Source: Nocardiopsis alborubida
GTDB taxonomy: Bacteria > Actinomycetota > Actinomycetes > Streptosporangiales > Streptosporangiaceae
Assembly (NCBI RefSeq): GCF_012396365.1
Contig: NZ_JAAXPG010000024.1
Span: 1 to 64,000, forward strand
Direction of reading: 5' to 3'
Length of the DNA: 64,000 nucleotides
Shown here: positions 1-64,000 of the stretch, in pieces
How positions within the stretch are numbered: position 1 is the first letter of the stretch
Layout: each line of letters begins with the position of its first letter
The notes under the pieces: generated by a model
Database searches by the model: none
The model's input: the letters and a program-made list of their open reading frames with translations, nothing else
What the model was told of the DNA's origin: nothing
Translations under genes and position numbers: made by a program

Positions 1-3
1 GCG

Positions 4-25
4 CCCCCCCCCCCCCCCCCCCCCC
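4..25. repeat. 22-base poly-C run at window edge
   Basis: An uninterrupted run of 22 cytosines starts three bases into the window. A homopolymer this long is unusual even in a GC-rich actinomycete and sits right beside a gene with disrupted reading frame. It may be a real slippage tract or an assembly or sequencing artefact at a contig boundary. Confidence 0.9.
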
Positions 26-41
26 GCGGACAGCAGGGCGG

Positions 42-520
42 GTGCCCTGGACCTGGTTCACCGCGTTGGAGAACGACCGTGAACAGGGCTTCGCCTACTG
101 GTGGGACGGGACTGCCTGGGACCGCATCGACTACCCCGACCTCATCGACGACGACGGTCTGGGCCTGCTGCTGCCCCACCTGTCCGCCACGGAGAAGGAG
201 ACCGAGAGGGTCCTGAGGTCCCCGACCTGCGGCCTTCCACGAAGGAGTGGAACGAAGGATCCCTTCTCGCGCACCGCGCCCTGGAACTGGCCGAGAGCGC
301 CACCGGAGGCGAGGAGGAGTGTCGCTAGGCCCTGGACGCGGCCCTGGCCTTCGCCGCCCGCCAGGACTCGCAGTACGTGAGACGTCAGAGAGGCGAGTTC
401 GAGGTGGCCCCCGCTCTGGCAGTGGTCCGGGCGACCGGCCTGGTCAAGGACTCCACGGCCGAGGCCAAGGCCGCCGGGAAAGGACGTCCCGAGGACTGGG
501 GCCCGCACCCGGGATGGACA
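42..520 (+). pseudogene. Degraded hypothetical gene, frame broken twice
   Basis: Coding-like sequence is visible but not in one frame. The first part (from about 42 to 220) reads acidic/aromatic peptide such as GFAYWWDGTAWDRIDYPDL. Around 215-245 the plausible reading moves to another frame (STKEWNEGSLLAHRALELAE), which meets a TAG at 326-328 and then continues coding-like in the same frame (ALDAALAFAARQDSQYVRRQ). This is what one frameshift plus one nonsense mutation would leave. No family is recognised and the 5' end may lie outside the window. Sequencing error next to the poly-C run is an alternative. Confidence 0.45.
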
Positions 521-878
521 CGAACCGGGCACTCCGGCCTCGCTCTCCGAAGCGAACACGGCCTCCGAGGGCCTCACGCAGTGCCGTCGAACGCCGTTGA
601 GGGCCGGTGTGTGCTCCGTTTTTGCTCCGCGGTGCAAGGCCCAGTACAGGTGGGCACCCGCCTCGCGGACCACTTCGCCCTCCCGTGTCCCTGCGAGCCC
701 GCGGCGGGGCGTCCCCTCGTCCGCCCGCTGGCACCCCGCAGCCGCCCCGCCACGCGTGGTCCCGGGCTTGTCCATCAGTGGTGTCCCGCCGAGCCGGATA
801 CACCCGGTTCAGGCGAAACCCCTTACCCCGCAGCGGTCCCCGCTCCACAATCATCCTCATGGACGAGGCGAGGTGGAC

Positions 879-1250
879 ATGCGCCAGGGGGTGACCCTCA
901 ACGGCAGGTACCGGTTGGACTCCAGGCTCGGTCACGGAGGGATGGGACAGGTGTGGCGCGCCCTGGACCTCGCCCCCGACCGGTTCGTGGCGGTCAAGCT
1001 CGTCCTCGACCACGCCCCCGAGGAACTGGAGCACCGCCTACGACGCGAGGGCCGGGCGGCCGCCCGCCTGGACCATCCTTCGATCGCCAGAGTGTTCGAC
1101 ATCGGCAGACACGGTGAGCACGTGTACCTGGTGCTTGAGCTTCTCGAAGGCGAAGACCTGGGCCGGGTACTCGCCGATCGCACCCGGGGCCTGGATCTCG
1201 GTTCCGTTCTGGACATCGGCGCCCAGGCCGCCGAAGGGCTGGCCGCGGTT
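879..1250 (+). pseudogene. Ser/Thr protein kinase, 5' fragment only
   Basis: The ATG at 879 follows GAGG with 5-nt spacing and opens a typical actinobacterial PknB-like kinase: G-rich loop GHGGMGQVW, VAIK-type lysine in FVAVKLVLD, a C-helix region RLRREGRAAARL, and the hinge VLELLEGEDLGRVL. Homology stops at AAEGLAAV (about residue 124), exactly where a full kinase would continue into the HRDLKPxN catalytic loop. HRD, DFG and the whole C-lobe are absent. The frame stays open far downstream but the residues are not kinase-like. It cannot be an active kinase; it is the residue of a deletion or rearrangement with a breakpoint near 1250. Confidence 0.8.
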
Positions 1251-1541
1251 GAGAACCTCATCGTCCGCGTACGCGCCGCACTCGGCGGCGCGCACCTCCG
1301 CGATGTGCTCGTAGCGACTGATCCGGTCGGTCCGCTCCGCGTCGACGCCGAACGCCACCCACGCGAGGCCCGCCCGCCTGACGGTCTCGGCCAGGCCCGG
1401 ATCGCCAGGGGCCGGCAGCCGCAGCGGCCCCGGCGGTACGCGCCGAACTCTTCCGGAACGTCTGTGCGTGGTGGGGCAGGGAACAGGCCGTGGCCGTTCT
1501 CGGCACCATGCGTGAGGACAAGGTCGGGGACGACCGCTACT
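1251..1541. other. Patchwork of gene remnants
   Basis: Two coding-like scraps lie between the kinase breakpoint and the next gene. On the minus strand about 1257-1420 reads LAETVRRAGLAWVAFGVDAE followed by RTDRISRYEHIAEVRAAECG. On the plus strand about 1446-1540 reads AELFRNVCAWWGREQAVAVL then GTMREDKVGDDRYF. Neither has a usable start and stop. They look like ends of two unrelated genes brought together by deletions. I cannot name the families. Confidence 0.4.
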
Positions 1542-3491
1542 TCAGCCCACCAGCCCGCGGACGATCGTGGTCTCGGTGCCCTGGACGTAGGCCACGACCG
1601 CCCCGGGGACGGGGATCGCCCGGTGGTCACCGGTACGTGCGCCGTGCGTGCCGGGATACGAGGTGAACTCCGGTTCGTCGAACCGGATGGTGCGTACGGC
1701 GTCCGGTCCCGCGTCGTAGGGGATGACGATCACGGCGGGGATGGTCTCCTCCGTGCCCGTCTCCTCGTACTCCAGGCGCGGGATGATCACGGCGTCCTCC
1801 AGAGCGACGGCTTCGGGCAGTTGGTCGAGGAAGACCGTGCTGAACGGCATCTCGGCCGTGGCGATGACCTCGCCGGAAACGGAGACACGATGGAACACGA
1901 AGGGGTCGTGTTCGTCACCGTCGCCCTGGTCCGCGGAGCCCCGGGCGAGGAGGACCGTGCCCTCGGAGCCGGCTCGCACGACGTGTTCGAAGTCGCGGCT
2001 CATCCCGGTCTCCGGGTCCATCAACTCCGGAGGCAGCCCTACGGTGTCCGAACCGTCACGCAGGTCCAGCACCCGGGGGACGTCGGTCCGGTAGCGGCCC
2101 CGCGCCACGACCACCGGGTGGGAGCCCGAGCCCGGGACGGGACGGTCCACGGAGATGTCGAAGTCCGTGTCCGTGTCGTCCCACTCACGGACCCAGTTCT
2201 CCTCACCCGTGCGGGCGTCGAACGCGGCGACGACACCGGTCAGCGGTTCACCGTGGTCGTAGCTCAGGTCCTGGAGCGTGGTGTCCTCATCGAGCCGGTC
2301 CTCGTCCGCGCACGAGTACGTGATGAGGACCTGGTCCTCGTGCAACAGAAAGTTCCCGCCGTTCCACCAGCCTCTGAGGGTCGAGCAGATGCGGCCTCGC
2401 GGCTCCGGGACGGTGAGGGACCACAGCTCCTCGTTGGAGTCCACCGCGTGTACCCGGATCCTCCGCCCCTCATCGATGCCCTGCCAGGAGTACAGGCTCA
2501 CCTCGGACGTGCCCGCGAGGAAGTCGACGCGGGTGTCCTCGTCCTCGTCCTCGTTCTCGTTCTCGTCAAGCAGCGGCGGCACGGTGAACTCGCGAAGGAT
2601 CCCTCCGGTGACGGTGTCGATCTCGGTGACGTGGTGATCACGCGATCGGTCCGCGACAGGCTGTCGAGTGACGATCGCCCGCGTTCCGCCGTCGGAGACC
2701 ACGACCCGCGCCCAATCGTCGTAGGGGTGCCGGTAGCTCCACAACACCTCGCCGGAGGAGCCGTCCAGGGCGACGACACCGTCCTCAAGCACCAGGAGCG
2801 GGCCGAACGGTCCGGGTTCCACGCCCCGCACGGACACGCCCTGCGGCACCTCCCACTCCCAACCGACCTCGCTGACATCGCTCGGCACCGGGGCGGGTGC
2901 GTCCGGGCCGGCATCGGCGACCGTGTGCTCCGTCGGCTGGTACAGGGCCGCGGCCCCCAGCCCGAGCTCGAACAGCAGCACCAGGACCAGGCCTCCGGCC
3001 ATGGGCGGTATGGAACCGGGCAGGGGCCAGAGCCTCGGCTGGCGCGCTGCGACCGCCAACAGCACCGAGCCGAGGGTGATCGCCAGGGTCGCCGTCCACA
3101 GGGAGACTCCGGCCGCATCGGTTCTGTAGACCTGTTGGTCCTCCGCTGTCCATGGGAACGCCGTCGACGAGAAGGCGGTGTGGGTCACGTACAGCAGCAG
3201 CACGCTCGCCGCCAGAAGGGACACCCTACGGCTCCGGTTGAGGCGTGTGGCCGGTCCGGGTTCGCGTTCCCACGTGTCGCGTCGCAGTACCAGCCAGGGC
3301 ACGATCGCGCCGAGGAACACGGCCGCCAACCACCAGAGGCTGCCGTCGGGGGTCGTCACCTTCTCTTCCATGAGGGGGAACCGCACCATGTCGACGACCG
3401 CGAGCAGGATTCCGCCGCCGACCAGCCCCAGACCGACCCAGCTCACCGCCTCCGGACGGACCCGGCTGGCGATCCGCGACTCGTTCCTCAC
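1542..3491 (-). CDS. Membrane-anchored PQQ-like beta-propeller protein
   Basis: A 649-residue protein. The N-terminal ~215 residues hold several hydrophobic segments (for example WVGLGLVGGGILLAVVDM, LLAASVLLLYVT, LATLAITLGSVLLAVA-like, and GGLVLVLLFELGLGAAAL). The rest is extracytoplasmic-looking beta structure with PQQ/pyrrolo-quinoline-type blades, e.g. VVALDGSSGEVLWSYR, VVAAFDARTGEENWVREW. A low-complexity acidic stretch (DENENEDEDEDTR) lies in the middle, encoded by a CTC/GTC-rich triplet run near 2540-2575. I chose GTG 3491 because GAGGA lies about 7 nt upstream and the hydrophobic N-terminus starts there; the frame extends to an ATG at 3656. Function is unknown; such proteins often bind or scaffold at the membrane. 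It borders decayed DNA on its 3' side. Confidence 0.7.
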   Translation of the reverse strand: MRNESRIASRVRPEAVSWVGLGLVGGGILLAVVDMVRFPLMEEKVTTPDGSLWWLAAVFLGAIVPWLVLRRDTWEREPGPATRLNRSRRVSLLAASVLLLYVTHTAFSSTAFPWTAEDQQVYRTDAAGVSLWTATLAITLGSVLLAVAARQPRLWPLPGSIPPMAGGLVLVLLFELGLGAAALYQPTEHTVADAGPDAPAPVPSDVSEVGWEWEVPQGVSVRGVEPGPFGPLLVLEDGVVALDGSSGEVLWSYRHPYDDWARVVVSDGGTRAIVTRQPVADRSRDHHVTEIDTVTGGILREFTVPPLLDENENEDEDEDTRVDFLAGTSEVSLYSWQGIDEGRRIRVHAVDSNEELWSLTVPEPRGRICSTLRGWWNGGNFLLHEDQVLITYSCADEDRLDEDTTLQDLSYDHGEPLTGVVAAFDARTGEENWVREWDDTDTDFDISVDRPVPGSGSHPVVVARGRYRTDVPRVLDLRDGSDTVGLPPELMDPETGMSRDFEHVVRAGSEGTVLLARGSADQGDGDEHDPFVFHRVSVSGEVIATAEMPFSTVFLDQLPEAVALEDAVIIPRLEYEETGTEETIPAVIVIPYDAGPDAVRTIRFDEPEFTSYPGTHGARTGDHRAIPVPGAVVAYVQGTETTIVRGLVG

Positions 3492-3588
3492 CTGTGGTCC
3501 TCGTTCCTCACCGCACCCGTGACCCGACTCCGGCGCCCGAGAGGGGAGGAACGCCGGATTCGCGGTCGACAACATAACAGTGCTGTAG

Positions 3589-3789
3589 GTGGCCGGAGTC
3601 CGGCGGACGGTCGCCGAGGACGCGGACACGCTGCCACCGGAACCAGCCGTGCGCACAGCGGCCCTGCTGAGGACGCTGGGCCGGATGATGCCCGATGTGC
3701 CGCTGGTGCCGTTCGCCGTACCCGGGGAACGGGTGCTGTCAGGGGGCAGCGGACGGCGCGGCGGATCGGACAGGGAGGGGCGGAGCTGA
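3589..3789 (+). CDS. Possible short or truncated ORF
   Basis: A GTG-started 66-codon frame with some protein-like composition (PAVRTAALLRTLGRMMPDV) but no recognised family and a Gly/Arg-rich tail. It sits divergently from the propeller protein and ends just before the convergent XRE gene. It may be the remnant of a longer gene rather than a functional small protein. Confidence 0.2.
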   Translation: MAGVRRTVAEDADTLPPEPAVRTAALLRTLGRMMPDVPLVPFAVPGERVLSGGSGRRGGSDREGRS

Positions 3790-3805
3790 TGTCCGGCGCG
3801 AGGGA

Positions 3806-4603
3806 CTACTCCTCGCCATGGGGCGTGTAGAGCATGATCCAGTGGTCCCGCTCAGGGTCGTGGAGCACCTCGATCTCGAAGCGGGCCCACCCGCGGGCCG
3901 GGTGGCGCATCTGCTTGACCGCGGACCTCGCAACGCTGACCTCCCCCTCCTCCCAGTGGTCGCGGAAGCTCTGGCTGGTAGCGGTGAGCTCGGCGAGCAG
4001 GGAGCGGAGGTAGGCGTCGTCGGGGTACCGGCTCAGTGCCATACGGAGTTCCGCGGCCGCGACCCGCAGGAACCTCTCCGAACCCTCGCCTCCGAGCAGG
4101 TACGCGATCACGTCGGTCGTGAAGGCCTGGTAGGCGATGTTGCGCCCGAAGGGGCCGCCGCCGGTGAGGGTCCCGAGCAGCTCCCGCGCGGCCTTGTTGC
4201 GGGCGAGGAGGTCGAGCCGCCCGTCGTGCACGGTGACCGGCATCGTGTCGTCCAGGCCCCGCAGCAGACGCAGCAACCCGGGGCGGATGACCGAGGCGGG
4301 AGAGGCCGGTCCGGGCGGGGACTCGCCACCCAGCCGGAAGAGGTGGTCGCGTTCGGCGTCCGAGAGCCCGAACGCCCGTGCCAGCGAGGTGAGGATCTCG
4401 CGCGAGGGGCGGGGCGCCCTGCCCTGTTCGAGGCGTGTGTAGTACTCCACTGAGATACCCGCGATATCGGAGACCTCCTGGCGGCGGAGCCCCGGAACCC
4501 GCCGACGGGACACCCGCACACCGCTCTGCGGGTCGGGAGGACTCATCGCGGCCCTGCGCCGCCTCAGGTACTCCCCGAACTCGGTCCGGTCGCTGTTCGG
4601 CAT
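3806..4603 (-). CDS. XRE regulator with MmyB-like ligand domain
   Basis: A 265-residue regulator. Residues ~10-85 form an HTH_XRE/HTH_31 domain with the typical VPGLRRQEVSDIAGIS...YYTRLEQGRAPRPS sequence; residues ~105-260 match the MmyB-type ligand-binding domain (LLARNKAARELLGTL, SFRDHWEEGEVSVARSAVKQM). This family binds small ligands, probably fatty acids in MmyB relatives, and often regulates an adjacent oxidoreductase. ATG 4603 is used; an in-frame ATG at 4612 is equally possible. The divergent 4780-5711 gene pair is the likely target. Confidence 0.85.
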   Translation of the reverse strand: MPNSDRTEFGEYLRRRRAAMSPPDPQSGVRVSRRRVPGLRRQEVSDIAGISVEYYTRLEQGRAPRPSREILTSLARAFGLSDAERDHLFRLGGESPPGPASPASVIRPGLLRLLRGLDDTMPVTVHDGRLDLLARNKAARELLGTLTGGGPFGRNIAYQAFTTDVIAYLLGGEGSERFLRVAAAELRMALSRYPDDAYLRSLLAELTATSQSFRDHWEEGEVSVARSAVKQMRHPARGWARFEIEVLHDPERDHWIMLYTPHGEE

Positions 4604-4779
4604 AGCCCCCATTATCTCCGCCCCCCGGGCCCTGGATCGGTGGGCGAACGTGGTCCCGCCAGTACCACCCTCGACGTGGCCTTCCTCCCCCCACCGGCGC
4701 CCCGGATCATCGAAGGCGCACCCGGTTCGCCAGGACCGCCCCGAACGCGCGGCGGACCGCCCGAGGCCAAGGAGACGGC

Positions 4780-5157
4780 ATGACCAGTACAGCGTGGACC
4801 TTCCCGATCCCCGGGAACCGCGTCCAGGGGTTCCGGGACCTCCTCGCCACCCTGAACAGGGACCACCTTCCCGGCCTGGACACCAGGGCACGGGAGGTCG
4901 GCTACCACCGGGAACGGATGTGGCTCCAGCCCGATGACGACGGCAGCGCGGAGTTCATCGTCTACCTCGAATTCGACGAGGGCGTCGACCTGGCCGCCTT
5001 CTCCGAGCGGCTCCCGGCCTACGAGTCCGAGTTCACGCGTTGGTGGACGCCCCGCTTCGCGTCCTTCGGGCTCCCCCGGTCGTTCGGTGAGCCCCTGCTG
5101 TCGTGGGACGCCCGAACCGGATCCTCCGCAGGACACAACGATCGGAAGCCCTCATGA
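4780..5157 (+). CDS. Small conserved hypothetical (DUF6176-like)
   Basis: A 125-residue cytoplasmic protein with strong AAGGAG ribosome site. The pattern FPIPGNRVQGFRDLLATL ... REVGYHRERMWLQ ... EFIVYLEFDEG resembles small dimeric alpha/beta-barrel proteins annotated as DUF6176; the assignment is from memory of the motif order and is tentative. Its stop codon overlaps the ATG of the next gene (ATGA), so the two are translationally coupled. It is divergent from the XRE/MmyB regulator. Confidence 0.7.
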   Translation: MTSTAWTFPIPGNRVQGFRDLLATLNRDHLPGLDTRAREVGYHRERMWLQPDDDGSAEFIVYLEFDEGVDLAAFSERLPAYESEFTRWWTPRFASFGLPRSFGEPLLSWDARTGSSAGHNDRKPS

Positions 5158-5711
5158 ATGACCGGAAACCGACGCCCGCCACCCACACCGGGCTCGACAT
5201 CGCCCAGGAGTTCATCCGCGCCGTCGAGGCCAAGGACATCGAGGCCGTGGGCCGGACCCTGGCCGACGACGCACGGCAGTTGTTCATGCACGCCCGGGGC
5301 GCCACGACCCCCGACGGCGTCGCGGACATCATCGCGGGCCGCAGGCGTGGCCTCTGCGTCGCGGACGTGAAGGGCAGGAGCGAGGTCCTCGCCTACACGA
5401 GCGCGCTGTTCGACAAGTTCACCCCGCTGCTGTGGCGCGACCACGCATGGCACGTCTCACCGGATGGCGGCGAGCTCTTCTTCCACGGCACCGGCGACAT
5501 GGTCGTCGCACGCACGGGCCAGCCCTACCGCAACACCTATGTGACGCGGTTCGACATCGAGAACGGCCGGATCGTTCTCATGGCCGAGTACGGGAACGCG
5601 CTCATGTACGCGGGCCTGGGCGTGCGCCCGAACGGGGCCGAGTTCCGGGCCCTGCTGCGCGCGGTGGGACGCATGCTCTCGCCACGGCTCTCCGCCCGGT
5701 CGGGCCGATGA
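5154..5711 (+). CDS. SnoaL/NTF2-like domain protein
   Basis: A 185-residue protein beginning at the ATG that overlaps the preceding stop. The layout (GLDIAQEFIRAVEAKDIEAVGRTLADDA, then a central beta region and NTYVTRFDIENGRIVLMAEYGN) is the SnoaL-like/NTF2 fold used by polyketide cyclases, ketosteroid-isomerase relatives and limonene-epoxide-type hydrolases. The last ~25 residues form a basic tail. Substrate unknown. It forms a two-gene operon with the DUF6176-like gene and is followed at once by a strong hairpin. Confidence 0.75.
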   Translation: MNDRKPTPATHTGLDIAQEFIRAVEAKDIEAVGRTLADDARQLFMHARGATTPDGVADIIAGRRRGLCVADVKGRSEVLAYTSALFDKFTPLLWRDHAWHVSPDGGELFFHGTGDMVVARTGQPYRNTYVTRFDIENGRIVLMAEYGNALMYAGLGVRPNGAEFRALLRAVGRMLSPRLSARSGR

Positions 5712-5717
5712 CCCTTC

Positions 5718-5742
5718 CGCCCCGCCCTCGCAGGGCGGGGCG
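5718..5742 (+). terminator. GC-rich hairpin after the SnoaL-like gene
   Basis: Perfect 11-bp inverted repeat (CGCCCCGCCCT / AGGGCGGGGCG) with a 3-nt loop, 7 nt past the stop. No U-tract, as is usual for actinobacterial terminators. It lies between convergent genes and could act in both directions. Confidence 0.7.
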
Positions 5743-5829
5743 TGGGGCGACCGGGGCCCATCCGGCATCAGTGGGTTCATGGCGGCGTACCACGCCGCCA
5801 TGGTCCCTGGCCGCCTGTGAAAACGGACC

Positions 5830-6756
5830 CTAGATGGCGGCCCCGGCTTCGAGGTCGAAGGGGACGCCTGTGAGCTGCTCGCTCTCCGCCCACAGCCGCC
5901 TGCCCTCCGCGGGGTCGTCGGCGCCCGCGGGGAGCTTGGCGGGCTGGGGAGTGCCGGAGGTCTGGTCCCGCCCGGCGGGGCCGATGAACCCGCCCGACTG
6001 GGCGTACGGGCTGGTCGCCGCGTACAGGGAGGGCCAGGCCGCACCCTCGGCCGAGCCCATGAGCAGGCGTGCGGCGATCGGGGTGACCACGCGGCTCAGA
6101 GCGCCCTTGCCGTGCTGCTGCAGACCGGTCATCGCCGCCCCCGGGTGGACGGCGAGCGCCTCGACGGGGCTGCTCGCGGTGCGGCGCGCGAGTTCGAGGG
6201 TGTAGACGATGTTGGCGCGCTTGGACTTGGCGTAGGCGCCCATGGCACGGTAGCCCTTCTCGCTCATCAGGTCGTCCAGTCCGCCCGTCGGCCACCGCGC
6301 CGCGATGGCGCTGACGGTGACCACGCGCGGTGCGGACGAGCGGCGCACGGCGGGCCAGACCTGGGCGTTGAAGGCGAAGTGGCCGAGGTGGTTGGTGCCG
6401 ACCGTCATCTCGAGGCCGTCGTGGGTGGTCCGCCGCTCGGGCAGGTTCATCACTCCGGCGTTGTTGAAGAGCAGGTCAACCGTCTCGGTCTCGGCGATGC
6501 GGGTGGCCGCGTCGCGGACGGAGGAGAGGTCGGAGAGGTCGAGCACGAGGGTGTCCGTCCGGGCCCCGGGGGTCGCGGCGCGCACAGCCTCCGCGGCCTG
6601 GTCCAGCCTGGTCCGGCTGCGGCCGGCCAGGATGACGCGGGCCCCGTGCCGGGCGAGCGCGCGGGCGGTCTCGAGCCCGATCCCGCTGTTCCCGCCGGTG
6701 ATCAGCGCCGTGCGGCCGGTCTGGTCGGGGATGTCGTCGGGAGTCCAGTGGTCCAC
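5830..6756 (-). CDS. SDR-family oxidoreductase
   Basis: About 308 residues with all classical short-chain dehydrogenase marks: cofactor loop TGGNSGIG, NNAG, catalytic AYAKSK (Y-x-x-x-K) and the PGAAMTGL segment. The sequence resembles the retinol-dehydrogenase/WW-domain-oxidoreductase-like subgroup that acts on small lipophilic alcohols or ketones with NADP(H). Start is uncertain: GTG 6756 gives 10-nt spacing from GAGGAG, GTG 6765 only 1 nt. It is divergent from the TetR gene at 7027 and is the obvious target of the operators between them. Confidence 0.9.
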   Translation of the reverse strand: MDHWTPDDIPDQTGRTALITGGNSGIGLETARALARHGARVILAGRSRTRLDQAAEAVRAATPGARTDTLVLDLSDLSSVRDAATRIAETETVDLLFNNAGVMNLPERRTTHDGLEMTVGTNHLGHFAFNAQVWPAVRRSSAPRVVTVSAIAARWPTGGLDDLMSEKGYRAMGAYAKSKRANIVYTLELARRTASSPVEALAVHPGAAMTGLQQHGKGALSRVVTPIAARLLMGSAEGAAWPSLYAATSPYAQSGGFIGPAGRDQTSGTPQPAKLPAGADDPAEGRRLWAESEQLTGVPFDLEAGAAI

Positions 6757-6942
6757 CGTTGTCACGCTCCTCGGATTCGTTGGTCTCGTGCTCGGCCACG
6801 CGGCGCTCGGCAGGGTCGTGGCACCGGGCTGGAAGAGCATGCCGTCCGCAGCTGGTCGACGACGTCGAGACAGCCTCCGTCGACGGCTTCGCCGATGGAG
6901 GGCGCCGGTCCCGGTGCGCGGCCCAAGACCCTCCACCTTTTC

Positions 6943-7013
6943 AGACCGGTGGTCTGTTCGACTGCGCCCCAACATAAAAGACTGCCGGTCTGATGTCAAA
7001 AGACCGGCAGTCT
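6943..7013. promoter_or_regulatory. Three AGAC-N5-GTCT operator copies
   Basis: The SDR/TetR intergenic region holds AGAC-N5-GTCT at 6943-6955, 6979-6991 and 7001-7013. The second and third are also exact reverse complements of each other over 13 bp, giving a larger dyad with a 9-bp spacer. The third lies just upstream of the TetR -10. Position and symmetry fit TetR autoregulation plus control of the SDR gene. Confidence 0.8.
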
Positions 7014-7014
7014 G

Positions 7015-7020
7015 TAACCT
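7015..7020 (+). promoter_or_regulatory. -10 box TAACCT, leaderless TetR
   Basis: TAACCT ends exactly 6 nt before the ATG at 7027, so transcription should begin at or next to the start codon. The right-most operator ends at 7013, two bases upstream of this box, so bound repressor would block the promoter. Confidence 0.5.
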
Positions 7021-7026
7021 GGGGAC

Positions 7027-7701
7027 ATGACGAACTTCCAGCGCGCACGCAGTGAGGAGCAGCGCGGGATACGGCGCCGGGCCATCCTCGACACCACCGC
7101 CGCCATGCTTGAGGAGATGCCCATCGGCGAGATCAGCCTGAACGAGCTGAGCCGCCGCGTCGGGCTGGCGAAGTCCAACGTGCTGCGCTACTTCGAATCG
7201 CGCGAGGCGATCCTGCTGGAGCTGCTCGACCGCGCCTGGCGGCAGTGGGTGGCCGACCTGCCCGCCCTTGCGCACGCCGGCATCGACCAGGACGCTCCGG
7301 TGAGCCGGCGTGCGGAACAGTTCGCCGCCGTCATCGCGGACTCCCTCGCCCGGCGCCGGGTCCTGTGCGACCTGTTGAGCGCGCAGGCGGGCGTACTGGA
7401 ACACAACGTTTCCCCGCAGGTGGCCGCCCGCTACAAGCGCGCGGCCGTGGCCAACGTCGCCGACATCGCGGCGTTGGCCCGCCGGCACCTTCCCGAGCTG
7501 GGCGACAGCGCACCGCAACTGGCCGCGGCCATGATCATGGCCGTCGGCGCCGTGTGGACGCACGCACGGCCCTCCCCGGCGATGCTCGCCGCCTACGAAG
7601 CCGACCCCTCACTCACCGCGTTCAAGCTGGACTTCGTGACCGCTCTACAGGAGATGCTGGCCACGCTCACCGCGGGCACCATCGCCCGCGCCTCCGCCTG
7701 A
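7027..7701 (+). CDS. TetR/AcrR-family regulator
   Basis: A 224-residue repressor. Residues ~18-62 form the TetR HTH (RRAILDTTAAMLEEMPIGEISLNELS..VGLAKSNVLRYFESREAILLELL). The C-terminal helical domain is the usual ligand/dimer region and is not diagnostic. It is divergent from the SDR gene and surrounded by three copies of the same dyad; it probably represses both itself and the dehydrogenase, with a substrate of the dehydrogenase as a likely inducer. Confidence 0.92.
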   Translation: MTNFQRARSEEQRGIRRRAILDTTAAMLEEMPIGEISLNELSRRVGLAKSNVLRYFESREAILLELLDRAWRQWVADLPALAHAGIDQDAPVSRRAEQFAAVIADSLARRRVLCDLLSAQAGVLEHNVSPQVAARYKRAAVANVADIAALARRHLPELGDSAPQLAAAMIMAVGAVWTHARPSPAMLAAYEADPSLTAFKLDFVTALQEMLATLTAGTIARASA

Positions 7702-7795
7702 GACCGTCCAGGCGGCAGCCGTCCGCGGTGGCCTGCGCGCGGTGGCGCGTCGCGGCCGGGTACGGCAGGACCGCCTTCCTCCGCTGCCCGCCCCC

Positions 7796-8656
7796 TCACC
7801 TCGCTGACCACTCCGCGCTGCGTGCGCGGACGAAGTCGGCGAAGGTACGGGGCGGGCGGCCGGTCAGACGGCGGACCGTGTCCGTGACACGGTCCTCGCT
7901 GCCCCCGGCGATGGCGGCGTCCACCCCGACCAGCGCCGCGGCGAAGGGCTCCGGCATACCCGCGTCCACGTTGCGCCGGACCAGCTCGGCCGCCGGGGCG
8001 GGCGTGTGGCGCACCGGCCGTCCGACGGCTTCGGCGATGACCGCCGCCGCCCGCGCGTACCCGAACGACTCCGGCCCGGTGAGCACGTGCTCACCGGACA
8101 CCGGCCCCGGTGCCGACAGCACCTCCGCCGCGACGGCCGCGATGTCGGCGGCGTCGATCCAGCCCAGCCGCCCCTCACCGGTCGCCGAGCGGATCTCGCC
8201 GTGCTCGCGGATGCCCACCGCCACCGGGTGCGCCCCGGTGAAGTTCTGCATGAACCCCGACGGCCGCAGCACCGCCCACTCCGGGAACGACCGCACGGTC
8301 TCCCCCAGCTCCGCGACGCCCCGGACCCCGGGCAGTTCCGCCAGCGAGCCGAGCAGCACCACGCGCCGCACCCCGGCGGCCCGCGCGGCCCTCAGGAACG
8401 GCCCGGCCAACGGCATGGGGTCCAGGGTCATCGGCGGCGGCACCAGGTACAGGGCCTCCGCCCCGGCGAGCGCCCGGGCGTGCGTGGTCGGGTCCGCCCA
8501 GTCGAAGGGCACGCCGCCGGGCCCCGGCCTGCGACTGGCCACGCGCACGTGCACGCCGCGGGCCCGCAGCGCCTCGGTGAGGGGACGGCCGGTGTTGCCG
8601 GTGCCGCCGGTGATGAGGATCGTCGTGCCTTCGGCCCGTTCGGGTGATCGGTCCAT
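7796..8656 (-). CDS. NmrA-like NAD(P)-binding protein
   Basis: A 286-residue atypical SDR/NmrA-type protein: TGGTGNTGRPL cofactor loop at residues ~16-26, VASRRPG after the second strand, LLGSLAE, LRPSGFMQNF and a C-terminal EHVLTGPESF...FADFVR segment typical of the YtfG/NmrA-like quinone reductase or redox-sensing group. GGAGG lies 5 nt before ATG 8656. It is divergent from an XRE regulator 140 bp away, which probably controls it. Enzyme versus sensor cannot be told from sequence. Confidence 0.88.
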   Translation of the reverse strand: MDRSPERAEGTTILITGGTGNTGRPLTEALRARGVHVRVASRRPGPGGVPFDWADPTTHARALAGAEALYLVPPPMTLDPMPLAGPFLRAARAAGVRRVVLLGSLAELPGVRGVAELGETVRSFPEWAVLRPSGFMQNFTGAHPVAVGIREHGEIRSATGEGRLGWIDAADIAAVAAEVLSAPGPVSGEHVLTGPESFGYARAAAVIAEAVGRPVRHTPAPAAELVRRNVDAGMPEPFAAALVGVDAAIAGGSEDRVTDTVRRLTGRPPRTFADFVRARSAEWSAR

Positions 8657-8796
8657 GTCCGCCTCCGTTGTTCGGTCTCCGCTGTTCGGTCCGTCATCCA
8701 CCACACTGACGGGGCGCGCCGCGCGGGGGAACGGCCGCGTCGTCCCCGGACCAGTGGTCCGTGGCTCGCCGCCCGCGCGCGTGGCAGGCTGGGGGC

Positions 8797-9654
8797 GTGG
8801 ACAAGAGAGAACTCGGCGGATTCCTGCGCGCCCGCCGCGAGGCCCTGCGCCCGGCCGAGGTCGGCCTTCCCCAAGCCGCGGGCGGGCGCGCCCGGCGCAC
8901 ACCGGGGCTGCGGCGCGAGGAGGTCGCCGACCTCGCCGGGGTATCGGTGAACTACTACGAGCGGCTGGAGCAGGCCCGGGCGCCGCGCCCGTCACCGCAG
9001 GTGATCGACGCGATCGGGCGGTCCCTGAGACTGTCGGAGGCGGAACGGGCCCACCTGTCCCGGCTCGCCGGGCACGCGCCGCCGGCACGGCCCGGCCCCG
9101 TGGAGCAGGTCCCTCCGGGGGTGCTGGCCCTGCTGGACCGGCTCGGCCCGGTCGCCGCCTACGTCTGTGACGCCCGCCACGACGTGCTGGCCTGGAACGA
9201 CCTGGCGGCGGCGCTGATCACGGACTTCGGCGCGCTGCCCCCGGCCGAGCGCAACGTGCTGCGGCTGTCCATGCGCCTGGGCGGGACGGTGTGCTCGGCG
9301 CCTCCGGAGGCGGCGGGCGGGTTCGAGGCGCAGGCGGCGGCCCAGTCGCGCGAGGCGCTGGCCCGCCGCCCGCACGACTCCGCGCTGCGGCGGTTGGTCG
9401 GCGAGTTCGCCGAGCGGGATCCCGGGTTCGCGGCGCAGTGGCGGCGGCACGACGTCCGGCCGCGTGCGACGCTGCGCAAACGCGTGGACCACGACGAACT
9501 CGGCGTGATCGACCTCGACTGCCAGACCCTGGACGTGCCGGGCACCGACCTGCGCGTGGTCATGCTCAGCGCGGAGCCGGGCACCCTCGCCCACGACAAG
9601 CTCACCCGCCTCCAGCTGCGCCTCGCGGCCCCCGAGCCCTCACCGCGCCCGTAG
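8797..9654 (+). CDS. XRE regulator with MmyB-like domain
   Basis: A 285-residue member of the same family as the gene at 3806, with HTH (TPGLRREEVADLAGVSVNYYERLEQ) and a C-terminal MmyB-type domain (YVCDARHDVLAWNDLAAALI ... FAAQWRRHDVRPRATLRKRVDHDELG). The start is GTG 8797; there is no Shine-Dalgarno sequence, but CAGGCT ends 6 nt upstream, fitting a leaderless transcript. It is divergent from the NmrA-like gene. Confidence 0.9.
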   Translation: MDKRELGGFLRARREALRPAEVGLPQAAGGRARRTPGLRREEVADLAGVSVNYYERLEQARAPRPSPQVIDAIGRSLRLSEAERAHLSRLAGHAPPARPGPVEQVPPGVLALLDRLGPVAAYVCDARHDVLAWNDLAAALITDFGALPPAERNVLRLSMRLGGTVCSAPPEAAGGFEAQAAAQSREALARRPHDSALRRLVGEFAERDPGFAAQWRRHDVRPRATLRKRVDHDELGVIDLDCQTLDVPGTDLRVVMLSAEPGTLAHDKLTRLQLRLAAPEPSPRP

Positions 9655-9808
9655 CGGGGCGAAGGCCCGCGGTGTCGCCCCGCTACCGCCCCCGGCCGAC
9701 GACGGCACCGGACCTGTCAGCGCCGCCCGCCCTGTCCGCGCGCTCGAACGGACGCCCTGGCCAACACGCGCGGCGAAGGGGCCCGCCGTCCTCCTCCCGG
9801 CCGGAGTG

Positions 9809-11311
9809 TCACGACGTCATCCAGGCCCGCCGTTCCCGGCCCCGGGGGTCGTCGACCTGGGTCCACTCGGTGTCGATGCGCATCGTGGCCCGGCGCTCGT
9901 CGCCGTAGGGGGCCCAGCCGGGGTCGCCGGTCCTGGCGAACCGGATCCAGGTCCCGTGGACGCGGGCGGCCAGGTCCGCGGGGGGCTCGCCGCGGCCCAG
10001 CAGACCGCCTGGTCCGCGCAACCGCGGCAGGTGCGCGAGGTCGAAGACGAAGGGCAGCTCGACCGCGTGGGCGGCGCCGAGTTCTCCGTCCAGGGCGTCG
10101 GAGCGCCACGCGAACTCGTAGGCGAAGGTGGCGGACGCGGGATGGGAGGCATGGGCGCTGGCCAGGGCCCAGCTGCCCGCGCCGAACAGCGCGTCGCCCA
10201 TGACGGCGGACCGCAGCTCGCCGAAGGACGCCTGGGGGCGTGCCCTCCGGTACTCCTGGACGAGCCGCGCCGGATCCGGGTGCGAGCGCGCCGCGGCCGC
10301 GTCGACGTCGGACGCGGTCGAGGTGGAGTAGGCGCCCACGGGGGCCAGGTAGAGGTTCCCCTCCTCGGTGTTGGTCCCGATGAGCAGGTCGACGTCCGCG
10401 CTGAGCCCGGCGGCGACGGATGCGGCGGGCTGCGCGTCGAGGACCAGGCTGAAGGGGCTGAGTCCGATCAGCGGGTCGTGGTGCGTCTCGGTCCGCAGGT
10501 CGATGCCCGCGAGCTTGGAGGCGGCCTCGACCAGGCGGTCGTCGGGGATCTGCGCGAAGGCGTCGGCATGGGGCCGCACGCCCAGGAGTTCGGACGCGGC
10601 CTCGGTGACGCGGGCCGCCTGCTCGGTCGTGAACGCCCCCAGTCCGCTGCCGCTCTGGACGATCGCCCGCCGGAAGAGGCCCGTGGCCTCGGGGGTGGCG
10701 AGGACGGCGCCGACGATGGTCGCTCCGGCCGACTGGCCGAAGAGGGTGACCTCGTGCGGGTCGCCGCCGAAGGCGGCGGCGTTCTCGCGGACCCAGCGCA
10801 GCGCGGCGACGACGTCGAGCAGGCCGCGGTTGGCGGGTGCTCCGGGGATGTCGAGGAACCCGGCGATGCCGAGCCGGTAGTTCAGGGTGACCAGGACGAC
10901 GCCGTCACGGGCGAAGCCGCTGCCGTCGTACATCGCGGAGCGTGTCGATCCGGCGACGAATCCCCCGCCGTGGATGAACACCATGACGGGCAGGCCGCCG
11001 TCCGCGCTCTCGGGCGCCCAGACACTGACGGTGAGGTAGTCGTCCCCGCGGCTCCAACCGTCGCCGAAGTAGGGGGACATGTCCACGCTGCCGAGACCGC
11101 GTTCGGACTGCGGCGCGTTGGGCCCCGGCACGGTGGCGTCCCGTACGCCGTCCCAGGGCTCGTGCGGCCGCGGCGGCGCGAACCGGTCGGCGCTGCGGGG
11201 AGGGGCGGCGTACGGGATGTTCAGGAAGGCGGTGACGCCGTCCTGGCGTCGGCCGCGGACCGCTCCCTGCGCGGTGGTCACGACGGGGTCGGGGTGGTGG
11301 TTCACAGGCAT
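9809..11311 (-). CDS. Type B carboxylesterase
   Basis: A 500-residue carboxylesterase/lipase of the cholinesterase-like family. Visible: oxyanion HGGGFVAGS, nucleophile elbow FGQSAGA (Ser at about residue 193), acidic residue region TNTEEGN (about 311) and the histidine in HAVELPFVFDL (about 409). No signal peptide, so cytoplasmic. It starts 15 nt after the stop of the MBL gene and forms an operon with it. Both probably hydrolyse related esters or lactones. Confidence 0.93.
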   Translation of the reverse strand: MPVNHHPDPVVTTAQGAVRGRRQDGVTAFLNIPYAAPPRSADRFAPPRPHEPWDGVRDATVPGPNAPQSERGLGSVDMSPYFGDGWSRGDDYLTVSVWAPESADGGLPVMVFIHGGGFVAGSTRSAMYDGSGFARDGVVLVTLNYRLGIAGFLDIPGAPANRGLLDVVAALRWVRENAAAFGGDPHEVTLFGQSAGATIVGAVLATPEATGLFRRAIVQSGSGLGAFTTEQAARVTEAASELLGVRPHADAFAQIPDDRLVEAASKLAGIDLRTETHHDPLIGLSPFSLVLDAQPAASVAAGLSADVDLLIGTNTEEGNLYLAPVGAYSTSTASDVDAAAARSHPDPARLVQEYRRARPQASFGELRSAVMGDALFGAGSWALASAHASHPASATFAYEFAWRSDALDGELGAAHAVELPFVFDLAHLPRLRGPGGLLGRGEPPADLAARVHGTWIRFARTGDPGWAPYGDERRATMRIDTEWTQVDDPRGRERRAWMTS

Positions 11312-11326
11312 GCCTTTCCGCTGGTC

Positions 11327-12241
11327 TCAGCCCTGCTGGGTGTACGGGGCGAAGGGCGCCCAGCCCTTGATGGCGAACTTGCTCCCGTCGCGCACCACTT
11401 CGGCGGCGCCGTGGCCGCCCAGGTGCGCGGGGATCACGAGTGCGTTGTCGTCGGCCGCCCTGCCCAGGACCTCGCGGCGGGTGGCGCGGGCGCCCGCGGG
11501 GTCCTCGCAGAAGCAGCTGTTGGCGTCCGGTTCGAGGATCTGCACCGGGTTGTGCAGCAGGTCGCCGACGAACACGGCCCGGTCCGTTCCGGAGGCCAGG
11601 GTCAGCACGGAGGAGCCGGGGGTGTGCCCGGGAGCCGCGTCCAGGCGCAGGTCGGCGTCGATCTGGTGGCTGGTCTCCCACAGCAGCGTCTGACCGGCCT
11701 CGTGCACGGGGGCCACGCTGTCCTCGAAGACGTTCTGGTTGCCGCGGCCGAGCCGTGGTTCGTGGCCGTTCTCGGGGTTCCAGAAGTCGAAGTCGGCCTT
11801 GGGCATCAGGTAGGTGGCGTTGGGGAAGGTGGGGACCCAGTTCCGGCCGTCCAGGTAGGTGTTCCAGCCCACATGGTCGATGTGCAGATGTGTGTTGACC
11901 ACGATGTCCACGTCCTCGGGTGCGACTCCGGCGCGGGCGAGATTGGCCAGGAAGTCGGTTTCGAGGCGGCTCCAGACGGGCGCGTACGGGCGATCCTTGT
12001 GATTGCCCACGCCCGTGTCGACGAGAATGGTCTTGCCCTCGCTGCGCAGCACCCAGGTCTGGATAGCCGAGTTCACCGTATCGGCCTCGAAATCCACGAA
12101 ATGCGGGCTCAGCAAGGGAGCGCCGTCGTCCCAGACCTCCTTGGACACCTCCGGAAAGAAGGTGTCGGCTGTCATTTCCACGGAACCGTAGTACTCCCAG
12201 ACACGGGTGATCGTGACATTGCCGAGTTTCATTTGTTCCAT
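11327..12241 (-). CDS. MBL-fold metallo-hydrolase
   Basis: A 304-residue metallo-beta-lactamase-fold hydrolase. The metal signature THLHIDHVGW (residues ~116-122) is complete, with later ligands in PGHTPGSS, VGDLLHNP and IPAHLGGHG. The arrangement (N-terminal TWVLRSEGKTILVDTGVGN) matches quorum-quenching lactonase-like and other small-ester MBL hydrolases. First gene of an operon with the carboxylesterase; divergent from the LAL regulator at 12420, separated by 178 bp. The ~55 bp just inside and before its start are AT-richer than the surroundings. Confidence 0.9.
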   Translation of the reverse strand: MEQMKLGNVTITRVWEYYGSVEMTADTFFPEVSKEVWDDGAPLLSPHFVDFEADTVNSAIQTWVLRSEGKTILVDTGVGNHKDRPYAPVWSRLETDFLANLARAGVAPEDVDIVVNTHLHIDHVGWNTYLDGRNWVPTFPNATYLMPKADFDFWNPENGHEPRLGRGNQNVFEDSVAPVHEAGQTLLWETSHQIDADLRLDAAPGHTPGSSVLTLASGTDRAVFVGDLLHNPVQILEPDANSCFCEDPAGARATRREVLGRAADDNALVIPAHLGGHGAAEVVRDGSKFAIKGWAPFAPYTQQG

Positions 12242-12419
12242 GAGGTTTCCCCAGTGATTCGGTTGCTTTCCTGGGACCCTACGGGCGGCCTCGGCGCACG
12301 CGGTATCCGTCACGTGACTGCACCTGCGCACACGCCCCGGCACCGGTGCCGCCGCTTGTAGCCTGGGTGGGCCAAGGCAAGGCGGCTCCGACCGGGGAGC
12401 CACGACTCCTGGAGAACCC

Positions 12420-15206
12420 GTGGGCGAGCACACAGGCGGCCCCGGTGCGGTCACGAGGCCCGACCCGGACCCAGCGGAACCGATCGTCGGCCGGGACACG
12501 GAGTTGGCGCGCCTCTTCCGCGCGGTGGACCCTGCGTCGACCGACCGGGTCCTGGTGCTGGTCGGCGACCCGGGCACGGGCAAGAGCGCGCTGCTGGACT
12601 CCGCGGCGCGCCGGGCCGAGGCGAGCGGCGCCCGCGTCCTGCGCGCGGAGGGGAGCGAGTCGGAGTCGAGCCTGGCGTTCTCCGCGCTGCACCAGTTGCT
12701 GAGGCCGCTCTCGGACCGGGTGGACGCGCTGCCGGAGAGGCAGCGCACGGCGGTGCGCGGCGCCTTCGGCGCGGGGTCGGCCGCGGCGGAGCCCGACCCC
12801 ATGCTCATCGGGGTCGCCGTCCTGAGCCTGCTCTCAGCCCTGGGCGACCGGCGTCCCGTGCTCGTGGTGCTCGACGACGCGCAGTGGTTCGACCGTGCTT
12901 CCCTGGACGTGCTGTCCTTCGCCGCCAGACGGCTGGAAGGCGAACCGGTGACGATGCTGTTCGGAGTCCGCGCCGGCGACCGCCTGCCGGGGCTCGACCG
13001 CCGCCTGCCGACGCTCACCCTGGGAGCGCTCGGCGACGCCGCCGCCAACCAGCTGCTGGACCTGCAGTCGAGGAGCCCCGTCGGCCGGGTCAGAGCGCGG
13101 ATCCTCGACCAGGCCGGCGGCAACCCGCTGGCGCTGACCGAACTGACGAGGGCGTCCGCCGCGCACGACGCGGACCCGGGGCCGCCCTCCCAGGGGCCGC
13201 TCCCGCTCACCGATCACCTGGAGGGGGTCTTCGCGGCCCGGCTGAACGACCTCCCCGCCTCCAGCGGGCGGGCCCTGCTGCTCCTGGCCGCCATGGACAG
13301 CGTCGACTCCGCGATCACCGCCTCGGTCGGGCTGCCGCACGCCGAGGACGACGCGTGGCTGCCCGCCGAGCGGGCCGGGCTGGTCCGGCGGACCGGCCGG
13401 GACGTCCGCTTCCGCCACCCCCTGGCCCGGTCCGCCACGTACCACGCCGCGTCCCCCGCCTCACAGCGCGAGGCCCACCTCGCACTCGCCGAGATACTGC
13501 GGGACGAACCGGATCGGCGTGCCTGGCACCTCGCCGCCGCGTGCCCGGGCCCCGACGCGGCCGTGTCGGCGGAGTTGGAGCGGACCGCCGGCCGGGCCCG
13601 CCGTCGCGGCGGCCACGCGGCGGCGGCCAGCGCCCTGCGACGCGCCGCCGAACTCGCACCGCGGCGCGAGGACAGGGCCAGGCTGCTGGTCGAAGCGGCC
13701 GCCGCGGCCGTGTTCACCGGCGACATCACCTGGGTCGAGGAACTGGCCGCCGAGGCACGCGCGCACACCGACGACGCGTCGCTGCTGGCATCCCTCACCG
13801 TGCAGGTCGGACGGCTGGCGGTGCTGACCGTCCGCCACAGCGTGGTCTTCTCCCGGCTGGTCCGTTCCGCCGAGCAGGCGGCGGCCTCCCAGCCCGCCAC
13901 CGCACTGGGCCTGCTGGCCGACGCCGCCGTGGTCCGCTTCTACTCCGGAGAGGACACCCAACGGCACCGGGTCCAGGCCGTCCTGGAGCGACTCCCCGGG
14001 GACGCGTCACACGCATGGCTGCGCGCCTGGGTGAGGGCCGTGTCGGACCCCTTCGACGACAGGGCCGGACTCCTCTCCCTGCTTCCGCGGCTGGTCTGCG
14101 AGGCGGAGCGCCATCCCGACCGGCTCACCGCCCTCGCGGTCATGGCCTGGCTCCTGGACGAGACCCCCCAGGCCGTCCGCGCCTTCGACGAGGCGTTCGA
14201 CCGCTGGAAGTCGCAGGGGCCGCTGCCGGAGGGCCTGGGCGGCGCGGCCGCCTGGAGCTATGTGGAACGGGGACGGTGGGGACAGGCCCGCGAGGTCTGC
14301 GCCCGCACCGCCGCCGTCGGGTCGACGGCCGGCCTCGACCACGCCGTGGCGTGCGCGGCCGCGGTGGAGGCCACCGTGCTGGCCTACCAGGGGGACACGG
14401 CGGCGGCCCGGGCCCGGGCCGGGGAGGTGTTCGCCCTGATCGATCCGACGGAGAGCCGCTCCGTGTCCGTCTACGCCCGTCGCGCGCTCGGTGCCGCGGC
14501 GGTCGCGGAGGGCGCGTACGAGGACGCGTACGACCAGCTCCGCACGGTCTTCACCGCGGACGGCGCTCCGGTGCACTACCACGCCTCCTACCCGGCCCTC
14601 GCGGACCTGGCCGCCGCCGCCGCGCGCAGCGGCCGGAGTGCGGAGGCCGCCGCGATCGTCGAGCGGTCCGCGCACGCGCTCGCGGACGGCGCCTCGCCCC
14701 GCCTGCGCGCGCTGATCAGCCGGGCCCGCGCCCTCCTGGCCGCCCCCGAGGACGCCGAGGCGCACTTCCGGGCGGCCCTGGCCGACCCGCGGCTGGAGCA
14801 CTGGCCCTTCGAGCGCGCCCAGACCCTGCTGGACCTGGCCGAATGGTTGCGGCGGCGCCGACGCGTCACCGAGGCGCGGGGGCCGCTCACCGAGGCTCTG
14901 CGGACCTTCCGGCGCCTGGGCGCGCGCCCGTGGATCGAGCGCGCCCGGTCCGAGTCGCGCGCCGCCGGACTCGACGTCACGGACGCGGCCCCCGACGCGC
15001 TCTCCCGGCTCTCCCCGCAACAGCAGCAGATCATCAGGCTCGCCGCCCGCGGGCTGACCAACCGGGAGATCAGCGAGAGGCTCTTCCTCTCTCCGCGCAC
15101 GGTCGGCTCACACCTGTACCGGAGCTTCCCCAAGCTGGGCGTCACCGCCCGCTCCCAACTGCGCGACCTCGTGGAGAGCGCCCTCCCGGCGACCGGCCAG
15201 GGGTAG
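12420..15206 (+). CDS. LAL-type LuxR regulator (AAA ATPase + HTH)
   Basis: A 928-residue large ATP-binding LuxR regulator. Residues ~20-200 are an AAA domain (Walker A GDPGTGKS at ~49-56, Walker B VLVVLDDAQWFD at ~150), followed by a long helical, TPR-like repeat region, and a C-terminal LuxR HTH at ~861-925 (LSPQQQQIIRLAARGLTNRE, SPRTVGSHL). Start GTG 12420 with GGAG 6 nt upstream. Such proteins activate catabolic or secondary-metabolite operons; the divergent MBL-esterase operon is the nearest candidate target. Confidence 0.93.
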   Translation: MGEHTGGPGAVTRPDPDPAEPIVGRDTELARLFRAVDPASTDRVLVLVGDPGTGKSALLDSAARRAEASGARVLRAEGSESESSLAFSALHQLLRPLSDRVDALPERQRTAVRGAFGAGSAAAEPDPMLIGVAVLSLLSALGDRRPVLVVLDDAQWFDRASLDVLSFAARRLEGEPVTMLFGVRAGDRLPGLDRRLPTLTLGALGDAAANQLLDLQSRSPVGRVRARILDQAGGNPLALTELTRASAAHDADPGPPSQGPLPLTDHLEGVFAARLNDLPASSGRALLLLAAMDSVDSAITASVGLPHAEDDAWLPAERAGLVRRTGRDVRFRHPLARSATYHAASPASQREAHLALAEILRDEPDRRAWHLAAACPGPDAAVSAELERTAGRARRRGGHAAAASALRRAAELAPRREDRARLLVEAAAAAVFTGDITWVEELAAEARAHTDDASLLASLTVQVGRLAVLTVRHSVVFSRLVRSAEQAAASQPATALGLLADAAVVRFYSGEDTQRHRVQAVLERLPGDASHAWLRAWVRAVSDPFDDRAGLLSLLPRLVCEAERHPDRLTALAVMAWLLDETPQAVRAFDEAFDRWKSQGPLPEGLGGAAAWSYVERGRWGQAREVCARTAAVGSTAGLDHAVACAAAVEATVLAYQGDTAAARARAGEVFALIDPTESRSVSVYARRALGAAAVAEGAYEDAYDQLRTVFTADGAPVHYHASYPALADLAAAAARSGRSAEAAAIVERSAHALADGASPRLRALISRARALLAAPEDAEAHFRAALADPRLEHWPFERAQTLLDLAEWLRRRRRVTEARGPLTEALRTFRRLGARPWIERARSESRAAGLDVTDAAPDALSRLSPQQQQIIRLAARGLTNREISERLFLSPRTVGSHLYRSFPKLGVTARSQLRDLVESALPATGQG

Positions 15207-15336
15207 GACGAGCCGGAAAGGGACGACGAGGACGGTTCCCGTCCTCATCAGGTGGCCGGTTCCGGCAGGAAACGCCTACTGGGCGGCGGTTTCTGGGATC
15301 ATGGCCCCCACCACGCGCCCACCCGGAAGCGGTACC

Positions 15337-16935
15337 ATGCCCGATCCCCTGAACGACGGCGACCCCGCCCGCATCGGCCCCTACCGGTTGACCGGACGGC
15401 TCGGTGCCGGAGGCATGGGACAGGTGTTCCTGGGGCGCTCCCCCGGAGGCCGTTCGGTCGCGGTCAAGGTCGTACGTCCCGAGCTCGCCCAGGACCCCGA
15501 CTTCCGGCGCCGCTTCGCCACCGAGGCCGCCGCCGCGCGGAAGGTGGGCGGGTTCTACACCGCCCAGGTCGTGGACGCCGACACCGACGCGAACCCGCCC
15601 TGGCTGGCCACCGCCTACGTTCCCGGACCCTCCCTCCACCAGGCCGTCGTCGGGCACGGCCCCCTCCCGGCCGGGTCGGTGACCGTGCTCGCGGCGGGTC
15701 TGGCCGAAGGCCTCGCCGCCGTCCACGCGCAGGGGATCGTCCACCGCGACCTCAAGCCCGCCAACGTCCTGCTGGCCGAGGACGGACCGAGGTTGATCGA
15801 CTTCGGCATCGCCCGCGCCCTGGACGCCACCTCCCGGACCCAGACCTCCACCGTGCTGGGCACCGCGGCGTTCATGTCCCCCGAACAGGCCATGGGCCGC
15901 GAGGTGGGACCGGCCTCGGACGTGTTCTCCCTCGGCTGCGTCCTCGCGTTCGCCGCGACCGGCCACAGCCCGTTCGGAGAGGGTCCCGGGCCAGCGGTCG
16001 CCTACCGGATCGTGCACGAGGAGCCCGACCTGTCCGGTGTGCCCGCACCCCTGACCGGCCTCGTGGGGGCGTGCCTGGCCAAGGACCCGTCGGCCCGGCC
16101 CGGACCGGACCAGGTGCTGGCGGCGACCGCCGAGGGCGCCGGGCAAGGGCGGTGGCCGCCCGAAGCGGTCACCGAGGTCGTCACCCGGCACCGGACCCGG
16201 GCGCTGGCCCCGGTCGACGCACCCGCCCGGGGTGGGACCAGCGCTGGTCCCGGGCAGACGCCACCACCCCTGTCAGGCCGAACGGAGCCGTTCGGCTCCT
16301 CAACGGCCCTCGAAAGCCGCCCGCGCGACCACGGCCCGCAGCCTCTGATCGGCGGGGGCCGCACTGCCATCTTCTGGCTGCTCGCCGTCTACACACTGAT
16401 CTGCGCGGTCACGGCGCTCTACCTGGCCGGGCTCGCCGTGGGGAACTGGGTGACCTCCCTGGACATCGCCGTCACCGGTGGCGTCCTCATGATCACCAGG
16501 TTCGTCATCGGCCTGGGGTTGGCGTGGTGCTGGCTGGTCTGGTTCCGGCGGGCTCGTGTCGTCGCCGAGCGGTTCGCGCCGGGGCGGGTGCACTACCGCC
16601 CCTCCATGGCCGTGTACGGCTGGTTCATCCCCGTGGGCAACCTCTTCATCCCCAAGCAGATCGCCGACGACGTCTGGCGGGCCTCCAGCCCACCCGGCCC
16701 CCGGGGCGCGGCGGCCCCGGCAGGGCTGCTGCACACCTGGTGGGCGCTGTGGCTGACCACGCTCCTGACCTGGCCGCTCTTTTGGACGCCGTGGATGGCG
16801 GACGGCCTCTACCAGCATGAGCCCCTGCTCTGGGGTTTCGTCGCCGTGCACGTGCTGGTCGTGCCGACAGCGGTGGTCACCGCCCTCTACGTCCACCGGC
16901 TGTCCGCCATGCAGGAGGACGGGCTCGGCAGGTGA
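15337..16935 (+). CDS. Ser/Thr kinase fused to DUF4328 membrane domain
   Basis: A 532-residue protein. Residues ~1-265 are a full Hanks kinase: GAGGMGQVF loop, VAVKVV lysine, HRDLKPANVLL, DFGIARA, APE-equivalent MSPEQAM, and DVFSLGC. After a Pro/Gly linker (~290-340), residues ~344-525 hold four or five membrane segments with the DUF4328 pattern, including GWFIPVGNLFIPKQ and LLHTWWALWL. The kinase is thus cytoplasmic and membrane-anchored by DUF4328 instead of the usual single TM plus PASTA or sensor domain. ATG 15337 is preferred (GGAAG 8 nt upstream) over ATG 15301. The downstream sequence is a duplicated fragment of another gene, so no partner is evident. Confidence 0.9.
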   Translation: MPDPLNDGDPARIGPYRLTGRLGAGGMGQVFLGRSPGGRSVAVKVVRPELAQDPDFRRRFATEAAAARKVGGFYTAQVVDADTDANPPWLATAYVPGPSLHQAVVGHGPLPAGSVTVLAAGLAEGLAAVHAQGIVHRDLKPANVLLAEDGPRLIDFGIARALDATSRTQTSTVLGTAAFMSPEQAMGREVGPASDVFSLGCVLAFAATGHSPFGEGPGPAVAYRIVHEEPDLSGVPAPLTGLVGACLAKDPSARPGPDQVLAATAEGAGQGRWPPEAVTEVVTRHRTRALAPVDAPARGGTSAGPGQTPPPLSGRTEPFGSSTALESRPRDHGPQPLIGGGRTAIFWLLAVYTLICAVTALYLAGLAVGNWVTSLDIAVTGGVLMITRFVIGLGLAWCWLVWFRRARVVAERFAPGRVHYRPSMAVYGWFIPVGNLFIPKQIADDVWRASSPPGPRGAAAPAGLLHTWWALWLTTLLTWPLFWTPWMADGLYQHEPLLWGFVAVHVLVVPTAVVTALYVHRLSAMQEDGLGR

Positions 16936-16947
16936 GAGGATCTGGCC

Positions 16948-17099
16948 GCCCCTTCGGGAGCGGGCCCTGAACCGGCCACCGCCTTCGGCTTCGCACCGGA
17001 GGCGTACCGCACTGCCCATGACGCAGGAAGACGGAGAGCCGGACAGCCTCGCACGCGACGCGTCCGCGCCCTGCGGGTGACTCAGGGCTGCTCCCTGGA
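16948..17099 (+). repeat. Direct repeat, copy 1 (truncated XRE 5' end)
   Basis: About 150 bp that match 19591-19744 closely (offset about 2644), covering the leader and first ~30 codons of the XRE-cupin gene. Here the start codon context is altered (CCGCACTG for CCATGTTG, in-frame ATG 17018 kept), the frame reaches TGA at 17078-17080, and homology ends at CTCCCTGGA, where the DUF385 gene begins on the other strand. It is a decayed copy, not a gene. Confidence 0.85.
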
Positions 17100-17567
17100 A
17101 TGGCGGAAGCTGATGCGCATCAGCCGGCTGCCAGCCCAGTCTTCGAGCCGAGTCGGCCGGATGGTGCCGGGGTCGTGGGGCTGATTGAGATCCGCCACGA
17201 TCTCCGCCAGCACGGCCTGACGTTCGGCTGGGTCGGTGACAGGCGTGGCCCGTGCGGGCAGATCCGCGCGGATCCCGTTCTTGAGGTGGAAGGTGAAGTG
17301 GGGATCGGCGAGAAGGTTCGCATGCCAGTCGGTCGCGGCACCGCCTGCACCGCTACACAGGTAGGTGGTGCCCGCGGCTCGGTAGAAGAAGATCTCGATG
17401 CGGCGTGCTCGGCCGGTGCGGCGCCCCAGCGTCGTGATGTCGACGGTCCGCTCTCTGGTGCCCGCGGCGGGGGTGATCTCGACGGCGCGTCGGATGTGGT
17501 CGGGCAGGTGGGACGAGGACGCGTCCCGTGCGGGGCCGTTCGGCCCGGTCGTGCCCGGAGTGCTCAT
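17082..17567 (-). CDS. DUF385 / deazaflavin-dependent nitroreductase-like
   Basis: A 161-residue protein of the split-barrel F420H2-dependent family (nitroreductase/quinone reductase, Ddn-like): TLGRRTGRARRIEIFFYRAAG, YLCSGAGGA..DWHANLLADP, and a C-terminal VLAEIVADL..P segment. These enzymes use reduced F420 to reduce quinones or xenobiotics, or protect against oxidative stress. Its ATG overlaps the stop of the SDR gene (ATGA), so it is co-translated. The last five codons before the stop lie inside direct-repeat copy 1, so the natural C-terminus seems to have been replaced. Confidence 0.88.
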   Translation of the reverse strand: MSTPGTTGPNGPARDASSSHLPDHIRRAVEITPAAGTRERTVDITTLGRRTGRARRIEIFFYRAAGTTYLCSGAGGAATDWHANLLADPHFTFHLKNGIRADLPARATPVTDPAERQAVLAEIVADLNQPHDPGTIRPTRLEDWAGSRLMRISFRHSREQP

Positions 17568-18343
17568 GCGGCCTCGGTCTGAAGGGCGGGGCCGAGGAGG
17601 AGTCCACCGTCGATGACGTACTCCGACCCCGTGATGAACGACGCCTCTGACGAGGTGAGGAACAGGAGGAGACGGCTGACGTCGGTCGGCTCCCCGAGCC
17701 GGGGGATGGCGAACGGCTCGGGTGAGTAGAAGTCGGCGATCGCCGCGGTGGCACCGGCTGCCGGTTCGTGGATGAAGGGGGTCGAGATCACGCCGGGGTG
17801 GATGGTGTTCACCCGGACGCGGTCGCGGCCGAGTTCGAGTGCCGCCGTTCGGGTGAGGCCTCGCACGGCCCACTTGCTGGCGACGTACGGCGCGTAGTGG
17901 GCCGTGCCGCCCAGGCCCATGGTCGAGGCGATGTTGACGATGGCTCCCCCTGATGCACGGCGCAGAGCGGGGGCTGCGGCCTTGATGCCGAGGAAGGTCC
18001 CCGTGAGGTTGACGTCGAGGATGCGCGACCACGCGGCCTGGTCCGTGTTCTCGATCGTCGCAGGCGGGTTCTGCACGCCCGCGTTGTTGACGAGCACGTT
18101 CAGGGCGCCGAAGGCGCTCTCGGCGGTGAGCACGGCGGCGGACCACGAGCTCTCGTCGGCAACGTCGAGGCGGGCGAAGCGAGCGCGTGCCCCGAGCTCG
18201 TCGGCGAGGGCGGCGCCGCGTTCCGCGTCGATGCCGCCGATCACCACGTTCGCTCCCTCCGCGTGAAAGGCGCGCACGTGGTTCGAGCCCTGGCCGCCGG
18301 TCCCCCCGGTCACGAGCACGGTCTGGTTGTCGAAGCGGGGCAT
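17564..18343 (-). CDS. SDR-family oxidoreductase
   Basis: A 259-residue classical SDR: TGGTGGQG loop at residues ~12-19, NNAG at ~85, catalytic S and YVASK (Y-x-x-x-K), PG motif VNTIHPG and the C-terminal GSEYVIDGG. Close in layout to 3-alpha/beta-hydroxysteroid or 3-oxoacyl-ACP reductases. It is the first gene of a coupled pair with DUF385 and is divergent from TetR 18488 with which it shares two operators and a well-formed promoter. Confidence 0.93.
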   Translation of the reverse strand: MPRFDNQTVLVTGGTGGQGSNHVRAFHAEGANVVIGGIDAERGAALADELGARARFARLDVADESSWSAAVLTAESAFGALNVLVNNAGVQNPPATIENTDQAAWSRILDVNLTGTFLGIKAAAPALRRASGGAIVNIASTMGLGGTAHYAPYVASKWAVRGLTRTAALELGRDRVRVNTIHPGVISTPFIHEPAAGATAAIADFYSPEPFAIPRLGEPTDVSRLLLFLTSSEASFITGSEYVIDGGLLLGPALQTEAA

Positions 18344-18401
18344 CGGATGTTCCTTCGGTACGCGGGTGAATGACCGGGGTCACCTGTGGTGAACGGCGGC
18401 C

Positions 18402-18472
18402 AGTGGTGAGCCGGGCGACTCACCATCTCCTTGACACTAGACCGGCGGCAGTGGCGAGTCAAGCCACTCACC
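18402..18472. promoter_or_regulatory. Two 23-bp operators AGTGGYGAG-N7-ACTCACC
   Basis: O1 at 18402-18424 and O2 at 18450-18472 are the same 23-bp pattern with centres 48 bp apart. O2 covers the -35 of the leftward SDR promoter and ends 3 bp before the -10 of the TetR gene; O1 lies just downstream of the SDR -10. This is the arrangement expected for a TetR protein repressing both divergent genes. Confidence 0.8.
18434..18462 (-). promoter_or_regulatory. Sigma70-like promoter for the SDR-DUF385 operon
   Basis: On the minus strand TTGACT (18462-18457) and TAGTGT (18439-18434) are separated by exactly 17 bp. Predicted start of transcription is near 18427, about 80 nt before the SDR start codon. 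Confidence 0.6.
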
Positions 18473-18475
18473 TCG

Positions 18476-18481
18476 TATGCT
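18476..18481 (+). promoter_or_regulatory. -10 box TATGCT, leaderless TetR
   Basis: TATGCT ends 6 nt before ATG 18488 and no Shine-Dalgarno sequence is present, so the TetR mRNA is probably leaderless. Confidence 0.5.
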
Positions 18482-18487
18482 TGGCCC

Positions 18488-19132
18488 ATGAACAGGACCG
18501 TGCCGACGTATCACCAACGCGTCGCCCAGGAGAAGCGCGCGCTGATCGTGACGGCCGCGACCGCACTGTTTCTCGAGTTGGGCTACGACCGGACGTCGCT
18601 GGCGCGGATCGCAGAGCGCTCGGGCGTCTCGCGGGCCACCTTGTTCAAGCAGTTTCCGAGCAAAGCCGCCCTGTTCGACGCCATCGTGACCGAGTCCTGG
18701 GCGACCGCTGACGAGGAGGATCCTCCGCCGGCAGGCGACGTCGTCGACGGGCTCGGCATCATCGGCCGCCGTTACGCCGAGCTGTTGGGCCGCGCCCAGA
18801 TGACCGACCTGTTCAGGATCGTCATCGCCGAGCTGCCGCGGTTCCCTGAGCTGGCCCAGGCGCAGTTCTCGCACGGGAAGATGCCCTACTTCGAGTCCGT
18901 ACGCAGCTACCTCCTGGCTGAGCACGAGGCGGGAACGGTGCGGATCGAGGACGTGGACCTGGCGGCCACCCAGTTCCTGGGCATGATCTCCAACTACGTC
19001 TTCTGGCCGACGCTCCTGGTGCCGGGCTGGGAGGTGAGCGCCGAACGCGTCGCCCAGGTAGTCGACGAGGCCGTCCGCACCACCGCCGCCCGGTACGCCG
19101 CGACCGGCCCAGGGGCGTCCACCGACGGCTGA
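18488..19132 (+). CDS. TetR/AcrR-family regulator
   Basis: A 214-residue TetR repressor. HTH at residues ~18-62 (ALIVTAATALFLELGYDRTS, RSGVSRATLFKQFPSKAALFDAIV); the C-terminal half resembles TetR_C_7/AefR-like domains (ELPRFPELAQAQFSHG, AATQFLGMISNYVFWP). It lies divergent from the SDR-DUF385 operon with two identical operators between them, and the three genes form one self-contained cassette. Confidence 0.93.
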   Translation: MNRTVPTYHQRVAQEKRALIVTAATALFLELGYDRTSLARIAERSGVSRATLFKQFPSKAALFDAIVTESWATADEEDPPPAGDVVDGLGIIGRRYAELLGRAQMTDLFRIVIAELPRFPELAQAQFSHGKMPYFESVRSYLLAEHEAGTVRIEDVDLAATQFLGMISNYVFWPTLLVPGWEVSAERVAQVVDEAVRTTAARYAATGPGASTDG

Positions 19133-19590
19133 GTCCCGCCGACCGCGACTGAGTCCCGCCGCCGAAGGAGCCGGGCCCGAGCAGTCGAGGCCGTCGGCAC
19201 CAAGGGAGTTCGCGGGACATCCCGGGGCGGACGCCGAGGGAGGGGGCGCCGACGTGTCGACCCACCCCGATCGGCCCGGCATCGGCACGGCCCGGCAGGA
19301 GGACCCAGCAGCGGGCCCAAACGCGCAAGGCCGCGCTCTCGTGGTGGAAACCCCGACAACACAGCAAGAGAGGCGGCCCAAGACCCGCAAGCCCAGCCCC
19401 CGCAGCTACACCCTCGTCTGCGAAGAGCCGCTTTCCTTCGTTCGCTCTGCCCTGACCCGCCGTGGTTCCCGGCGTGTGTCCCTCGGAAAGGAAGCGATCG
19501 AACCCCGCCCGTTCGCTGATCGCTCCACAGCTTGATCGTGCGACGCCTCCCCGGAGAGCGCTCGTCGACGAATTCGAAATGGTCCGCGCG
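19133..19590. other. Intergenic stretch without a convincing gene
   Basis: No supported gene. It starts with a short tandem echo of the TetR tail (two copies of CGACTGAGTCCCGCCG-like sequence at about 19126-19162). A GTG frame at 19254-19535 (93 codons, basic, with PKTRKPSPRSYTLVCEEPLS) has slight protein character but no ribosome site, no family and may be remnant sequence. Confidence 0.5.
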
Positions 19591-19744
19591 GCCCCTTCGG
19601 GGGACGGATCCTGAACCGGCCACCGCCTTCGGCTTTGCACCGGAGGCATACCATGTTGCCCATGACGCAGGAAGACGGAGAGCTGGACAGCCTCGTACGC
19701 AAACGCATCCGCGCCCTGCGGGTGGCGCAGGGCTGGTCCCTGGA
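19591..19744 (+). repeat. Direct repeat, copy 2 (intact XRE-cupin 5' end)
   Basis: Partner of the repeat at 16948-17099. In this copy the ribosome site GGAGG, ATG 19653 and open frame are intact, so it is presumably the parent sequence. The two copies enclose the DUF385-SDR/TetR cassette. Confidence 0.85.
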
Positions 19745-20249
19745 GGAACTGGCCACGCGCGCCCACCTCAGCCAGTCCTCGCTGAGCCGCATCGAGAACG
19801 GTCGGCGCCGCCTCGCCCTGGACCAGCTGGTCACCCTCGCCCGCGCCCTGGACACCACACTGGACCAGCTCGTGGAGACCGCCGCCGACGACGTCGTCAT
19901 CAGTCCGACGATCGACGGCGCCCGCGACCGGATGCGCTGGCCCGTCAAGAGCGACCCCGGCATGAGCGTGGTGCGCCAGCGCATGACCGAGCCGCCGCCC
20001 GACAACCCCGCGCGCATGCGCGCCCACCCCGGGCACGAATGGCTCGTCGTCCTGTCCGGCACCGCGACGCTCATGCTCGGACACCGGCGCTTCCGCATCG
20101 AGGCCAACCAGGCCGCAGAGTTCCCCACGATGATGCCGCACGCGATCGGCGCCGAGGGCGGCCCCTGCGAGATCCTGGGCATCTTCGACCGCGACGCCCG
20201 CCGCGGCCACCAGCGGGAGGACGGCGGCCACGGCCCCCAGGCCACCTGA
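19653..20249 (+). CDS. XRE regulator with C-terminal cupin
   Basis: A 198-residue regulator. Residues ~14-68 are an HTH_3 domain (IRALRVAQGWSLEELATRAH, SQSSLSRIENGRRRLALDQL); residues ~105-180 are a cupin_2 domain (HPGHEWLVVLSGTATLMLGH, FPTMMPHAIGAEGGPCEILGIF) with candidate metal or ligand residues His and Glu. GGAGG is 7 nt before ATG 19653; ATG 19662 is a second option. It lies just upstream of the methyltransferase gene in the same direction and probably controls it. Confidence 0.92.
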   Translation: MLPMTQEDGELDSLVRKRIRALRVAQGWSLEELATRAHLSQSSLSRIENGRRRLALDQLVTLARALDTTLDQLVETAADDVVISPTIDGARDRMRWPVKSDPGMSVVRQRMTEPPPDNPARMRAHPGHEWLVVLSGTATLMLGHRRFRIEANQAAEFPTMMPHAIGAEGGPCEILGIFDRDARRGHQREDGGHGPQAT

Positions 20250-20278
20250 GGGAGCGACCGCGTGGACCGCGCGACCAC

Positions 20279-20321
20279 GTCTTGCGCGTCAGGCAGCGCA
20301 TCCGACCATTGTCTTGCGCAA
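20279..20321 (+). promoter_or_regulatory. Repeated GTCTTGCGC element, candidate XRE operator
   Basis: GTCTTGCGC occurs at 20279-20287 and 20311-20319, 32 bp apart (three helical turns). The second forms the perfect palindrome TTGCGCAA at 20314-20321. The pair lies between the XRE-cupin gene and the methyltransferase start and is a reasonable operator for the XRE protein. Confidence 0.45.
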
Positions 20322-20357
20322 AACGGGAACCTCCATGCTTCCGACGCATGACCGTCC

Positions 20358-20363
20358 TACTGT
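20358..20363 (+). promoter_or_regulatory. -10 box TACTGT before methyltransferase
   Basis: TACTGT ends 6 nt before ATG 20370, the spacing of a leaderless transcript. A GGAG between box and ATG is only 3 nt from the start. Confidence 0.45.
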
Positions 20364-20369
20364 GGAGAC

Positions 20370-21254
20370 ATGAACCAGACGCACTCGCACCACCCCGGCC
20401 ACGGCGCTCAGCACGACCACCACCAGGAGCACGACCACCAGGAGTACGACACCGACGTCCAGGCGGAGATCCTCGACCTGGACGCCGAGGTCCTCGCCGA
20501 GCACACGGCCTCCATCACCGCATGGCTGCCGCTGAGGACGGACCCGCGCCAGGTCGTGGACCTGGGCTGCGGCACGGGCGCGGGCACCTTCGCCCTCCTC
20601 GACCGCTTCCCCGACGCCCGCGTCACGGCCGTCGACACATCCGACGGGCACCTCCAACGGCTGCGCGACAAGGCACGCGCCCGTGGCGTCGAGGAGCGCG
20701 TGCGCACCGTGCGGGCCGACCTCGACGCCCCCGACTGGCCCGACCTGGGCTCACCGGACCTGGTGTGGGCGTCGGCCTCCATGCACCACATGGCCGACCC
20801 CGACCGCGCGCTGCGCAACGTCCATGACGCGCTCGCGCCCGGAGGTCTCTTCGCCGTCGTCGAGCTGGCCGGTTTCCCCCGCTTCCTGCCCGAGGACGCC
20901 CCCGAGGACCGGCCCGGCCTGGAGGAGCGCGCCCATGCGGCGACCGAACGCTTCCACGCCGAGCACATGCCCCACCGCGGCGCCGACTGGGGCCCGATGC
21001 TGACCGCCGCCGGTTTCACGGTCGAGGGCGAACGCACGATCGCCGTGAACGTCGAGGGCTCCCAGAGCGAAGCGATCGGCCGCTACGCGCTCGGCAGCCT
21101 GCGACGCGTCCGCACCGCCGTCGCCCAAGCGCTCTCCTCCGAGGACCTGGCCGCGCTCGACCGGCTCCTGGACATCGACGGCCCGCACAGCATCCTGCGC
21201 CGCGACGACCTGGCCGTGCGCACCGAACGCACCGTGTGGGCCGCACGCCGCTGA
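20370..21254 (+). CDS. Class I SAM methyltransferase with His-rich N-terminus
   Basis: A 294-residue methyltransferase. SAM motif I is VVDLGCGTGAGTFALL (~residues 62-77), followed by VTAVDTSDGHLQRL, a post-I acidic residue and PDLVWASASMHHMADPDRAL. The first 27 residues contain nine histidines plus Asp/Glu, a likely metal-binding or flexible tail not found in most relatives. Substrate unknown. It follows the XRE-cupin gene by 120 bp with repeat elements between. Confidence 0.88.
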   Translation: MNQTHSHHPGHGAQHDHHQEHDHQEYDTDVQAEILDLDAEVLAEHTASITAWLPLRTDPRQVVDLGCGTGAGTFALLDRFPDARVTAVDTSDGHLQRLRDKARARGVEERVRTVRADLDAPDWPDLGSPDLVWASASMHHMADPDRALRNVHDALAPGGLFAVVELAGFPRFLPEDAPEDRPGLEERAHAATERFHAEHMPHRGADWGPMLTAAGFTVEGERTIAVNVEGSQSEAIGRYALGSLRRVRTAVAQALSSEDLAALDRLLDIDGPHSILRRDDLAVRTERTVWAARR

Positions 21255-21282
21255 CCCCGGCCCCGGGCCCAGCCCCCGGCCC

Positions 21283-22731
21283 TCACACGGGGCGGGGCGG
21301 CCCGGCCGCCCGCACGGACCGGATCCGCGCCGCCGCCCGCGCGACGGTCAGCCCCGCGCCCACGACCGCGAGTGCGCCCACCAGGACCGCGAGCGCGGGG
21401 AACAGCCAGAAGACGTCCACCGGGACGTAGCTGTTGTCCTGGAGCGCGGGAGCGACGAGGAACAGGAAGACCGCCAACGCCGGGGCGAGGCACTGGGGAA
21501 GCAGACGCAGGGCGAACCCCCAGGCGGGCCAGGAGGCCCGACGCGCGGCCCACCGCGGTGAGCGGCGCAGACCGAGGACGCCCAGGACCACGACGGCGGC
21601 GGTGGCCGCGCCGAGGACCAGGTCGATCACGGTCGCCGTCGCCGTGCCGGGGTCGGGGGTGCGGCCCTCGGTCAGGTCGATGATGCCGGAGCTGATCTCG
21701 TAGGCGTTCTCACGGGAGGGGGAGAAGCTGTTCAGCAGCACCACCACGCCGTAGCCGCTGCCGGGCACCAGGTCCTGCTGGGAGTTGAAGCCGGAGACGA
21801 CGCCGCTGTGCGAGATCCGCGCGGGCTCCACCTGCGGCCCGCTGTGCCTCCAGCCGAGCCCCGCCCGTTCGGCCGCGGGCTGCGCGGTGTGGGACTCCTC
21901 GACGAGGGCTGCCGGGAGCAGGCGCCCCCCGTTCGGGCCGACCCCCTCCCGCTGCTGCATGGCGAGCCAGGCCGCCATGTCGTGCGAGGTGCTCACCACC
22001 GCGCCCGATCCGCTGTTCATCGCCTCCGGGGTAGGCGCGGGGAAGGCCGCGCCGTACGCGGTGACGTGCCCGGGGGCGAGCCCGTCGACGGGGTCCCGCG
22101 TGGTGGTGGTGGCGACGGTGTCGTCCATGCCCAGCGGGGCGAAGACCTCCCGGGCCAGGTGCTCGGTGAAGTCCTGGCCTGCGACCCGCTCCACCAGGAG
22201 CGCCGCCACCCAGTAGTTGAGGTTGCTGTAGCGGTAGGAGGTGCCGGGGTCGGCGGCCGGGGGCAGGTCCTCGATACCCGCCACGGCCTCCTCCAGCGTC
22301 CTCGCGGGGCCGACGACGGTGGGGTTGGGCAGCCCCGAGGTGTGGGAGAGGAGCTGGCGGACGGTGACGCCTTCGGGTGCGGCGTCGGGCAGGTACCGCG
22401 CCACGGGCGCGTCGAGGTCGACACGGCCCTGGTCCACGAGCCGCAGCACGGCGAAGGCCGTGAACGACTTGGAGACGGAGCCGACGCGCAGCCGGGTGTG
22501 CTGGGTGATCGGGCGGCCCTCGGAGTCCTCGCCGTAGCCCGCCTCGTACACGGTCTCGCCGTCCCTGACCACGGCGACGGCGGCCCCCGGAAGGCCGTGG
22601 CGGTCGAGGTAGGCGGTGACGAACGCGTCCACCCGCTCCGGGGAGAAGCCCTCCCGGGCCTGGGCGGGGGCCGCCACGGTGAGGAGGGCCGATACGGCCA
22701 GCAGCAGGGGGAGCAGGGAGGTGGGCCGCAT
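21283..22731 (-). CDS. Secreted/membrane serine hydrolase, class C beta-lactamase fold
   Basis: A 482-residue protein. Residues 1-25 are a clear signal peptide (LLPLLLAVSALLTVAAPAQA). The beta-lactamase/PBP4-like domain spans ~30-350 with SVSK (~83), YSN in YRYSNLNYW (~167) and HSG (~307), the three active-site motifs. The C-terminal ~110 residues form three or four membrane segments (VIDLVLGAATAAVVVLGVL, LAPALAVFLFLVAPAL, LFPALAVLVGALAVVGAGL). It is therefore an extracellular hydrolase held in the membrane. Substrate (D-amino peptides, beta-lactams or esters) cannot be told. No clear Shine-Dalgarno sequence; ATG 22731 is chosen from the signal peptide. Confidence 0.92.
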   Translation of the reverse strand: MRPTSLLPLLLAVSALLTVAAPAQAREGFSPERVDAFVTAYLDRHGLPGAAVAVVRDGETVYEAGYGEDSEGRPITQHTRLRVGSVSKSFTAFAVLRLVDQGRVDLDAPVARYLPDAAPEGVTVRQLLSHTSGLPNPTVVGPARTLEEAVAGIEDLPPAADPGTSYRYSNLNYWVAALLVERVAGQDFTEHLAREVFAPLGMDDTVATTTTRDPVDGLAPGHVTAYGAAFPAPTPEAMNSGSGAVVSTSHDMAAWLAMQQREGVGPNGGRLLPAALVEESHTAQPAAERAGLGWRHSGPQVEPARISHSGVVSGFNSQQDLVPGSGYGVVVLLNSFSPSRENAYEISSGIIDLTEGRTPDPGTATATVIDLVLGAATAAVVVLGVLGLRRSPRWAARRASWPAWGFALRLLPQCLAPALAVFLFLVAPALQDNSYVPVDVFWLFPALAVLVGALAVVGAGLTVARAAARIRSVRAAGPPRPV

Positions 22732-23143
22732 CGGAGGGCTTTCGTCGTCGGGGGCGCGGTCGGCGCGGACGCCGTTCCAAGGTCCGCCCGTACACGCGTC
22801 ACGGTCGGGCGCCACCGTCCCACCGGGCCCCGGCTGCGCGCATCGGGAAGCTCCCCGGTTCCGTCCCGGGTCTGCCCCTCCACCGCACTCGGGGTGTTCC
22901 CTGACGGGGAGTCAGGTCTGCTGTACGAGCGTCCCACCCGGGACACCGCCTCCCGGCCCGGCGCGACGCGCCGCCCGCGGCGGTCCCCCTCTCCACCGCG
23001 GGCGGACGGGGAACCCGCCGGTTCCGGCTCCGTCCCGCCTCGCCCGCCTCCCCCCGACAGGAGGTCCGGTGCGCGCCGGGGCTCGCCGTGCCCGGGCGGT
23101 CCACGGGTCCGCTCCGGTCCCGTGACCGGGTAATCCTTGTCCC
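22732..23143. other. Divergent intergenic region, no gene seen
   Basis: 412 bp between the leftward serine hydrolase and the rightward UvrA-like gene. No frame has a ribosome site with protein-like content. TAATCC at 23131-23136 ends 7 nt before ATG 23144 and is the candidate -10 of the UvrA-like gene. Confidence 0.5.
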
Positions 23144-25474
23144 ATGGACAACCACGACGACCGCATCCGGGTGCGCGGCGCCCGCATCCACAACCTCAAG
23201 AACGTGGACACGGAGCTGCCCCGCGACGCCCTGGTCGCCTTCACCGGCGTCTCCGGGTCGGGGAAGTCCTCCCTGGCCTTCGGGACCCTCTACGCCGAGT
23301 CCCAGCACCGGTACCTGGAGTCGGTGGCGCCGTACGCGAGGCGCCTGCTCCAGCAGCTCCCGGCCCCGGAGGTGGACGACGTCACCGGGATGCCGCCCGC
23401 CGTGGCGCTCGCCCAGCCGCGCTCGGCGCCCTCGGTCCGCTCCACCGTGGGCACCCTCACCACGCTGTCCAACACACTGCGCATGCTCTTCTCCCGAGCG
23501 GGCGCCTATCCGCCCGGGGCGCGGCGCCTGGACTCCGACTCCTTCTCCCCCAACACCGTGGCCGGAGCCTGCCCCGTGTGCCACGGGGAGGGGGTCGAGC
23601 ACGAGGTCACCGAGGGGTCGCTGGTGCCCGACCCCGGACTGAGCATCGCCGAGGGGGCCGTCGCCTCCTGGCCCGGGGCCTGGCAGGGCAAGAACCTGCG
23701 CGACATCCTCGACACCCTCGGGTACGACATCCACCGGCCCTGGCGGGAGCTGCCCCAGGACGAGCGCGACTGGATCCTGTTCACCGAGGAGCAGCCCGTG
23801 GTGACCGTCCACCCGGTCCGCGAGGCGGGGCGCGTCCACCGGCCCTACCAGGGGAAGTACAGCAGCGCACGCAGGCTGGTGCTCAAGGCGTACGCCTCCT
23901 CCGCCAGTGAGGCCCGGCGGCGCAGGGCCGCCGAGTTCATGGTCGACCGGACCTGCCCGGAGTGCGGCGGTCGGCGGCTGCGGCAGGAGGCGCTGCGGGT
24001 CACCTTCGCCGGGCACACCATCGCCGAACTGGCGGCGCTGCCCCTGACCGAACTGGTGGCCCTGCTGCGGCCCTGGGAGGAGGACACGGGCGCGGCGGGG
24101 GCGCTGGTCGGGGAGATCACGGCACGGGTCGGGGTGCTGTCGGAGCTGGGCCTGGGCTATCTGAGCGCGGCCCGACCGGCACCAACCCTGTCCACCGGGG
24201 AGTTCCAGAGGATCCGGCTGGCCACCCAGCTGGGCACGGGGCTCTTCGGAGTGGTCTACGTCCTGGACGAGCCCTCCGCGGGCCTGCACCCGGCCGACGC
24301 CGAGGCGCTCTCGAAGACCCTCCGGCGCCTGCGCGACGGGGGCAACACCGTGTGCTTCGTCGAGCACGACCTGGACGTCGTGCGCGGCGCGGACTGGATC
24401 GTCGACGTCGGACCGGGGGCGGGCGAGCACGGCGGGCGAGTCCTGTACAGCGGCCCGGTCCCCGGCCTGCGCGGGGTCCCGGAGTCGGTGACCGGCCGCT
24501 ACCTGTTCGGCGACGAACTCCCGGAGCACCGGCCCCGCACCCCCGGCGGGTACCTGGAGCTGCGCGGGGCCGCCCGCAACAACCTCAAGGGGCTGGACGC
24601 CGACATCCCCCTCGGCGTGTTCACCGCCCTCACCGGCGTTTCCGGCTCGGGCAAGTCCTCCCTGCTGGCGGAGATCGGGGACCTGGCCGCCGAACACGGC
24701 CGGGTGGTGTGGGTCAGCCAGCAGCCCATCGGGCGGACACCGCGCTCCAACCTGGCGACCTACACCGGGCTCTTCGACACGGTGCGCAAGCTGTTCGCGG
24801 CCACCGAGGAGGCCCGCGCGCTCGGTTACGGGCCCGGCCGGTTCTCCTTCAACGTCGTGGGGGGACGCTGCCCGAACTGCGAGGGCGAGGGGTTCGTGTC
24901 GGTGGAGCTGCTGTTCCTGCCCACCACCTACGCCCCCTGTCCGACCTGCGGCGGCTCGCGCTACAACGACGACACCCTCCGGGTGCGGTACCGGGGGCGC
25001 ACGGTCGCGGACGTGCTCGCGATGTCGGTGGAGGAGGCGGCGGAATTCTTCACCGAGGAGCCGTCGGTGCGGCGCTCCCTGGAGACCCTCTCCGGGGTCG
25101 GCCTGGGTTACCTGCGCCTGGGCCAGCCCGCGACGGAGCTGTCCGGCGGCGAGGCCCAGCGGATCAAACTCGCCACCGAACTCCAGCGCCGCCGGGTCAC
25201 CGGCACGGTCTACCTGCTCGACGAGCCCACCACCGGCCTCCACCCGTACGACACCGACGTCCTCGTCAGCCGCCTGCGCGACCTCGTCGGCGCGGGCGCC
25301 ACCGTGGTGGCGGCCGAGCACGACATGCGGGTCGTGGCCACCGCCGACCACGTCATCGACCTGGGTCCGGGCGGCGGATCGCGGGGCGGCCGGATCGTCG
25401 CGCGGGGCACGCCCGCGCAGGTCGCGGCGGCCCCGGACAGCCGCACTGGCTCCTACCTGAAGGGGCTGCTGTGA
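23144..25474 (+). CDS. UvrA2-like excinuclease ABC subunit A homologue
   Basis: A 776-residue tandem ABC ATPase of the UvrA family. Two Walker A loops ([10 protein letters not shown] near 33-42 and near 495-504), two signature/Walker B sets ([20 protein letters not shown] and [20 protein letters not shown]), and zinc-ligand pairs CPVC..CPECGG and CPNC..CPTCGG. It is about 170 residues shorter than housekeeping UvrA and fits the UvrA2/DrrC type lacking the UvrB-binding region, which is linked to tolerance of DNA-binding drugs. The first signature is LSTGE, not LSGGE. Probably leaderless. Converges on the ABC exporter genes. Confidence 0.9.
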
Positions 25475-25513
25475 CGAGCCGAGCCGTCCGCCCGCCGCCG
25501 TGTGCCGCGGTGG

Positions 25514-27313
25514 TCACCTCTCGATCCGGTAGGCGCGGGCCTGGATCCCGTACAGCTCGGCGTAGCGTCCGCCGAGCGCCATGAGTTCGGTGTGGGTGCC
25601 CTGCTCGATCACCCGCGCCCCGTCCATGACGACGATGAGGTCGGCCATGCGCACGGTGGAGAAACGGTGCGAGACCAGGAGGGTGATGTGGTCGCGGTCC
25701 CTGAGGGCTCGGGCGCGCTCGGCGTACCGCTCGAACAACAGGTGCTCGGTCTCGGCGTCCAGGGCGGAGGCGGGTTCGTCCAGGAGCAGGAGCAGCGGGT
25801 GGTCGCGCATGTAGCCGCGGGCGAGCGCGACCCTCTGCCACTGCCCCTCGGACAGTTCGGCTCCCTCGGCCCAGGTGTTGCCGAGCTGGGTGTCCAGACC
25901 CCGGTCGAGCCGCTCGACCAGGGCGCGGGCGTCGGCGCGCCCGACCGCCCGGTCCACGGCCTGTTCGTCCCCGGCCCGGGGCAGGTCGCCCAGGCCGATG
26001 GACAGGCGCAGCGGGTACTCCAGGCGCGCGAAGTCCTGGAAGGCGCCCGAGAGCCGCCTCCGCCAGGCCTCGGCCGACACGTCGGCCAGGGGGACGCCGT
26101 CGACCAGGATCCTCCCGGAGTCGGGTTCGTACATCTTCGCCAGGAGCTTGACCAGGGTGGACTTGCCCGCCCCGTTCTCGCCGACGACGGCCACCACGGC
26201 CCCCGCCGGAAGGTGGAGCGTGACCCCGTCCAGCACCTTCCGATCGGTCCCGGGATAGCCGAAGGAGACGTTCTCCATGGTGATGCCGGAGCGCATCCGC
26301 TCGGGCACCGGCCCCACGGTCCGCTCGGCGGAGGCGGAGGCGAGCTCCTCCAGCCACAGCAGGCGGCGTCCTCCCTCCAGCCAGATGGTGCGCAGGAAGT
26401 GGACCTGGCGCAGGGTCTGGCCGATGTACTGGGCCAGGCGGCTTCCGGCGGTGAGCAGGAGGACGACCTGTGCGGCCGAGCCGGTGCCCGCCGCCACCCA
26501 CGCGACGGAGGCCGCGAACGCGCCACCGAAGACCGCCAGCGCCGCGGCCTGCCACACCGTGGTGGCCCAGCGGGCCCGGGCCATGGCCCGGTGGCGTGCG
26601 GCCCACGCCTGGTGGCGCCCCGCGCGCGCCCGTTCCCGGGCCCGGCTGACACGCAGCTCACGGCCGGGGGAGGCCTTCGTGCCCAGCAGGAAGAAGTGCC
26701 TGGCCAGGCGTTCGTGGTGTCCGAGTCCCTCCTCCAGCTTGTGCTCCGCGCCGCCCCGCCAGTGGGAGACCACGGCGGTGGGCACGGCGAACAACCCCAG
26801 CAGACCCAGCAGGGGGTGGATCGTCATCAGCAGCGCCATGGTCAGGCCCAGGCGCAGGAGGGCTCCGATCACCTGGAACAGGTACTGGTAGACCTCGCTG
26901 AGGGTGTCGGCGTGGTCACGCAGCAGCTGGACGCGGTTGACGTAGGAGGGGCGTTCGTGGTGTTCCAGGGAGGGGATGCCGCTCTGGAGCCGGACCACGT
27001 GCGCTTCCATGAACACCGCGGCACGGTCGGCGAAGCGGCGGTTGGCCCTCTCGCTCACCACGCGCAGCAGCCAGCTCAGAGCGGCCAAGGCCCCCAGGAG
27101 CACGGCGGCGGTAACCATGTCGACGGGGCCGCCGGAGAGCACCGCCTCGGTGAGCATCGCCAGGACGGCGGCGATCAGGACGTCGGGCAGGGCGGCCCCG
27201 ATCGTGGTGGCGGATGCGACGACGATGAGTCCCGGTGAGGCCGTCCAGCCCAACCGGAGCGTGCGGCCCAGGCCCCGCCAGGACGAGGGCAGAGGGTGGT
27301 CCTCAGTCGGCAT
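25514..27313 (-). CDS. ABC exporter half-transporter (second gene)
   Basis: A 599-residue TMD-NBD protein. The N-terminal ~330 residues have about six membrane spans; the NBD carries Walker A GENGAGKST (~375-383), signature LSEGQWQRVALARG (~484), Walker B LLLLDEPASALDAE (~507-515) and the switch SHRFSTVRMAD. GGAG lies 6 nt before ATG 27313. The ATG overlaps the end of the upstream ABC gene by 11 nt, so the two are coupled and should form a heterodimer. The sequence style (GQWQRVALAR, SHRFSTVR) is that of exporters found beside lanthipeptide and other peptide gene clusters, but no precursor is evident here. Confidence 0.9.
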   Translation of the reverse strand: MPTEDHPLPSSWRGLGRTLRLGWTASPGLIVVASATTIGAALPDVLIAAVLAMLTEAVLSGGPVDMVTAAVLLGALAALSWLLRVVSERANRRFADRAAVFMEAHVVRLQSGIPSLEHHERPSYVNRVQLLRDHADTLSEVYQYLFQVIGALLRLGLTMALLMTIHPLLGLLGLFAVPTAVVSHWRGGAEHKLEEGLGHHERLARHFFLLGTKASPGRELRVSRARERARAGRHQAWAARHRAMARARWATTVWQAAALAVFGGAFAASVAWVAAGTGSAAQVVLLLTAGSRLAQYIGQTLRQVHFLRTIWLEGGRRLLWLEELASASAERTVGPVPERMRSGITMENVSFGYPGTDRKVLDGVTLHLPAGAVVAVVGENGAGKSTLVKLLAKMYEPDSGRILVDGVPLADVSAEAWRRRLSGAFQDFARLEYPLRLSIGLGDLPRAGDEQAVDRAVGRADARALVERLDRGLDTQLGNTWAEGAELSEGQWQRVALARGYMRDHPLLLLLDEPASALDAETEHLLFERYAERARALRDRDHITLLVSHRFSTVRMADLIVVMDGARVIEQGTHTELMALGGRYAELYGIQARAYRIER

Positions 27314-29108
27314 GGCTGGCTCCGTCCCGGTCATCGGTCGACTCTTCGTTGAACCGTGCGGCCTGGAGTTCGAAGAGGCGTTTGTAGGTGCCCCCGAGGG
27401 CCATGAGCTCTTCGTGGCTCCCGAGTTCCACGACCCTGCCCCGGTCGACGACGCAGATCCGGTCGGCGCGGCGGACCGTGGAGAAGCGGTGGGAGATGAG
27501 GATGGTGGTGCAACCCCTGGTGGCCTCCAGGACGCGGTCGAAGACCTCGGCCTCGCCGCGCACGTCCAGCTGGGCGGTGGGTTCGTCCAGGACGACCACC
27601 CCGGCTCCCCGGCTCACGGAGCACAGGACCCGGGCGAGGGCGACGCGCTGCCACTGTCCGCCGGACAGGTCGGTGCCGTTCTCGTATCCCGGGGAGAGGA
27701 TCTGGTCGAGGTCGCGCAGGTCGGCGGCGCCCGCGGTGGTCAGGGCCTGGAGGACCTCTTCCGGCGTGGCTCCCGGGGAGGCCACGTTGTCCTTGAGGGA
27801 GAGCTCGTAGCGGATGAAGTCCTGGAAGATCGCGCTGAGGCGGTGGCGCCACGATTCCAGGTCCAGGTCCCTCAGGTCCGTGCCGTCGACCTCGATCGTT
27901 CCCGAGACCGGGTCGTAGAGGCGGCACAGGAGCTTGACCAGCGTCGACTTGCCCGCACCGTTGACGCCGACCACGGCCAGCGACTCCCCGGCCGCAACGG
28001 TGAGGTCCAGTCCGTCCAGAACGGGCGTGGACATGCCCGGATAGGTGAAGGTCACGTCGCGGAACCGGATCTCGGAGGCGGGCATGCCCTCCGCCGGGGT
28101 CCGTCCGGAGACCACCGAGCGGGACGCGGCCGTGGTGGTCATCGTCCGCTCCACGCGCAGCACCGACGCGACCCCGTCGGCGGCCAGGGACAGGGCCCAG
28201 TTCAGGCCGCCGAAGGCCAGCGCGCTTGCCCCGACGGCCGCGTAGGCGAAGGTGCTCACCTGGCCCGGGTCGACGGCGCCTGAGGCGGCGTCGCGGCCCA
28301 GGGACCAGAAGAACAGCCCTCCGGTGACGGCAAGGACTACCACTGCCCAGCGCATCGGCTTCTGCCGCAACCGGGTGGCGTGCCAGCGCAGTTCGACCAG
28401 GGTCCGCCGGTCCGAGGCGAAGCGGTCGGTCAGCCAGCTCGCCAGGCCGAAGAGCCGGATCTCCTTGGCGGCGGGAGAGTCCACCGCCAGCCGGTAGGAG
28501 TACTCGGCGCGGCGTTGGGCGTCCAGGACCTCGCCGGTGTTGCGGTCCCACTGGGAGCTCTCGCGCAGCAGCCAGTGGGTGGAGAGCCAGGCCCCGCCCA
28601 CCAGGAACGGTGCCCACCACGCGTAGGCGGCCAGGACCACCGCCTGTGCCAGGCCCGCGACCGCCTCGACCAGGCCGCCCGCGATGATGCCCATGGACAG
28701 GTGCAGGGGCGGGCCGGTCATCCCGAGGTCGAAGTCCCGGGCGGCGGTCAGCTCGTCCATGTGCGCACGGTCCTCCAGGTGCGCGACGCCCTCGGGGGAG
28801 AGCGCGGCCACGAGCAGGCGGTCGTGCAGACGGTCGGAGACGTGTTCGCCCAGAAGCGAGCCGATCTGGTTGTGCAGGGGTGTCAGGAGCTGCATGAGGA
28901 CGAAGACGACACCGATCAGGAGCAGCGGTGTCCGGAGGGGGTCTCCGTCGGCGACGGCGCCGACGAGCATGCCGACCGCCACGACGAAACCGGCCGGAAG
29001 AACGCCCTGGAACAGGATCAGCGCCCACCAGGCCGCGGTCAGCCCAGGATGCGACCTCCACAGGGTGGCGAAGAAGACCCATTCCCTCCGTCTCCTGAGC
29101 AAGGACAT
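27303..29108 (-). CDS. ABC exporter half-transporter (first gene)
   Basis: A 601-residue TMD-NBD half-transporter. Membrane spans in the first ~320 residues (WALILFQGVLPAGFVVAVGM, LLLIGVVFVLMQLLTPL, LAQAVVLAAYAWWAPFL, WAVVVLAVTGGLFFW); NBD with GVNGAGKST (~379), LSGGQWQRVALARVL (~481), VVVLDEPTAQLD (~505) and SHRFSTVRRAD. ATG 29108 chosen for the purine-rich GGAAAGAG upstream. First gene of a two-gene operon with 25514-27313. The frame extends back to 29213 without better starts. Confidence 0.9.
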   Translation of the reverse strand: MSLLRRRREWVFFATLWRSHPGLTAAWWALILFQGVLPAGFVVAVGMLVGAVADGDPLRTPLLLIGVVFVLMQLLTPLHNQIGSLLGEHVSDRLHDRLLVAALSPEGVAHLEDRAHMDELTAARDFDLGMTGPPLHLSMGIIAGGLVEAVAGLAQAVVLAAYAWWAPFLVGGAWLSTHWLLRESSQWDRNTGEVLDAQRRAEYSYRLAVDSPAAKEIRLFGLASWLTDRFASDRRTLVELRWHATRLRQKPMRWAVVVLAVTGGLFFWSLGRDAASGAVDPGQVSTFAYAAVGASALAFGGLNWALSLAADGVASVLRVERTMTTTAASRSVVSGRTPAEGMPASEIRFRDVTFTYPGMSTPVLDGLDLTVAAGESLAVVGVNGAGKSTLVKLLCRLYDPVSGTIEVDGTDLRDLDLESWRHRLSAIFQDFIRYELSLKDNVASPGATPEEVLQALTTAGAADLRDLDQILSPGYENGTDLSGGQWQRVALARVLCSVSRGAGVVVLDEPTAQLDVRGEAEVFDRVLEATRGCTTILISHRFSTVRRADRICVVDRGRVVELGSHEELMALGGTYKRLFELQAARFNEESTDDRDGASHAD

Positions 29109-29573
29109 CGAGGCGCTCTTTCCAGGGCACGCCATTTCGTCTGCGGCAGGGATGGGCACCCTGTACACCAGCCTTTCTTTCGGCAATCCCAGTTTGGGGG
29201 CGGATCGCTTCACGCGGTCAACGGGCGCCGATCCGCATTCACGGCGCCCGTGCCCGGTCGGGGGACGGAGCGGATGAAATCACCGGGCCTCGCTGACCCC
29301 GGCTCGGGACAGGACTGCGCGGGTACAGGCGAACAGGTCAAAGGCCGGGCATCACCGTCACAAGCGCGGGAGTGGAGAGCCGGGAATGGCCTCAGGGCGG
29401 ACACGGAAACCTCGGGGGACCGCTCGGTTCGGGCCCCTCGGTGACCGTGAAGCCCGTGTCCGCTTGCGCGGCAGCCTGGACCGTCCCCACCGGACTGTCC
29501 GCACCACGACGGACCCTGGAAGAGTCCTACCGGACCCGGTGGTCCGGTTTACCGATTCCAGGAGGTCACGGCG
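29109..29573. other. Intergenic region upstream of the ABC operon
   Basis: 465 bp between divergent genes. I find no convincing precursor-peptide gene on either strand; a 64-codon minus-strand frame (29404-29210) has no ribosome site and random-looking composition. It must hold the promoters of both the ABC operon and the 29574 gene. GGAGG at 29561-29565 belongs to the latter. Confidence 0.45.
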
Positions 29574-30041
29574 ATGCTACTGGCGAGTTTCTCCACTCTG
29601 GTCTCAACCGACTACAAAATCATCGACATCCACGACAGCGACCGCGAAATAGAATACACTCCTTCGCTTCGGCTTCCCGGACGGACCGTTCTCGGCGTGG
29701 ACACAGGGCACATCTACATCAACTGTGCGGAGGACCTCGCCCGCATTCTCGTCAGTATGCACGTCTGGGACAGCGCCCCTGGTAAGAACGTCTACCAGGG
29801 GTGGTCGGAGCCCGAAGAAGCAGAACTCTCGTGCGCTTCGGGGACGATCCACGTGGACCAGTGGACGAGAGGCCTCGCGGACGTGTGGCACCTCCCCGTT
29901 TCCGGTGATCTGCACGTCAGTGTGCGATCCCAAGGACGCGACACGGTGAGGCAGCGGGTCAGGGAAGTCCGCAGGCAGGGCGGGTCCGTACGGGAGGTGG
30001 ACGGCACGGAGGGGTATCTGATCGATGCCTGGCCCCTGTGA
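29574..30041 (+). CDS. Hypothetical protein, 155 residues
   Basis: Strong ribosome site (AGGAGG, 8 nt before ATG). The protein is beta-rich in prediction by eye (YKIIDIHDSDREIEYTPS, GRTVLGVDTGHIYINCAEDL, HVSVRSQGRDTV) with no signal peptide and no membrane span. I do not recognise the family. GC content is somewhat lower over the first 150 bp than in neighbours, which may mean later acquisition. No operon partner is evident; the next gene is 200 bp away. Confidence 0.65.
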   Translation: MLLASFSTLVSTDYKIIDIHDSDREIEYTPSLRLPGRTVLGVDTGHIYINCAEDLARILVSMHVWDSAPGKNVYQGWSEPEEAELSCASGTIHVDQWTRGLADVWHLPVSGDLHVSVRSQGRDTVRQRVREVRRQGGSVREVDGTEGYLIDAWPL

Positions 30042-30228
30042 GGGGTCCCGGCCGAGCCTGAAGCGGCGGACGAGGTCGGCGTCCCACAGTGACCTGTCCC
30101 GCTCGTCCAGGGGACCAGCTCGCCGTGGCCCCCGGTGCGCGCGGGGCGGCGCTACCCCTGAGCGACTGCCCGGAGAGGGCCGTCCGGCCGAGGACGCGGT
30201 GGCGAAGGCGTGTGTCCGAGTCTGCCCC

Positions 30229-30234
30229 TAGTCT
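30229..30234 (+). promoter_or_regulatory. -10 box TAGTCT, leaderless start
   Basis: TAGTCT ends 6 nt before ATG 30241 and there is no Shine-Dalgarno sequence. Confidence 0.45.
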
Positions 30235-30240
30235 TCCGGC

Positions 30241-32760
30241 ATGTACGAATCTGAAGCAGGAACGGCTGTCTCGGGCGGCGGCACGGACACCGCTACCCGG
30301 GTGGCGTCAGCGGTGCGGGACTGTCTCGCGCCGCTGCGGGTGTCGCAGGCCCACGAACCGGTCGTCGAGCACGTGCTGCGCGGTACCCGCCCGGAGGCCC
30401 TGGCGGCGTTGCGGGAGCGGCCGACCGGCGCCGACATGGTCGCCGGACCGGACGCGGTCTGGTCGGCCGACCGGCTGGCGGCCGTGGCCGACGGGCATCC
30501 CGGCTGGTCGCTCCGGGACGCCGAGGCCGCACGGCTGGTGCTCTACCGGCTCGCGCCGACCGACGTGCTCGCCCGGTTCGGGCAGGTGCTGCACGCGGCC
30601 GCTGACAGCACCCCGACGTCCGGGGAGCCGTCGTGGCTCCTCGTTCTGGCCGACGACGTGGTCCGTGTCTGCGGCGCCTCCGACGGGGCCGACGCCGACG
30701 ATTCCCAGCGGCGGTGGGACCCCCACACCCTCACCGAGGTGGCCCGGGCGGGCGGCGCACCCGGCCGCACTCCCGTGCACGCCGTCCTGTCGGCGCTGCT
30801 GTACTCGGACTCCCGCCACTGGCCGTTTCGTCGGCACCGGCTCCTGGAGAGCGACGCGGGCGTCGCGTTCCTCGCTGGGCACGCCGACGAGCTCGCGGAC
30901 GTCGTCACCGGGTTCGGTCCCCAGCCCCGCAGGTACGTGGCGGACCGGTGCGCGCACAGGCCGGAGGCGCACGCACAACTCGCCGCCGAACTGGCGGTGG
31001 ACGCCGAGGCGAGCGTTCGCGCTCAGGCGCTGTCCGCCCTGGCCCGGACCGACGGCCCCCGCCAGGTGGACCTGCTGCGACGGCACCTGCGGACCGCGCC
31101 GCCGGACCGTCTGCCGGACGTCCTGGCCCGCCTGGCCGACCTCGACGGCGGCGTCGCGGCGATCGAGGAGGCCCTGGCCGACGGCGGCGACGGGACTCAG
31201 GACCCCGGGCGCGAGGGGCTGCTGCGCCGGGCCGCCTCCCGGGTGCGGGCGCTGAGAACCGCGGAGGCCGCCCTCCCCGTGCCCGACGTCGCCGCACCGC
31301 AGGACGCGGGCCTGGCGGAGGAACTGCGGACGCTGGGGGCCGGGGGCGGGTCCGACGGGGACCGTTCCTGGAACGGCGTCGAGGGGAGGGTGGCGCTGAT
31401 GCCCGACGTCCGCGCCCTGCGGGACGCGTTCCGCGCCGCCGGGATGTCCGACGCGGACCGGCGGACCGCCTCGCTCCTGGTCACCCGCACGGACTCCCGC
31501 GGACGCAGGATCGGCGCCTTCCTCACCCCGGAGGACGCCGAGCGCTGGTGGCCCCTGTTCGCCGAGCGCCTGGACCTGGCGGACGAGTACCTCGACGGCG
31601 GCGACGGGAGGCGGCACCCGGACGAGTCCGCCGTCGACACGACGACGATGATCCTGACCATCCTCGAACGCTTCCCCGCCGCCCCGGAGGCCCTGGTCCC
31701 GCGCCTGACCTCGCTCGCGCTCGGCGCGAACCGCCACCGTCTGGCGGCCCGGCGTGTGCTCGGTGACCACCCGGGTGCCCGGGCGGCCGCGGCGGCCGCG
31801 CTGTCGGACGCCGACGCCAGGACACGGTCGTCCGCTGCGGAGTGGCTCGCGGGGCTGAACGAACCGGGCGTGGTGGGGCCGGAGCCCGGCTGGGAGTTCG
31901 GCGCGGGGGTGCTGCACCCGTCGGCGAGGGCCCTGCCCGCATCGGTGCTGTGGTGGCTGGACCGGTTCCGGGAGCAGGCGCTCGACAGGGGGGTTCCGGC
32001 GGACGACGTCGACCGGTGGCTCGGGCTGGCCCGACCGAAGCTGCGGACGGCGCGCGACGGCACCGGCACGGTCGTCGGCAGGCTCGGCGGTCCGCTGATG
32101 CTCCCGCCGGACGCGCCCACCCCGGGCACGCTGTGGGACGCCGACGACCCCGACAGCCGCGACGATCACCAGCTCATCGCGACGCTCGACCTGGCCGCGA
32201 TCCCGCCGGAGGCCACCGACATCCCGCTGCCGCCCGACGGCCACGTGCTCCTGTTCGCGAACGTCGAGTTGGATGACGTTCTTCTGCCGGGCGGCGCCGT
32301 GTACGTCCCGGCGGGGACGCCGGTGGAGGAGCGCGAGACCTCGCCCGACTACGAGCCCTACGAGTACGACTCCCCCGAGGACCTGGACGAGGAGCTGCGG
32401 CGCACTGGTGACCTGCGGCTGATCCCCGGCGTGGGACTGCCCTCCTGCCCCGCCGACGACCGGACCCTCGCCCTGCACCCCCACGCGGAGACGCTGCAGG
32501 AGGTCTGGTCCGAGCAGTCCGACGAGGGCGGCGAGTGGCAGATCGGTGGCTACGCCGCGGACTTCGACGGCTACGGGGACCCGGCACGCGCCTCGGTGAA
32601 CATGGAGGAGGGCGGGCAGCACTCCAGCCCCGAGGACTGGGTCCTGCTCGCGCAGTGGGTCGGGGTGCCGATGGGGGTCCTGTACTGGACCATCACCCGT
32701 CAGGACCTCCAGGCGCGCCGCTTCGACCGCGTCGTGGTGCAGATGTACTCCAACCCGTGA
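30241..32760 (+). CDS. Large protein: helical repeats plus DUF1963/YwqG-like domain
   Basis: An 839-residue cytoplasmic protein. The first ~560 residues are almost all helical and contain several HEAT-like units (e.g. EASVRAQALSALARTD, LPDVLARLADLDGG, HRLAARRVLGDHPGARAAAA, DARTRSSAAEWLAG). Residues ~610-839 look like DUF1963 (YwqG): KLGGxP-type entry RLGGPLMLPPD, DDHQLIATLDLAAIPPEA, DGHVLLFANVELDDV and the ending WTITRQDLQARRFDRVVVQ. YwqG-like domains occur in toxin-immunity and predation loci and are thought to bind proteins. Combining HEAT repeats with DUF1963 suggests an immunity or scaffolding role, but no toxin partner is adjacent. Confidence 0.75.
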   Translation: MYESEAGTAVSGGGTDTATRVASAVRDCLAPLRVSQAHEPVVEHVLRGTRPEALAALRERPTGADMVAGPDAVWSADRLAAVADGHPGWSLRDAEAARLVLYRLAPTDVLARFGQVLHAAADSTPTSGEPSWLLVLADDVVRVCGASDGADADDSQRRWDPHTLTEVARAGGAPGRTPVHAVLSALLYSDSRHWPFRRHRLLESDAGVAFLAGHADELADVVTGFGPQPRRYVADRCAHRPEAHAQLAAELAVDAEASVRAQALSALARTDGPRQVDLLRRHLRTAPPDRLPDVLARLADLDGGVAAIEEALADGGDGTQDPGREGLLRRAASRVRALRTAEAALPVPDVAAPQDAGLAEELRTLGAGGGSDGDRSWNGVEGRVALMPDVRALRDAFRAAGMSDADRRTASLLVTRTDSRGRRIGAFLTPEDAERWWPLFAERLDLADEYLDGGDGRRHPDESAVDTTTMILTILERFPAAPEALVPRLTSLALGANRHRLAARRVLGDHPGARAAAAAALSDADARTRSSAAEWLAGLNEPGVVGPEPGWEFGAGVLHPSARALPASVLWWLDRFREQALDRGVPADDVDRWLGLARPKLRTARDGTGTVVGRLGGPLMLPPDAPTPGTLWDADDPDSRDDHQLIATLDLAAIPPEATDIPLPPDGHVLLFANVELDDVLLPGGAVYVPAGTPVEERETSPDYEPYEYDSPEDLDEELRRTGDLRLIPGVGLPSCPADDRTLALHPHAETLQEVWSEQSDEGGEWQIGGYAADFDGYGDPARASVNMEEGGQHSSPEDWVLLAQWVGVPMGVLYWTITRQDLQARRFDRVVVQMYSNP

Positions 32761-32963
32761 CGGTGCTCCGGAAGCGGACTCCGGCCGTCGGCGCGGCCGG
32801 GGTTCCCCTCCGGGCGGAAGCCGTCACCGCACCACGGCATCGGCATCGGAGCCGTTCCTCTTGGCGTGCGCTGTAAGGAAACGGGGTGGGAGAGAACCCA
32901 GTCAACCACTGCCTTTACGACGTAGATCGCAACCATTGTCAGTGAGCAACGAGCACGAGGATG

Positions 32964-33500
32964 TCAGTACTCGTCCTCCGTCTCCTCCTGTGCTGACGGT
33001 GAGTGCTCAAGAAGGAGGCTGAACCGGACAGCCGGGGCGACGGCGAGCTCCCCCTCGACGGTGACGGCCGTCAGTCCGGCGTCGGCCAGGCCCTCGGCAC
33101 CCGCACTCCGATCCGCGCCGCGCAGCGCGGCGCCGGACCCCACCAGCGCGGCGAGTACTGCGGCCTCCTGCGCGCCGAGCGGGTGCACCCGCTCGGCCGC
33201 GCTCGTGAGCGCGGCCCGCTGTTCCCCGGAGAGCACGTCCATCCGCGCCCCAGCACGTAGGTGTGCGGACCAGTGCGGCGCAAGGCCAGCGGCCCGGCCG
33301 CCTACGGGTGGTCCTGGAGGTGGTCGAGCGCGACCCGGAGCCGGTCCTGGGGCCAGTCGAGCGCCTGGCACAGCGTTTAGGTGTGCAACGGCACCCCGGC
33401 GTGGGCCAGCGCGGCCAGGACCATGCGAGCGTCGGCCTCGGTGGCGGAGTCCTCGGAGGCGGGCTCGGCGGCTCCGCCACGCCCGTGAGAGATGGCCAGA
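32964..33500 (-). pseudogene. Broken winged-helix-like gene
   Basis: Reading leftward, one frame gives EADARMVLAALAHAGVPLHT, TAA at 33379-33377, TLCQALDWPQDRLRVALDHL, TAG near 33303-33301, then GPLALRRTGPHTYVLGRG; around 33245 the coding signal shifts frame to ARMDVLSGEQRAALTSAAER and continues to a stop at 32964. So there are two nonsense mutations and one frameshift in what was a helical DNA-binding-like protein (two HTH/wing repeats by eye). The 5' end is not clear. Family not recognised. Confidence 0.65.
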
Positions 33501-33536
33501 TGAGGCCTACCCCTGTTCGCTGCGGGCACCACCCGG

Positions 33537-33542
33537 CACAAT
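33537..33542 (+). promoter_or_regulatory. -10-like CACAAT, leaderless start
   Basis: CACAAT ends 6 nt before ATG 33549 and no Shine-Dalgarno sequence is visible. Confidence 0.35.
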
Positions 33543-33548
33543 GCGCAC

Positions 33549-34319
33549 ATGCGATGGACGTGGGTGGCGGGATCAGCAGCGCTGGCCTGTGTCTTGGTGG
33601 CGGTGGTGCTGTACCGGGCGGACCTGGAGACGCTCTCCTGGGTGGCGGGAGCGGGCTCCTTCATCGTCGCGGTGCCCGCCTTGGCCCTGGCCGCCCTCCA
33701 GGCCTCTCCCGGACGCAGGGCCGAAACCGCGGCTGCCTCGGATCTCGCGCAGACCGGTCCTGTGGCCATGGCGCTGAAGACGCCCGCCATGGTTTTCAAA
33801 CAGCGGCTGCTGCAAGCGCTCATAGGGCCGGCCATTTTCGGCGGGATGTTTCTGGCCGCGCTGGCAACCGACGGCCCGGACGCGCCGGTACTGGCAACCC
33901 TGCCCGGCAATTGGCCGATAGCCCTGGGGCTCTGCCTGCTCCTCACCGCGGTCTTCGCGATGGGGGACCTAACCGACGGCAGGAACGTGCTGGTCGTAGA
34001 CAGCGCGGGCATCACCGTGCTCTCCACCCAAAAGGACAAGTGTCGCTCCATTCCCTGGGAGGGGGTCGCCCTGGTCCGCGTGGCCGTCAAGTCCGGCAAC
34101 GCGCACGTCGTGGTCACGTTCACCAGCCTGAAGGCGCAGGCGGAAGCACTCGGCTCCAACCGCTCCGACTGGGAGGGGCAGCGGCACACCTCAACCGTGG
34201 CTCAGATGATTCTGAGCACGGGAAACACCGAACGCCTCGAGACGCTGGAGCGGATGCGCTCAACACTCGCGCGGTTCGCCGGCGACGCCTACTCGGGAGG
34301 CGGATCTGGCGGAGGCTGA
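33549..34319 (+). CDS. Hypothetical membrane protein
   Basis: A 256-residue protein with two membrane segments at the N-terminus (~5-52: WVAGSAALACVLVAVVLY, WVAGAGSFIVAVPALALAAL) and two more at ~100-145 (ALIGPAIFGGMFLAALA, WPIALGLCLLLTAVFAMGDL). Residues ~150-215 form a small soluble beta domain resembling a PH-like fold (NVLVVDSAGITVLSTQ, RSIPWEGVALVRV, HVVVTF). The C-terminus is Gly/Ser-rich. Function unknown. GC content is lower than in the flanking genes. Confidence 0.7.
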   Translation: MRWTWVAGSAALACVLVAVVLYRADLETLSWVAGAGSFIVAVPALALAALQASPGRRAETAAASDLAQTGPVAMALKTPAMVFKQRLLQALIGPAIFGGMFLAALATDGPDAPVLATLPGNWPIALGLCLLLTAVFAMGDLTDGRNVLVVDSAGITVLSTQKDKCRSIPWEGVALVRVAVKSGNAHVVVTFTSLKAQAEALGSNRSDWEGQRHTSTVAQMILSTGNTERLETLERMRSTLARFAGDAYSGGGSGGG

Positions 34320-34382
34320 TAATCGAGTAGTCGGTATTCGGCTCTGACCGTCCCGTGCCGTCACTCTGCGTCGTGTTCGGGG

Positions 34383-34735
34383 GCGCAGCGAGACCACGGA
34401 GCACCAGTTGCCGGGTCGGCATCATGTCCCATCCTCAGAGCCTGAACCCCGGCGACGCGGTGCTGCTCAAAGCGATCCTCGGCCAGTGCCCCGAACTCGA
34501 CGCCCTGTCCGGACACGTTCGCGACTTCGCGCAAATGATGGTCCGTCGCGAAGGGCACCGGTTGGATGAGTGGCTCGCCGCCGCGTCCACAGAGCCCCTT
34601 CCCGCGCTGCGTTCCCTCGACCGCAGCCTCAGTCATGACCACGAGGCGGTCCGCGCCGGTCTGAGCCTGCCTTACAGTTCCGGAGCGGTGGAGGGGCACC
34701 ATGAACAAGATCAGTGCCAGAACCCATTTTCGTGC
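34383..34735 (+). mobile_element. ISL3-family transposase remnant (3' end)
   Basis: The frame through ATG 34424 reads the C-terminal catalytic part of an ISL3 transposase: LKAILGQCPELDALSGHVRD, FAQMMVRREGHRLDEWLAA, and SSGAVEGH, the conserved SSGxVEGH...NxIK ending. Right after VEGH the frame shifts (NKISARTHFRARR is readable one frame over) and the expected LKRQMYGRAGF..LL.RV tail is degenerate. The N-terminal zinc and DDE parts are missing and I cannot see terminal inverted repeats. Confidence 0.75.
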
Positions 34736-34854
34736 TCGCCGACAGACGCCCCCCGGGACCGGAGATCCTTCCGGCCCACAGGGCTCGCGGCGAGTACGCT
34801 CCGGGCGGAGGATGACGATGCGCTGTCCCACCACACGGACGGAGGAGAGAACCG

Positions 34855-35826
34855 ATGCGGGTCTCCCTGCTTGACCGCTCACGGACGCGCAGCGGCGAGT
34901 CCGACGCACAGACGATCGCGACGACCGTCGAGAGGGCCGTGCGCGCGGAGGAACTCGGCTTCCGCCGGTTCTGGACCGCCGAGCACCACGCGGTGCCCGG
35001 TATCGCCAGCTCGGCCCCCACCGTGCTGCTCGCGGCCATCGGTGCCCGCACGCGCGGCATCCGCCTGGGCACGGGCGGGGTCATGGTCCCCAACCACAGC
35101 CCGCTGGTGATCGCCGAGCAGGCGCTGCTCCTGGAGGCGCTCTTCCCCGGCAGGATCGATCTGGGACTGGGCGGTTCGCTCGGCTTCACCGCTCCGATCC
35201 GGCGCGCGCTCGGGCGCACCGCCCTGGGCGAGGGCGAGTACCCGGCCGACGTCGAAAGGATCCGCGAGTATCTGGGCGGGCGGGCCGAGATCACCGCCAG
35301 ACCCAACGTCGCACCTCCGCCGGTGTTCCTGCTCGCCGTCCGGGAGGGGCTGGCACTCGCCGCCGAGCTGGGGCTTCCGGCGGTGGTCGGAGGGCCTGCC
35401 CTTCGCGACCCGGGCAGGATCGCCGCGTACTTCGAGGACTTCCGTCCGAGCCCGACCGCACCCGCTCCCTACCTGGTCGTGAACGTGGACGTCTCCGTCG
35501 CGGAGACCGAGGAGCGCGCCCGCGACCTGCTGCTGCCCGAGGCCTGGGCGTACGCGGACTCGCGGGAGGTCGGGGAGTTCCGCGCGCTCCGACCCGTCGA
35601 GGAGGTACGCCGAATGCTGGGCGGGACGAGCCGCGACAGGAAGCGCAGGGAGGTGCACGGCTGGATGGACTCCGCGATCGCGGGCACTCCTGAGCAGGTG
35701 GCGGACGCGCTCACCGACCTCCTCAACCGCACCGGCGGTTCCGAGGTACTCGCCAACGTCAGCACCTACGACCGCGACGAGGTCCAGAGGACCGACGAGT
35801 TCCTCGCCTCACTCCAGACCCGGTGA
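34855..35826 (+). CDS. LLM-class flavin-dependent oxidoreductase
   Basis: A 323-residue luciferase-like monooxygenase with a strong GGAGGAG site. Characteristic segments: FRRFWTAEHHAVPGIASSA, RTRGIRLGTGGVMVPNHSPL, LALEAL-type PGRIDLGLGGS and a C-terminal GTPEQVADALTDLL. The AEHHxxPxxASSxP layout is that of the MsnO8/YceB-like subgroup, which uses FMNH2 or F420H2 to oxidise small molecules. It stands alone between the ISL3 remnant and the convergent Rep-like gene. Confidence 0.93.
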   Translation: MRVSLLDRSRTRSGESDAQTIATTVERAVRAEELGFRRFWTAEHHAVPGIASSAPTVLLAAIGARTRGIRLGTGGVMVPNHSPLVIAEQALLLEALFPGRIDLGLGGSLGFTAPIRRALGRTALGEGEYPADVERIREYLGGRAEITARPNVAPPPVFLLAVREGLALAAELGLPAVVGGPALRDPGRIAAYFEDFRPSPTAPAPYLVVNVDVSVAETEERARDLLLPEAWAYADSREVGEFRALRPVEEVRRMLGGTSRDRKRREVHGWMDSAIAGTPEQVADALTDLLNRTGGSEVLANVSTYDRDEVQRTDEFLASLQTR

Positions 35827-35866
35827 CAGGCCACGGGTCCGCCGGGCCGTGTATGCCGCCGGGGCC

Positions 35867-37360
35867 TCAGGCGGCGAGCTGTCGGCGGAGCCGGTCGATG
35901 ATGGCCTGACGCGCGGGCGGATGCGCGGGCCCTGTCTCCCGCGCGGGCCCTCCCTCCAGCGCGGGAGCGTCATCGGCGGCGGTCGGCCTTCCGGCCACGA
36001 GCGAGCCCAGGATGCGCTCGGTGAGGGCCGGTTCGAGATCGGGAACTCCCTCCCCTGCCAGCTCCTCGCTATCGGGCCCCGCCCCGTTGGACCCCGACCT
36101 GTCGGGCCCCTCCCCTCCCCCGCTCAGCCCGGGCGGCCCGGGCGGTCCGGGCGGTCCGGGCGGGGCCGGTGGGTGCACGAGTGCGTCCGGCACCGGCCGG
36201 CAGGGGCCGCCGCACGCCCGACAGGTACCGCCGGGAACGTTGCGAACGCCGGGGTGATCGGGACAGGTGCGCACCGCCGTGCCTTGGGCGTCCACGTCGA
36301 ACCCCGGCGGACGGGCGAAGGGGTCTCCGTCGTCGGGGCCGCGCTCGTCATCGGGCCTTCGGGGCGCGGGAATCCCCGTCTGCCAGGGCGTCGTGGGCGC
36401 GATCCCCCGCCCCAGGACTCCCGTGAGGAAGGCGCGGGCCTCGGCCGGGCCGCGCAGGCGCAGCATCAGGGCCGGGAACGGACGGCGCAGTCTCCCCGCG
36501 CCCCGGACGAGGGCGGTGAGTTCCTGTTCGGTCAGGCCCGCGTCGCGCAGGCGGAGCAGAGCGCGGGTGAGGGCGGCCCGGTCAGCGCGCGGGTCGTTGA
36601 GGGCGGCGTCGGGGACGTGCCGGAGCAAGGGGTGCCCGTGTGAATGGTGTGCGTTCCGGGGATGTGCGTGCGGGGGACGTCCGTGCGTGCTCGGCCGCGC
36701 GGGTTCGGGCCCTCCTGCTGTGTCCGGGCTCCTCCGGACGGAATCGGGGCGCTCGTCGGAGGAGAGGTGAATGGGATACAGGTGTGTGGGTCGATTCGAC
36801 CCGTCGCCGAGGTCGATTCGAACCGTCGCGGCCTTCCTGATCCGGGGGCGGGTGGCCTCGTCCAGGGGCTCCTCCCCCAGGGCCGCGCGGACGGCGTTGA
36901 TCTCCTCGCGGACCGGTTCGGGGAAGTCCTCGGCGGGGACCAGGAGTTCGAGGACGAGCGGAAGGCGGTCGTGTGAGCGGGTGCGCTCCTTGATGTCCTC
37001 GGCGAAGAAGGCGCGGGTCTGACCGGGGTCGAGCTTGCGGACCAGCCCCGCGGTGACGAGGTCCGCGATGGCGCGCTTGGCCACGGAGAGGCTGAGCAGG
37101 TGACCGGACCGGCTGACCAGGGTGTCCAGGCAGAGGAAGCACCAGCGGCCGTCGAGGTCGGCAGCGCGGGCGATGACCGTGGCGGCGATGAAGGAGCGGG
37201 ATGTGGGGAAGAGTCCGGCCTCGCGGGCTTCGTTGACCCAGATGTCCGGTATGAAACCAATTCCGCGCATTGCCCCGCGGGGGCGTTGGCGCGGGCCGAA
37301 AAAACGGGCCGAATCACGGCGTTCGGTGGTGGCACGGAGAGCGGGGGCGGTAGACTCCAT
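35867..37360 (-). CDS. Winged-helix, replication-initiator-like protein
   Basis: A 497-residue protein. Residues ~30-110 resemble a winged-helix domain (FIPDIWVNEAREAGLFPTSR, LVSRSGHLLSLSVAKRAIAD, LVTAGLVRKLDPGQTRAFF) as seen in plasmid Rep and actinomycete helix-turn-helix proteins. The middle is Pro/His-rich and disordered; residues ~290-345 are helical (RALLRLRDAGLTEQELTALV). Near 400 there is a zinc-like set CPDHPGVRNVPGGTCRACGG, followed by a collagen-like (PGP)n run of GGNCCN triplets. ATG 37360 has GGAAGG about 10 nt upstream. It may derive from an integrated element; a chromosomal DNA-binding role is equally possible. Confidence 0.7.
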   Translation of the reverse strand: MESTAPALRATTERRDSARFFGPRQRPRGAMRGIGFIPDIWVNEAREAGLFPTSRSFIAATVIARAADLDGRWCFLCLDTLVSRSGHLLSLSVAKRAIADLVTAGLVRKLDPGQTRAFFAEDIKERTRSHDRLPLVLELLVPAEDFPEPVREEINAVRAALGEEPLDEATRPRIRKAATVRIDLGDGSNRPTHLYPIHLSSDERPDSVRRSPDTAGGPEPARPSTHGRPPHAHPRNAHHSHGHPLLRHVPDAALNDPRADRAALTRALLRLRDAGLTEQELTALVRGAGRLRRPFPALMLRLRGPAEARAFLTGVLGRGIAPTTPWQTGIPAPRRPDDERGPDDGDPFARPPGFDVDAQGTAVRTCPDHPGVRNVPGGTCRACGGPCRPVPDALVHPPAPPGPPGPPGPPGLSGGGEGPDRSGSNGAGPDSEELAGEGVPDLEPALTERILGSLVAGRPTAADDAPALEGGPARETGPAHPPARQAIIDRLRRQLAA

Positions 37361-37758
37361 GACGAGTCGCCTTCCTGGTTGAAGCAGGTAGGTGGCGCGG
37401 CCGGATGCTTGTTTGCTCAGGCGTCGGCCAAATCCCGGTTCGGTGTTGGTAGCACCGACCGGGATTTTCCTTTTCGGGGAACACGCTAGCGCAGCGAACA
37501 CGAGTTCGCGTAATTTTCCCCCAAGTCCGCACATGCCAGAAGCCCGAACTGTCTGCCTTGCGCGATAATTCACATAGTGCGGTTTTGCTCTTTATTCTCC
37601 GATTGGCACGGAAAAGCACCAGTGCGGGGCAGCCCGGGTTCGGTCGCCACCCCCGCCCCGGTCGGTGCCGCGCTCCGGACTCGGCCGGGTGGGCCGCGCG
37701 GACGCCACCGGCACCGGCCGGGACCGCCTGGGCCGAGCTTCACACGCCGTACACGACG
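37361..37758. other. Leader of the Rep-like gene, noncoding
   Basis: 398 bp with no gene seen. It contains the hairpin at 37431-37466 and an AT-richer stretch (about 37555-37615, ATAATTCACATAGTG region) that is the likely promoter zone for the leftward Rep-like gene. Confidence 0.5.
37431..37475 (+). terminator. Hairpin with T-rich tail in the Rep-like leader
   Basis: AATCCCGGT-(T)-CGGTG, 7-nt loop, CACCG-ACCGGGATT: a 14-bp stem with one bulge followed by TTTCCTTTT on the plus strand. On the plus strand it has the shape of an intrinsic terminator although no plus-strand gene precedes it; on the minus strand it lies in the Rep-like 5' leader about 70 nt before the start. It may end an antisense RNA or be a protein-binding dyad. 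Confidence 0.5.
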
Positions 37759-37796
37759 AAGCCCCCGTGCCCGGGAGAGGCCGGGTACGGGGGCTT
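37759..37796. terminator. Strong hairpin after the cold-shock gene
   Basis: 16-bp arms (37759-37774 and 37781-37796, AAGCCCCCGT... / ...ACGGGGGCTT) with one G-T pair and a 6-nt loop, 29 nt past the csp stop. Clear factor-independent terminator for the leftward csp transcript. Confidence 0.85.
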
Positions 37797-37824
37797 CGCG
37801 AGCTTCAGCTCGGGCGGGCCTTGC

Positions 37825-38037
37825 CTATCCTTCCACCTGAACCTTGTCTGCCTGCATCCCCTTCTGACCCTGGACAGCTTCGAAGCTGACCCTCTGGCCT
37901 TCCTGCAACGACTTGAAGCCGGTGCCCTCGATCGCCCTGAAATGAACGAAAAGGTCGGGACCGGACTCCGGTGTGATGAAGCCGTACCCCTTCTCGTCGT
38001 TGAACCACTTCACTGTGCCGGTCTGGCGCTCAGCCAC
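37825..38037 (-). CDS. csp: Cold-shock domain protein
   Basis: A 70-residue CspA-family RNA chaperone: [16 protein letters not shown] (RNP1), DLFVHF (RNP2) and [20 protein letters not shown]. It binds single-stranded RNA and DNA and melts structure during cold or growth transitions. GTG 38037 with GGGGAAG about 5 nt upstream is chosen over ATG 38070, which would add 11 residues unusual for the family. Strong terminator downstream; the 5' leader is long. Confidence 0.95.
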
Positions 38038-38352
38038 GTGTCTTCCCCATCGGTAGTAGGCGGTTGCCATCAGCGAACCCCAAAAATCATGGCATGGGAT
38101 CGCCTCGGAAAGACGCAGAAACGGCCGGAAACACCCGACTTCGCGAACCCTGCCCCGGGCACGCTGCGGCTTCACGCTCCAGGGCGCCCCGTGTACTCGC
38201 GGAGTCGGGCTGCCGCCGTCCGTTCCGCACGGAACCCGGACGAGGCCGGCACCTGTGCGGGCGCCGGTCTCTTCCGTTGTTTCCCTGCTGGCCCGACCGC
38301 GACATGGCTACCTTGTCCGGGTCCTGTCTCCTGAGCCGCGAGGACCGCAACC
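38038..38352. other. Divergent promoter region of csp and methyltransferase
   Basis: 315 bp, no gene seen. It should contain a long 5' untranslated leader for the cold-shock gene, as is usual for this family, and the promoter of the methyltransferase. I could not pick reliable promoter boxes. Confidence 0.45.
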
Positions 38353-39012
38353 ATGGCCGACCCGACCACGGACATCCCCTCCTACTGGGACCGCTACGCC
38401 CGAGGCGTCACCCCACAGGGCCCGGAGGAAGCGCTGGCCACCGCTCTGGAGTGGACCCAGTACCCGGGACACGGGCCCGGATTCGAACTGCTGGGGGAAC
38501 CCGCCTCCGCGTTGGAGCTGGGGTTCGGGCAGGGGGCGGCCGTCGCCGCGCTCGCCGCCCGGGGCGCGAAGGCCGCGGGGGTGGACGTGTCACCGGTGGC
38601 GGTGGAGCGGGCCCGCCACCAGTGGGGACATCTGGACGCCGAGTTCCATCACGCGGACGTGGTCGAGTTCCTGGCGGGCACCGGTCAGCGGTGGGACGCC
38701 GTCTACTCGGTGTGGGGCGCGGCCTGGTTCACCGATCCCGACGTGCTGTTCCCGCTGGTGCACGACCGTCTGGAATCCGGTGGAAGGTTCGTGTTCTCCT
38801 GCGCGCCTGCGGTTCCCGGGTCGTACGGGGTGCAGGGCATGTACGGAGGCGGGTTCACAGGCCGCCGGGTGTGGGTGTACCGGTGGGCCTACGAGCCCGC
38901 GGTGTGGAAGGAGATTCTGGTTGGTCACGGGTTCCGTGAGGTGCGCGTGTGGGAGGAGTTGGCCCCGGAGGCCGACCATGTGGGAACCCTGGTCGGAACC
39001 GCTTCCCGCTGA
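38353..39012 (+). CDS. SAM-dependent methyltransferase
   Basis: A 219-residue class I methyltransferase: ALELGFGQGAAVAALAARGA (motif I), AGVDVSPVAVERARHQW, WDAVYSVWGAAWFTDPDVLF and a late RVFVYRW/VWVYRWAYEP strand. The N-terminus PSYWDRYARG is typical of small-molecule methyltransferases near secondary metabolism. GAGGA lies 8 nt before the ATG. Substrate unknown; no obvious operon. Confidence 0.88.
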   Translation: MADPTTDIPSYWDRYARGVTPQGPEEALATALEWTQYPGHGPGFELLGEPASALELGFGQGAAVAALAARGAKAAGVDVSPVAVERARHQWGHLDAEFHHADVVEFLAGTGQRWDAVYSVWGAAWFTDPDVLFPLVHDRLESGGRFVFSCAPAVPGSYGVQGMYGGGFTGRRVWVYRWAYEPAVWKEILVGHGFREVRVWEELAPEADHVGTLVGTASR

Positions 39013-39517
39013 GTTCCCGTGCCGCCGCCGGAACAGCCCACGCTGGCAACGACGTCGACCGTCCGGCGACCGGCCTCCGGCCACTCCACGCCCCTGGACC
39101 ACCGTCGGCACACGGAAATACATTTCGGGAATCTTCTATTTTTTCACCTATAGTGCATTTGCCATCTCCATATCACGAATCTTTTTGCGTGTGGACAGTT
39201 TTTTAAACATTGGCCGAAACGGGACCAAGGGGATTGCGTACCCCCATCCTCGGGCATCCCAACGGAAGCGGCGCGCGAGGTCGAGAAAGGCGAAAATTCC
39301 GCGATTCCACTGAGAAATGGCGGAACACCGTCGTGCCCGCCCCGTTCAGCGGATTCCTTTCCGGAAGAGGCAAGGGGGCAGCGGCCGGTGTCCGGGCTGC
39401 TGAAGTTCCCCGCGTTCAGCGTCGCCCCACAGGTACACCGGTCGCCCCCGGACCAGCCGTGCCACAGGTGTTCCTGACAGTTCAGCGCAATACCCCGAAT
39501 GAACGGAGACGATCAAC
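39013..39517. other. Long AT-rich leader before the tectonin gene
   Basis: 505 bp without a gene. About 39110-39215 is strikingly AT-rich for this genome (TTTTTTCACCTATAGTG, TTTTTTAAACATTGG) and contains TATAGT at 39149-39154. It ends with GGAG about 9 nt before ATG 39518. Likely acquired or strongly regulated promoter DNA. Confidence 0.55.
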
Positions 39518-39982
39518 ATGGCGCACTGGAAGCAGATCTCCGGAGCCCTGACCAGGATCTCGGCAGGCTCCCGCACCAACGTGTGGGGCGTCAACGCCAG
39601 CGGATCCATCTACCGCTACACCAACGACGACGCCAACCCCTGGGTCAAGATCCCCGGAGGACTCACCGACATCAGCGCCGCCGCAGACGGCACCGTCTGG
39701 GGCGTCAACGCCAACAACAACATCTACCGCTACACCGGCGACCAGGGCTCCTCCCACTGGAAGCAGATCCCCAGAGCCCTCACGAGGATCTCGGCAGGGT
39801 CCCGCACCAACGTGTGGGGCGTCAACGCCAGCGGATCCATCTACCGCTACACCAACGACGACGCCAACCCCTGGGTCAACATTCCCGGGGGGCTGACCGA
39901 CATCAGCGCCGCCGCAGACGGCACCGTCTGGGGCGTCAACGCCAACAACAACATCTACCGCTACACCGGCGACCAGCCCTGA
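39518..39982 (+). CDS. Tectonin-repeat beta-propeller protein
   Basis: A 154-residue protein made only of four tectonin-like blades of ~38 residues: two alternating types, WKQISGALTRISAGSRTNVW GVNASGSIYRYT and WVKIPGGLTDISAAADGTVW GVNANNNIYRYT. Each has the family's core VWGVN..G.IYRYT. Tectonins bind lipopolysaccharide, N-glycans or other sugars and often act in innate recognition or as lectins. No signal peptide, and four blades would not close a six- or seven-blade ring alone, so oligomerisation is likely. The two halves come from a recent tandem duplication. Confidence 0.88.
   Translation: MAHWKQISGALTRISAGSRTNVWGVNASGSIYRYTNDDANPWVKIPGGLTDISAAADGTVWGVNANNNIYRYTGDQGSSHWKQIPRALTRISAGSRTNVWGVNASGSIYRYTNDDANPWVNIPGGLTDISAAADGTVWGVNANNNIYRYTGDQP
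39524..39980 (+). repeat. 231-bp tandem duplication inside the tectonin gene
   Basis: Unit 1 (39524-39754) and unit 2 (39755-39980, last codons lost at the stop) are near-identical at the DNA level with an exact 231-bp (77-codon) period; only a handful of base changes are seen, mostly in the first 60 bp of each unit. The high identity shows the duplication is recent or kept by gene conversion. Confidence 0.92.
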
Positions 39983-40004
39983 TCCGGGTCCGCAGCAGGT
40001 GAGG

Positions 40005-40034
40005 GCCTCCCGCGTCGACGGAGTCGCGGGAGGC
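40005..40034 (+). terminator. Hairpin after the tectonin gene
   Basis: GCCTCCCGCG / CGCGGGAGGC, perfect 10-bp arms with a 10-nt loop, 23 nt past the stop, followed by CTCCCCGTTTG. Confidence 0.65.
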
Positions 40035-40104
40035 TCCCCGTTTGCCTCGTCCTGTGGAACGGGGTGCCCACACCCAGCGAACACACGCCCAGCGAACAGA
40101 TGAG

Positions 40105-40139
40105 ACCGGCCCCGCCCACCACGCCTGGGCGGGGCCGGT
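40105..40139. terminator. Perfect 14-bp hairpin between convergent genes
   Basis: ACCGGCCCCGCCCA (40105-40118) and TGGGCGGGGCCGGT (40126-40139) with a 7-nt loop, 13 bp from the DUF397 stop. Serves as terminator for the leftward XRE-DUF397 operon and probably for both directions. Confidence 0.8.
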
Positions 40140-40152
40140 TCGCGCTGTGCCT

Positions 40153-40323
40153 CTACTGGACGCGCACCGCCGCGAGCAGGGCGGTCCACTCGTGCGCCGG
40201 GGCGGACAAACGACCCAGCTGCCGGTTCTGGGTGTCGCGGATGCTGGTGACTACACCCTCGCGCACCTCCACACATGCCCCCTGGTTCCCGCTGTAGCTG
40301 GACTTGTGCCAGTCAGGCTTCAC
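40153..40323 (-). CDS. DUF397 protein (second copy)
   Basis: A 56-residue DUF397 protein: start VKPDWHKSSYSGNQGACVEV, RDTQNRQLGRLSAPAHEWTA, typical KSSYS..N..CVEV...RDTK pattern. GTG start with GAAGGG 7 nt upstream. Begins 3 nt after the stop of the first DUF397 gene. DUF397 proteins pair with XRE/DUF5753 regulators in actinomycetes (WhiJ-type and similar systems) and are thought to act as small antagonists. Here two copies follow one regulator. Confidence 0.9.
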   Translation of the reverse strand: MKPDWHKSSYSGNQGACVEVREGVVTSIRDTQNRQLGRLSAPAHEWTALLAAVRVQ

Positions 40324-40326
40324 GGC

Positions 40327-40500
40327 TCATCCCTTCGTGACAGCGAGAACGGCGGCCCACTCCTGACGAGCGAACGTTAGGTACCCCTGGTTCCGGTTCT
40401 GAGTGTCACGAACGTCCGAACCAGCCCCGTGCTCGCGGATCTCAACGCAGTTGCCCCCGTTGGCGCTGTAGCTGGACTTATGCCATTCGGTGGTGTTCAT
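40327..40500 (-). CDS. DUF397 protein (first copy)
   Basis: A 57-residue DUF397 protein: NTTEWHKSSYSANGGNCVEI, RDTQNRNQGYLTFARQEWAA. Its ATG overlaps the TGA of the XRE gene (ATGA), so it is translationally coupled to it. Only moderately like the next copy outside the KSSYS and RDTQNR motifs, so the pair is not a fresh duplicate. Confidence 0.93.
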   Translation of the reverse strand: MNTTEWHKSSYSANGGNCVEIREHGAGSDVRDTQNRNQGYLTFARQEWAAVLAVTKG

Positions 40501-41258
40501 GTGAGCTTCCTCAGTACATCGAGCGAGAGTGCAAGTGGCAGGGAGGCTGCCAGCGCGGTGGTGGCTTGACCGGACAGCCTGTCGTACGTGCTGTCCTCGT
40601 GGATCACGTTACCGTCAGCGTGATCGCTGACGACCGCGAGTTCCCCTGATTCCAGGCGGAAGAGCATCAACGGAGCCGAAGGGCCGAGGAGCGTCGTTCC
40701 CTCAGGCACAAGGTGCACCGCAACCCGCCCCGTTTCAACCCACTCGATGAGGTACGGCACCTGTGCCCGACGAAGGGCTTCAGAGAGGCCGGATACGGCC
40801 GTAACAGGGAAGACAGCCGTCACTTCAAGATCAGGCAGCTCCTTCAGCCTGCCGGTTCGCAGAGCCACCAAACGATCGATCTCCTTCGCCGTCGCGAGCG
40901 GTTGTGCCGTCCGGAACACACCACGAGCGACCTCCGGACACTGCAACAGGCCCGGAACAAGAGCAGGTGCCACAATGCTGAGCTGCCTCGCGGCGCGCTC
41001 TATGGCTTCCAGATCCCGGGCCCACTCGGGCAGAGCATGTCCACTTGTGACCTGACGCCATGCAGAGATCAACTTCCCGTCGGCACGAAGTTCCTTGTCC
41101 AGTTTCTCCGCAAGAGGTCGATGCGGAAGGGATTGCCCGTTCACCCAGCGGGACACCGAGGCGGCAGAGCAGCCTATCCGGGTAGCCAGTTGATCCTGGG
41201 TGAGGCCTTGCAAATCGCGGAAGGCCTTAATGAGTTCACGAAACGGGGGGTCGCTCAT
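40497..41258 (-). CDS. XRE regulator with DUF5753 domain
   Basis: A 253-residue regulator. Residues ~8-65: HTH_31/XRE (FRELIKAFRDLQGLTQDQLA, GCSAASVSRWVNGQSLP). Residues ~85-250: DUF5753 (IVAPALVPGLLQCPEVARGV, VALRTGRLKE, VPYLIEWVETGRVAVHLVPE, YDRLSGQATTALAAS). These proteins control development and antibiotic production with DUF397 partners. TAATAT ends 7 nt before the ATG; no Shine-Dalgarno sequence. Divergent from the ATPase gene at 41494. Confidence 0.95.
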   Translation of the reverse strand: MSDPPFRELIKAFRDLQGLTQDQLATRIGCSAASVSRWVNGQSLPHRPLAEKLDKELRADGKLISAWRQVTSGHALPEWARDLEAIERAARQLSIVAPALVPGLLQCPEVARGVFRTAQPLATAKEIDRLVALRTGRLKELPDLEVTAVFPVTAVSGLSEALRRAQVPYLIEWVETGRVAVHLVPEGTTLLGPSAPLMLFRLESGELAVVSDHADGNVIHEDSTYDRLSGQATTALAASLPLALSLDVLRKLT

Positions 41259-41265
41259 GCTCGGA

Positions 41266-41271
41266 ATATTA
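41266..41271 (-). promoter_or_regulatory. -10 box TAATAT, leaderless XRE/DUF5753 gene
   Basis: On the minus strand TAATAT is followed by 7 nt and the ATG at 41258. A near-consensus -10 with leaderless spacing. Confidence 0.5.
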
Positions 41272-41493
41272 CGCGGAGCTTCCGAGGCCTGTCTGGCCTT
41301 TTCGCAAGTTCTTCAGGTAGTGGCGTGAGTAGAGCACGAAAGACCAAGGTTATGACTCGAAAGCCCGGTGCAACCGTGAGGTGGCCAGGGAGCACAAGCA
41401 CGTGATGGCAGCGAAAAGCCCCGGAGACCGAAGTAGAGAGCGGTCGCCGAGGCCATATGCCTCACCTGTCCGCAAAGAGAAAAGGTGAGACCA

Positions 41494-41943
41494 ATGAAGT
41501 CTACCGCTCCGCCCCTCCCACTTCCACGCCGATTGTGCTGAACCTTCACCAAATCAGGCATTCTGCTCGGTCCCAACCTCGGTCGCGTCAAGGTCGCCCG
41601 CCGCTGGGCCGCCCAAGCCACCCGCTCCCGCCCCGGCCTGGCCGAACCGGTCGGCATCGCCGTGTCGGAAATGGTCACGAACGCGCTGCGTCACTCGGCG
41701 TCCGGACTTTCCCACGGCACCATCCGCGTGGAGATCGAACGCACCCCGCGCCACCTCGAACTCCGCGTCACCGACAACGGACCCCGCCCAGGCGAGAAAC
41801 CCACGTTCCCGAGCGTGCCCGACCCCGAACCCCTGCGCCCCAGCAGCAACGGCCTACGCCTGGTCGAAGCCCTGTGCTCCTACTGGGACTGGAAGCAGCA
41901 CTCCTGCGGCGCGATCACCGTCCGCGCCGTCTTCCCCTGGTAA
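41494..41943 (+). pseudogene. HATPase (RsbW-like) gene with in-frame TGA
   Basis: ATG 41494 has GGTGAG 5 nt upstream and opens MKSTAPPLPLPRRLC, then TGA at 41539-41541, then continues in the same frame with TFTKSGILLGPNLGRVKVAR and a good anti-sigma-type ATPase: VSEMVTNALRHS (N box), LRVTDNGPRP (G1), NGLRLVEALCSYW (G2) to a stop at 41943. No standard start codon lies between the TGA and GTG 41662, which would remove a conserved helix. Relatives of this kind sit next to XRE/DUF397 operons. Either a nonsense mutation (e.g. TGG to TGA), a sequencing error, or readthrough. Confidence 0.7.
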
Positions 41944-42339
41944 CCCGCACCTCGCTGTGAGCGCTCAGCGCTCCATGCTCCGCACCACCCGACCTGCCCC
42001 CGTGCCGGTGCGGACAGGCCGACGCGAAGAGCACCGGCCCGAAGCCCCGCCCTCCCCTTCCCCGGGGAGGCGGGGACGCCCCACCAAACACGCACAGAAC
42101 ACAGAACGCAGAACACCGGACACGGAAAGCCCCTCATGCCCGACTACCGCTACCTCCTCGACGGCCGCGTCGGAGTGAGAGCCCTTGGGCGACCTCACGA
42201 ACACGCGAAACGACCACCGCCTCACCAGGCGGGGAACCCGAGACGCCGATCGGCACACGGTGCCGGGCGGTGGGGAACAGGACCGACATGGGCCTTGCCC
42301 CCACCGCGAACCTCACAGGCCCCTTGCGACGTGCTAGCC
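41944..42339. other. Intergenic region, no clear gene
   Basis: 396 bp between the HATPase frame and the convergent TetR stop. An ATG at 42136 begins PDYRYLLDGRVGVRALGR, which looks protein-like for about 18 codons and then becomes random, so it may be a gene stub. A small hairpin CCGCCT-CACC-AGGCGG (42217-42232) could end either flanking transcript. Confidence 0.4.
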
Positions 42340-42996
42340 CTAGCTCCGCGACTCCTCGGCGGCCTCAGGGTCTCCAGCCGCCCCCTTGACGGCTTTTTCG
42401 GAAGGCGGATAGGCGTCGCGCAGACGTTGCACGGTAGCCGTCACGACGGCGCGGACGTCCGTCTCCTGCAACGGGGCGGAGAACAGCGCCGAACTGAACG
42501 AGAGACCCTCGATCAGGGCGAACAGCAGGAGCGCCTCGCGGTGCAGCGCCTCCTCGTCGACAACACGGTCGGCCAGCGCTTCGCGCAGCAGCGAGCGGAT
42601 CAGCTCCTCGGCCGCGAGGGACGTCGCGGCGATGTCGGCCGCGAGCTCCGGGTCCGTGCGCGCCATGACACGGTATTCGACCAGGGCGATGTTCTCCCGG
42701 TGCTCCTGATCGCTGGTCGGCGTGGCGAAGGCGATCACATCCGCGATTCGCGCCACCGGGTCGTCGGACATCCTCGCGTCGCGGCGCGCGGCGCGCTGCA
42801 TGAGGACGCCCAGCGTGAAGCGCATGACCTCGCGGACGGTGTCACCGAAGTAGTGCCGGATGCTCCCGATGGCCAGGCCGGTGCGTGCGGAGATCCGGGT
42901 GAGGGTCACCGAGCGGATCCCGTGCTCGGCGATCTCGTCGATCACGGCGTCGGCGACCTGCTCCCGGCGGGCATCCGGGTCGACTCTCTTGGGCAT
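42340..42996 (-). CDS. TetR-family regulator
   Basis: A 218-residue TetR repressor with HTH at ~10-55 (REQVADAVIDEIAEHGIRSV, TGLAIGSIRHYFGDTVREVM) and a C-terminal domain of the BetI/TetR_C_6 type. On the minus strand TAGGAT (43008-43003) ends 6 nt before the ATG, so it is probably leaderless. Divergent from the 43110 membrane protein and 43951 peptidase; two dyads in between are its likely sites. Confidence 0.93.
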   Translation of the reverse strand: MPKRVDPDARREQVADAVIDEIAEHGIRSVTLTRISARTGLAIGSIRHYFGDTVREVMRFTLGVLMQRAARRDARMSDDPVARIADVIAFATPTSDQEHRENIALVEYRVMARTDPELAADIAATSLAAEELIRSLLREALADRVVDEEALHREALLLFALIEGLSFSSALFSAPLQETDVRAVVTATVQRLRDAYPPSEKAVKGAAGDPEAAEESRS

Positions 42997-43016
42997 GACA
43001 CCATCCTAGTCATTTT

Positions 43017-43057
43017 TTGGCATGCGTGTGCTACTTTATTTGGCATGAGGATGCTAA
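43017..43057. promoter_or_regulatory. Two TTGGCAT-N4-RTGCTAM dyads
   Basis: TTGGCAT-GCGT-GTGCTAC at 43017-43034 and TTGGCAT-GAGG-ATGCTAA at 43040-43057 are two copies of one imperfect palindrome, 23 bp apart start to start, in an AT-rich gap just upstream of the TetR -10. Likely operators for the TetR protein. Confidence 0.65.
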
Positions 43058-43109
43058 ATAGGTCCCGTGGCGGTGTTCCCTCCCGTCCCGGCCCCGGACA
43101 GGACCAGAC

Positions 43110-43826
43110 GTGAGCAGCTGGCACGACCCCTGGAACGGTGCGGCGCGGAAGAGGCCTCACGACGACGGCCGGATCGACGGCTTCGACGGGCTCGAAGGTC
43201 TCGACGGGGACGCGGGAACATGGTCGACGCCCGCTCCGGATCCGGGAGCGCCGTTGCCACCGTTCCGCCGCTCCCTCTCGCTGCAACGCACGCGCTTCGC
43301 GATCGACCTTCCCGACGCGTCGACGGCGACGGTCGACGTCGACCACCTGTCGGGCCGAGCCTCGCTCTACAGGGACGCCCGGCACGTGCGGACCTGCGAC
43401 ATGCCGGTCCGGTTCCCTCTCGGATCGGACGGCATCGAGGTCGCCGCGAGCAGGTACGGCATGCAGCGGATCCACCTGATCAGCGCGGACGGTAGCCAAC
43501 GACGCCTCGATCCCGCACCGGGGACGCCCGAGCACCGGCGCGCTCAACTCTCCCGGCAACACCCCAGGATCGGGCGCGCCCTGGCCGCCGGCGCCGTCAT
43601 CGTGCTGACGGTCAATCTGATCCTCCTCGCGCCGCAGCTACTCGAACTGGTCACCCACCTGCCGCTCTGGGCGGATCGCTTCACCCCGTTCGTCTCGCCC
43701 GTCGACCTGCCGACATGGGCGAACACGGCGCTCACCATCACCGCGGGCCTCGCGGGGACCGAACGAGCGCTCACCTTCCGCCATCACCGGCTCCTGGACG
43801 CCGAGACCGAGGGGATCGGGAGCTGA
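43110..43826 (+). CDS. Hypothetical membrane protein
   Basis: A 238-residue protein starting at GTG 43110 (AGGA about 7 nt upstream). The first ~35 residues are Gly/Asp-rich (GRIDGFDGLEGLDGDAG); residues ~55-135 form a soluble beta-rich domain; one strong membrane helix at ~155-178 (ALAAGAVIVLTVNLILLAPQL) and a second weaker one near 205-222. Family not recognised. Same direction as the peptidase gene 124 bp downstream; both likely under the divergent TetR. Confidence 0.65.
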   Translation: MSSWHDPWNGAARKRPHDDGRIDGFDGLEGLDGDAGTWSTPAPDPGAPLPPFRRSLSLQRTRFAIDLPDASTATVDVDHLSGRASLYRDARHVRTCDMPVRFPLGSDGIEVAASRYGMQRIHLISADGSQRRLDPAPGTPEHRRAQLSRQHPRIGRALAAGAVIVLTVNLILLAPQLLELVTHLPLWADRFTPFVSPVDLPTWANTALTITAGLAGTERALTFRHHRLLDAETEGIGS

Positions 43827-43950
43827 CATCCCCGCACCAACCGGTCAGGGTCGCTGCCTGATCGAGCATCTCAGCGCGCTCGACCAAGAACACCCCGTCA
43901 ACCGCCGCCGCACCCTCGTACACGACTGCGGCTCGACAAAGGAGAAACGC

Positions 43951-45528
43951 ATGCGATCACGTCCTCCACTCCCGAATCGTTCCCGGCGCCTCACGACCGG
44001 GCTCGCCGCGGCCGCCACGGCCGTACTCCTCCCGCTCGCCGGATGCGCCTCCGCCTCTCCCCCACCGGGCTCCGGCACGGACGCGGACCTCGGCGCCTAC
44101 CTGGAACAAGAGCTCGACTGGGGCGGATGCGAGGGCACCGCGACGAGCGCGGCGGACGCCGAGCTGTTCGCGAACCCGGAGCTCGAGTGCGCCTCGGTCG
44201 AGGTGCCGCTCGACTACGACGAGCCGGACGGGGAGAGGGCGCGGGTCGCGCTCCTGCGCCTGCCCGCCACGGGCGAGGCCGAGGGCTCGTTGCTGATCAA
44301 CCCGGGAGGCCCCGGAGGCTCCGGCACCACCCTCGTCGCGTCCACCCTGCCGCTGTGGCAGGCCAGCCCCGTCGCCGAGCGTTTCGACATCGTCGGCTTC
44401 GACCCGCGCGGGGTCGGGTCGTCTACTCCCGCTCTCGACTGCTACACCGACGAGGAGTACGACGCGGGCGACGCGCTGCGGTTCGGCGTGGTGTACGAGG
44501 TCACGAGCACTGAGCAGGCGGCCGAGATCGCGCAGCGCTGCGCCGACGGCTCCGGCGGCGTCGAGAACCTCGTCAACGCCGGGTCGACGAACGTCGTGCG
44601 CGACATGGACCTCATACGCGAGGTGCTCGGCGACGAGAAGCTCACCTACCTCGGCTACAGCTACGGCTCCAAGCTCGGCGCCATGTACGCCGCGACCTAC
44701 CCCGACAAGGTCCGTGCGATCGTGCTCGACGGCGCCGTCCCGCCCGACCAGACGGCGAGCGAGTTCCGCATCTCCCAGTTCACCGGCATGCAGGCCCGGT
44801 TCGACGACCTCGCCGCGCTCTGCGCCGAATCACCCGGCTGCGTACTCGGTGCCGATCCCGCGGCTGCGAACGATCGCCTGCACGAGATCGTCCAGCCGAT
44901 CATCGAGACACCAGCGGCGACCGCCGATGGCCGAGCCCTCAACGTCTGGGACGTCTACCTCGCCATCTCCGGCGGCCTGTACTCGGAGGCAAGCTGGCCC
45001 GACGTCATCTCCGCCCTGACCGCGCTCGAGGCAGGGAACCCCGACGAGATGCTCGCCCTGCGCGACGCCTTCTACGCCCGCACGCCGGACGGCGCCTACG
45101 GCCTGGACACCGACACGAACCTCGCCGTGCGCTGCATGGACTGGCCCCGCCTGACGCCGGAGGAACAGACCGCGCTCGCACGCGAGCTCGGGGAGGCCGC
45201 GCCGATGTTCGACCTCGACGTGTTCACGGCGGGGAACTACCACAGCGAATGCGAGGCGTGGCCCGCACCGCCCATGAGCGACGAGCCCTGGCTCGCCGAT
45301 GTCGAAGGCCTCCCCGAGACCCTCGTCGTGTCGGTCACCGGCGATCCGGCCACGCCGCACGAGGGCGGCATCGCGATGGCGCGAGCTCTCGACGCAAGCC
45401 TGCTCACCGTCGACGGCAAGCAGCACGGCGCCTACCTCCTCGGTGGTAGCGAGTGCGTCGACGACGTGGTCGACGCGTATCTCCTCGACCTCGAATCCCC
45501 GCCCGCCGACGCCCGCTGCAGCCTTTGA
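43951..45528 (+). CDS. Secreted lipoprotein peptidase (tripeptidyl aminopeptidase-like)
   Basis: A 525-residue alpha/beta hydrolase of the SlpD/SlpE, S33-type tripeptidyl aminopeptidase family. Signal peptide and lipobox LAGC with Cys at residue 32, so it is anchored outside the membrane. Oxyanion region LLINPGGPGGSG (~113-124), FDPRGVGSS, nucleophile GYSYGS (Ser ~236), and a C-terminal TAP-like domain with VTGDPATPHEGGIAMA and the histidine of GKQHGAYL. It trims tripeptides from extracellular proteins or peptides. Confidence 0.93.
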   Translation: MRSRPPLPNRSRRLTTGLAAAATAVLLPLAGCASASPPPGSGTDADLGAYLEQELDWGGCEGTATSAADAELFANPELECASVEVPLDYDEPDGERARVALLRLPATGEAEGSLLINPGGPGGSGTTLVASTLPLWQASPVAERFDIVGFDPRGVGSSTPALDCYTDEEYDAGDALRFGVVYEVTSTEQAAEIAQRCADGSGGVENLVNAGSTNVVRDMDLIREVLGDEKLTYLGYSYGSKLGAMYAATYPDKVRAIVLDGAVPPDQTASEFRISQFTGMQARFDDLAALCAESPGCVLGADPAAANDRLHEIVQPIIETPAATADGRALNVWDVYLAISGGLYSEASWPDVISALTALEAGNPDEMLALRDAFYARTPDGAYGLDTDTNLAVRCMDWPRLTPEEQTALARELGEAAPMFDLDVFTAGNYHSECEAWPAPPMSDEPWLADVEGLPETLVVSVTGDPATPHEGGIAMARALDASLLTVDGKQHGAYLLGGSECVDDVVDAYLLDLESPPADARCSL

Positions 45529-45704
45529 CACGCTCGGCTCCGGCGACGATGCCGGCCCGGCCGGTCCTGGTGACTCGCGGGTCTGACCCGATACGCCGCA
45601 TACCGGTTCGCGACCTTGACGCGGATGGGCGGGTGTGGATGACCGGCGGACCAGGAGATGGTCTGAACTGGGTGTCGCTCCCGAGACGGGCTCCGGGCCC
45701 GGCA

Positions 45705-45838
45705 TCACGTGCTGGCGGCGCCTGTGCCGCTGGCAGAACGCTGGTGCCGCTCTTCCTCCCCGGCCAGAGCACGTAGCCCACACCGGATCAGTTCACTGGT
45801 CGACTCCCCCGGCCTCTTCAGGCGTTCGACAGGCCCTG
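45705..45838 (-). pseudogene. ParD-like ribbon-helix-helix antitoxin remnant
   Basis: Reading leftward the sequence gives VERLKRPGESTSELIRCGLR ALAGEEERHQRS and a stop at 45705. The STSELIRxGLRxLxxEEER pattern is the second half of ParD/CopG ribbon-helix-helix antitoxins. The N-terminal beta-strand and any start codon are missing (the sequence runs into the fahA terminator), and no ParE/RelE toxin follows in 45529-45704. A truncated leftover. Confidence 0.5.
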
Positions 45839-45863
45839 GGCACCGGCCCGCACATGCGCAGAA

Positions 45864-45900
45864 CGGCCCCGCGCGCCCTCGGGGAGGGTGCGCGGGGCCG
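45864..45900 (-). terminator. Strong hairpin after fahA
   Basis: 17-bp arms (45864-45880 and 45884-45900, CGGCCCCGCGCG... / ...CGCGGGGCCG, one G-T pair) with a 3-nt loop, 10 nt past the fahA stop. Ends the homogentisate operon. Confidence 0.85.
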
Positions 45901-45910
45901 TGCCGGGACC

Positions 45911-47125
45911 TCAGCGGGCGGGGAGGATCCTGCCGGTCACCTCGCCGAAGTGCACGGTGGTCCCGTCCGGCCCCGGCGCGGTGGCGGTGATGGTCACCTC
46001 GTCGCCGTCCTCCAGGAAGGTGCGCTCGGTGCCGTCGGGCAGGCTCAGCGGCTCCTTCCCGCTCCAGGTCAGCTCCAGGAAGCACCCCCGCTGCCCGCGT
46101 TCGGGGCCGCTGACCGTGCCGGAGGCGTACACGTCCCCGGTGCGCAGGGACGCCCCGTTGACGGTCATGTGCGCGAGCTGCTGGGCCGCCGTCCAGTACA
46201 TCTGCGAGAACGGCGGTGTGGAGACCAGGTGCCCGTTCAGCCGCACCTCCAGGCGCAGGTCCAGGCCCCCGGGCCCGCTCCCCCGCAGGTAGGGCAGCGG
46301 CTCGGGGTCCTGGGCGGGCTGCTCCACACGCGCGGACTCCAGCGCGGCCAGCGGCACGATCCACGGCGAGACCGACGTGGCGAACGACTTGCCCAGGAAC
46401 GGCCCCAGCGGCACGTACTCCCAGGCCTGGAGGTCGCGCGAGGACCAGTCGTTGAGCAGGAACACCCCGAACACGTGGTCGGCGAAGTCGTCCACCGCGA
46501 CGCGCTCGCCCATCTCGGTTCCGGTCCCGACGACGAAGCCCACCTCGGCCTCGATGTCCAGGCGGACCGAGGGCCCGAAGACGGGAGCGGGCTCGGTCGG
46601 CGGCTTGCGCTGGCCGGTGGGGCGCACGATGTCGGTCCCCGAGACCACGATGGTGCCCGAACGCCCGTGGTAGCCGATGGGCAGGTGCTTCCAGTTGGGG
46701 GTGAGGGGCTCCTGGTCGGGCCGGAACATGCGGCCGACGTTGCTGGCGTGGTGCTCGGAGGCGTAGAAGTCCACGTAGTCGGCGACGGTGAAGGGCAGGC
46801 GCATGCGCACGGACGCCCGGTCCACCAGGTGCGGGCGCACGGCCTCGGCGCGCGCGGGGTCGGTGAACCAGTCGGTGAGAGCGGCGCGCACCTGGTCCCA
46901 CACCGGCCGTCCGGCGGCCAGCAGGGCGTCCAGGCTGGGCCGGTCGACGGTGTCGGCGAAGGGCGCGTCCAGGGCGCGGGCCGCGGCCCCCAGGTCCAGG
47001 ACGTGGTCGCCGACGGCCACACCGGTGCGAGGCGCGGGATCGTCGTCGGTGCCGAACACGCCGTAGGGCAGGGTGGCCAGGCCGAACTGCGCGTCCGGGG
47101 CGAGGTCGAGCCAGCTGTCGGGCAT
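45911..47125 (-). CDS. fahA: Fumarylacetoacetase
   Basis: A 404-residue fumarylacetoacetate hydrolase, the last step of tyrosine/homogentisate breakdown (fumarylacetoacetate to fumarate plus acetoacetate). Both parts of the enzyme are present: N-terminal SH3-like domain (~1-105) and the catalytic FAH domain with DFYASEHHASNVGRMFR, PIGYHGRSGTIV, EAEVGFVVG and NDWSSRDLQAWEYVPLGPFL, which hold the metal and catalytic Asp/Glu/His residues. Full family length. Last gene of the leftward operon, separated from the preceding gene by 143 bp of degenerate repeats. Ribosome site weak. Confidence 0.96.
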   Translation of the reverse strand: MPDSWLDLAPDAQFGLATLPYGVFGTDDDPAPRTGVAVGDHVLDLGAAARALDAPFADTVDRPSLDALLAAGRPVWDQVRAALTDWFTDPARAEAVRPHLVDRASVRMRLPFTVADYVDFYASEHHASNVGRMFRPDQEPLTPNWKHLPIGYHGRSGTIVVSGTDIVRPTGQRKPPTEPAPVFGPSVRLDIEAEVGFVVGTGTEMGERVAVDDFADHVFGVFLLNDWSSRDLQAWEYVPLGPFLGKSFATSVSPWIVPLAALESARVEQPAQDPEPLPYLRGSGPGGLDLRLEVRLNGHLVSTPPFSQMYWTAAQQLAHMTVNGASLRTGDVYASGTVSGPERGQRGCFLELTWSGKEPLSLPDGTERTFLEDGDEVTITATAPGPDGTTVHFGEVTGRILPAR

Positions 47126-47135
47126 GGCGTTCGCT

Positions 47136-47250
47136 TTCTTGGAGTGGACGGTTTCTCGAAGCGGGGGGCTCGTGAGGCGGTCGGGTTCTGGAGCGAGCAG
47201 GTTCTCGGAGCGGGCGGAGCCCTGAAGCGGGCAGGTCCTTGAGCGGACAG
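47136..47250. repeat. Degenerate tandem 16-18-nt repeats in the operon gap
   Basis: Five or six imperfect units of the form GTTCT-GGAGCGGGCAG (e.g. GTTCTGGAGCGAGCAG, GTTCTCGGAGCGGGCGG, GTCCTTGAGCGGACAG on the plus strand) fill the space between the 47269 gene and fahA. They are not coding in either gene frame. Purpose unknown; may affect mRNA folding or stem from slippage. Confidence 0.65.
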
Positions 47251-47268
47251 GCCCCGGGACCGGAGGCT

Positions 47269-48117
47269 TCAGCGGGCGCGGGAGGCGGGCAGCGCCCCGA
47301 GCACGACCAGGTCCTCCAGGGGCTCGGTGACGCTGCACGTGCCGAAGGAGCGGAACCGGCCGCGCACCCGCTCGATCTCCTCGTCGGTGAGCTTGGCGGC
47401 CAGGGCCGCCAGGCGAGGGCCGTCGCGGTCGGCCAGCACGAGGGCGGCCTCCCGTTCGGAGACCCCGTCGAGCAGGGCCGCGGTGGCCAGCAGCACGTTG
47501 AGGAAACCGTGCTGTTCGAAGCCCTCGGCGGTGGTGTGGCGGACGGCGTGGTGGAGCCCGGCCGTGCACTTGAAGGGCACGTCCAGCTCCACGGCCGCGT
47601 GCAGGAACTCGGCCAGCTCCTCCTCGCTGGGATGGGCCTCGGCGGTGAGGCCCCCGGTGCGGAACTTGGCGCTGTGGCCGGTGCCCGCCAGGGACCGCAG
47701 TTCGGCGGGCACGTCCCCCTGGCGGGAGACCTCCACGAACCCCTCGGCTCCCTCGGGCAGGTGCTCGGTCAGCCGCGCGGCGGCCTCGGCGGCCGTCCCG
47801 GGCGCGGCGGCGGCCTCCACCCCGGCCAGGCGCAGCGCCGGGTCGGCGGTCGCGGCCGCCACGGCGGGGGCGATCCCCTCGGCGCCGCCGGGGACGGTGA
47901 CCACGACCGCGAGCGGGCCGTGGCCCGTCTCCTCACGCGCCAGGACTGCGCTCAGTTCGCCCACGCGGGCGTCGGAGACCAGGAACGGGCCGACGTACTC
48001 GGCGCGCGGTCCGGCCCGGTGGGCGCGGTGGGCGGGCAGCGCCCCGCCCATGGGGGCGTTGCCGGGCGGGAAGAGCGCGGCGTCGTCGAACAGGCCGCGG
48101 TACAGCAGCGCGCTCAC
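47269..48117 (-). CDS. Uncharacterised protein of the homogentisate operon
   Basis: A 282-residue cytoplasmic protein whose GTG overlaps the hmgA stop (GTGA), so it is co-translated with homogentisate dioxygenase. Notable conserved-looking parts: FDDAALFPPGNAPM at the N-terminus, AEYVGPFLVSDARV, a central alternating beta/alpha pattern suggesting a TIM-like barrel, HSAKFRTGG, and VPFKCTAGLHHAVRHT followed by HGFLNVLLATAALL. Lys, Cys and the HH pair are candidate active-site residues. I do not recognise a named family. Position between the dioxygenase and fumarylacetoacetase, with no maleylacetoacetate isomerase in the operon, makes an isomerase or related role a reasonable guess only. Confidence 0.85.
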   Translation of the reverse strand: MSALLYRGLFDDAALFPPGNAPMGGALPAHRAHRAGPRAEYVGPFLVSDARVGELSAVLAREETGHGPLAVVVTVPGGAEGIAPAVAAATADPALRLAGVEAAAAPGTAAEAAARLTEHLPEGAEGFVEVSRQGDVPAELRSLAGTGHSAKFRTGGLTAEAHPSEEELAEFLHAAVELDVPFKCTAGLHHAVRHTTAEGFEQHGFLNVLLATAALLDGVSEREAALVLADRDGPRLAALAAKLTDEEIERVRGRFRSFGTCSVTEPLEDLVVLGALPASRAR

Positions 48118-49322
48118 CGGCGCTCCCTCCGTCCCCCGGCCCAGGTCCAGGCGTAGGTTCCGTCGTCGCTGGCCAGGCCGCCCTCGCCCAGGTCGAGCGG
48201 GCGGAAGGTGTCGACCATGACGGCGAGTTCGTCGAAGGCCTCGGCGCCGATGCTGCGCTCGTAGGCGCCGGGCTGGGGTCCGTGGGAGTGACCGCCGGGG
48301 TGCAGGGAGATGGAGCCCTGGCCGATCCCCGATCCCTTGCGGGCCTCGTAGTCGCCCCCGCAGTAGAACATGACCTCGTCGGAGTCCACGTTGGAGTGGT
48401 AGTAGGGCACCGGGATGGCGCCGGGGTGGTAGTCCACCTTGCGCGGCACGAAGTTGCAGATGACGAAGTTGTGGCCCTCGAACACCTGGTGCACGGGCGG
48501 CGGCTGGTGGACGCGGCCGGTGATGGGCTGGAAGTCGGCGACGTTGAAGACGTAGGGGTACAGGCACCCGTCCCAGCCCACGACGTCGAAGGGGTGGGTG
48601 GGGTAGGTGTAGCGGGTGCCGGAGATGCCCCCGGGGCCGTCGCCGCGGTGCTTGATGAGCACGTCGACGTTCTCTCCCTCGGCCAGCAGCGGCTCCGAGG
48701 GCCCGCGCAGGTCGCGCTCGCAGTAGGGGGCGTGCTCCAGGAACTGCCCGTAGCGGGACAGGTAGCGCTTGGGCGGGGCGATGTGGCTGTTGGCCTCCAC
48801 CGCGTAGGCGCGCAGGGGCTGGTCGCCGGTGGGCACCCAGCGGTGGGTGGTGGCGCGCGGCAGGATGACGTAGTCGCCCCGGCCGACCTCCAGCAGGCCG
48901 AAGACGGTCTCCACGCGGGCGGTGCCCGACTCCACGTACACGCACTCGTCGCCGATGCCGTTGCGGTACAGCTCGGAGGGCGCCCCGGCGACCACGTAGG
49001 AGATGCGCACGTCGTCGTTGCCCAGGACCAGGCGGCGCGACTCGACGACGTCGGCGGCCTTCCACTCCTGGTCGGAGAAGAGGTCGTGCAGCTTCAGGTG
49101 GCGGGGCACCATCGGGGCGTTGCGGGTGCGGGTCTGGTCGGGGACCTCCCACTCGGCGGCGTCGACGATGGCCGAGGGGATCGCGCGGTGGTAGAGCAGC
49201 GAGGAGTCGGCGGAGAAGCCCTCCTCCCCCATCAGCTCCTCGTAGTACAGGCCGCCCTCGGGGGTGCGGTGCTGGGTGTGGCGGGTGCGGGGCACCTCGC
49301 CGACCTGGCGGTAGTAGGCCAT
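48114..49322 (-). CDS. hmgA: Homogentisate 1,2-dioxygenase
   Basis: A 402-residue ring-cleaving dioxygenase that converts homogentisate to maleylacetoacetate with O2 and Fe(II). Seen: N-terminal RTRHTQHRTPEGGLYYEELM, cupin-like core RLVLGNDDVRISYVVAGAP, LPRATTHRW, and the C-terminal iron-site region HQVFEGHNFVICNFVPR, DYHPGAIPVPYYHSNVDSDE and LHPGGHSHGPQPGAYE with the expected His/His/Glu ligands. Slightly shorter than the ~435-residue human/Pseudomonas forms and typical of actinobacterial ones. Starts 36 nt after the FAD hydroxylase stop. Confidence 0.96.
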   Translation of the reverse strand: MAYYRQVGEVPRTRHTQHRTPEGGLYYEELMGEEGFSADSSLLYHRAIPSAIVDAAEWEVPDQTRTRNAPMVPRHLKLHDLFSDQEWKAADVVESRRLVLGNDDVRISYVVAGAPSELYRNGIGDECVYVESGTARVETVFGLLEVGRGDYVILPRATTHRWVPTGDQPLRAYAVEANSHIAPPKRYLSRYGQFLEHAPYCERDLRGPSEPLLAEGENVDVLIKHRGDGPGGISGTRYTYPTHPFDVVGWDGCLYPYVFNVADFQPITGRVHQPPPVHQVFEGHNFVICNFVPRKVDYHPGAIPVPYYHSNVDSDEVMFYCGGDYEARKGSGIGQGSISLHPGGHSHGPQPGAYERSIGAEAFDELAVMVDTFRPLDLGEGGLASDDGTYAWTWAGGRRERR

Positions 49323-49358
49323 GGCGGTGTTGTCCCTTCCGTGTGGAGTGGGTCCGGG

Positions 49359-51092
49359 TCAGGCGGTCGGGGCGGGTTCGTCGCCGCGCGGGTCGGGGGC
49401 GGCGGCCGCGGGACGCGCCGCCGTGGGAACCGTCGTGGCCGGAGCGAACCCCAGCGCGGTGCGCACGGCCGCGCGCACGGCGTCGGGGTTAGCGCCCGCG
49501 ACGACGGCGGCGACGTGGGCGTCGGGGCGCACCAGCCACACCTGTCCCGGTTCGGGGGCCAGTGCCCTGGTCAGCGCGCCGTTGGTGTCGATCCGGTCCA
49601 GGTACAGGGCGGTGACGGGCGCCGGGGTGACCCCGCGCGCGGCGGCGCGCACGCCCTCCAGGAACGCGTCGGGGTCGGTGCCGTCGGGGGCGGCGCCCAC
49701 CAGCAGGGTCAGGCCCTCGCGCAGCAGGGGGCGCAGGCGCGCGGGGGCGTCGGCGCCGGACAGGTCGCCGGACAGGTCGACGGGGGCGTCGGGCAGGACC
49801 ACCCCGGGACAGGGGGCGGGGGCCCGGCCGCGCGGGGGCCTGCCGCCGAAGGGCCGCTCGGGGCAGGGCGTGGTCAGGGACGAGTCGGTGTACCAGAAGG
49901 GTTCGGCCAGGCGCCCGGAGTCGACCCGGGTGCGGGCCGCCTCCTCGGTGAGGGCCGCTTCGAGCACGGCCAGGCGGGTGCGGTGCTCCTCCTCGTCCTG
50001 GGGGACGAGGAAGCGCATGGTGGCGCTGGTGACGTCGGCGTTCTCCAGGGCTGCGGCGTGGCGCTCGGCGTGGTAGCTCTCCAGGAGTTCATCGCCCGCC
50101 CATCCGGCCAGGACGTAGGCGATCTTCCAGGCGGCGTTCTCGGCGTCCTGGACCCCGGAGTTGAGGCCGCGGGCGCCGAAGGGGGCGACCAGGTGGGCGT
50201 TGTCGCCGAGCAGCAGGACTCGGCCCGCGCGCATGCGTTCGGCCACACGGGTGTGGAACCGGTAGACCGAGTGCCAGACGATCTCGTAGGGCCGCTCGCC
50301 GATGATCTGGCGGATGCGGGCCTCCAGTCGGCCGCTGGACTCCTCGGCGTCGAGGTCGAAGTCGGAGGGCACCTGCCAGTCGATGCGGTACACCGAGTCG
50401 GGGCAGGGGTGGATGAGCACCTGGCGGCCGGGGTTCCACTCGGGGTCGAAGTAGAAGCGGCGTTCGCGTTCCCATCCGGCGAGGTCGGCGCGGATGTCGC
50501 AGATGAGGAAGCGGTCGTCGAAGGTGGTGCCGTCGAAGGACAGGCCCAGGGCCTCGCGGACCACCCCGCCGTGGGCGCCCAGGCACGACAGCGCGTGGGA
50601 GCCGCGCAGGCGGACGGGCCCGTCGGGGGTGCGGCACTCGACGGTGACGCCGCGCGCGCCCTGGGAGAGGCCGGTGACCCGGTGGTTCCACAGGGTGCGC
50701 ACCCCGGCGGCGGTCAGGCGCTCGTCCAGGACCTGCTCGGTGCGGGACTGGGAGATGTTGACGAACGGCGGCAGGGGCGAGGCGCCCGGGTCGGGGAGGC
50801 GGACGGTGAACAGCTCGCTGTCGCGGTAGAAGGTGCGGGCGGTGTCCCAGGTCAGCCCTTCCTCGGCGATCCGCCCGGCGCCGAGCCAGTCCCAGACGTC
50901 GAGCACGTCGCGCTGCTGACAGATGGCCTTGGAGCCGACGGCGTCGCGTTCGGGGCGTGCGTCCACGACCAGTACGGGGACGCCCCGCCGGGCCAGCAGC
51001 AGGGCCGCGGTCTGGCCGACCGGGCCCGCGCCGAGCACCAGGACGGGGTCGGCGGCGGTGTCCGCGGGAGTGCGTGGAGCGGGGGGTCGCAT
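49359..51092 (-). CDS. FAD-dependent aromatic hydroxylase
   Basis: A 577-residue class A flavin monooxygenase: VLGAGPVGQTAALLLARRG (FAD/GxGxxG, ~18-36), DG/GD motif RVLLLGDNAHLVAPFGARGL (~285-305) and QDAENAAWKIAYVL; the C-terminal ~170 residues form the thioredoxin-like domain seen in MhpA/phenol hydroxylase types, with a Pro/Ala tail. Because it precedes hmgA in one operon, the simplest role is para-hydroxylation giving homogentisate, for example from 3-hydroxyphenylacetate; an MhpA-like or resorcinol-type hydroxylase is the alternative. Confidence 0.88.
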   Translation of the reverse strand: MRPPAPRTPADTAADPVLVLGAGPVGQTAALLLARRGVPVLVVDARPERDAVGSKAICQQRDVLDVWDWLGAGRIAEEGLTWDTARTFYRDSELFTVRLPDPGASPLPPFVNISQSRTEQVLDERLTAAGVRTLWNHRVTGLSQGARGVTVECRTPDGPVRLRGSHALSCLGAHGGVVREALGLSFDGTTFDDRFLICDIRADLAGWERERRFYFDPEWNPGRQVLIHPCPDSVYRIDWQVPSDFDLDAEESSGRLEARIRQIIGERPYEIVWHSVYRFHTRVAERMRAGRVLLLGDNAHLVAPFGARGLNSGVQDAENAAWKIAYVLAGWAGDELLESYHAERHAAALENADVTSATMRFLVPQDEEEHRTRLAVLEAALTEEAARTRVDSGRLAEPFWYTDSSLTTPCPERPFGGRPPRGRAPAPCPGVVLPDAPVDLSGDLSGADAPARLRPLLREGLTLLVGAAPDGTDPDAFLEGVRAAARGVTPAPVTALYLDRIDTNGALTRALAPEPGQVWLVRPDAHVAAVVAGANPDAVRAAVRTALGFAPATTVPTAARPAAAAPDPRGDEPAPTA

Positions 51093-51181
51093 CTGGTGGC
51101 TCCGTTCGGCGTGGGACGCCCCGTACGGGCGTGGGAGGGGTCGGGAATCGGTGGGCGGGGCGGCGGGGCGGCCGCGGCGGG

Positions 51182-52144
51182 TCAGCCCTGGAGCTGGTCC
51201 CAGACCTCGCGGTCGCGCTCGGCGGTCCAGATGACCGGGCGCTCGATGCCGGAGAACTCGTCCCACAGGCGGGAGACGTCGAAGGGCAGGCAGTGCTCGA
51301 AGATGGGCCAGTGGCCGTAGTCGTCGACGAGGGCGGCGTGGGTGGCCTCGAAGGCCTCCTTGAGGGTGCCGCCGCGTCCGTGGACGGCGCCGACCTCGCG
51401 GATCATGACGTCGAGGAAGCCGCGGGTCTGCTCGATGGCGGCGTCGACCTCCTCGCGGCCGCGGCTGACCGCGCCGCGCCCGCCGACGAGCATCTCGGCT
51501 TCCAGGGCCTTGACCCCGTCCAGGGTGGCCCCGGCCCAGTCGCGGTGGAAGGCGTCGCCCGTGTAGAGGGCGGCCTGGGCCTCGACGAGGTCACCGGCGA
51601 AGAGGATCCTCTGCTTGGGCAGCCAGGCGACGATGTCGCCCTCGGTGTGGCCGCGGCCGAAGTACTGCAGGACCAGCTCGCCGCGGTCGCCGCCCAGGTC
51701 GATGGTGGTGCGGTCGGCGAAGGTCTGGGTGGGCCAGGTCAGCCCGGGCACGGAGTCGGCGTCCTTGGCCAGACGGGGCATGCGGGCGAACTCGCTGGCC
51801 CAGTCCTCCTCGCCGCGCTCGCGGATGAGCTCGTGGGTCTTCTCGTGGGTCAGGATGATCTCGGCGTCGAAGGCGCTCGCGCCCAGGACGCGGACCGCGT
51901 GGTAGTGCGAGAGCACCAGGTAGCGGATCGGCTTGTCGGTGTGCTCGCGCAGCTTGGCGAGCCACTCCCCCGCGGCGGCGGGCGTGGCCAGGGCCTCGAA
52001 GGCCACGACGAAGTCCTCGCCCTCGATGGCGCCCACGTTCGGGTCGCCCTCGGCGGTGAGGGCGTAGACGCCGTCGGCCAGGACCTCCAGGGTCTGCTCC
52101 TTGGCCTCGGTGTCGGCGGATGAGGCGAACGGCTTGGCTGCCAT
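51182..52144 (-). CDS. MBL-fold protein with altered metal motif
   Basis: A 320-residue metallo-beta-lactamase-fold protein, first gene of the homogentisate operon. Where the family normally has HxHxDH it reads SHYHAVRVLGA (residues ~80-90), so the Asp-His pair of the second metal site is replaced by Val-Arg. Later positions GRGHTEGDIVAW and FAGDLVEAQAAL retain His and Asp ligands. Related sequences occur as unnamed MBL hydrolases in aromatic-degradation clusters. It may hydrolyse a lactone or thioester upstream of the hydroxylase, with one metal, or may be a non-canonical enzyme. Regulated from the MarR-facing promoter region. Confidence 0.88.
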   Translation of the reverse strand: MAAKPFASSADTEAKEQTLEVLADGVYALTAEGDPNVGAIEGEDFVVAFEALATPAAAGEWLAKLREHTDKPIRYLVLSHYHAVRVLGASAFDAEIILTHEKTHELIRERGEEDWASEFARMPRLAKDADSVPGLTWPTQTFADRTTIDLGGDRGELVLQYFGRGHTEGDIVAWLPKQRILFAGDLVEAQAALYTGDAFHRDWAGATLDGVKALEAEMLVGGRGAVSRGREEVDAAIEQTRGFLDVMIREVGAVHGRGGTLKEAFEATHAALVDDYGHWPIFEHCLPFDVSRLWDEFSGIERPVIWTAERDREVWDQLQG

Positions 52145-52189
52145 GGTCGGGCCCTTCACTCGCTCCGGGCGGCTGCCGCCGCCCAATTG

Positions 52190-52203
52190 ATCAAAGGTTT
52201 GAT
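52190..52203. promoter_or_regulatory. Palindrome ATCAAA-GG-TTTGAT
   Basis: Perfect 6-bp arms with a 2-bp centre, 46 bp upstream of the MBL start codon, in the gap shared with the divergent MarR gene. Fits a MarR-family operator. Confidence 0.6.
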
Positions 52204-52259
52204 GATCCTGACCATAACGTGCTCCGCGCCACAGGACCAAGAGGCGTGGAGCCCGTTAC

Positions 52260-52275
52260 TCTGTGATACAGATCA
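52260..52275. promoter_or_regulatory. CRP-like dyad TGTGAT-N4-ATCACA
   Basis: Perfect TGTGAT/ATCACA inverted repeat (TGTGATACAGATCACA) in the AT-rich part of the promoter region. This is the consensus half-site arrangement of CRP/FNR-family regulators and would allow nutritional control of the aromatic operon. Confidence 0.6.
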
Positions 52276-52488
52276 CATAATACGACGGGGTCGTGCATGT
52301 CAGCCGATCCCCCGCGCGGAGGTTCACGAGCGCGTCCGGTGTCGGCCGGACGCGGCGCCGCGGCGGCTCCGACCGGTGCGGACGCGTGCGCCGGGCAGCC
52401 CGCGGGGTCCGGGAGCCGAGGCCCACGCGGCCGACCAGCGCGGACGCGCGGGGCCTGGCGCGACCGGTCCCGCCGGGAGATCAGGCAC

Positions 52489-52494
52489 TAGGCT
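52489..52494 (+). promoter_or_regulatory. -10 box TAGGCT, leaderless MarR
   Basis: TAGGCT ends 7 nt before GTG 52502; no Shine-Dalgarno sequence is present. Confidence 0.45.
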
Positions 52495-52501
52495 GACCGG
52501 C

Positions 52502-53035
52502 GTGACCCACGACACCGCCCCCGAACTCACCTTCTGGTCCTTCGTGGACTACGCGGTGCGGAAGGCCGAGCAGGAACTGCCCTCCGTGAACGCCGACGCC
52601 ATGCGGATGGTCCTGACCCTCAGCCGGGCGACGAACATGGTCGTCTACGACCTGGAGTCGTCCGTGCACCGCCCGCGCGGGCTCACCTGGCCCGGGTTCC
52701 GGGTGATCTTCGCGCTGTGGCTGGCCGGTCCCATGGAGGCCAAGACCACCGCCGAGATCTCAGGGATGAGCCGGGCCGCGCTGTCCGCGCTGCTCAACAC
52801 CCTCGAACGCGACGGGCTCATCGTGCGCGAGCGCGCCGCCCACGACCGGCGCGCCCTCCAGCTGAGCCTCACCGAGGCCGGGTACCGGGCGATCCTCGGC
52901 GGTTTCCGGGCGCACAACCGGCGCGAGAGCGCCTGGGCCGAGGCCCTGGAGCCCGACGAGCGCCGGGAACTCGTGCGCCTGCTCAACAAGCTCATGGCCG
53001 GCTCCACCGAGGCCGAGGCCAAGTTCCGCATCTGA
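52502..53035 (+). CDS. MarR-family regulator
   Basis: A 177-residue winged-helix regulator: ALSRATNMVVYDLESSVHRP-like dimer helix, RGLTWPGFRVIFALWLAGPM, recognition helix region MSRAALSALLNTLERDGLIV and wing RERAAHDRRALQLSLTEAG, all diagnostic of MarR. It faces the homogentisate operon across a region with a palindrome and a CRP-like site and is probably its aromatic-responsive repressor. Confidence 0.93.
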   Translation: MTHDTAPELTFWSFVDYAVRKAEQELPSVNADAMRMVLTLSRATNMVVYDLESSVHRPRGLTWPGFRVIFALWLAGPMEAKTTAEISGMSRAALSALLNTLERDGLIVRERAAHDRRALQLSLTEAGYRAILGGFRAHNRRESAWAEALEPDERRELVRLLNKLMAGSTEAEAKFRI

Positions 53036-53235
53036 GGGGCCGGGACCGGGGGCGCCGGTGCGAGGGGCGCTCCGCCCCCGACGGTCTCCCCGGGCGGAAG
53101 GCGGTCCGCCTCCGACCGCCCTCGGGCACGGAGGGCGACCCGTGCCCGACGGTTCGGCCCCCGCTGCCAAAGGCAGTCCTTTCCCGGCCGGAATGGACCT
53201 TGAGCGGCACCCGCCGCGCTGTGAGCATCAGGGGC

Positions 53236-54294
53236 ATGGACGAAGCCGGACGGGCCCGCCTGCGGGCCGCGCAGCAGGAGTTCTCCGCGGAGAACACCTA
53301 CCTCAACACCGCCACGCACGGCCTGACGCCCCGGCGGGCGCTACGGGCCCTGGACCAGCACACCCGCGACGTGGCCGCGGGCCGGTTCCAGCCGGGCGGG
53401 GCCGACGCGGGCATCGAGCGCGCCCGCGCCGCCTACGCCCGCCTGAACGGGGTGTCCGCCGCCGGTGTGGCCATCGGAAGCCACGTCTCCCAGTTCGTGG
53501 GCACGGTCGCCGCCAGCCTGGCCCCGGGCGCGCGGGTGCTGACGGCGGCCCACGAGTTCAGCTCGGTCGTGCACCCCTTCATGGCCAGGGCGGACGCGGG
53601 GATCAGCGTGCGCGAGGCGCCCCTGGCCGACCTGGCCTCGCAGGTGGGCCCGGACACCGACCTGGTGGCCGTCTCGGCCGTGCAGTCCGCCGACGGCGCG
53701 ATCGCCCCCGTCGAGGACCTGATCACGGCCTGCGCCGACCACGGGGCGCGGCTGCTGCTGGACACCACCCAGGCCGCCGGGTGGCTGCCGCTGCCCGTGG
53801 ACCGGGTCGACTACACGGTGTGCGCCGCGTACAAGTGGCTGCTGGGCCCGCGCGGCTCGGCCCTGCTCACCGGGACCGAGGAGGCGCTGGCAGAACTCTC
53901 CCCGCTGGCCGCGAACTGGTACGCCGCGCACGAGCCCTGGAACTCCCTCTACGGCGGACCGCTGCGGCTCGCCGAGGGCGCGCGGCGCCTGGACCTGGCG
54001 CCGGTGTGGGGGGCGTGGGTCGGACTGGAGGAGACGCTGTCCCTGGTGGAGGAGGTGGGGGTGGAGACGATCCGCGAGCACGACGCCGCCCTGGGCGACC
54101 GTTTCCGCGAGGCCATGGACATGGAGCCCGCCGGGTCGGCGATCGTGTCGGTCCCCGTGCCCGAGGGCGCCGTGGAGCGCGTGGCCGAGGCGGGGATCGC
54201 CACCGCGGCCCGCAACGGGCGGCTGCGCGCGGCCTTCCACCTGTACAACGACGAGTCCGACGTGGACCGGCTGGTCAAGGCGCTCAAGGGCTGA
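53236..54294 (+). CDS. Class V aminotransferase-fold PLP enzyme
   Basis: A 352-residue PLP-dependent enzyme of the NifS/kynureninase-like class V group: NTYLNTATHGLTP at the N-terminus, VAVSAVQSADGAIAP, LLDTTQAAGWLPL, and the PLP lysine in VCAAYKWLLGPRG. Unlike cysteine desulfurases there is no conserved active-site Cys loop. Could act on an amino acid or as an isopenicillin-epimerase-like enzyme. It follows MarR by 200 bp in the same direction; whether it belongs to the aromatic pathway is unclear. Confidence 0.9.
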   Translation: MDEAGRARLRAAQQEFSAENTYLNTATHGLTPRRALRALDQHTRDVAAGRFQPGGADAGIERARAAYARLNGVSAAGVAIGSHVSQFVGTVAASLAPGARVLTAAHEFSSVVHPFMARADAGISVREAPLADLASQVGPDTDLVAVSAVQSADGAIAPVEDLITACADHGARLLLDTTQAAGWLPLPVDRVDYTVCAAYKWLLGPRGSALLTGTEEALAELSPLAANWYAAHEPWNSLYGGPLRLAEGARRLDLAPVWGAWVGLEETLSLVEEVGVETIREHDAALGDRFREAMDMEPAGSAIVSVPVPEGAVERVAEAGIATAARNGRLRAAFHLYNDESDVDRLVKALKG

Positions 54295-54317
54295 GGTGCT
54301 GAAGGGCTGAGGACGCG

Positions 54318-54349
54318 GGTCCGGCCCCGCCGGTGGGCGGGGCCGGACC
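54318..54349. terminator. Perfect 14-bp hairpin between convergent genes
   Basis: GGTCCGGCCCCGCC / GGCGGGGCCGGACC with a GGTG loop, between the aminotransferase and the leftward Eis gene. Probably bidirectional. Confidence 0.8.
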
Positions 54350-54364
54350 GCCGCACCCTCGTGG

Positions 54365-55630
54365 TCAGAAGATCAGACCGCAGAAGGGCGCCTGGGAGCG
54401 GCGCAGGGCCGCGTCCAGGCGCTCCACCGCACCCGGGGTGTGCTCGGTGATCAGGCCCGCGCGCAGGTAGCCGTCCAGGGTGGTCTGGCCCAGGTGGGCG
54501 GCGCCCAGGTGCGACACGTCCAGACTGACGTCGGGGGCGGCGCCGGTGGCCTCCACGCGGGCGCCGCCGGTGTCGGCCTTGACGTGCCAGCGCCCGGCGT
54601 TCCAGGGGGCGAACCGGTCGGCGACCTCCAGGACCGCCTCGACGGGCACGGTGTAGGAGCGCTCGGCCAGGGCCCCGGGCACGTCCACCAGCCGCACCCA
54701 CAGGGAGGTGTAGAGCGTGGGCGCCGCCCGGTCGCTGTCCACGAGCAGGTGGCGCAGCGGGTCGTCCACGGCCAGGAAGTCGAAGGCGATCTCGGTGACC
54801 AGGTCGCGGTTGAACAGGTGCTCGTACAGGGCGGTCCAGGCGGCCGGGGTCGTGGCGGTGATCTCATTGACGTACACCTCGCCGCGCGAGCCGTCGCGCT
54901 CCCACCTGTTGCGGGTGCGGTAGAGCGCGTAGCCCAGCGGTCCGTCGGAGCCGCTGACCACCACGGCCCGCAGCGGACCGCGGCCCTCGCGGAACTGGGC
55001 CTGGTCGCGCACGACCCGGTCCCACCAGTGGGCGGCGCGCTGGAACTGGCCGACCTGGACGGCGGCGACCTCGCGGTGGACCCGCTCCAGGTCCGGGCGC
55101 ACCTGCTCGGGGTCGGCCAGGCGGACCCGCAGGCCGGGGTCGCGGGGCGCGTCGGCGCGCAGGCGGGCGTGGGGCTGGCGGACGGCGGTCTCCATCTCGG
55201 TGACCGCCGGGCCGTAGCCGAACCGGCCGTAGATGGCGCCCTCGGAGGCCCACAGGGCGGCGTAGCGCTCCCCGCGCGCGTGGATGTCGGCGAGCTGGCG
55301 GCGCATGAGCGCGCTGAGCACGCCGCGGCGGCGGTACGTGGGCCACACGCCCACACCGGTCACTCCGGCCACCGGGCGCGGACCGCCGGGCAGGGCCATC
55401 TCGAAGGCGAAGTCGTTGACCGCGCCCACGATCTCGTCCCCGTCCACCGCGACCAGGACGCGGTCGTAGCCCTCGGCGTCCAGGAGGGGGCGCAGGAAGG
55501 GCTCGCGGTCCTCGGGCGGGTCCGAGGACAGCAGCGCCTCACCGACGACGCGCATCACCTCGGAGTACTCGTCGCGGTCGGTTCCCCGTACGGTCCATTC
55601 GGTCGGGGTGACGTCCCCTCCGGCACTCAC
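54365..55630 (-). CDS. Eis-type GNAT acetyltransferase
   Basis: A 421-residue Eis-family N-acetyltransferase. Acetyl-CoA motif VGVWPTYRRRGVLSALMRRQ (~90-110), central second GNAT domain, and a sterol-carrier-like C-terminal domain ending CGLIF. In Eis the C-terminal Phe carboxylate is the catalytic base; the terminal Phe is kept here. Eis enzymes acetylate amines of aminoglycosides, polyamines and proteins. GTG 55630 with GGAGGA 8 nt upstream. A paralogue lies at 56613-57881. Confidence 0.92.
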   Translation of the reverse strand: MSAGGDVTPTEWTVRGTDRDEYSEVMRVVGEALLSSDPPEDREPFLRPLLDAEGYDRVLVAVDGDEIVGAVNDFAFEMALPGGPRPVAGVTGVGVWPTYRRRGVLSALMRRQLADIHARGERYAALWASEGAIYGRFGYGPAVTEMETAVRQPHARLRADAPRDPGLRVRLADPEQVRPDLERVHREVAAVQVGQFQRAAHWWDRVVRDQAQFREGRGPLRAVVVSGSDGPLGYALYRTRNRWERDGSRGEVYVNEITATTPAAWTALYEHLFNRDLVTEIAFDFLAVDDPLRHLLVDSDRAAPTLYTSLWVRLVDVPGALAERSYTVPVEAVLEVADRFAPWNAGRWHVKADTGGARVEATGAAPDVSLDVSHLGAAHLGQTTLDGYLRAGLITEHTPGAVERLDAALRRSQAPFCGLIF

Positions 55631-55977
55631 GTGTGCGGTCCTCCACTCTTCGAACCGGGGGTCGGCGCACTCGCGGCGAGGGCGGGACTGGCCCGGGTTC
55701 CACTTCATGTTCAGGGCGATACTGGCACGTTCCGGACGCAGGGCCCAGGACCAGGCCCAGGTAGCGCGCCCGTGTGTCCCTGCGCGGGACGCAGGGCGCA
55801 CGAGCACGGAGGGCCAGAGCCACAACGTACGGACTCCACCGGCAGGCGTGCCACTCCTTTTCCCGGCGCGGGGCGGGTCCGGCGCCGTCCGTGCGGCAGC
55901 GGGGCGTTCCGTGCGGGTGCCCGACGCCTCCGGGGCGCGCGCTGGTGGCCGACCGCGTCCGGGACTACCGTGCTGCC
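55631..55977. other. Divergent region, Eis and GNAT genes
   Basis: 347 bp between divergent starts, no gene seen. TACCGT at 55966-55971 ends 6 nt before ATG 55978 and is the candidate leaderless -10 for the small GNAT gene. Confidence 0.45.
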
Positions 55978-56439
55978 ATGATCGTGCGCTCTGCTCTCCC
56001 CGGGGACGGCCCGGGCATCGCCGCCCTGATCGGTCGCGCCTCACCGCACCTGGACAAGAAGGGCTACCCGGCCTCGCTGCTGCCCGAGGACATGGTGGTG
56101 CTCGTCGCGGAGGCGGACGGCGCGGTGGCGGGGTGGGTGGAGGGCGTGCTGGACGGCGTCTACGAGGGGGCGGGGAGCCCGGTGCCGCCGCCGCACGGGT
56201 ACGTGCTGGCGGTGGTGGTGGACCCGGGGTGGAGACGGCGCGGGGTCGGCAGGGGCCTGCTGGAGGGGTTCGTGGCCCGGGCCCGCGAAGCCGGGGTCGA
56301 GTGGGTGTTCCTGCTGCCCGAGGAGGGCGAGGGCGCCCGGGGCAGGGTGGAGTTCTTCCTCCGGTGCGGGTTCACCCCCGTGGACGACCCCGGCAGCGAG
56401 CGGCTCGCCATGGGGCGGTGGACCCGCGGCGCCGGGTAG
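55978..56439 (+). CDS. Small GNAT-family acetyltransferase
   Basis: A 153-residue single-domain N-acetyltransferase: MIVRSALPGDGPGIAALIGR start, VLAVVVDPGWRRRGVGRGLL acetyl-CoA pyrophosphate loop (R-x-x-G-x-G) and FFLRCGFTPVD end. Acceptor unknown. No Shine-Dalgarno sequence; likely leaderless. It lies between the two Eis paralogues, transcribed against both. Confidence 0.9.
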   Translation: MIVRSALPGDGPGIAALIGRASPHLDKKGYPASLLPEDMVVLVAEADGAVAGWVEGVLDGVYEGAGSPVPPPHGYVLAVVVDPGWRRRGVGRGLLEGFVARAREAGVEWVFLLPEEGEGARGRVEFFLRCGFTPVDDPGSERLAMGRWTRGAG

Positions 56440-56531
56440 TCCGCGGCGGAGACGGCAAGTGCACCGCCGCTGGCTGCCGGGCCCGGACCGGCCGGAACCG
56501 TCACCGGTGTGGCGCAGGGTTCTGACCTGCG

Positions 56532-56590
56532 GTGATCTTGTACTTATAGCGAGGTTGGGCGGTCGAGACTCGCTCTAGGTACAAGATCAC
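56532..56590. repeat. Long AT-richer hairpin between convergent genes
   Basis: GTGATCTTGTAC (56532-56543) pairs exactly with GTACAAGATCAC (56579-56590); inside, AGCGAG (56548-56553) pairs with CTCGCT (56569-56574), separated by small internal loops and a 15-nt loop. The 12-bp outer stem is only half GC, unlike the GC-only terminators elsewhere in the window. May be a bidirectional terminator or one copy of a dispersed palindromic element. Confidence 0.75.
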
Positions 56591-56612
56591 GGCGGACGGG
56601 GGAGCCGGGTCC

Positions 56613-57881
56613 TCAGAAGTCGGTGCCGCAGAAGGGCGCGCGCGGCGCGTGCAGGGCGGTGTCCAGCCGGGCGGCCGCGCCGGGGGTGTGCTCGGTGAGC
56701 AGACCCGCCTCCGTGAAGGCGGTCAGCGTGCGTCCGCCCAGGTAGGCCGCGCCCAGGTGGGAGGCGTCCAGGCCGAGGTCGGGGGCGGCGTCGGTCGGGC
56801 TCACGCGGGCGCCGCCGGTGTCCGCCTCCAGGCGCCAGCGCCCGGCGTTCCAGGGGGCGTACCGGTCGGCGACCTCCAGCACCGTGTCCACCGGGGCGGC
56901 GTAGGGGCGGTCGGACAGGGCGCCGGGCAGGTCCACCAGGCGCACCCACAGGGCTTCGAAGTCCCGTCGGACCAGGCGCCGGGGGTCGGCCAGCAGGACG
57001 GTGAGGGGGTCGTCCTCGGGCAGTTTCTCGAAGACCGCCTCGCTGGTCAGGTCGCGGTCCAGGAGGTGTTCGTAGAGGGCGACCCGGGCGGCGGTGGAGA
57101 CGGAGGCCAGCTCGCGCACCACCACCCGTCCCGAGGGAAGCCCGTCCTCCCAGCGGTTGACGACGCGGTAGAGCGCGTAGCCGCGGGGCCCGTCGGGGCC
57201 GCGCACCAGCGCCGCGCGCAGCCGCCCGGACCCGTCGGCCTCCTTGTCCTTGAGCACCAGGCTCCACCAGTGGGCGCCGCGGGCGATCTGGCCCGCGCGC
57301 TGGGGCAGCGCCTCGCGGTACACCCGCTCCAGCTCCTGGCGGACCTCGGCGGGTTCGGCCAGTTCGAGGGTGAGGGAGGGGTCGCGGGGAGCGTCGGGGC
57401 GCAGACGGGCGTGGGCGCGCTGGAGGGTCGCGTTGGTCTCGCGGAAGGCCATGCCGTAGCCGAAGCGGGCGTAGATGCCGCCCTCGGAGGCCCACAGCAC
57501 GGCGAGGTTCTCGCCCCGGCCTCGGACGTCGGCGAGCTGGCGGCGCATGAGCGCGCTGAGCACGCCGCGGCGGCGGTGGGTGGGCCACACGCCCACGCCG
57601 GTCACGCCCGCGACGCGGCGGGGACCGCCGGGCGCGGTCATCTCGAAGCCGTGGGACAGGGCGGTGCCGATGACTCGGTCGCCGTCCAGGGCGAGCAGGG
57701 TGCGGTCGTGCTCGGTGATGGGGTGGTCGCGTTCGTCGTCCAGGGCCTCCCGGACGGAGAGGTTGAGGGCCTCGCAGAAGACCCTGACGGCCTCGGGGTG
57801 GTCCTTCTCCGTACCCTCGCGCACGGTCCACACGGGAGCGTCGTCGCGGCGGGAGGGGTCATGCTGTGGCGCGCCTGTCAT
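56613..57881 (-). CDS. Eis-type GNAT acetyltransferase, second paralogue
   Basis: A 422-residue Eis homologue, clearly related to 54365-55630 across its length: VGVWPTHRRRGVLSALMRRQ, LWASEGGIYARFGYG, RGAHWWSLVLKD, YAPWNAGRWRLEADTGG and the end CGTDF with terminal Phe. The two copies differ most in the middle acceptor-binding part, suggesting different substrates. ATG 57881, AGAGGG about 9 nt upstream. Confidence 0.92.
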   Translation of the reverse strand: MTGAPQHDPSRRDDAPVWTVREGTEKDHPEAVRVFCEALNLSVREALDDERDHPITEHDRTLLALDGDRVIGTALSHGFEMTAPGGPRRVAGVTGVGVWPTHRRRGVLSALMRRQLADVRGRGENLAVLWASEGGIYARFGYGMAFRETNATLQRAHARLRPDAPRDPSLTLELAEPAEVRQELERVYREALPQRAGQIARGAHWWSLVLKDKEADGSGRLRAALVRGPDGPRGYALYRVVNRWEDGLPSGRVVVRELASVSTAARVALYEHLLDRDLTSEAVFEKLPEDDPLTVLLADPRRLVRRDFEALWVRLVDLPGALSDRPYAAPVDTVLEVADRYAPWNAGRWRLEADTGGARVSPTDAAPDLGLDASHLGAAYLGGRTLTAFTEAGLLTEHTPGAAARLDTALHAPRAPFCGTDF

Positions 57882-58016
57882 GGCTCCGACCCTCTCAGCC
57901 GCCCCGGGGCGCACGCCAGTGGATTTTCCGGCGCGCCGCCCGCCTTCCGCGCGTCCGCGGCGCGGACCGGGCCGCCGGGACGAGTAACACGCGGTGCGAC
58001 GGGGCACCTCTCCCCT

Positions 58017-59108
58017 GTGACACGTACGATCTCCTCTTCTTCCCGGGCCCGATCCGACCAGCCGGGCGACCGGCGCGGACTCGTCCTGGGGGTGGACGCC
58101 GGGGGCACCGCCACCCGGGCGCTGGTGGCCACCCTCTCCGGAGAGCGCCTGGGCGAGGCCTGGGCCGGGGGCGCCAACCCCAACTCCCACGGCGCGGACC
58201 GGGCCGCCGAGCGGCTGGCCGAGGCGGTGGCGGGGGCCCTCGACGCGGCCGGGCCGCGGGCGCGCGGGGCCGTGGCCTTCGGCGTGGTCGGTCTGGCGGG
58301 GGTGTCCGCGCTGCGCGACGACGACGTGCGCGCGTGCCTGGAGCGGGCCCTGGCCGGGGTTGGACTGGCGCCGGAGAGCACGGTGTTCACCGGTGACGAC
58401 GAGGTGGCCTTCGCCTCGGGCACCCCGGGGCCCGACGGCACGGTGCTGATCGCGGGGACCGGGGCGATCGCCACCCGGATCGAGGAGCGCAGGCGGACCC
58501 GTTCGGCGGACGGCATGGGGTGGTTGATCGGCGATGAGGGGTCGGGTTTTTGGATCGGGCACCAGGCGGCCCGGGAGACGGCGCGGCAGCTGTCCCGGGG
58601 CGGGGACCTGAGCCCGCTGGCGCGCGCGGTGGCCAAGCAGGTCATCCCGGGCCAGCGCCCCTCGGAGGGGGAGGACCACCTGTCCGAGGAGCACGCCCGC
58701 AACTTCGCCCGGACCCTGACCGCCGCCGCCCCGGTCACGCTGGCCGCGCTGGCTCCCCTGGTCAGCGAGGCCCACGCGCAGGGCGATCCGGCGGCCGAGG
58801 TGATCGTGGAGGCCGCCGCGGGTCATCTGGCGCACTCGGTGCACCAGGTGCGCTCGCCCGGGGAGAGCCTGCCGGTGGTGCTGGCGGGCGGGGTGCTCTC
58901 GCGGTCCGAACCCGTGCGCTCGGCGCTCACCCGCAAGCTGGCGCTGTGCGCGTCCGGGGCCGAGGTCGCCGCGGCCGGGTGCACGGCGGGCGCGGCGGCC
59001 TGGCTGGCGGCCCTGCGGGCGGGGGCGCCGGAGGACGACCAGCGGCTGCACGCGGTGTTCACCCTGGCCGACCGCGCTCCGGGGAAGGACCGCTCCGACG
59101 CCGCCTGA
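58017..59108 (+). CDS. BadF/BadG-type kinase, N-acetylglucosamine kinase-like
   Basis: A 363-residue ASKHA ATPase: phosphate-1 loop GLVLGVDAGGTATRALVA (~22-38), phosphate-2 VLIAGTGAIATRI, GWLIGDEGSGFWIGHQAAR and adenosine loop VVLAGGVLSRSEPV. This is the layout of eukaryote-like N-acetylglucosamine kinases in actinomycetes, which phosphorylate amino sugars from cell-wall or chitin turnover. GTG 58017 has no clear ribosome site; the Ser/Arg-rich first 15 residues may be extra. Divergent from Eis2. Confidence 0.88.
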   Translation: MTRTISSSSRARSDQPGDRRGLVLGVDAGGTATRALVATLSGERLGEAWAGGANPNSHGADRAAERLAEAVAGALDAAGPRARGAVAFGVVGLAGVSALRDDDVRACLERALAGVGLAPESTVFTGDDEVAFASGTPGPDGTVLIAGTGAIATRIEERRRTRSADGMGWLIGDEGSGFWIGHQAARETARQLSRGGDLSPLARAVAKQVIPGQRPSEGEDHLSEEHARNFARTLTAAAPVTLAALAPLVSEAHAQGDPAAEVIVEAAAGHLAHSVHQVRSPGESLPVVLAGGVLSRSEPVRSALTRKLALCASGAEVAAAGCTAGAAAWLAALRAGAPEDDQRLHAVFTLADRAPGKDRSDAA

Positions 59109-59208
59109 GGGCGGTGACCAGTCCCGCCGGGGGACGCGGACTGCCGCAGCCGCCCGGCGGCCGGGCCGCGCGGACCGGTTCCGTCCCGGGTACCACCGGA
59201 CTCAGGTT

Positions 59209-59238
59209 TTGCCCTGGTGCGTCACTGTGCCCTACGGT
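59209..59238 (+). promoter_or_regulatory. Promoter TTGCCC-N18-TACGGT
   Basis: -35 TTGCCC (59209-59214) and -10 TACGGT (59233-59238) with an 18-bp spacer, just upstream of the iron box. Confidence 0.5.
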
Positions 59239-59247
59239 ATGTCTTAC

Positions 59248-59261
59248 TTAGGTTTACCTAA
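59248..59261. promoter_or_regulatory. DtxR/IdeR iron box TTAGGT-TT-ACCTAA
   Basis: Perfect TTAGGT/ACCTAA dyad matching the core of the actinobacterial iron box (consensus half TTAGGTTAG). It lies right after the -10 and 26 bp before the start codon, where bound IdeR/DmdR would block transcription when iron is plentiful. Confidence 0.88.
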
Positions 59262-59286
59262 CTCACCCCGGAAGAAAGAGGGCGCC

Positions 59287-60138
59287 GTGGCACAGCGGCA
59301 GGGACGGGCCAGGACCGTCCACACCGGAAGGGTCGAGGCGGTCGAGCAGATCACCCCGCACATGGTCAGGGTCGTCCTGGGCGGGGAGGGCCTGGACGCG
59401 TTCTCCACCGACGGGCACACCGACAGCTACGTCAAGCTGCTCTTCCCGCCGCCCGCGCACGGCGACCCCGAGCCCTTCGACCTGGAGCGCGTGCGCGCCG
59501 AACGCCCCCGCGAGGAGTGGCCGGTCACCCGCACCTACACCGTGCGCGACTGGGACGCCGACACCCGGCGGCTCACCCTCGACTTCGTCCACCACGGCGG
59601 CACCGGTTTGGCCGGGGTGTGGGCGGCGAGCGCCGAACCGGGCGACCGGCTGCGTCTGATGGGCCCCGGCGGCGCCTACTCCCCCGACCCCGGGGCCGAC
59701 TGGCACCTGCTGGCCGGGGACGAGAGCGCCCTGCCCGCCATCGCCACCGCCGTGGAGGCGCTGGCCCCCGACGCCACCGCCCACGTGTTCGTCGAGGTCG
59801 GCGGCCCCCAGGACGAGCTGAAGCTGGAGGGCGGCCCGGACGTCCACGTGCGCTGGCTGCACCGGGGGGACCAGGCCGTGGGCTCGGTCCTGGTTCCCGC
59901 CGTGCGCGCCCTCGACTTCCCCGAGGGCCGCGTCCACGCGTTCGTGCACGGCGAGGCCGCCTTCGTCCGCGACCTGCGCCGCCTGCTGCGTATCGAGCAC
60001 GGCCTGCCCAAGGAGCAGCTGTCGGTGTCGGGCTACTGGCGCCTGGGCCGCGACGAGGACGGCTGGCAGTCGAGCAAGGCCGAATGGAACCGCGGTGTGG
60101 AGGCCGAGGAGGAGGCCGCCCTGGCGGGGAGGTCCTGA
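59287..60138 (+). CDS. Siderophore-interacting protein (ferric-siderophore reductase)
   Basis: A 283-residue FAD-dependent reductase of the ViuB/SIP family: FAD-binding barrel with VTRTYTVRDWD and VHHGGTGLAGVWAASAEPGD, NAD(P)H domain with LLAGDESALPAIATAVEAL and the C-terminal SGYWRLGRDEDGW hallmark. It reduces Fe(III)-siderophores in the cytoplasm to release Fe(II). GTG 59287 has AGAGGG 5 nt upstream. Controlled by the iron box at 59248. Confidence 0.95.
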   Translation: MAQRQGRARTVHTGRVEAVEQITPHMVRVVLGGEGLDAFSTDGHTDSYVKLLFPPPAHGDPEPFDLERVRAERPREEWPVTRTYTVRDWDADTRRLTLDFVHHGGTGLAGVWAASAEPGDRLRLMGPGGAYSPDPGADWHLLAGDESALPAIATAVEALAPDATAHVFVEVGGPQDELKLEGGPDVHVRWLHRGDQAVGSVLVPAVRALDFPEGRVHAFVHGEAAFVRDLRRLLRIEHGLPKEQLSVSGYWRLGRDEDGWQSSKAEWNRGVEAEEEAALAGRS

Positions 60139-60159
60139 CCCCCGCCGGGCGCGACCGCG

Positions 60160-60182
60160 CTCCGGGGCGGCCCCGCCCGGAG
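60160..60182. terminator. GC hairpin between convergent genes
   Basis: CTCCGGGGCG / CGCCCGGAG with one bulged G, 21 nt after the siderophore-interacting protein stop, in the gap with the convergent flavoprotein gene. Confidence 0.45.
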
Positions 60183-60247
60183 GGGTCGGGGCCGCGGACA
60201 CCTGACGGAGTCCGGCCTCCCCCGCCGGGCGCGCCGGTTCCGCCGCC

Positions 60248-61606
60248 TCACATCCTGAGGTTCTCCAGGGCGATGAGGTAGGCCTCGTTGTACGTGGGGA
60301 ACTGCGGGATCGAGTCGAGCAGCGCCGCGACCGGCAGGCCGGTGCGGATCGCCAGCGCCGCGGTGTGGATCCACTCCGAGGCCATCGGGGAGAACGCCCA
60401 CGCGCCCACCAGCACCCCGCGGCGGCGGTCGGCGACCAGGCCCAGGGTGCCGCGCGGGTCGGTGTCGTAGGTCCAGGGCCGGGCCAGGGTCTGGGGCAGG
60501 TCGGCCTCGGCGGTGGCCGTGTCGATCCCCTGTTCCCGCGCCTGGGCCTCGGTCAGCCCCACCCCGGCGATCTCGGGGTAGGAGAAGATCACGCGCGGCA
60601 CGCCGGTGTAGTCGGCGGCCCGGTCCCCGCCCAGGATGTTGTCGGCGACCACGCGCCCCTGGTACTTGGCCACGTGCGTGAACAGGGCCCGGCCGGTGGC
60701 GTCGCCGACCCCCCACAGCCCGGGCGCCGCGCGGCAGCGCTCGTCCACGCGCAGGCTGGCGCGGTCCAGCTCCACCCCGACATCCTCCAGCCCCAGGCCG
60801 CCGCCTCGGGGGCGGCGGCCGGTGGCGAGCACGATCACGTCCGCCCCCACGTGCTCGCCGTCGTCCAGGGTGGCGCGGATCCCGTCCCCGTCCCGGGCCA
60901 CCGCGGAGACCTGGGTGTTCAGGCGCACGGTGACGCCGTCGCGGTCGAACTGGTCGCTGATCAGCTCGCACAGCCGGGGTTCCTCGCGGTCCACCAGGCG
61001 CGGGCCGCGCTGGACCAGGGTGACCCGGGTGCCCATCCTGGCCAGGAACTGGCCCAGCTCCACCCCCACGGCGCTGCCGCCGACCACGACGGCCCGGCCG
61101 GGGACGTCGGTGAGGGTGGTGGCCTCCCGGTTGGTCCACACCACGGAGGGGTCCAGGTCGTCCAGGCCCTCGATCGGCGGGCGCACCGCCTCCGAACCGG
61201 TGGCCACGACGACGTGGTCGGCGGTGAGCTCGGTGTCGCCCACCGCCACCCGCCAGGGGTCGCGGCCGGTGACGCGCCCCTCGCCGCGCAGGACCAGGGC
61301 GCCCTGGTCCCGGTACCCCTGGACCTGCGCGGAGTCGTCGAGGTGGCGGATCATCTGGTCCCGGTAGTCGCGCAGTTCGGGCCAGCGCAGGTCCGGGCGG
61401 GAGACCCCGGCGGCGCCGTCGGCCTCCTGGCGCACCTCCGGCGGGCGCAGCAGCACCTTGGTGGGGATGCAGGCCCAGTAGCCGCACTCGCCGCCGATGA
61501 GTTCGCGCTCGACCACCGCCACGCGCTTCCCCGCGGCGAGCAGCCGGCTCGCGACGGTCTCGCCGCCCGGCCCCATTCCGATGACGATCGCGTCCATGTG
61601 CTGCAT
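60248..61606 (-). CDS. FAD/NAD(P) pyridine nucleotide-disulfide oxidoreductase
   Basis: A 452-residue flavoprotein of the dihydrolipoamide dehydrogenase/mercuric reductase superfamily. FAD loop IVIGMGPGGETVASRLLAAG, redox disulfide ECGYWACIPTK (C-x4-C), NAD(P) loop AVVVGGSAVGVELGQFL, and GVGDATGRALFTHVA. In the C-terminal dimer domain the usual HPTxxE with catalytic His reads PQFPTYNEAY, so the His is absent. GGECGYWACIP is the pattern of a less-studied branch often annotated as mercuric reductase-like or generic NAD(P)/FAD oxidoreductase; quinone or disulfide reduction is possible. ATG 61606 chosen (GAGGA upstream); 61597 is an alternative. Confidence 0.9.
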   Translation of the reverse strand: MQHMDAIVIGMGPGGETVASRLLAAGKRVAVVERELIGGECGYWACIPTKVLLRPPEVRQEADGAAGVSRPDLRWPELRDYRDQMIRHLDDSAQVQGYRDQGALVLRGEGRVTGRDPWRVAVGDTELTADHVVVATGSEAVRPPIEGLDDLDPSVVWTNREATTLTDVPGRAVVVGGSAVGVELGQFLARMGTRVTLVQRGPRLVDREEPRLCELISDQFDRDGVTVRLNTQVSAVARDGDGIRATLDDGEHVGADVIVLATGRRPRGGGLGLEDVGVELDRASLRVDERCRAAPGLWGVGDATGRALFTHVAKYQGRVVADNILGGDRAADYTGVPRVIFSYPEIAGVGLTEAQAREQGIDTATAEADLPQTLARPWTYDTDPRGTLGLVADRRRGVLVGAWAFSPMASEWIHTAALAIRTGLPVAALLDSIPQFPTYNEAYLIALENLRM

Positions 61607-61903
61607 GTGTCCTCGTTCCGCCCGGGTCCCGGTCACCCCCGATGGTGTCGCCTGTCCGTGTCCCAGGGGAAGCCCCGACACGCCGTCATCCGCCGGGTTC
61701 GCGCGGCCGGATCCGGGCCGGGGGACGGTGCCCTGGTCGCAGCCGCGCGCGCCACGGTTCGGGTCTCCTTCAGCAGCGGAACCCCCGTGCGGCGCGTCAC
61801 AGCGCCCACGAGCGGCACACGCGCCCCGGACGTGGTGGAATGGCCGATCGGCATTCCGCCCTCCACCCCGTCCGAAAGGAACCGCCGTCCCCGGCGCACG
61901 CGC

Positions 61904-62536
61904 ATGTCCACGCAGACCCTGATCCTCGTCCTGGACCTCATCGGCATCCTGGCCTTCGCCGTCGACGGGGCGCTGACCGGCATCCGCACCGCGCGCCTGG
62001 ACATCGTCGGCGTCCTGGCACTGGGCGTGGTCACCGCCCTGGGCGGCGGCGTCGTACGCGACCTGCTGCTCGGTGTGACCCCCGCGACCTTCCAGGACTG
62101 GCGCTACATCTGCACGGCTCTGCTGGGCGCGACCGCCGCGTTCTTCCTCAGCAGCCAGCTCACCCACCTGAGCAGGCCCATCCTCGTCTTCGACGCGGCC
62201 GGGCTGAGCCTGTTCGCCGTGATCGGGGCGACCAAGGCCCTGGAGCTGGGTTTCGGCCCCCTCCAGGCCACCCTGCTCGGCGTCGTCACCGGGGTGGGCG
62301 GCGGCACCATCCGCGACGTCCTGCTGAACCGGGTGCCGACCGTGCTGAGCGCGAACTCACGCCTGTACGCCGTCCCCGCCCTGCTGGGCGCGGGCCTGGT
62401 CGCCGTCGCGTACTGGGCGGGCCTGACCTGGGGCTGGATCGCCGTGGTGGGAGCGGTGCTGTGCTTCACCGTGCGGCTGCTGGCCCTGCTCTACCGCTGG
62501 AACGCGCCCAGCCCGCCGGGCTCCCCGCCGCTGTGA
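61904..62536 (+). CDS. TRIC-type cation channel (YadS/UPF0126 family)
   Basis: A 210-residue membrane protein with seven hydrophobic segments. It is built of two repeats, each with DxxGxxxFAxxGA (LIGILAFAVDGALTG; FDAAGLSLFAVIGATKA) and GGGxxRD (GGGVVRDLLLG; GGGTIRDVLLN), the marks of prokaryotic TRIC channels that pass K+ and Na+. Its 3' end overlaps the convergent LysR gene by 46 bp. Confidence 0.93.
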   Translation: MSTQTLILVLDLIGILAFAVDGALTGIRTARLDIVGVLALGVVTALGGGVVRDLLLGVTPATFQDWRYICTALLGATAAFFLSSQLTHLSRPILVFDAAGLSLFAVIGATKALELGFGPLQATLLGVVTGVGGGTIRDVLLNRVPTVLSANSRLYAVPALLGAGLVAVAYWAGLTWGWIAVVGAVLCFTVRLLALLYRWNAPSPPGSPPL

Positions 62537-63600
62537 GAGCCGCCGGGGCCCCGCCCTTCCGCCTCCCGGCCCCTGCGGGACCCGTCGGAGCCCCGCTCCC
62601 CCGCTTCCCCGCCGCCGCGGACACCGTCCGGCCCCGACCCGCCCGCGGTCCCGACACCGCGGGCCCCGCCCGCGTCCGGTCCACCCGCCTCCACGGCTCC
62701 GCCCAGGGCCCGGGACGCGACGCCGCGCAGGAGCTCGACCATCGCCGGGACCGGCTCGGGCGGGCGGCGCCGGTACACGGCGTAGATCTCGCGGGCCAGA
62801 CGGGTGCCGCGCAGCGGACGGCCGACCCAGCCGCCCCGGCGGTCCGAGCGCAGGATGCTGAGCGGGACCAGGGCCACCCCCACCCCGGCCTCGACCAGGG
62901 CCAGGGCCACCTCGTAGTCGCGGGTCTCGTAGGCCACGGTCAGGCGCACCCCGGCGGCAGCGGCGGCGGCGTCCAGGCTGATCCGGTTGTAGATGCCCGG
63001 GGCCCCGCAGATCCACTCCTCGCCGGCCAGGTCGGCCAGAGCCACGTCCCGTTCGGCCAGGGCGTGGCCCTCGGGCACGACCGCCAGCAGCGGATCCACC
63101 AGAACGCGTTCGCGGTGCAGGCCTCCGGCCCGCGGCAGGGGCACGCCCGGGTAGCGGTGGGTCAGGAGCAGGTCCAGGTCGCCGGAGGCGACCAGGCCGT
63201 ATCCGCCGGGGGGCTCGATGTCGGACAGGGACAGGCGCACCTGGGGGTGCTGGCGCCCGAAGGCGGCCAGGGTCGCGGGCAGCAGGACCTTGCCCGCGCT
63301 GGCGAAGGCCCCCAGGGACAGGCGGTCGGGGGGCTCGCCCGCCACGGCGCGGACGGCGGCCTCGGCGTCGCGCAGCTCCCCCAGCACCCGCTCGCCGTGT
63401 TCGAGCAGGACCCGGCCCGCCTCGGTGAGGGTGGCCCCGGTGCGGCCGCGCTCGACCAGGGTGCACCCGACCTCGCGCTCCAACTTGGTGAGCTGCTGGG
63501 ACAGGGCGGGCGGGGTGAAGGACAGGCGCTCGGCGGCGGCGGCGATCGACCCCGCGTGCGCGATCTCCACGAGCACCCGCACCCGGTTGGCGTCCAGCAC
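62491..63600 (-). CDS. LysR-family regulator
   Basis: A 369-residue LTTR: HTH at ~2-60 (VRVLVEIAHAGSIAAAAERL, TPPALSQQLTKLEREVG), effector domain ~88-300. GTG 63600 with AAGGAGGG 5 nt upstream. The last ~70 residues are a Gly/Arg/Glu-rich, low-complexity tail (GGARGVGTAGGSGPDGVRGG) beyond the normal ~300-residue length; the end of it overlaps the TRIC gene. Divergent from the threonine dehydratase-like gene it probably controls. Confidence 0.93.
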   Translation of the reverse strand: MLDANRVRVLVEIAHAGSIAAAAERLSFTPPALSQQLTKLEREVGCTLVERGRTGATLTEAGRVLLEHGERVLGELRDAEAAVRAVAGEPPDRLSLGAFASAGKVLLPATLAAFGRQHPQVRLSLSDIEPPGGYGLVASGDLDLLLTHRYPGVPLPRAGGLHRERVLVDPLLAVVPEGHALAERDVALADLAGEEWICGAPGIYNRISLDAAAAAAGVRLTVAYETRDYEVALALVEAGVGVALVPLSILRSDRRGGWVGRPLRGTRLAREIYAVYRRRPPEPVPAMVELLRGVASRALGGAVEAGGPDAGGARGVGTAGGSGPDGVRGGGEAGERGSDGSRRGREAEGRGPGGSHSGGEPGGLGAFQR

Positions 63601-63662
63601 GGCATCCCTCCTTGCACACAAAGCCAGGTACAAAGTTTCGCTTAACGATCTTTAGCAGACCC

Positions 63663-63673
63663 AACTTTAAGTT
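63663..63673. promoter_or_regulatory. Palindrome AACTT-T-AAGTT in LysR/dehydratase gap
   Basis: Perfect 5-bp arms around one base, in an AT-rich 45-bp stretch (63630-63676) between the divergent LysR and dehydratase genes; LTTR-type site candidate. Confidence 0.45.
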
Positions 63674-63701
63674 AATGGCGGGTAGGGGCACAGTGGGCTG
63701 T

Positions 63702-64000
63702 ATGAGCACCACGACCGCGCACGCCGCGCCCACGGCCACCGACGTCCGTGCCGCCGCCGAACGCATCGCCCCCTACGCCCGCCGCACCCCGGTCATGCAC
63801 GCCGAGGTCGACGGTCGGCCCCTGACGCTCAAGCTGGAGCACCTCCAGCGCACGGGAGCGTTCAAGCTGCGCGGCGCCCTCAACGCCCTGCTGGGCGGGG
63901 AGGACACCGGCCGGGTGATCACCGCCTCCGGCGGCAACCACGGCCTGGGGGTGGCCACCGCCGCCCGCCTGCTGGGCGTGCGCGCCACGGTCTACGTCCC
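63702..64000 (+). CDS. Threonine dehydratase-like PLP enzyme, partial
   Basis: The first 99 codons of a fold-type II PLP enzyme, cut by the window end. LKLEHLQRTGAFKLRGALNA holds the PLP lysine (S/A-F-K-x-R-G-A), and ITASGGNHGLGVATAARLLG is the phosphate-binding SGGNHG loop. This is the layout of serine/threonine dehydratases and related ammonia-lyases such as hydroxyectoine utilisation or beta-hydroxyaspartate enzymes. The divergent LysR is its likely regulator. Confidence 0.92.
   Translation, partial: MSTTTAHAAPTATDVRAAAERIAPYARRTPVMHAEVDGRPLTLKLEHLQRTGAFKLRGALNALLGGEDTGRVITASGGNHGLGVATAARLLGVRATVYV

Follow-up and report, generated by a model that had tools for sequence, protein, structure and literature searches.

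An unnamed TIM-barrel protein family encoded beside fumarylacetoacetase is a probable maleylacetoacetate isomerase unrelated to glutathione S-transferases

A homogentisate gene cluster in Nocardiopsis alborubida

The window, which is the whole stretch of 64,000 nucleotides of Nocardiopsis alborubida DNA analyzed here, contains genes for an MBL-fold protein, an FAD hydroxylase, HmgA, a 282-amino acid (282-aa) protein and FahA (Table 1). As the earlier note had described, these five genes all lie on the minus strand, and the 282-aa gene overlaps hmgA by 4 nt, the stop of hmgA and the start of the 282-aa gene sharing GTGA. The spacer between the 282-aa gene and fahA is 143 nt, and an alpha/beta hydrolase gene is next after fahA. 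This arrangement is not due to chance, because the order hmgA, 282-aa gene, fahA on one strand recurs in 61 of the 80 loci that we fetched.

Table 1. Genes of the homogentisate cluster in the window
Feature	Position	Strand	Remarks
fahA, fumarylacetoacetase	45911..47125	-	TIGR01266 over cut-off; PDB relatives are fumarylacetoacetases
282-aa protein, unnamed family; predicted TIM-barrel maleylacetoacetate isomerase	47269..48117	-	GTG start
hmgA, divergent cupin homogentisate 1,2-dioxygenase	48114..49322	-	PF20510 and PF04209 over gathering score; PDB 3zds
FAD aromatic hydroxylase, probably 3-hydroxyphenylacetate 6-hydroxylase (MhaA-like)	49359..51092	-	PF01494; NF006002 over cut-off
MBL-fold hydrolase	51182..52144	-	PF00753; counterparts in alphaproteobacterial hmg clusters
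MarR-family regulator, divergent	about 52499..53035 (start inferred)	+	PF01047 and PF12802; best NCBIfam HpaR, below cut-off

FahA of the window matches the equivalog model TIGR01266 strongly, with 463.9 bits against a cut-off of 375.3. HmgA is divergent and scored 50.8 bits with TIGR01015, far below the cut-off of 510.75; its best PDB match was homogentisate 1,2-dioxygenase 3zds (E = 3.9e-8), and it is 46% identical to a Priestia protein annotated as homogentisate 1,2-dioxygenase. Over 322 residues, the FAD hydroxylase shares 40% identity with the FAD monooxygenase encoded among the hmg genes of Peteryoungia, and the MBL protein is 46-48% identical to those encoded in the hmg clusters of Peteryoungia and Dinoroseobacter. 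An MBL-fold hydrolase recurs in alphaproteobacterial hmg clusters that also contain an FAD monooxygenase; as a guess, it may hydrolyze homogentisate lactone. Since FAD monooxygenase, MBL and MarR genes also accompany alphaproteobacterial hmg genes, the FAD enzyme of the window is suggested to be a 3-hydroxyphenylacetate 6-hydroxylase. This substrate is probable from the linkage of mhaA to hmg genes, as the accessible part of one article places mhaA next to hmgABC in Burkholderia xenovorans (PMC3053370). Further, 4-hydroxyphenylpyruvate dioxygenase (HPPD) over the cut-off was not found in the genome of the window, and the upstream substrate is therefore probably 3-hydroxyphenylacetate.

The 282-aa gene accompanies fahA and hmgA in Actinomycetota

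The earlier note had proposed a survey of gene neighborhoods for co-occurrence with hmgA and fahA. We examined the best 80 of 491 confirmed places found by a scan of genome contigs, all 80 being Actinobacteria by title, and the expected co-occurrence was seen. In 76 of the 80 loci, fahA was encoded downstream on the same strand with its start no more than 1.2 kb away, the gap being at most 225 nt when extrapolated to the first residue of FahA. Upstream of the 282-aa gene, hmgA was present at a distance of up to 1.5 kb in 73 loci, in the same orientation in 61 of them and divergent in 12. The seven genomes whose locus lacked an adjoining hmgA or fahA all possessed fahA over the cut-off. A Rhodococcus ruber locus (L061), from a genome other than that of strain Chol-4, showed the order hmgA, 282-aa gene, fahA. 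In three Kitasatospora loci (L034, L038 and L051), the 282-aa gene was separate from both hmgA and fahA, the latter being located at another place in the genome. The 282-aa gene was near an amino acid transporter-like gene (by search in L034 and by eye in the others) and a GDSL-like lipase gene (by eye).

Because the 80 loci were biased to close relatives, we searched an even sample of 296 Actinomycetota genomes. The family was present in 15 genomes and fahA over the cut-off in 29; 14 genomes had both (Fisher p = 3.3e-15). By coordinates, the 282-aa gene adjoined fahA in 13 of the 15 positive genomes, and an HmgA match of either type was detected in 14. Three of the 15 (G045, G086 and G162) possessed the canonical rather than the divergent hmgA; thus, the 282-aa gene follows the step after HmgA and not the type of dioxygenase. 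HPPD over the cut-off was encoded within the same cluster in G045, G057 and the cyanobacterium Kovacikia.

Members of the family in Bacillota and a cyanobacterium

The 282-aa family was detected in 24 of 72,556 plasmid records, which belonged to Streptomyces (11), Priestia (6), Pseudonocardia (2), Rhodococcus (2), Nonomuraea (1), Tsukamurella (1) and Kovacikia (1). The family is not specific to actinomycetes, since Priestia belongs to Bacillota and Kovacikia is a cyanobacterium. In all 24 records fahA was directly downstream, in 23 as indicated by match coordinates (same strand, within about 130 bp) and in the 24th, that of Kovacikia, as read from the sequence. The Kovacikia cluster also encoded HPPD over the cut-off and a divergent HmgA, together with a protein resembling acetoacetate-CoA ligase that scored below the cut-off. 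Conversely, fahA was present in 119 plasmid records (E <= 1e-30), so that most fahA plasmids lack the family; among the matches listed, these were largely from Proteobacteria.

The Priestia operon consists of hppD, the 282-aa gene, fahA, an aminotransferase gene annotated as hisC, and genes for homogentisate 1,2-dioxygenase and an amino-acid permease. It thus encodes all the enzymes needed to convert tyrosine to fumarate and acetoacetate apart from the isomerase, and the 282-aa gene is its only enzyme gene without an assigned step. On one Streptomyces plasmid, the order was dioxygenase, 282-aa gene, fahA and two CoA-transferase subunits.

MaiA was not found in the genomes tested that carry the family

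Homogentisate is converted via maleylacetoacetate to fumarylacetoacetate, and the isomerization is usually catalyzed by a glutathione-dependent zeta-class GST, MaiA. Actinomycetes lack glutathione and use mycothiol, and glutathione-independent breakdown of homogentisate in Gram-positive bacteria was reported decades ago. We detected no match to TIGR01262 (MaiA) or GST_N_3 in the genome of the window at E <= 0.001; a maleylacetoacetate isomerase gene elsewhere in that genome, which the earlier note had named as evidence against its proposal, was thus not found among these families. MaiA over the cut-off was likewise absent from all 38 positive genomes tested, which represent 38 of the 80 loci (weak GST-like matches in one), and from all 296 genomes of the phylum sample (weak matches in 52). 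Glutathione synthase over the cut-off was not found in the 15 positive genomes, six of which gave weaker matches.

MaiA (HmgC) has the place in the pathway that we propose for the 282-aa protein, and each is encoded in a cluster of similar composition. A plasmid of the alphaproteobacterium Peteryoungia carries genes for MaiA, MarR, HmgA, FahA, MBL and FAD monooxygenase, that is, the kinds of gene in the window with maiA replacing the 282-aa gene, although the gene order differs. The FAD, MBL and FahA proteins of the two clusters are 40-49% identical, while the Peteryoungia hmgA is canonical and its product is 24% identical to HmgA of the window over 260 residues. Dinoroseobacter has the same gene set with neither maiA nor the 282-aa gene adjoining, and hmgA and fahA are present without an adjacent maiA or 282-aa gene on a Paracoccus plasmid and a Limimaricola plasmid. 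These Proteobacteria plasmids count against an isomerase role for the family.

In contrast to this shared place, the two proteins are not related in sequence (BLASTP of the 282-aa protein against Peteryoungia MaiA, E = 3.2). MaiA has the GST fold (thioredoxin-like plus helical), whereas the 282-aa protein is modeled as a TIM barrel and would not be expected to use glutathione. Membership of the GST family was accordingly rejected, on the grounds of this model and of the lack of any TIGR01262 or GST match in Pfam or NCBIfam.

DinB-type enzymes and fahA genomes without the family

The family accompanies homogentisate dioxygenase and fumarylacetoacetase genes in genomes without MaiA, but not everywhere: 15 of the 29 sample genomes with fahA over the cut-off lacked it, which speaks against an isomerase role. 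Eight of these 15 belonged to genus g3 and had canonical hmgA with no MaiA match; in g3 genomes such as G023 and G128, canonical hmgA and fahA were far apart. In G235, G031, G017 and G200, hmgA adjoined fahA without the family, as it did in G214, where FahA was just under the cut-off. In such fahA genomes another isomerase, perhaps of the DinB type, or uncatalyzed isomerization must suffice. No consistent isomerase candidate emerged from 20 regions of fahA genomes without the family (15 belonging to the 29 sample genomes with fahA) or from the hmgA neighborhoods of four of the eight g3 genomes, which were inspected by eye with Pfam searches of seven neighbors.

In actinomycetes, a comparable cis-trans isomerization belongs to the gentisate pathway and is catalyzed by the DinB-type mycothiol-dependent maleylpyruvate isomerase. 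In the accessible part of PMC6498646, genC is named as a mycothiol-dependent maleylpyruvate isomerase. The 282-aa protein itself is not a member of this group, as it did not match PF11716 and its predicted fold is different. The earlier note had proposed checking whether the family occurs where GST-type or DinB-type isomerases are absent; this was true of MaiA, but not of DinB, since the genome of the window contains seven DinB/MDMPI-type (MDMPI_N) matches. Two of these genes are close together at about 73.7 and 75.4 kb on the contig of the window, 10-11 kb beyond the window end, and possibly encode mycothiol-dependent enzymes.

It might therefore be argued that a mycothiol- or bacillithiol-dependent DinB-type isomerase encoded elsewhere, or spontaneous thiol-catalyzed isomerization, accounts for the step, and that the 282-aa protein is ancillary, removing side products or helping FahA. 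The 15 fahA genomes that manage without the 282-aa protein are consistent with this explanation, as are the relatives of the window genome's DinB genes that tblastn detected in three of 129 fetched loci. Two of these are Nocardiopsis loci (L017 and L022), in which close relatives of the second contig gene lie 4.6-8 kb from the 282-aa gene; in the third (L192), whose genome lacks the 282-aa family, a relative lies some 6 kb from fahA. However, the remaining 126 loci contained no such relative in this search, by which distant DinB proteins would be missed. Further, the family spans three phyla with different low-molecular-weight thiols, namely mycothiol in actinomycetes, bacillithiol in Bacillota and glutathione in cyanobacteria, and a need for one particular thiol is thus unlikely. 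The Priestia operon, with a gene for every other step, also argues against an ancillary role. We consider this explanation unlikely.

An unnamed family with a predicted TIM-barrel fold

Neither the 282-aa protein nor a 29-row alignment of it with 28 diverse relatives gave a convincing match when compared with Pfam, NCBIfam and PDB sequences. A clear match to a characterized family of other function, on which the earlier note would have given up its proposal, was therefore looked for in these collections without success. Isolated, weak matches to CbiZ (one of the 29 members, E = 0.00043), STAR_dimer and an ammonium transporter were rejected. Of 8,000 candidates, 3,876 were scored as relatives in a first search; a second one, based on a broader alignment, scored 6,139 of 8,000. 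Among the 120 matches listed each time, most named relatives were "hypothetical protein"; two UniRef names among the 120 listed for the first search were transaldolase, and precomputed PF00694 was assigned to one of the 120 homologues listed (P0056), the other 119 having no assignment. An assignment of the 282-aa protein was not found in the open-access literature, including the accessible parts of PMC11889516, PMC10950700, PMC6498646, PMC11012174, PMC4591350 and PMC3053370. The 282-aa protein, as judged from these comparisons, appears to belong to a large unnamed family.

The earlier note had asked whether the protein is a TIM barrel or a new fold, and the AlphaFold model is a TIM (beta/alpha)8 barrel (pLDDT 95.2). 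By VIA-align, the nearest fold is deoxyribose-phosphate aldolase (DERA/DeoC). Foldseek matches were weak (best E = 1.3e-4, dihydropteroate synthase, TM about 0.4-0.5), so that the likeness to DERA rests on VIA-align. Conservation was evaluated in an alignment of 320 rows composed of the listed part of the matches and the loci, in which near-duplicates remain; it excludes exact duplicates and sequences shorter than 240 or longer than 480 aa, as well as the fragments L102 and L103 and a diverged relative in G258 (L187). Near-invariant residues were D11, E101, E129, K151, R153, K183, H189, R193, H203, N207 and C261, and the Lys, Glu, Arg, His and Cys residues among them are placed around the barrel strand ends in the model. 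K151 belongs to strand 6 and K183 to strand 7, and the two may correspond to the catalytic lysines of DERA, which are on these strands.

An alternative identity for the 282-aa protein is that of an aldolase working via a Schiff base, or of some other lyase, with a product of the route as its substrate. DeoC (TIGR00126) has the TIM barrel in common with the model, but identity is 11-20% and the gene context differs. Membership of DeoC was rejected in favor of likeness in fold only: no DeoC or transaldolase family match was obtained in Pfam or NCBIfam, and profile comparison by hhalign was never significant (best E = 0.068), its local match spanning only the strand-7 lysine region. Further, the established pathway, with fumarate and acetoacetate as its end products, includes no aldolase step. 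An aldolase or lyase is thus a very unlikely identity for the protein.

Proposed function and mechanism

We observed linkage to fahA and hmgA, co-occurrence with fahA, absence of MaiA, a predicted barrel fold and conserved residues around it. The earlier note had guessed at a non-GST isomerase, and the genomic context supports that guess well, as the gene goes with fahA, stands where maiA stands in Peteryoungia and occupies the vacant step of the Priestia operon. From this comparison we infer, strongly although it is not proof, that the 282-aa protein is probably a maleylacetoacetate isomerase unrelated to GSTs and DinB-type isomerases.

In favor of such an enzyme, R. ruber Chol-4 grows on homogentisate, and the L061 locus of another R. 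ruber genome contains the 282-aa gene between hmgA and fahA. The legend of the Chol-4 cluster gives the genes hmgR, hmgA, hmgB, ech and acs (PMC6498646). When R. globerulus was grown on phenylalanine or 2-hydroxyphenylacetate, both HmgA and HmgB were among the proteins detected; no isomerase is named among the proteins in the accessible part of the article (PMC11889516). In R. opacus R7 and BCP1, "mai" denotes an enoyl-CoA hydratase-like gene beside fahA, and the isomerase could accordingly be this hydratase, the 282-aa protein being something else. The accessible part of PMC4591350 gives hmgA as AII08874.1, fahA as AII08876.1 and mai as enoyl-CoA hydratase-isomerase AII08877.1; however, the numbering skips AII08875.1 between hmgA and fahA, which is probably the 282-aa protein. 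The gene after fahA is also not constant, being an alpha/beta hydrolase gene in the window, an aminotransferase gene in Priestia and a CoA transferase gene on the Streptomyces plasmid. We therefore rejected "ech is mai" as a general answer, and there is hardly any probability that the hydratase is the isomerase. Thus, in the parts of these three articles that were accessible, the Rhodococcus isomerase gene either has no name or its name has been given to a neighbor (PMC11889516, PMC6498646, PMC4591350).

As a maleylacetoacetate isomerase, the 282-aa protein would convert maleylacetoacetate produced by HmgA to fumarylacetoacetate, which FahA would split. Its activity, like the mechanism outlined here, is predicted, and the enzyme probably works without glutathione, mycothiol or bacillithiol. 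The basic residues R153, K151, K183 and R193 would bind the substrate and polarize the oxo group. A group of the enzyme would then attack the cis-enone, the C2-C3 bond would turn and the trans isomer would leave. The attacking group may be Cys261, which would take over, as part of the protein, the role that glutathione has for MaiA, or Lys151 or Lys183 via a Schiff base, as in the aldolase of the nearest fold; we regard the two mechanisms as about equally probable. Maleate cis-trans isomerase, which belongs to another superfamily, works without a thiol cofactor via a cysteine adduct, that is, by one of these two chemistries. The fuller proposal is that this large undescribed TIM-barrel family acts covalently through its own Cys261 or a Schiff-base lysine, without a thiol cofactor, and stands in for the glutathione-dependent enzyme in Actinomycetota, Bacillota and cyanobacteria with their different thiols; we think it somewhat more probable than its contrary.

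If the proposal is correct, a gap in the catabolism of tyrosine and hydroxyphenylacetate would be filled, thousands of unnamed proteins (6,139 scored) would gain a function and an unrelated fold would be added to EC 5.2.1.2. The enzyme could also help in engineering aromatic catabolism without glutathione.

Some of the near-invariant residues are lost in individual proteins, which counts against the proposed function. R193 and H203 are lost in the Kovacikia protein. K151, H189 and C261 are lost in the family member of G057 (L101 and L206, the same gene), which is encoded inside a cluster of HPPD, hmgA and fahA, and more near-invariant residues are lost in the diverged G258 relative upstream of fahA than in the G057 member. 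These last two proteins are natural tests of which residues matter.
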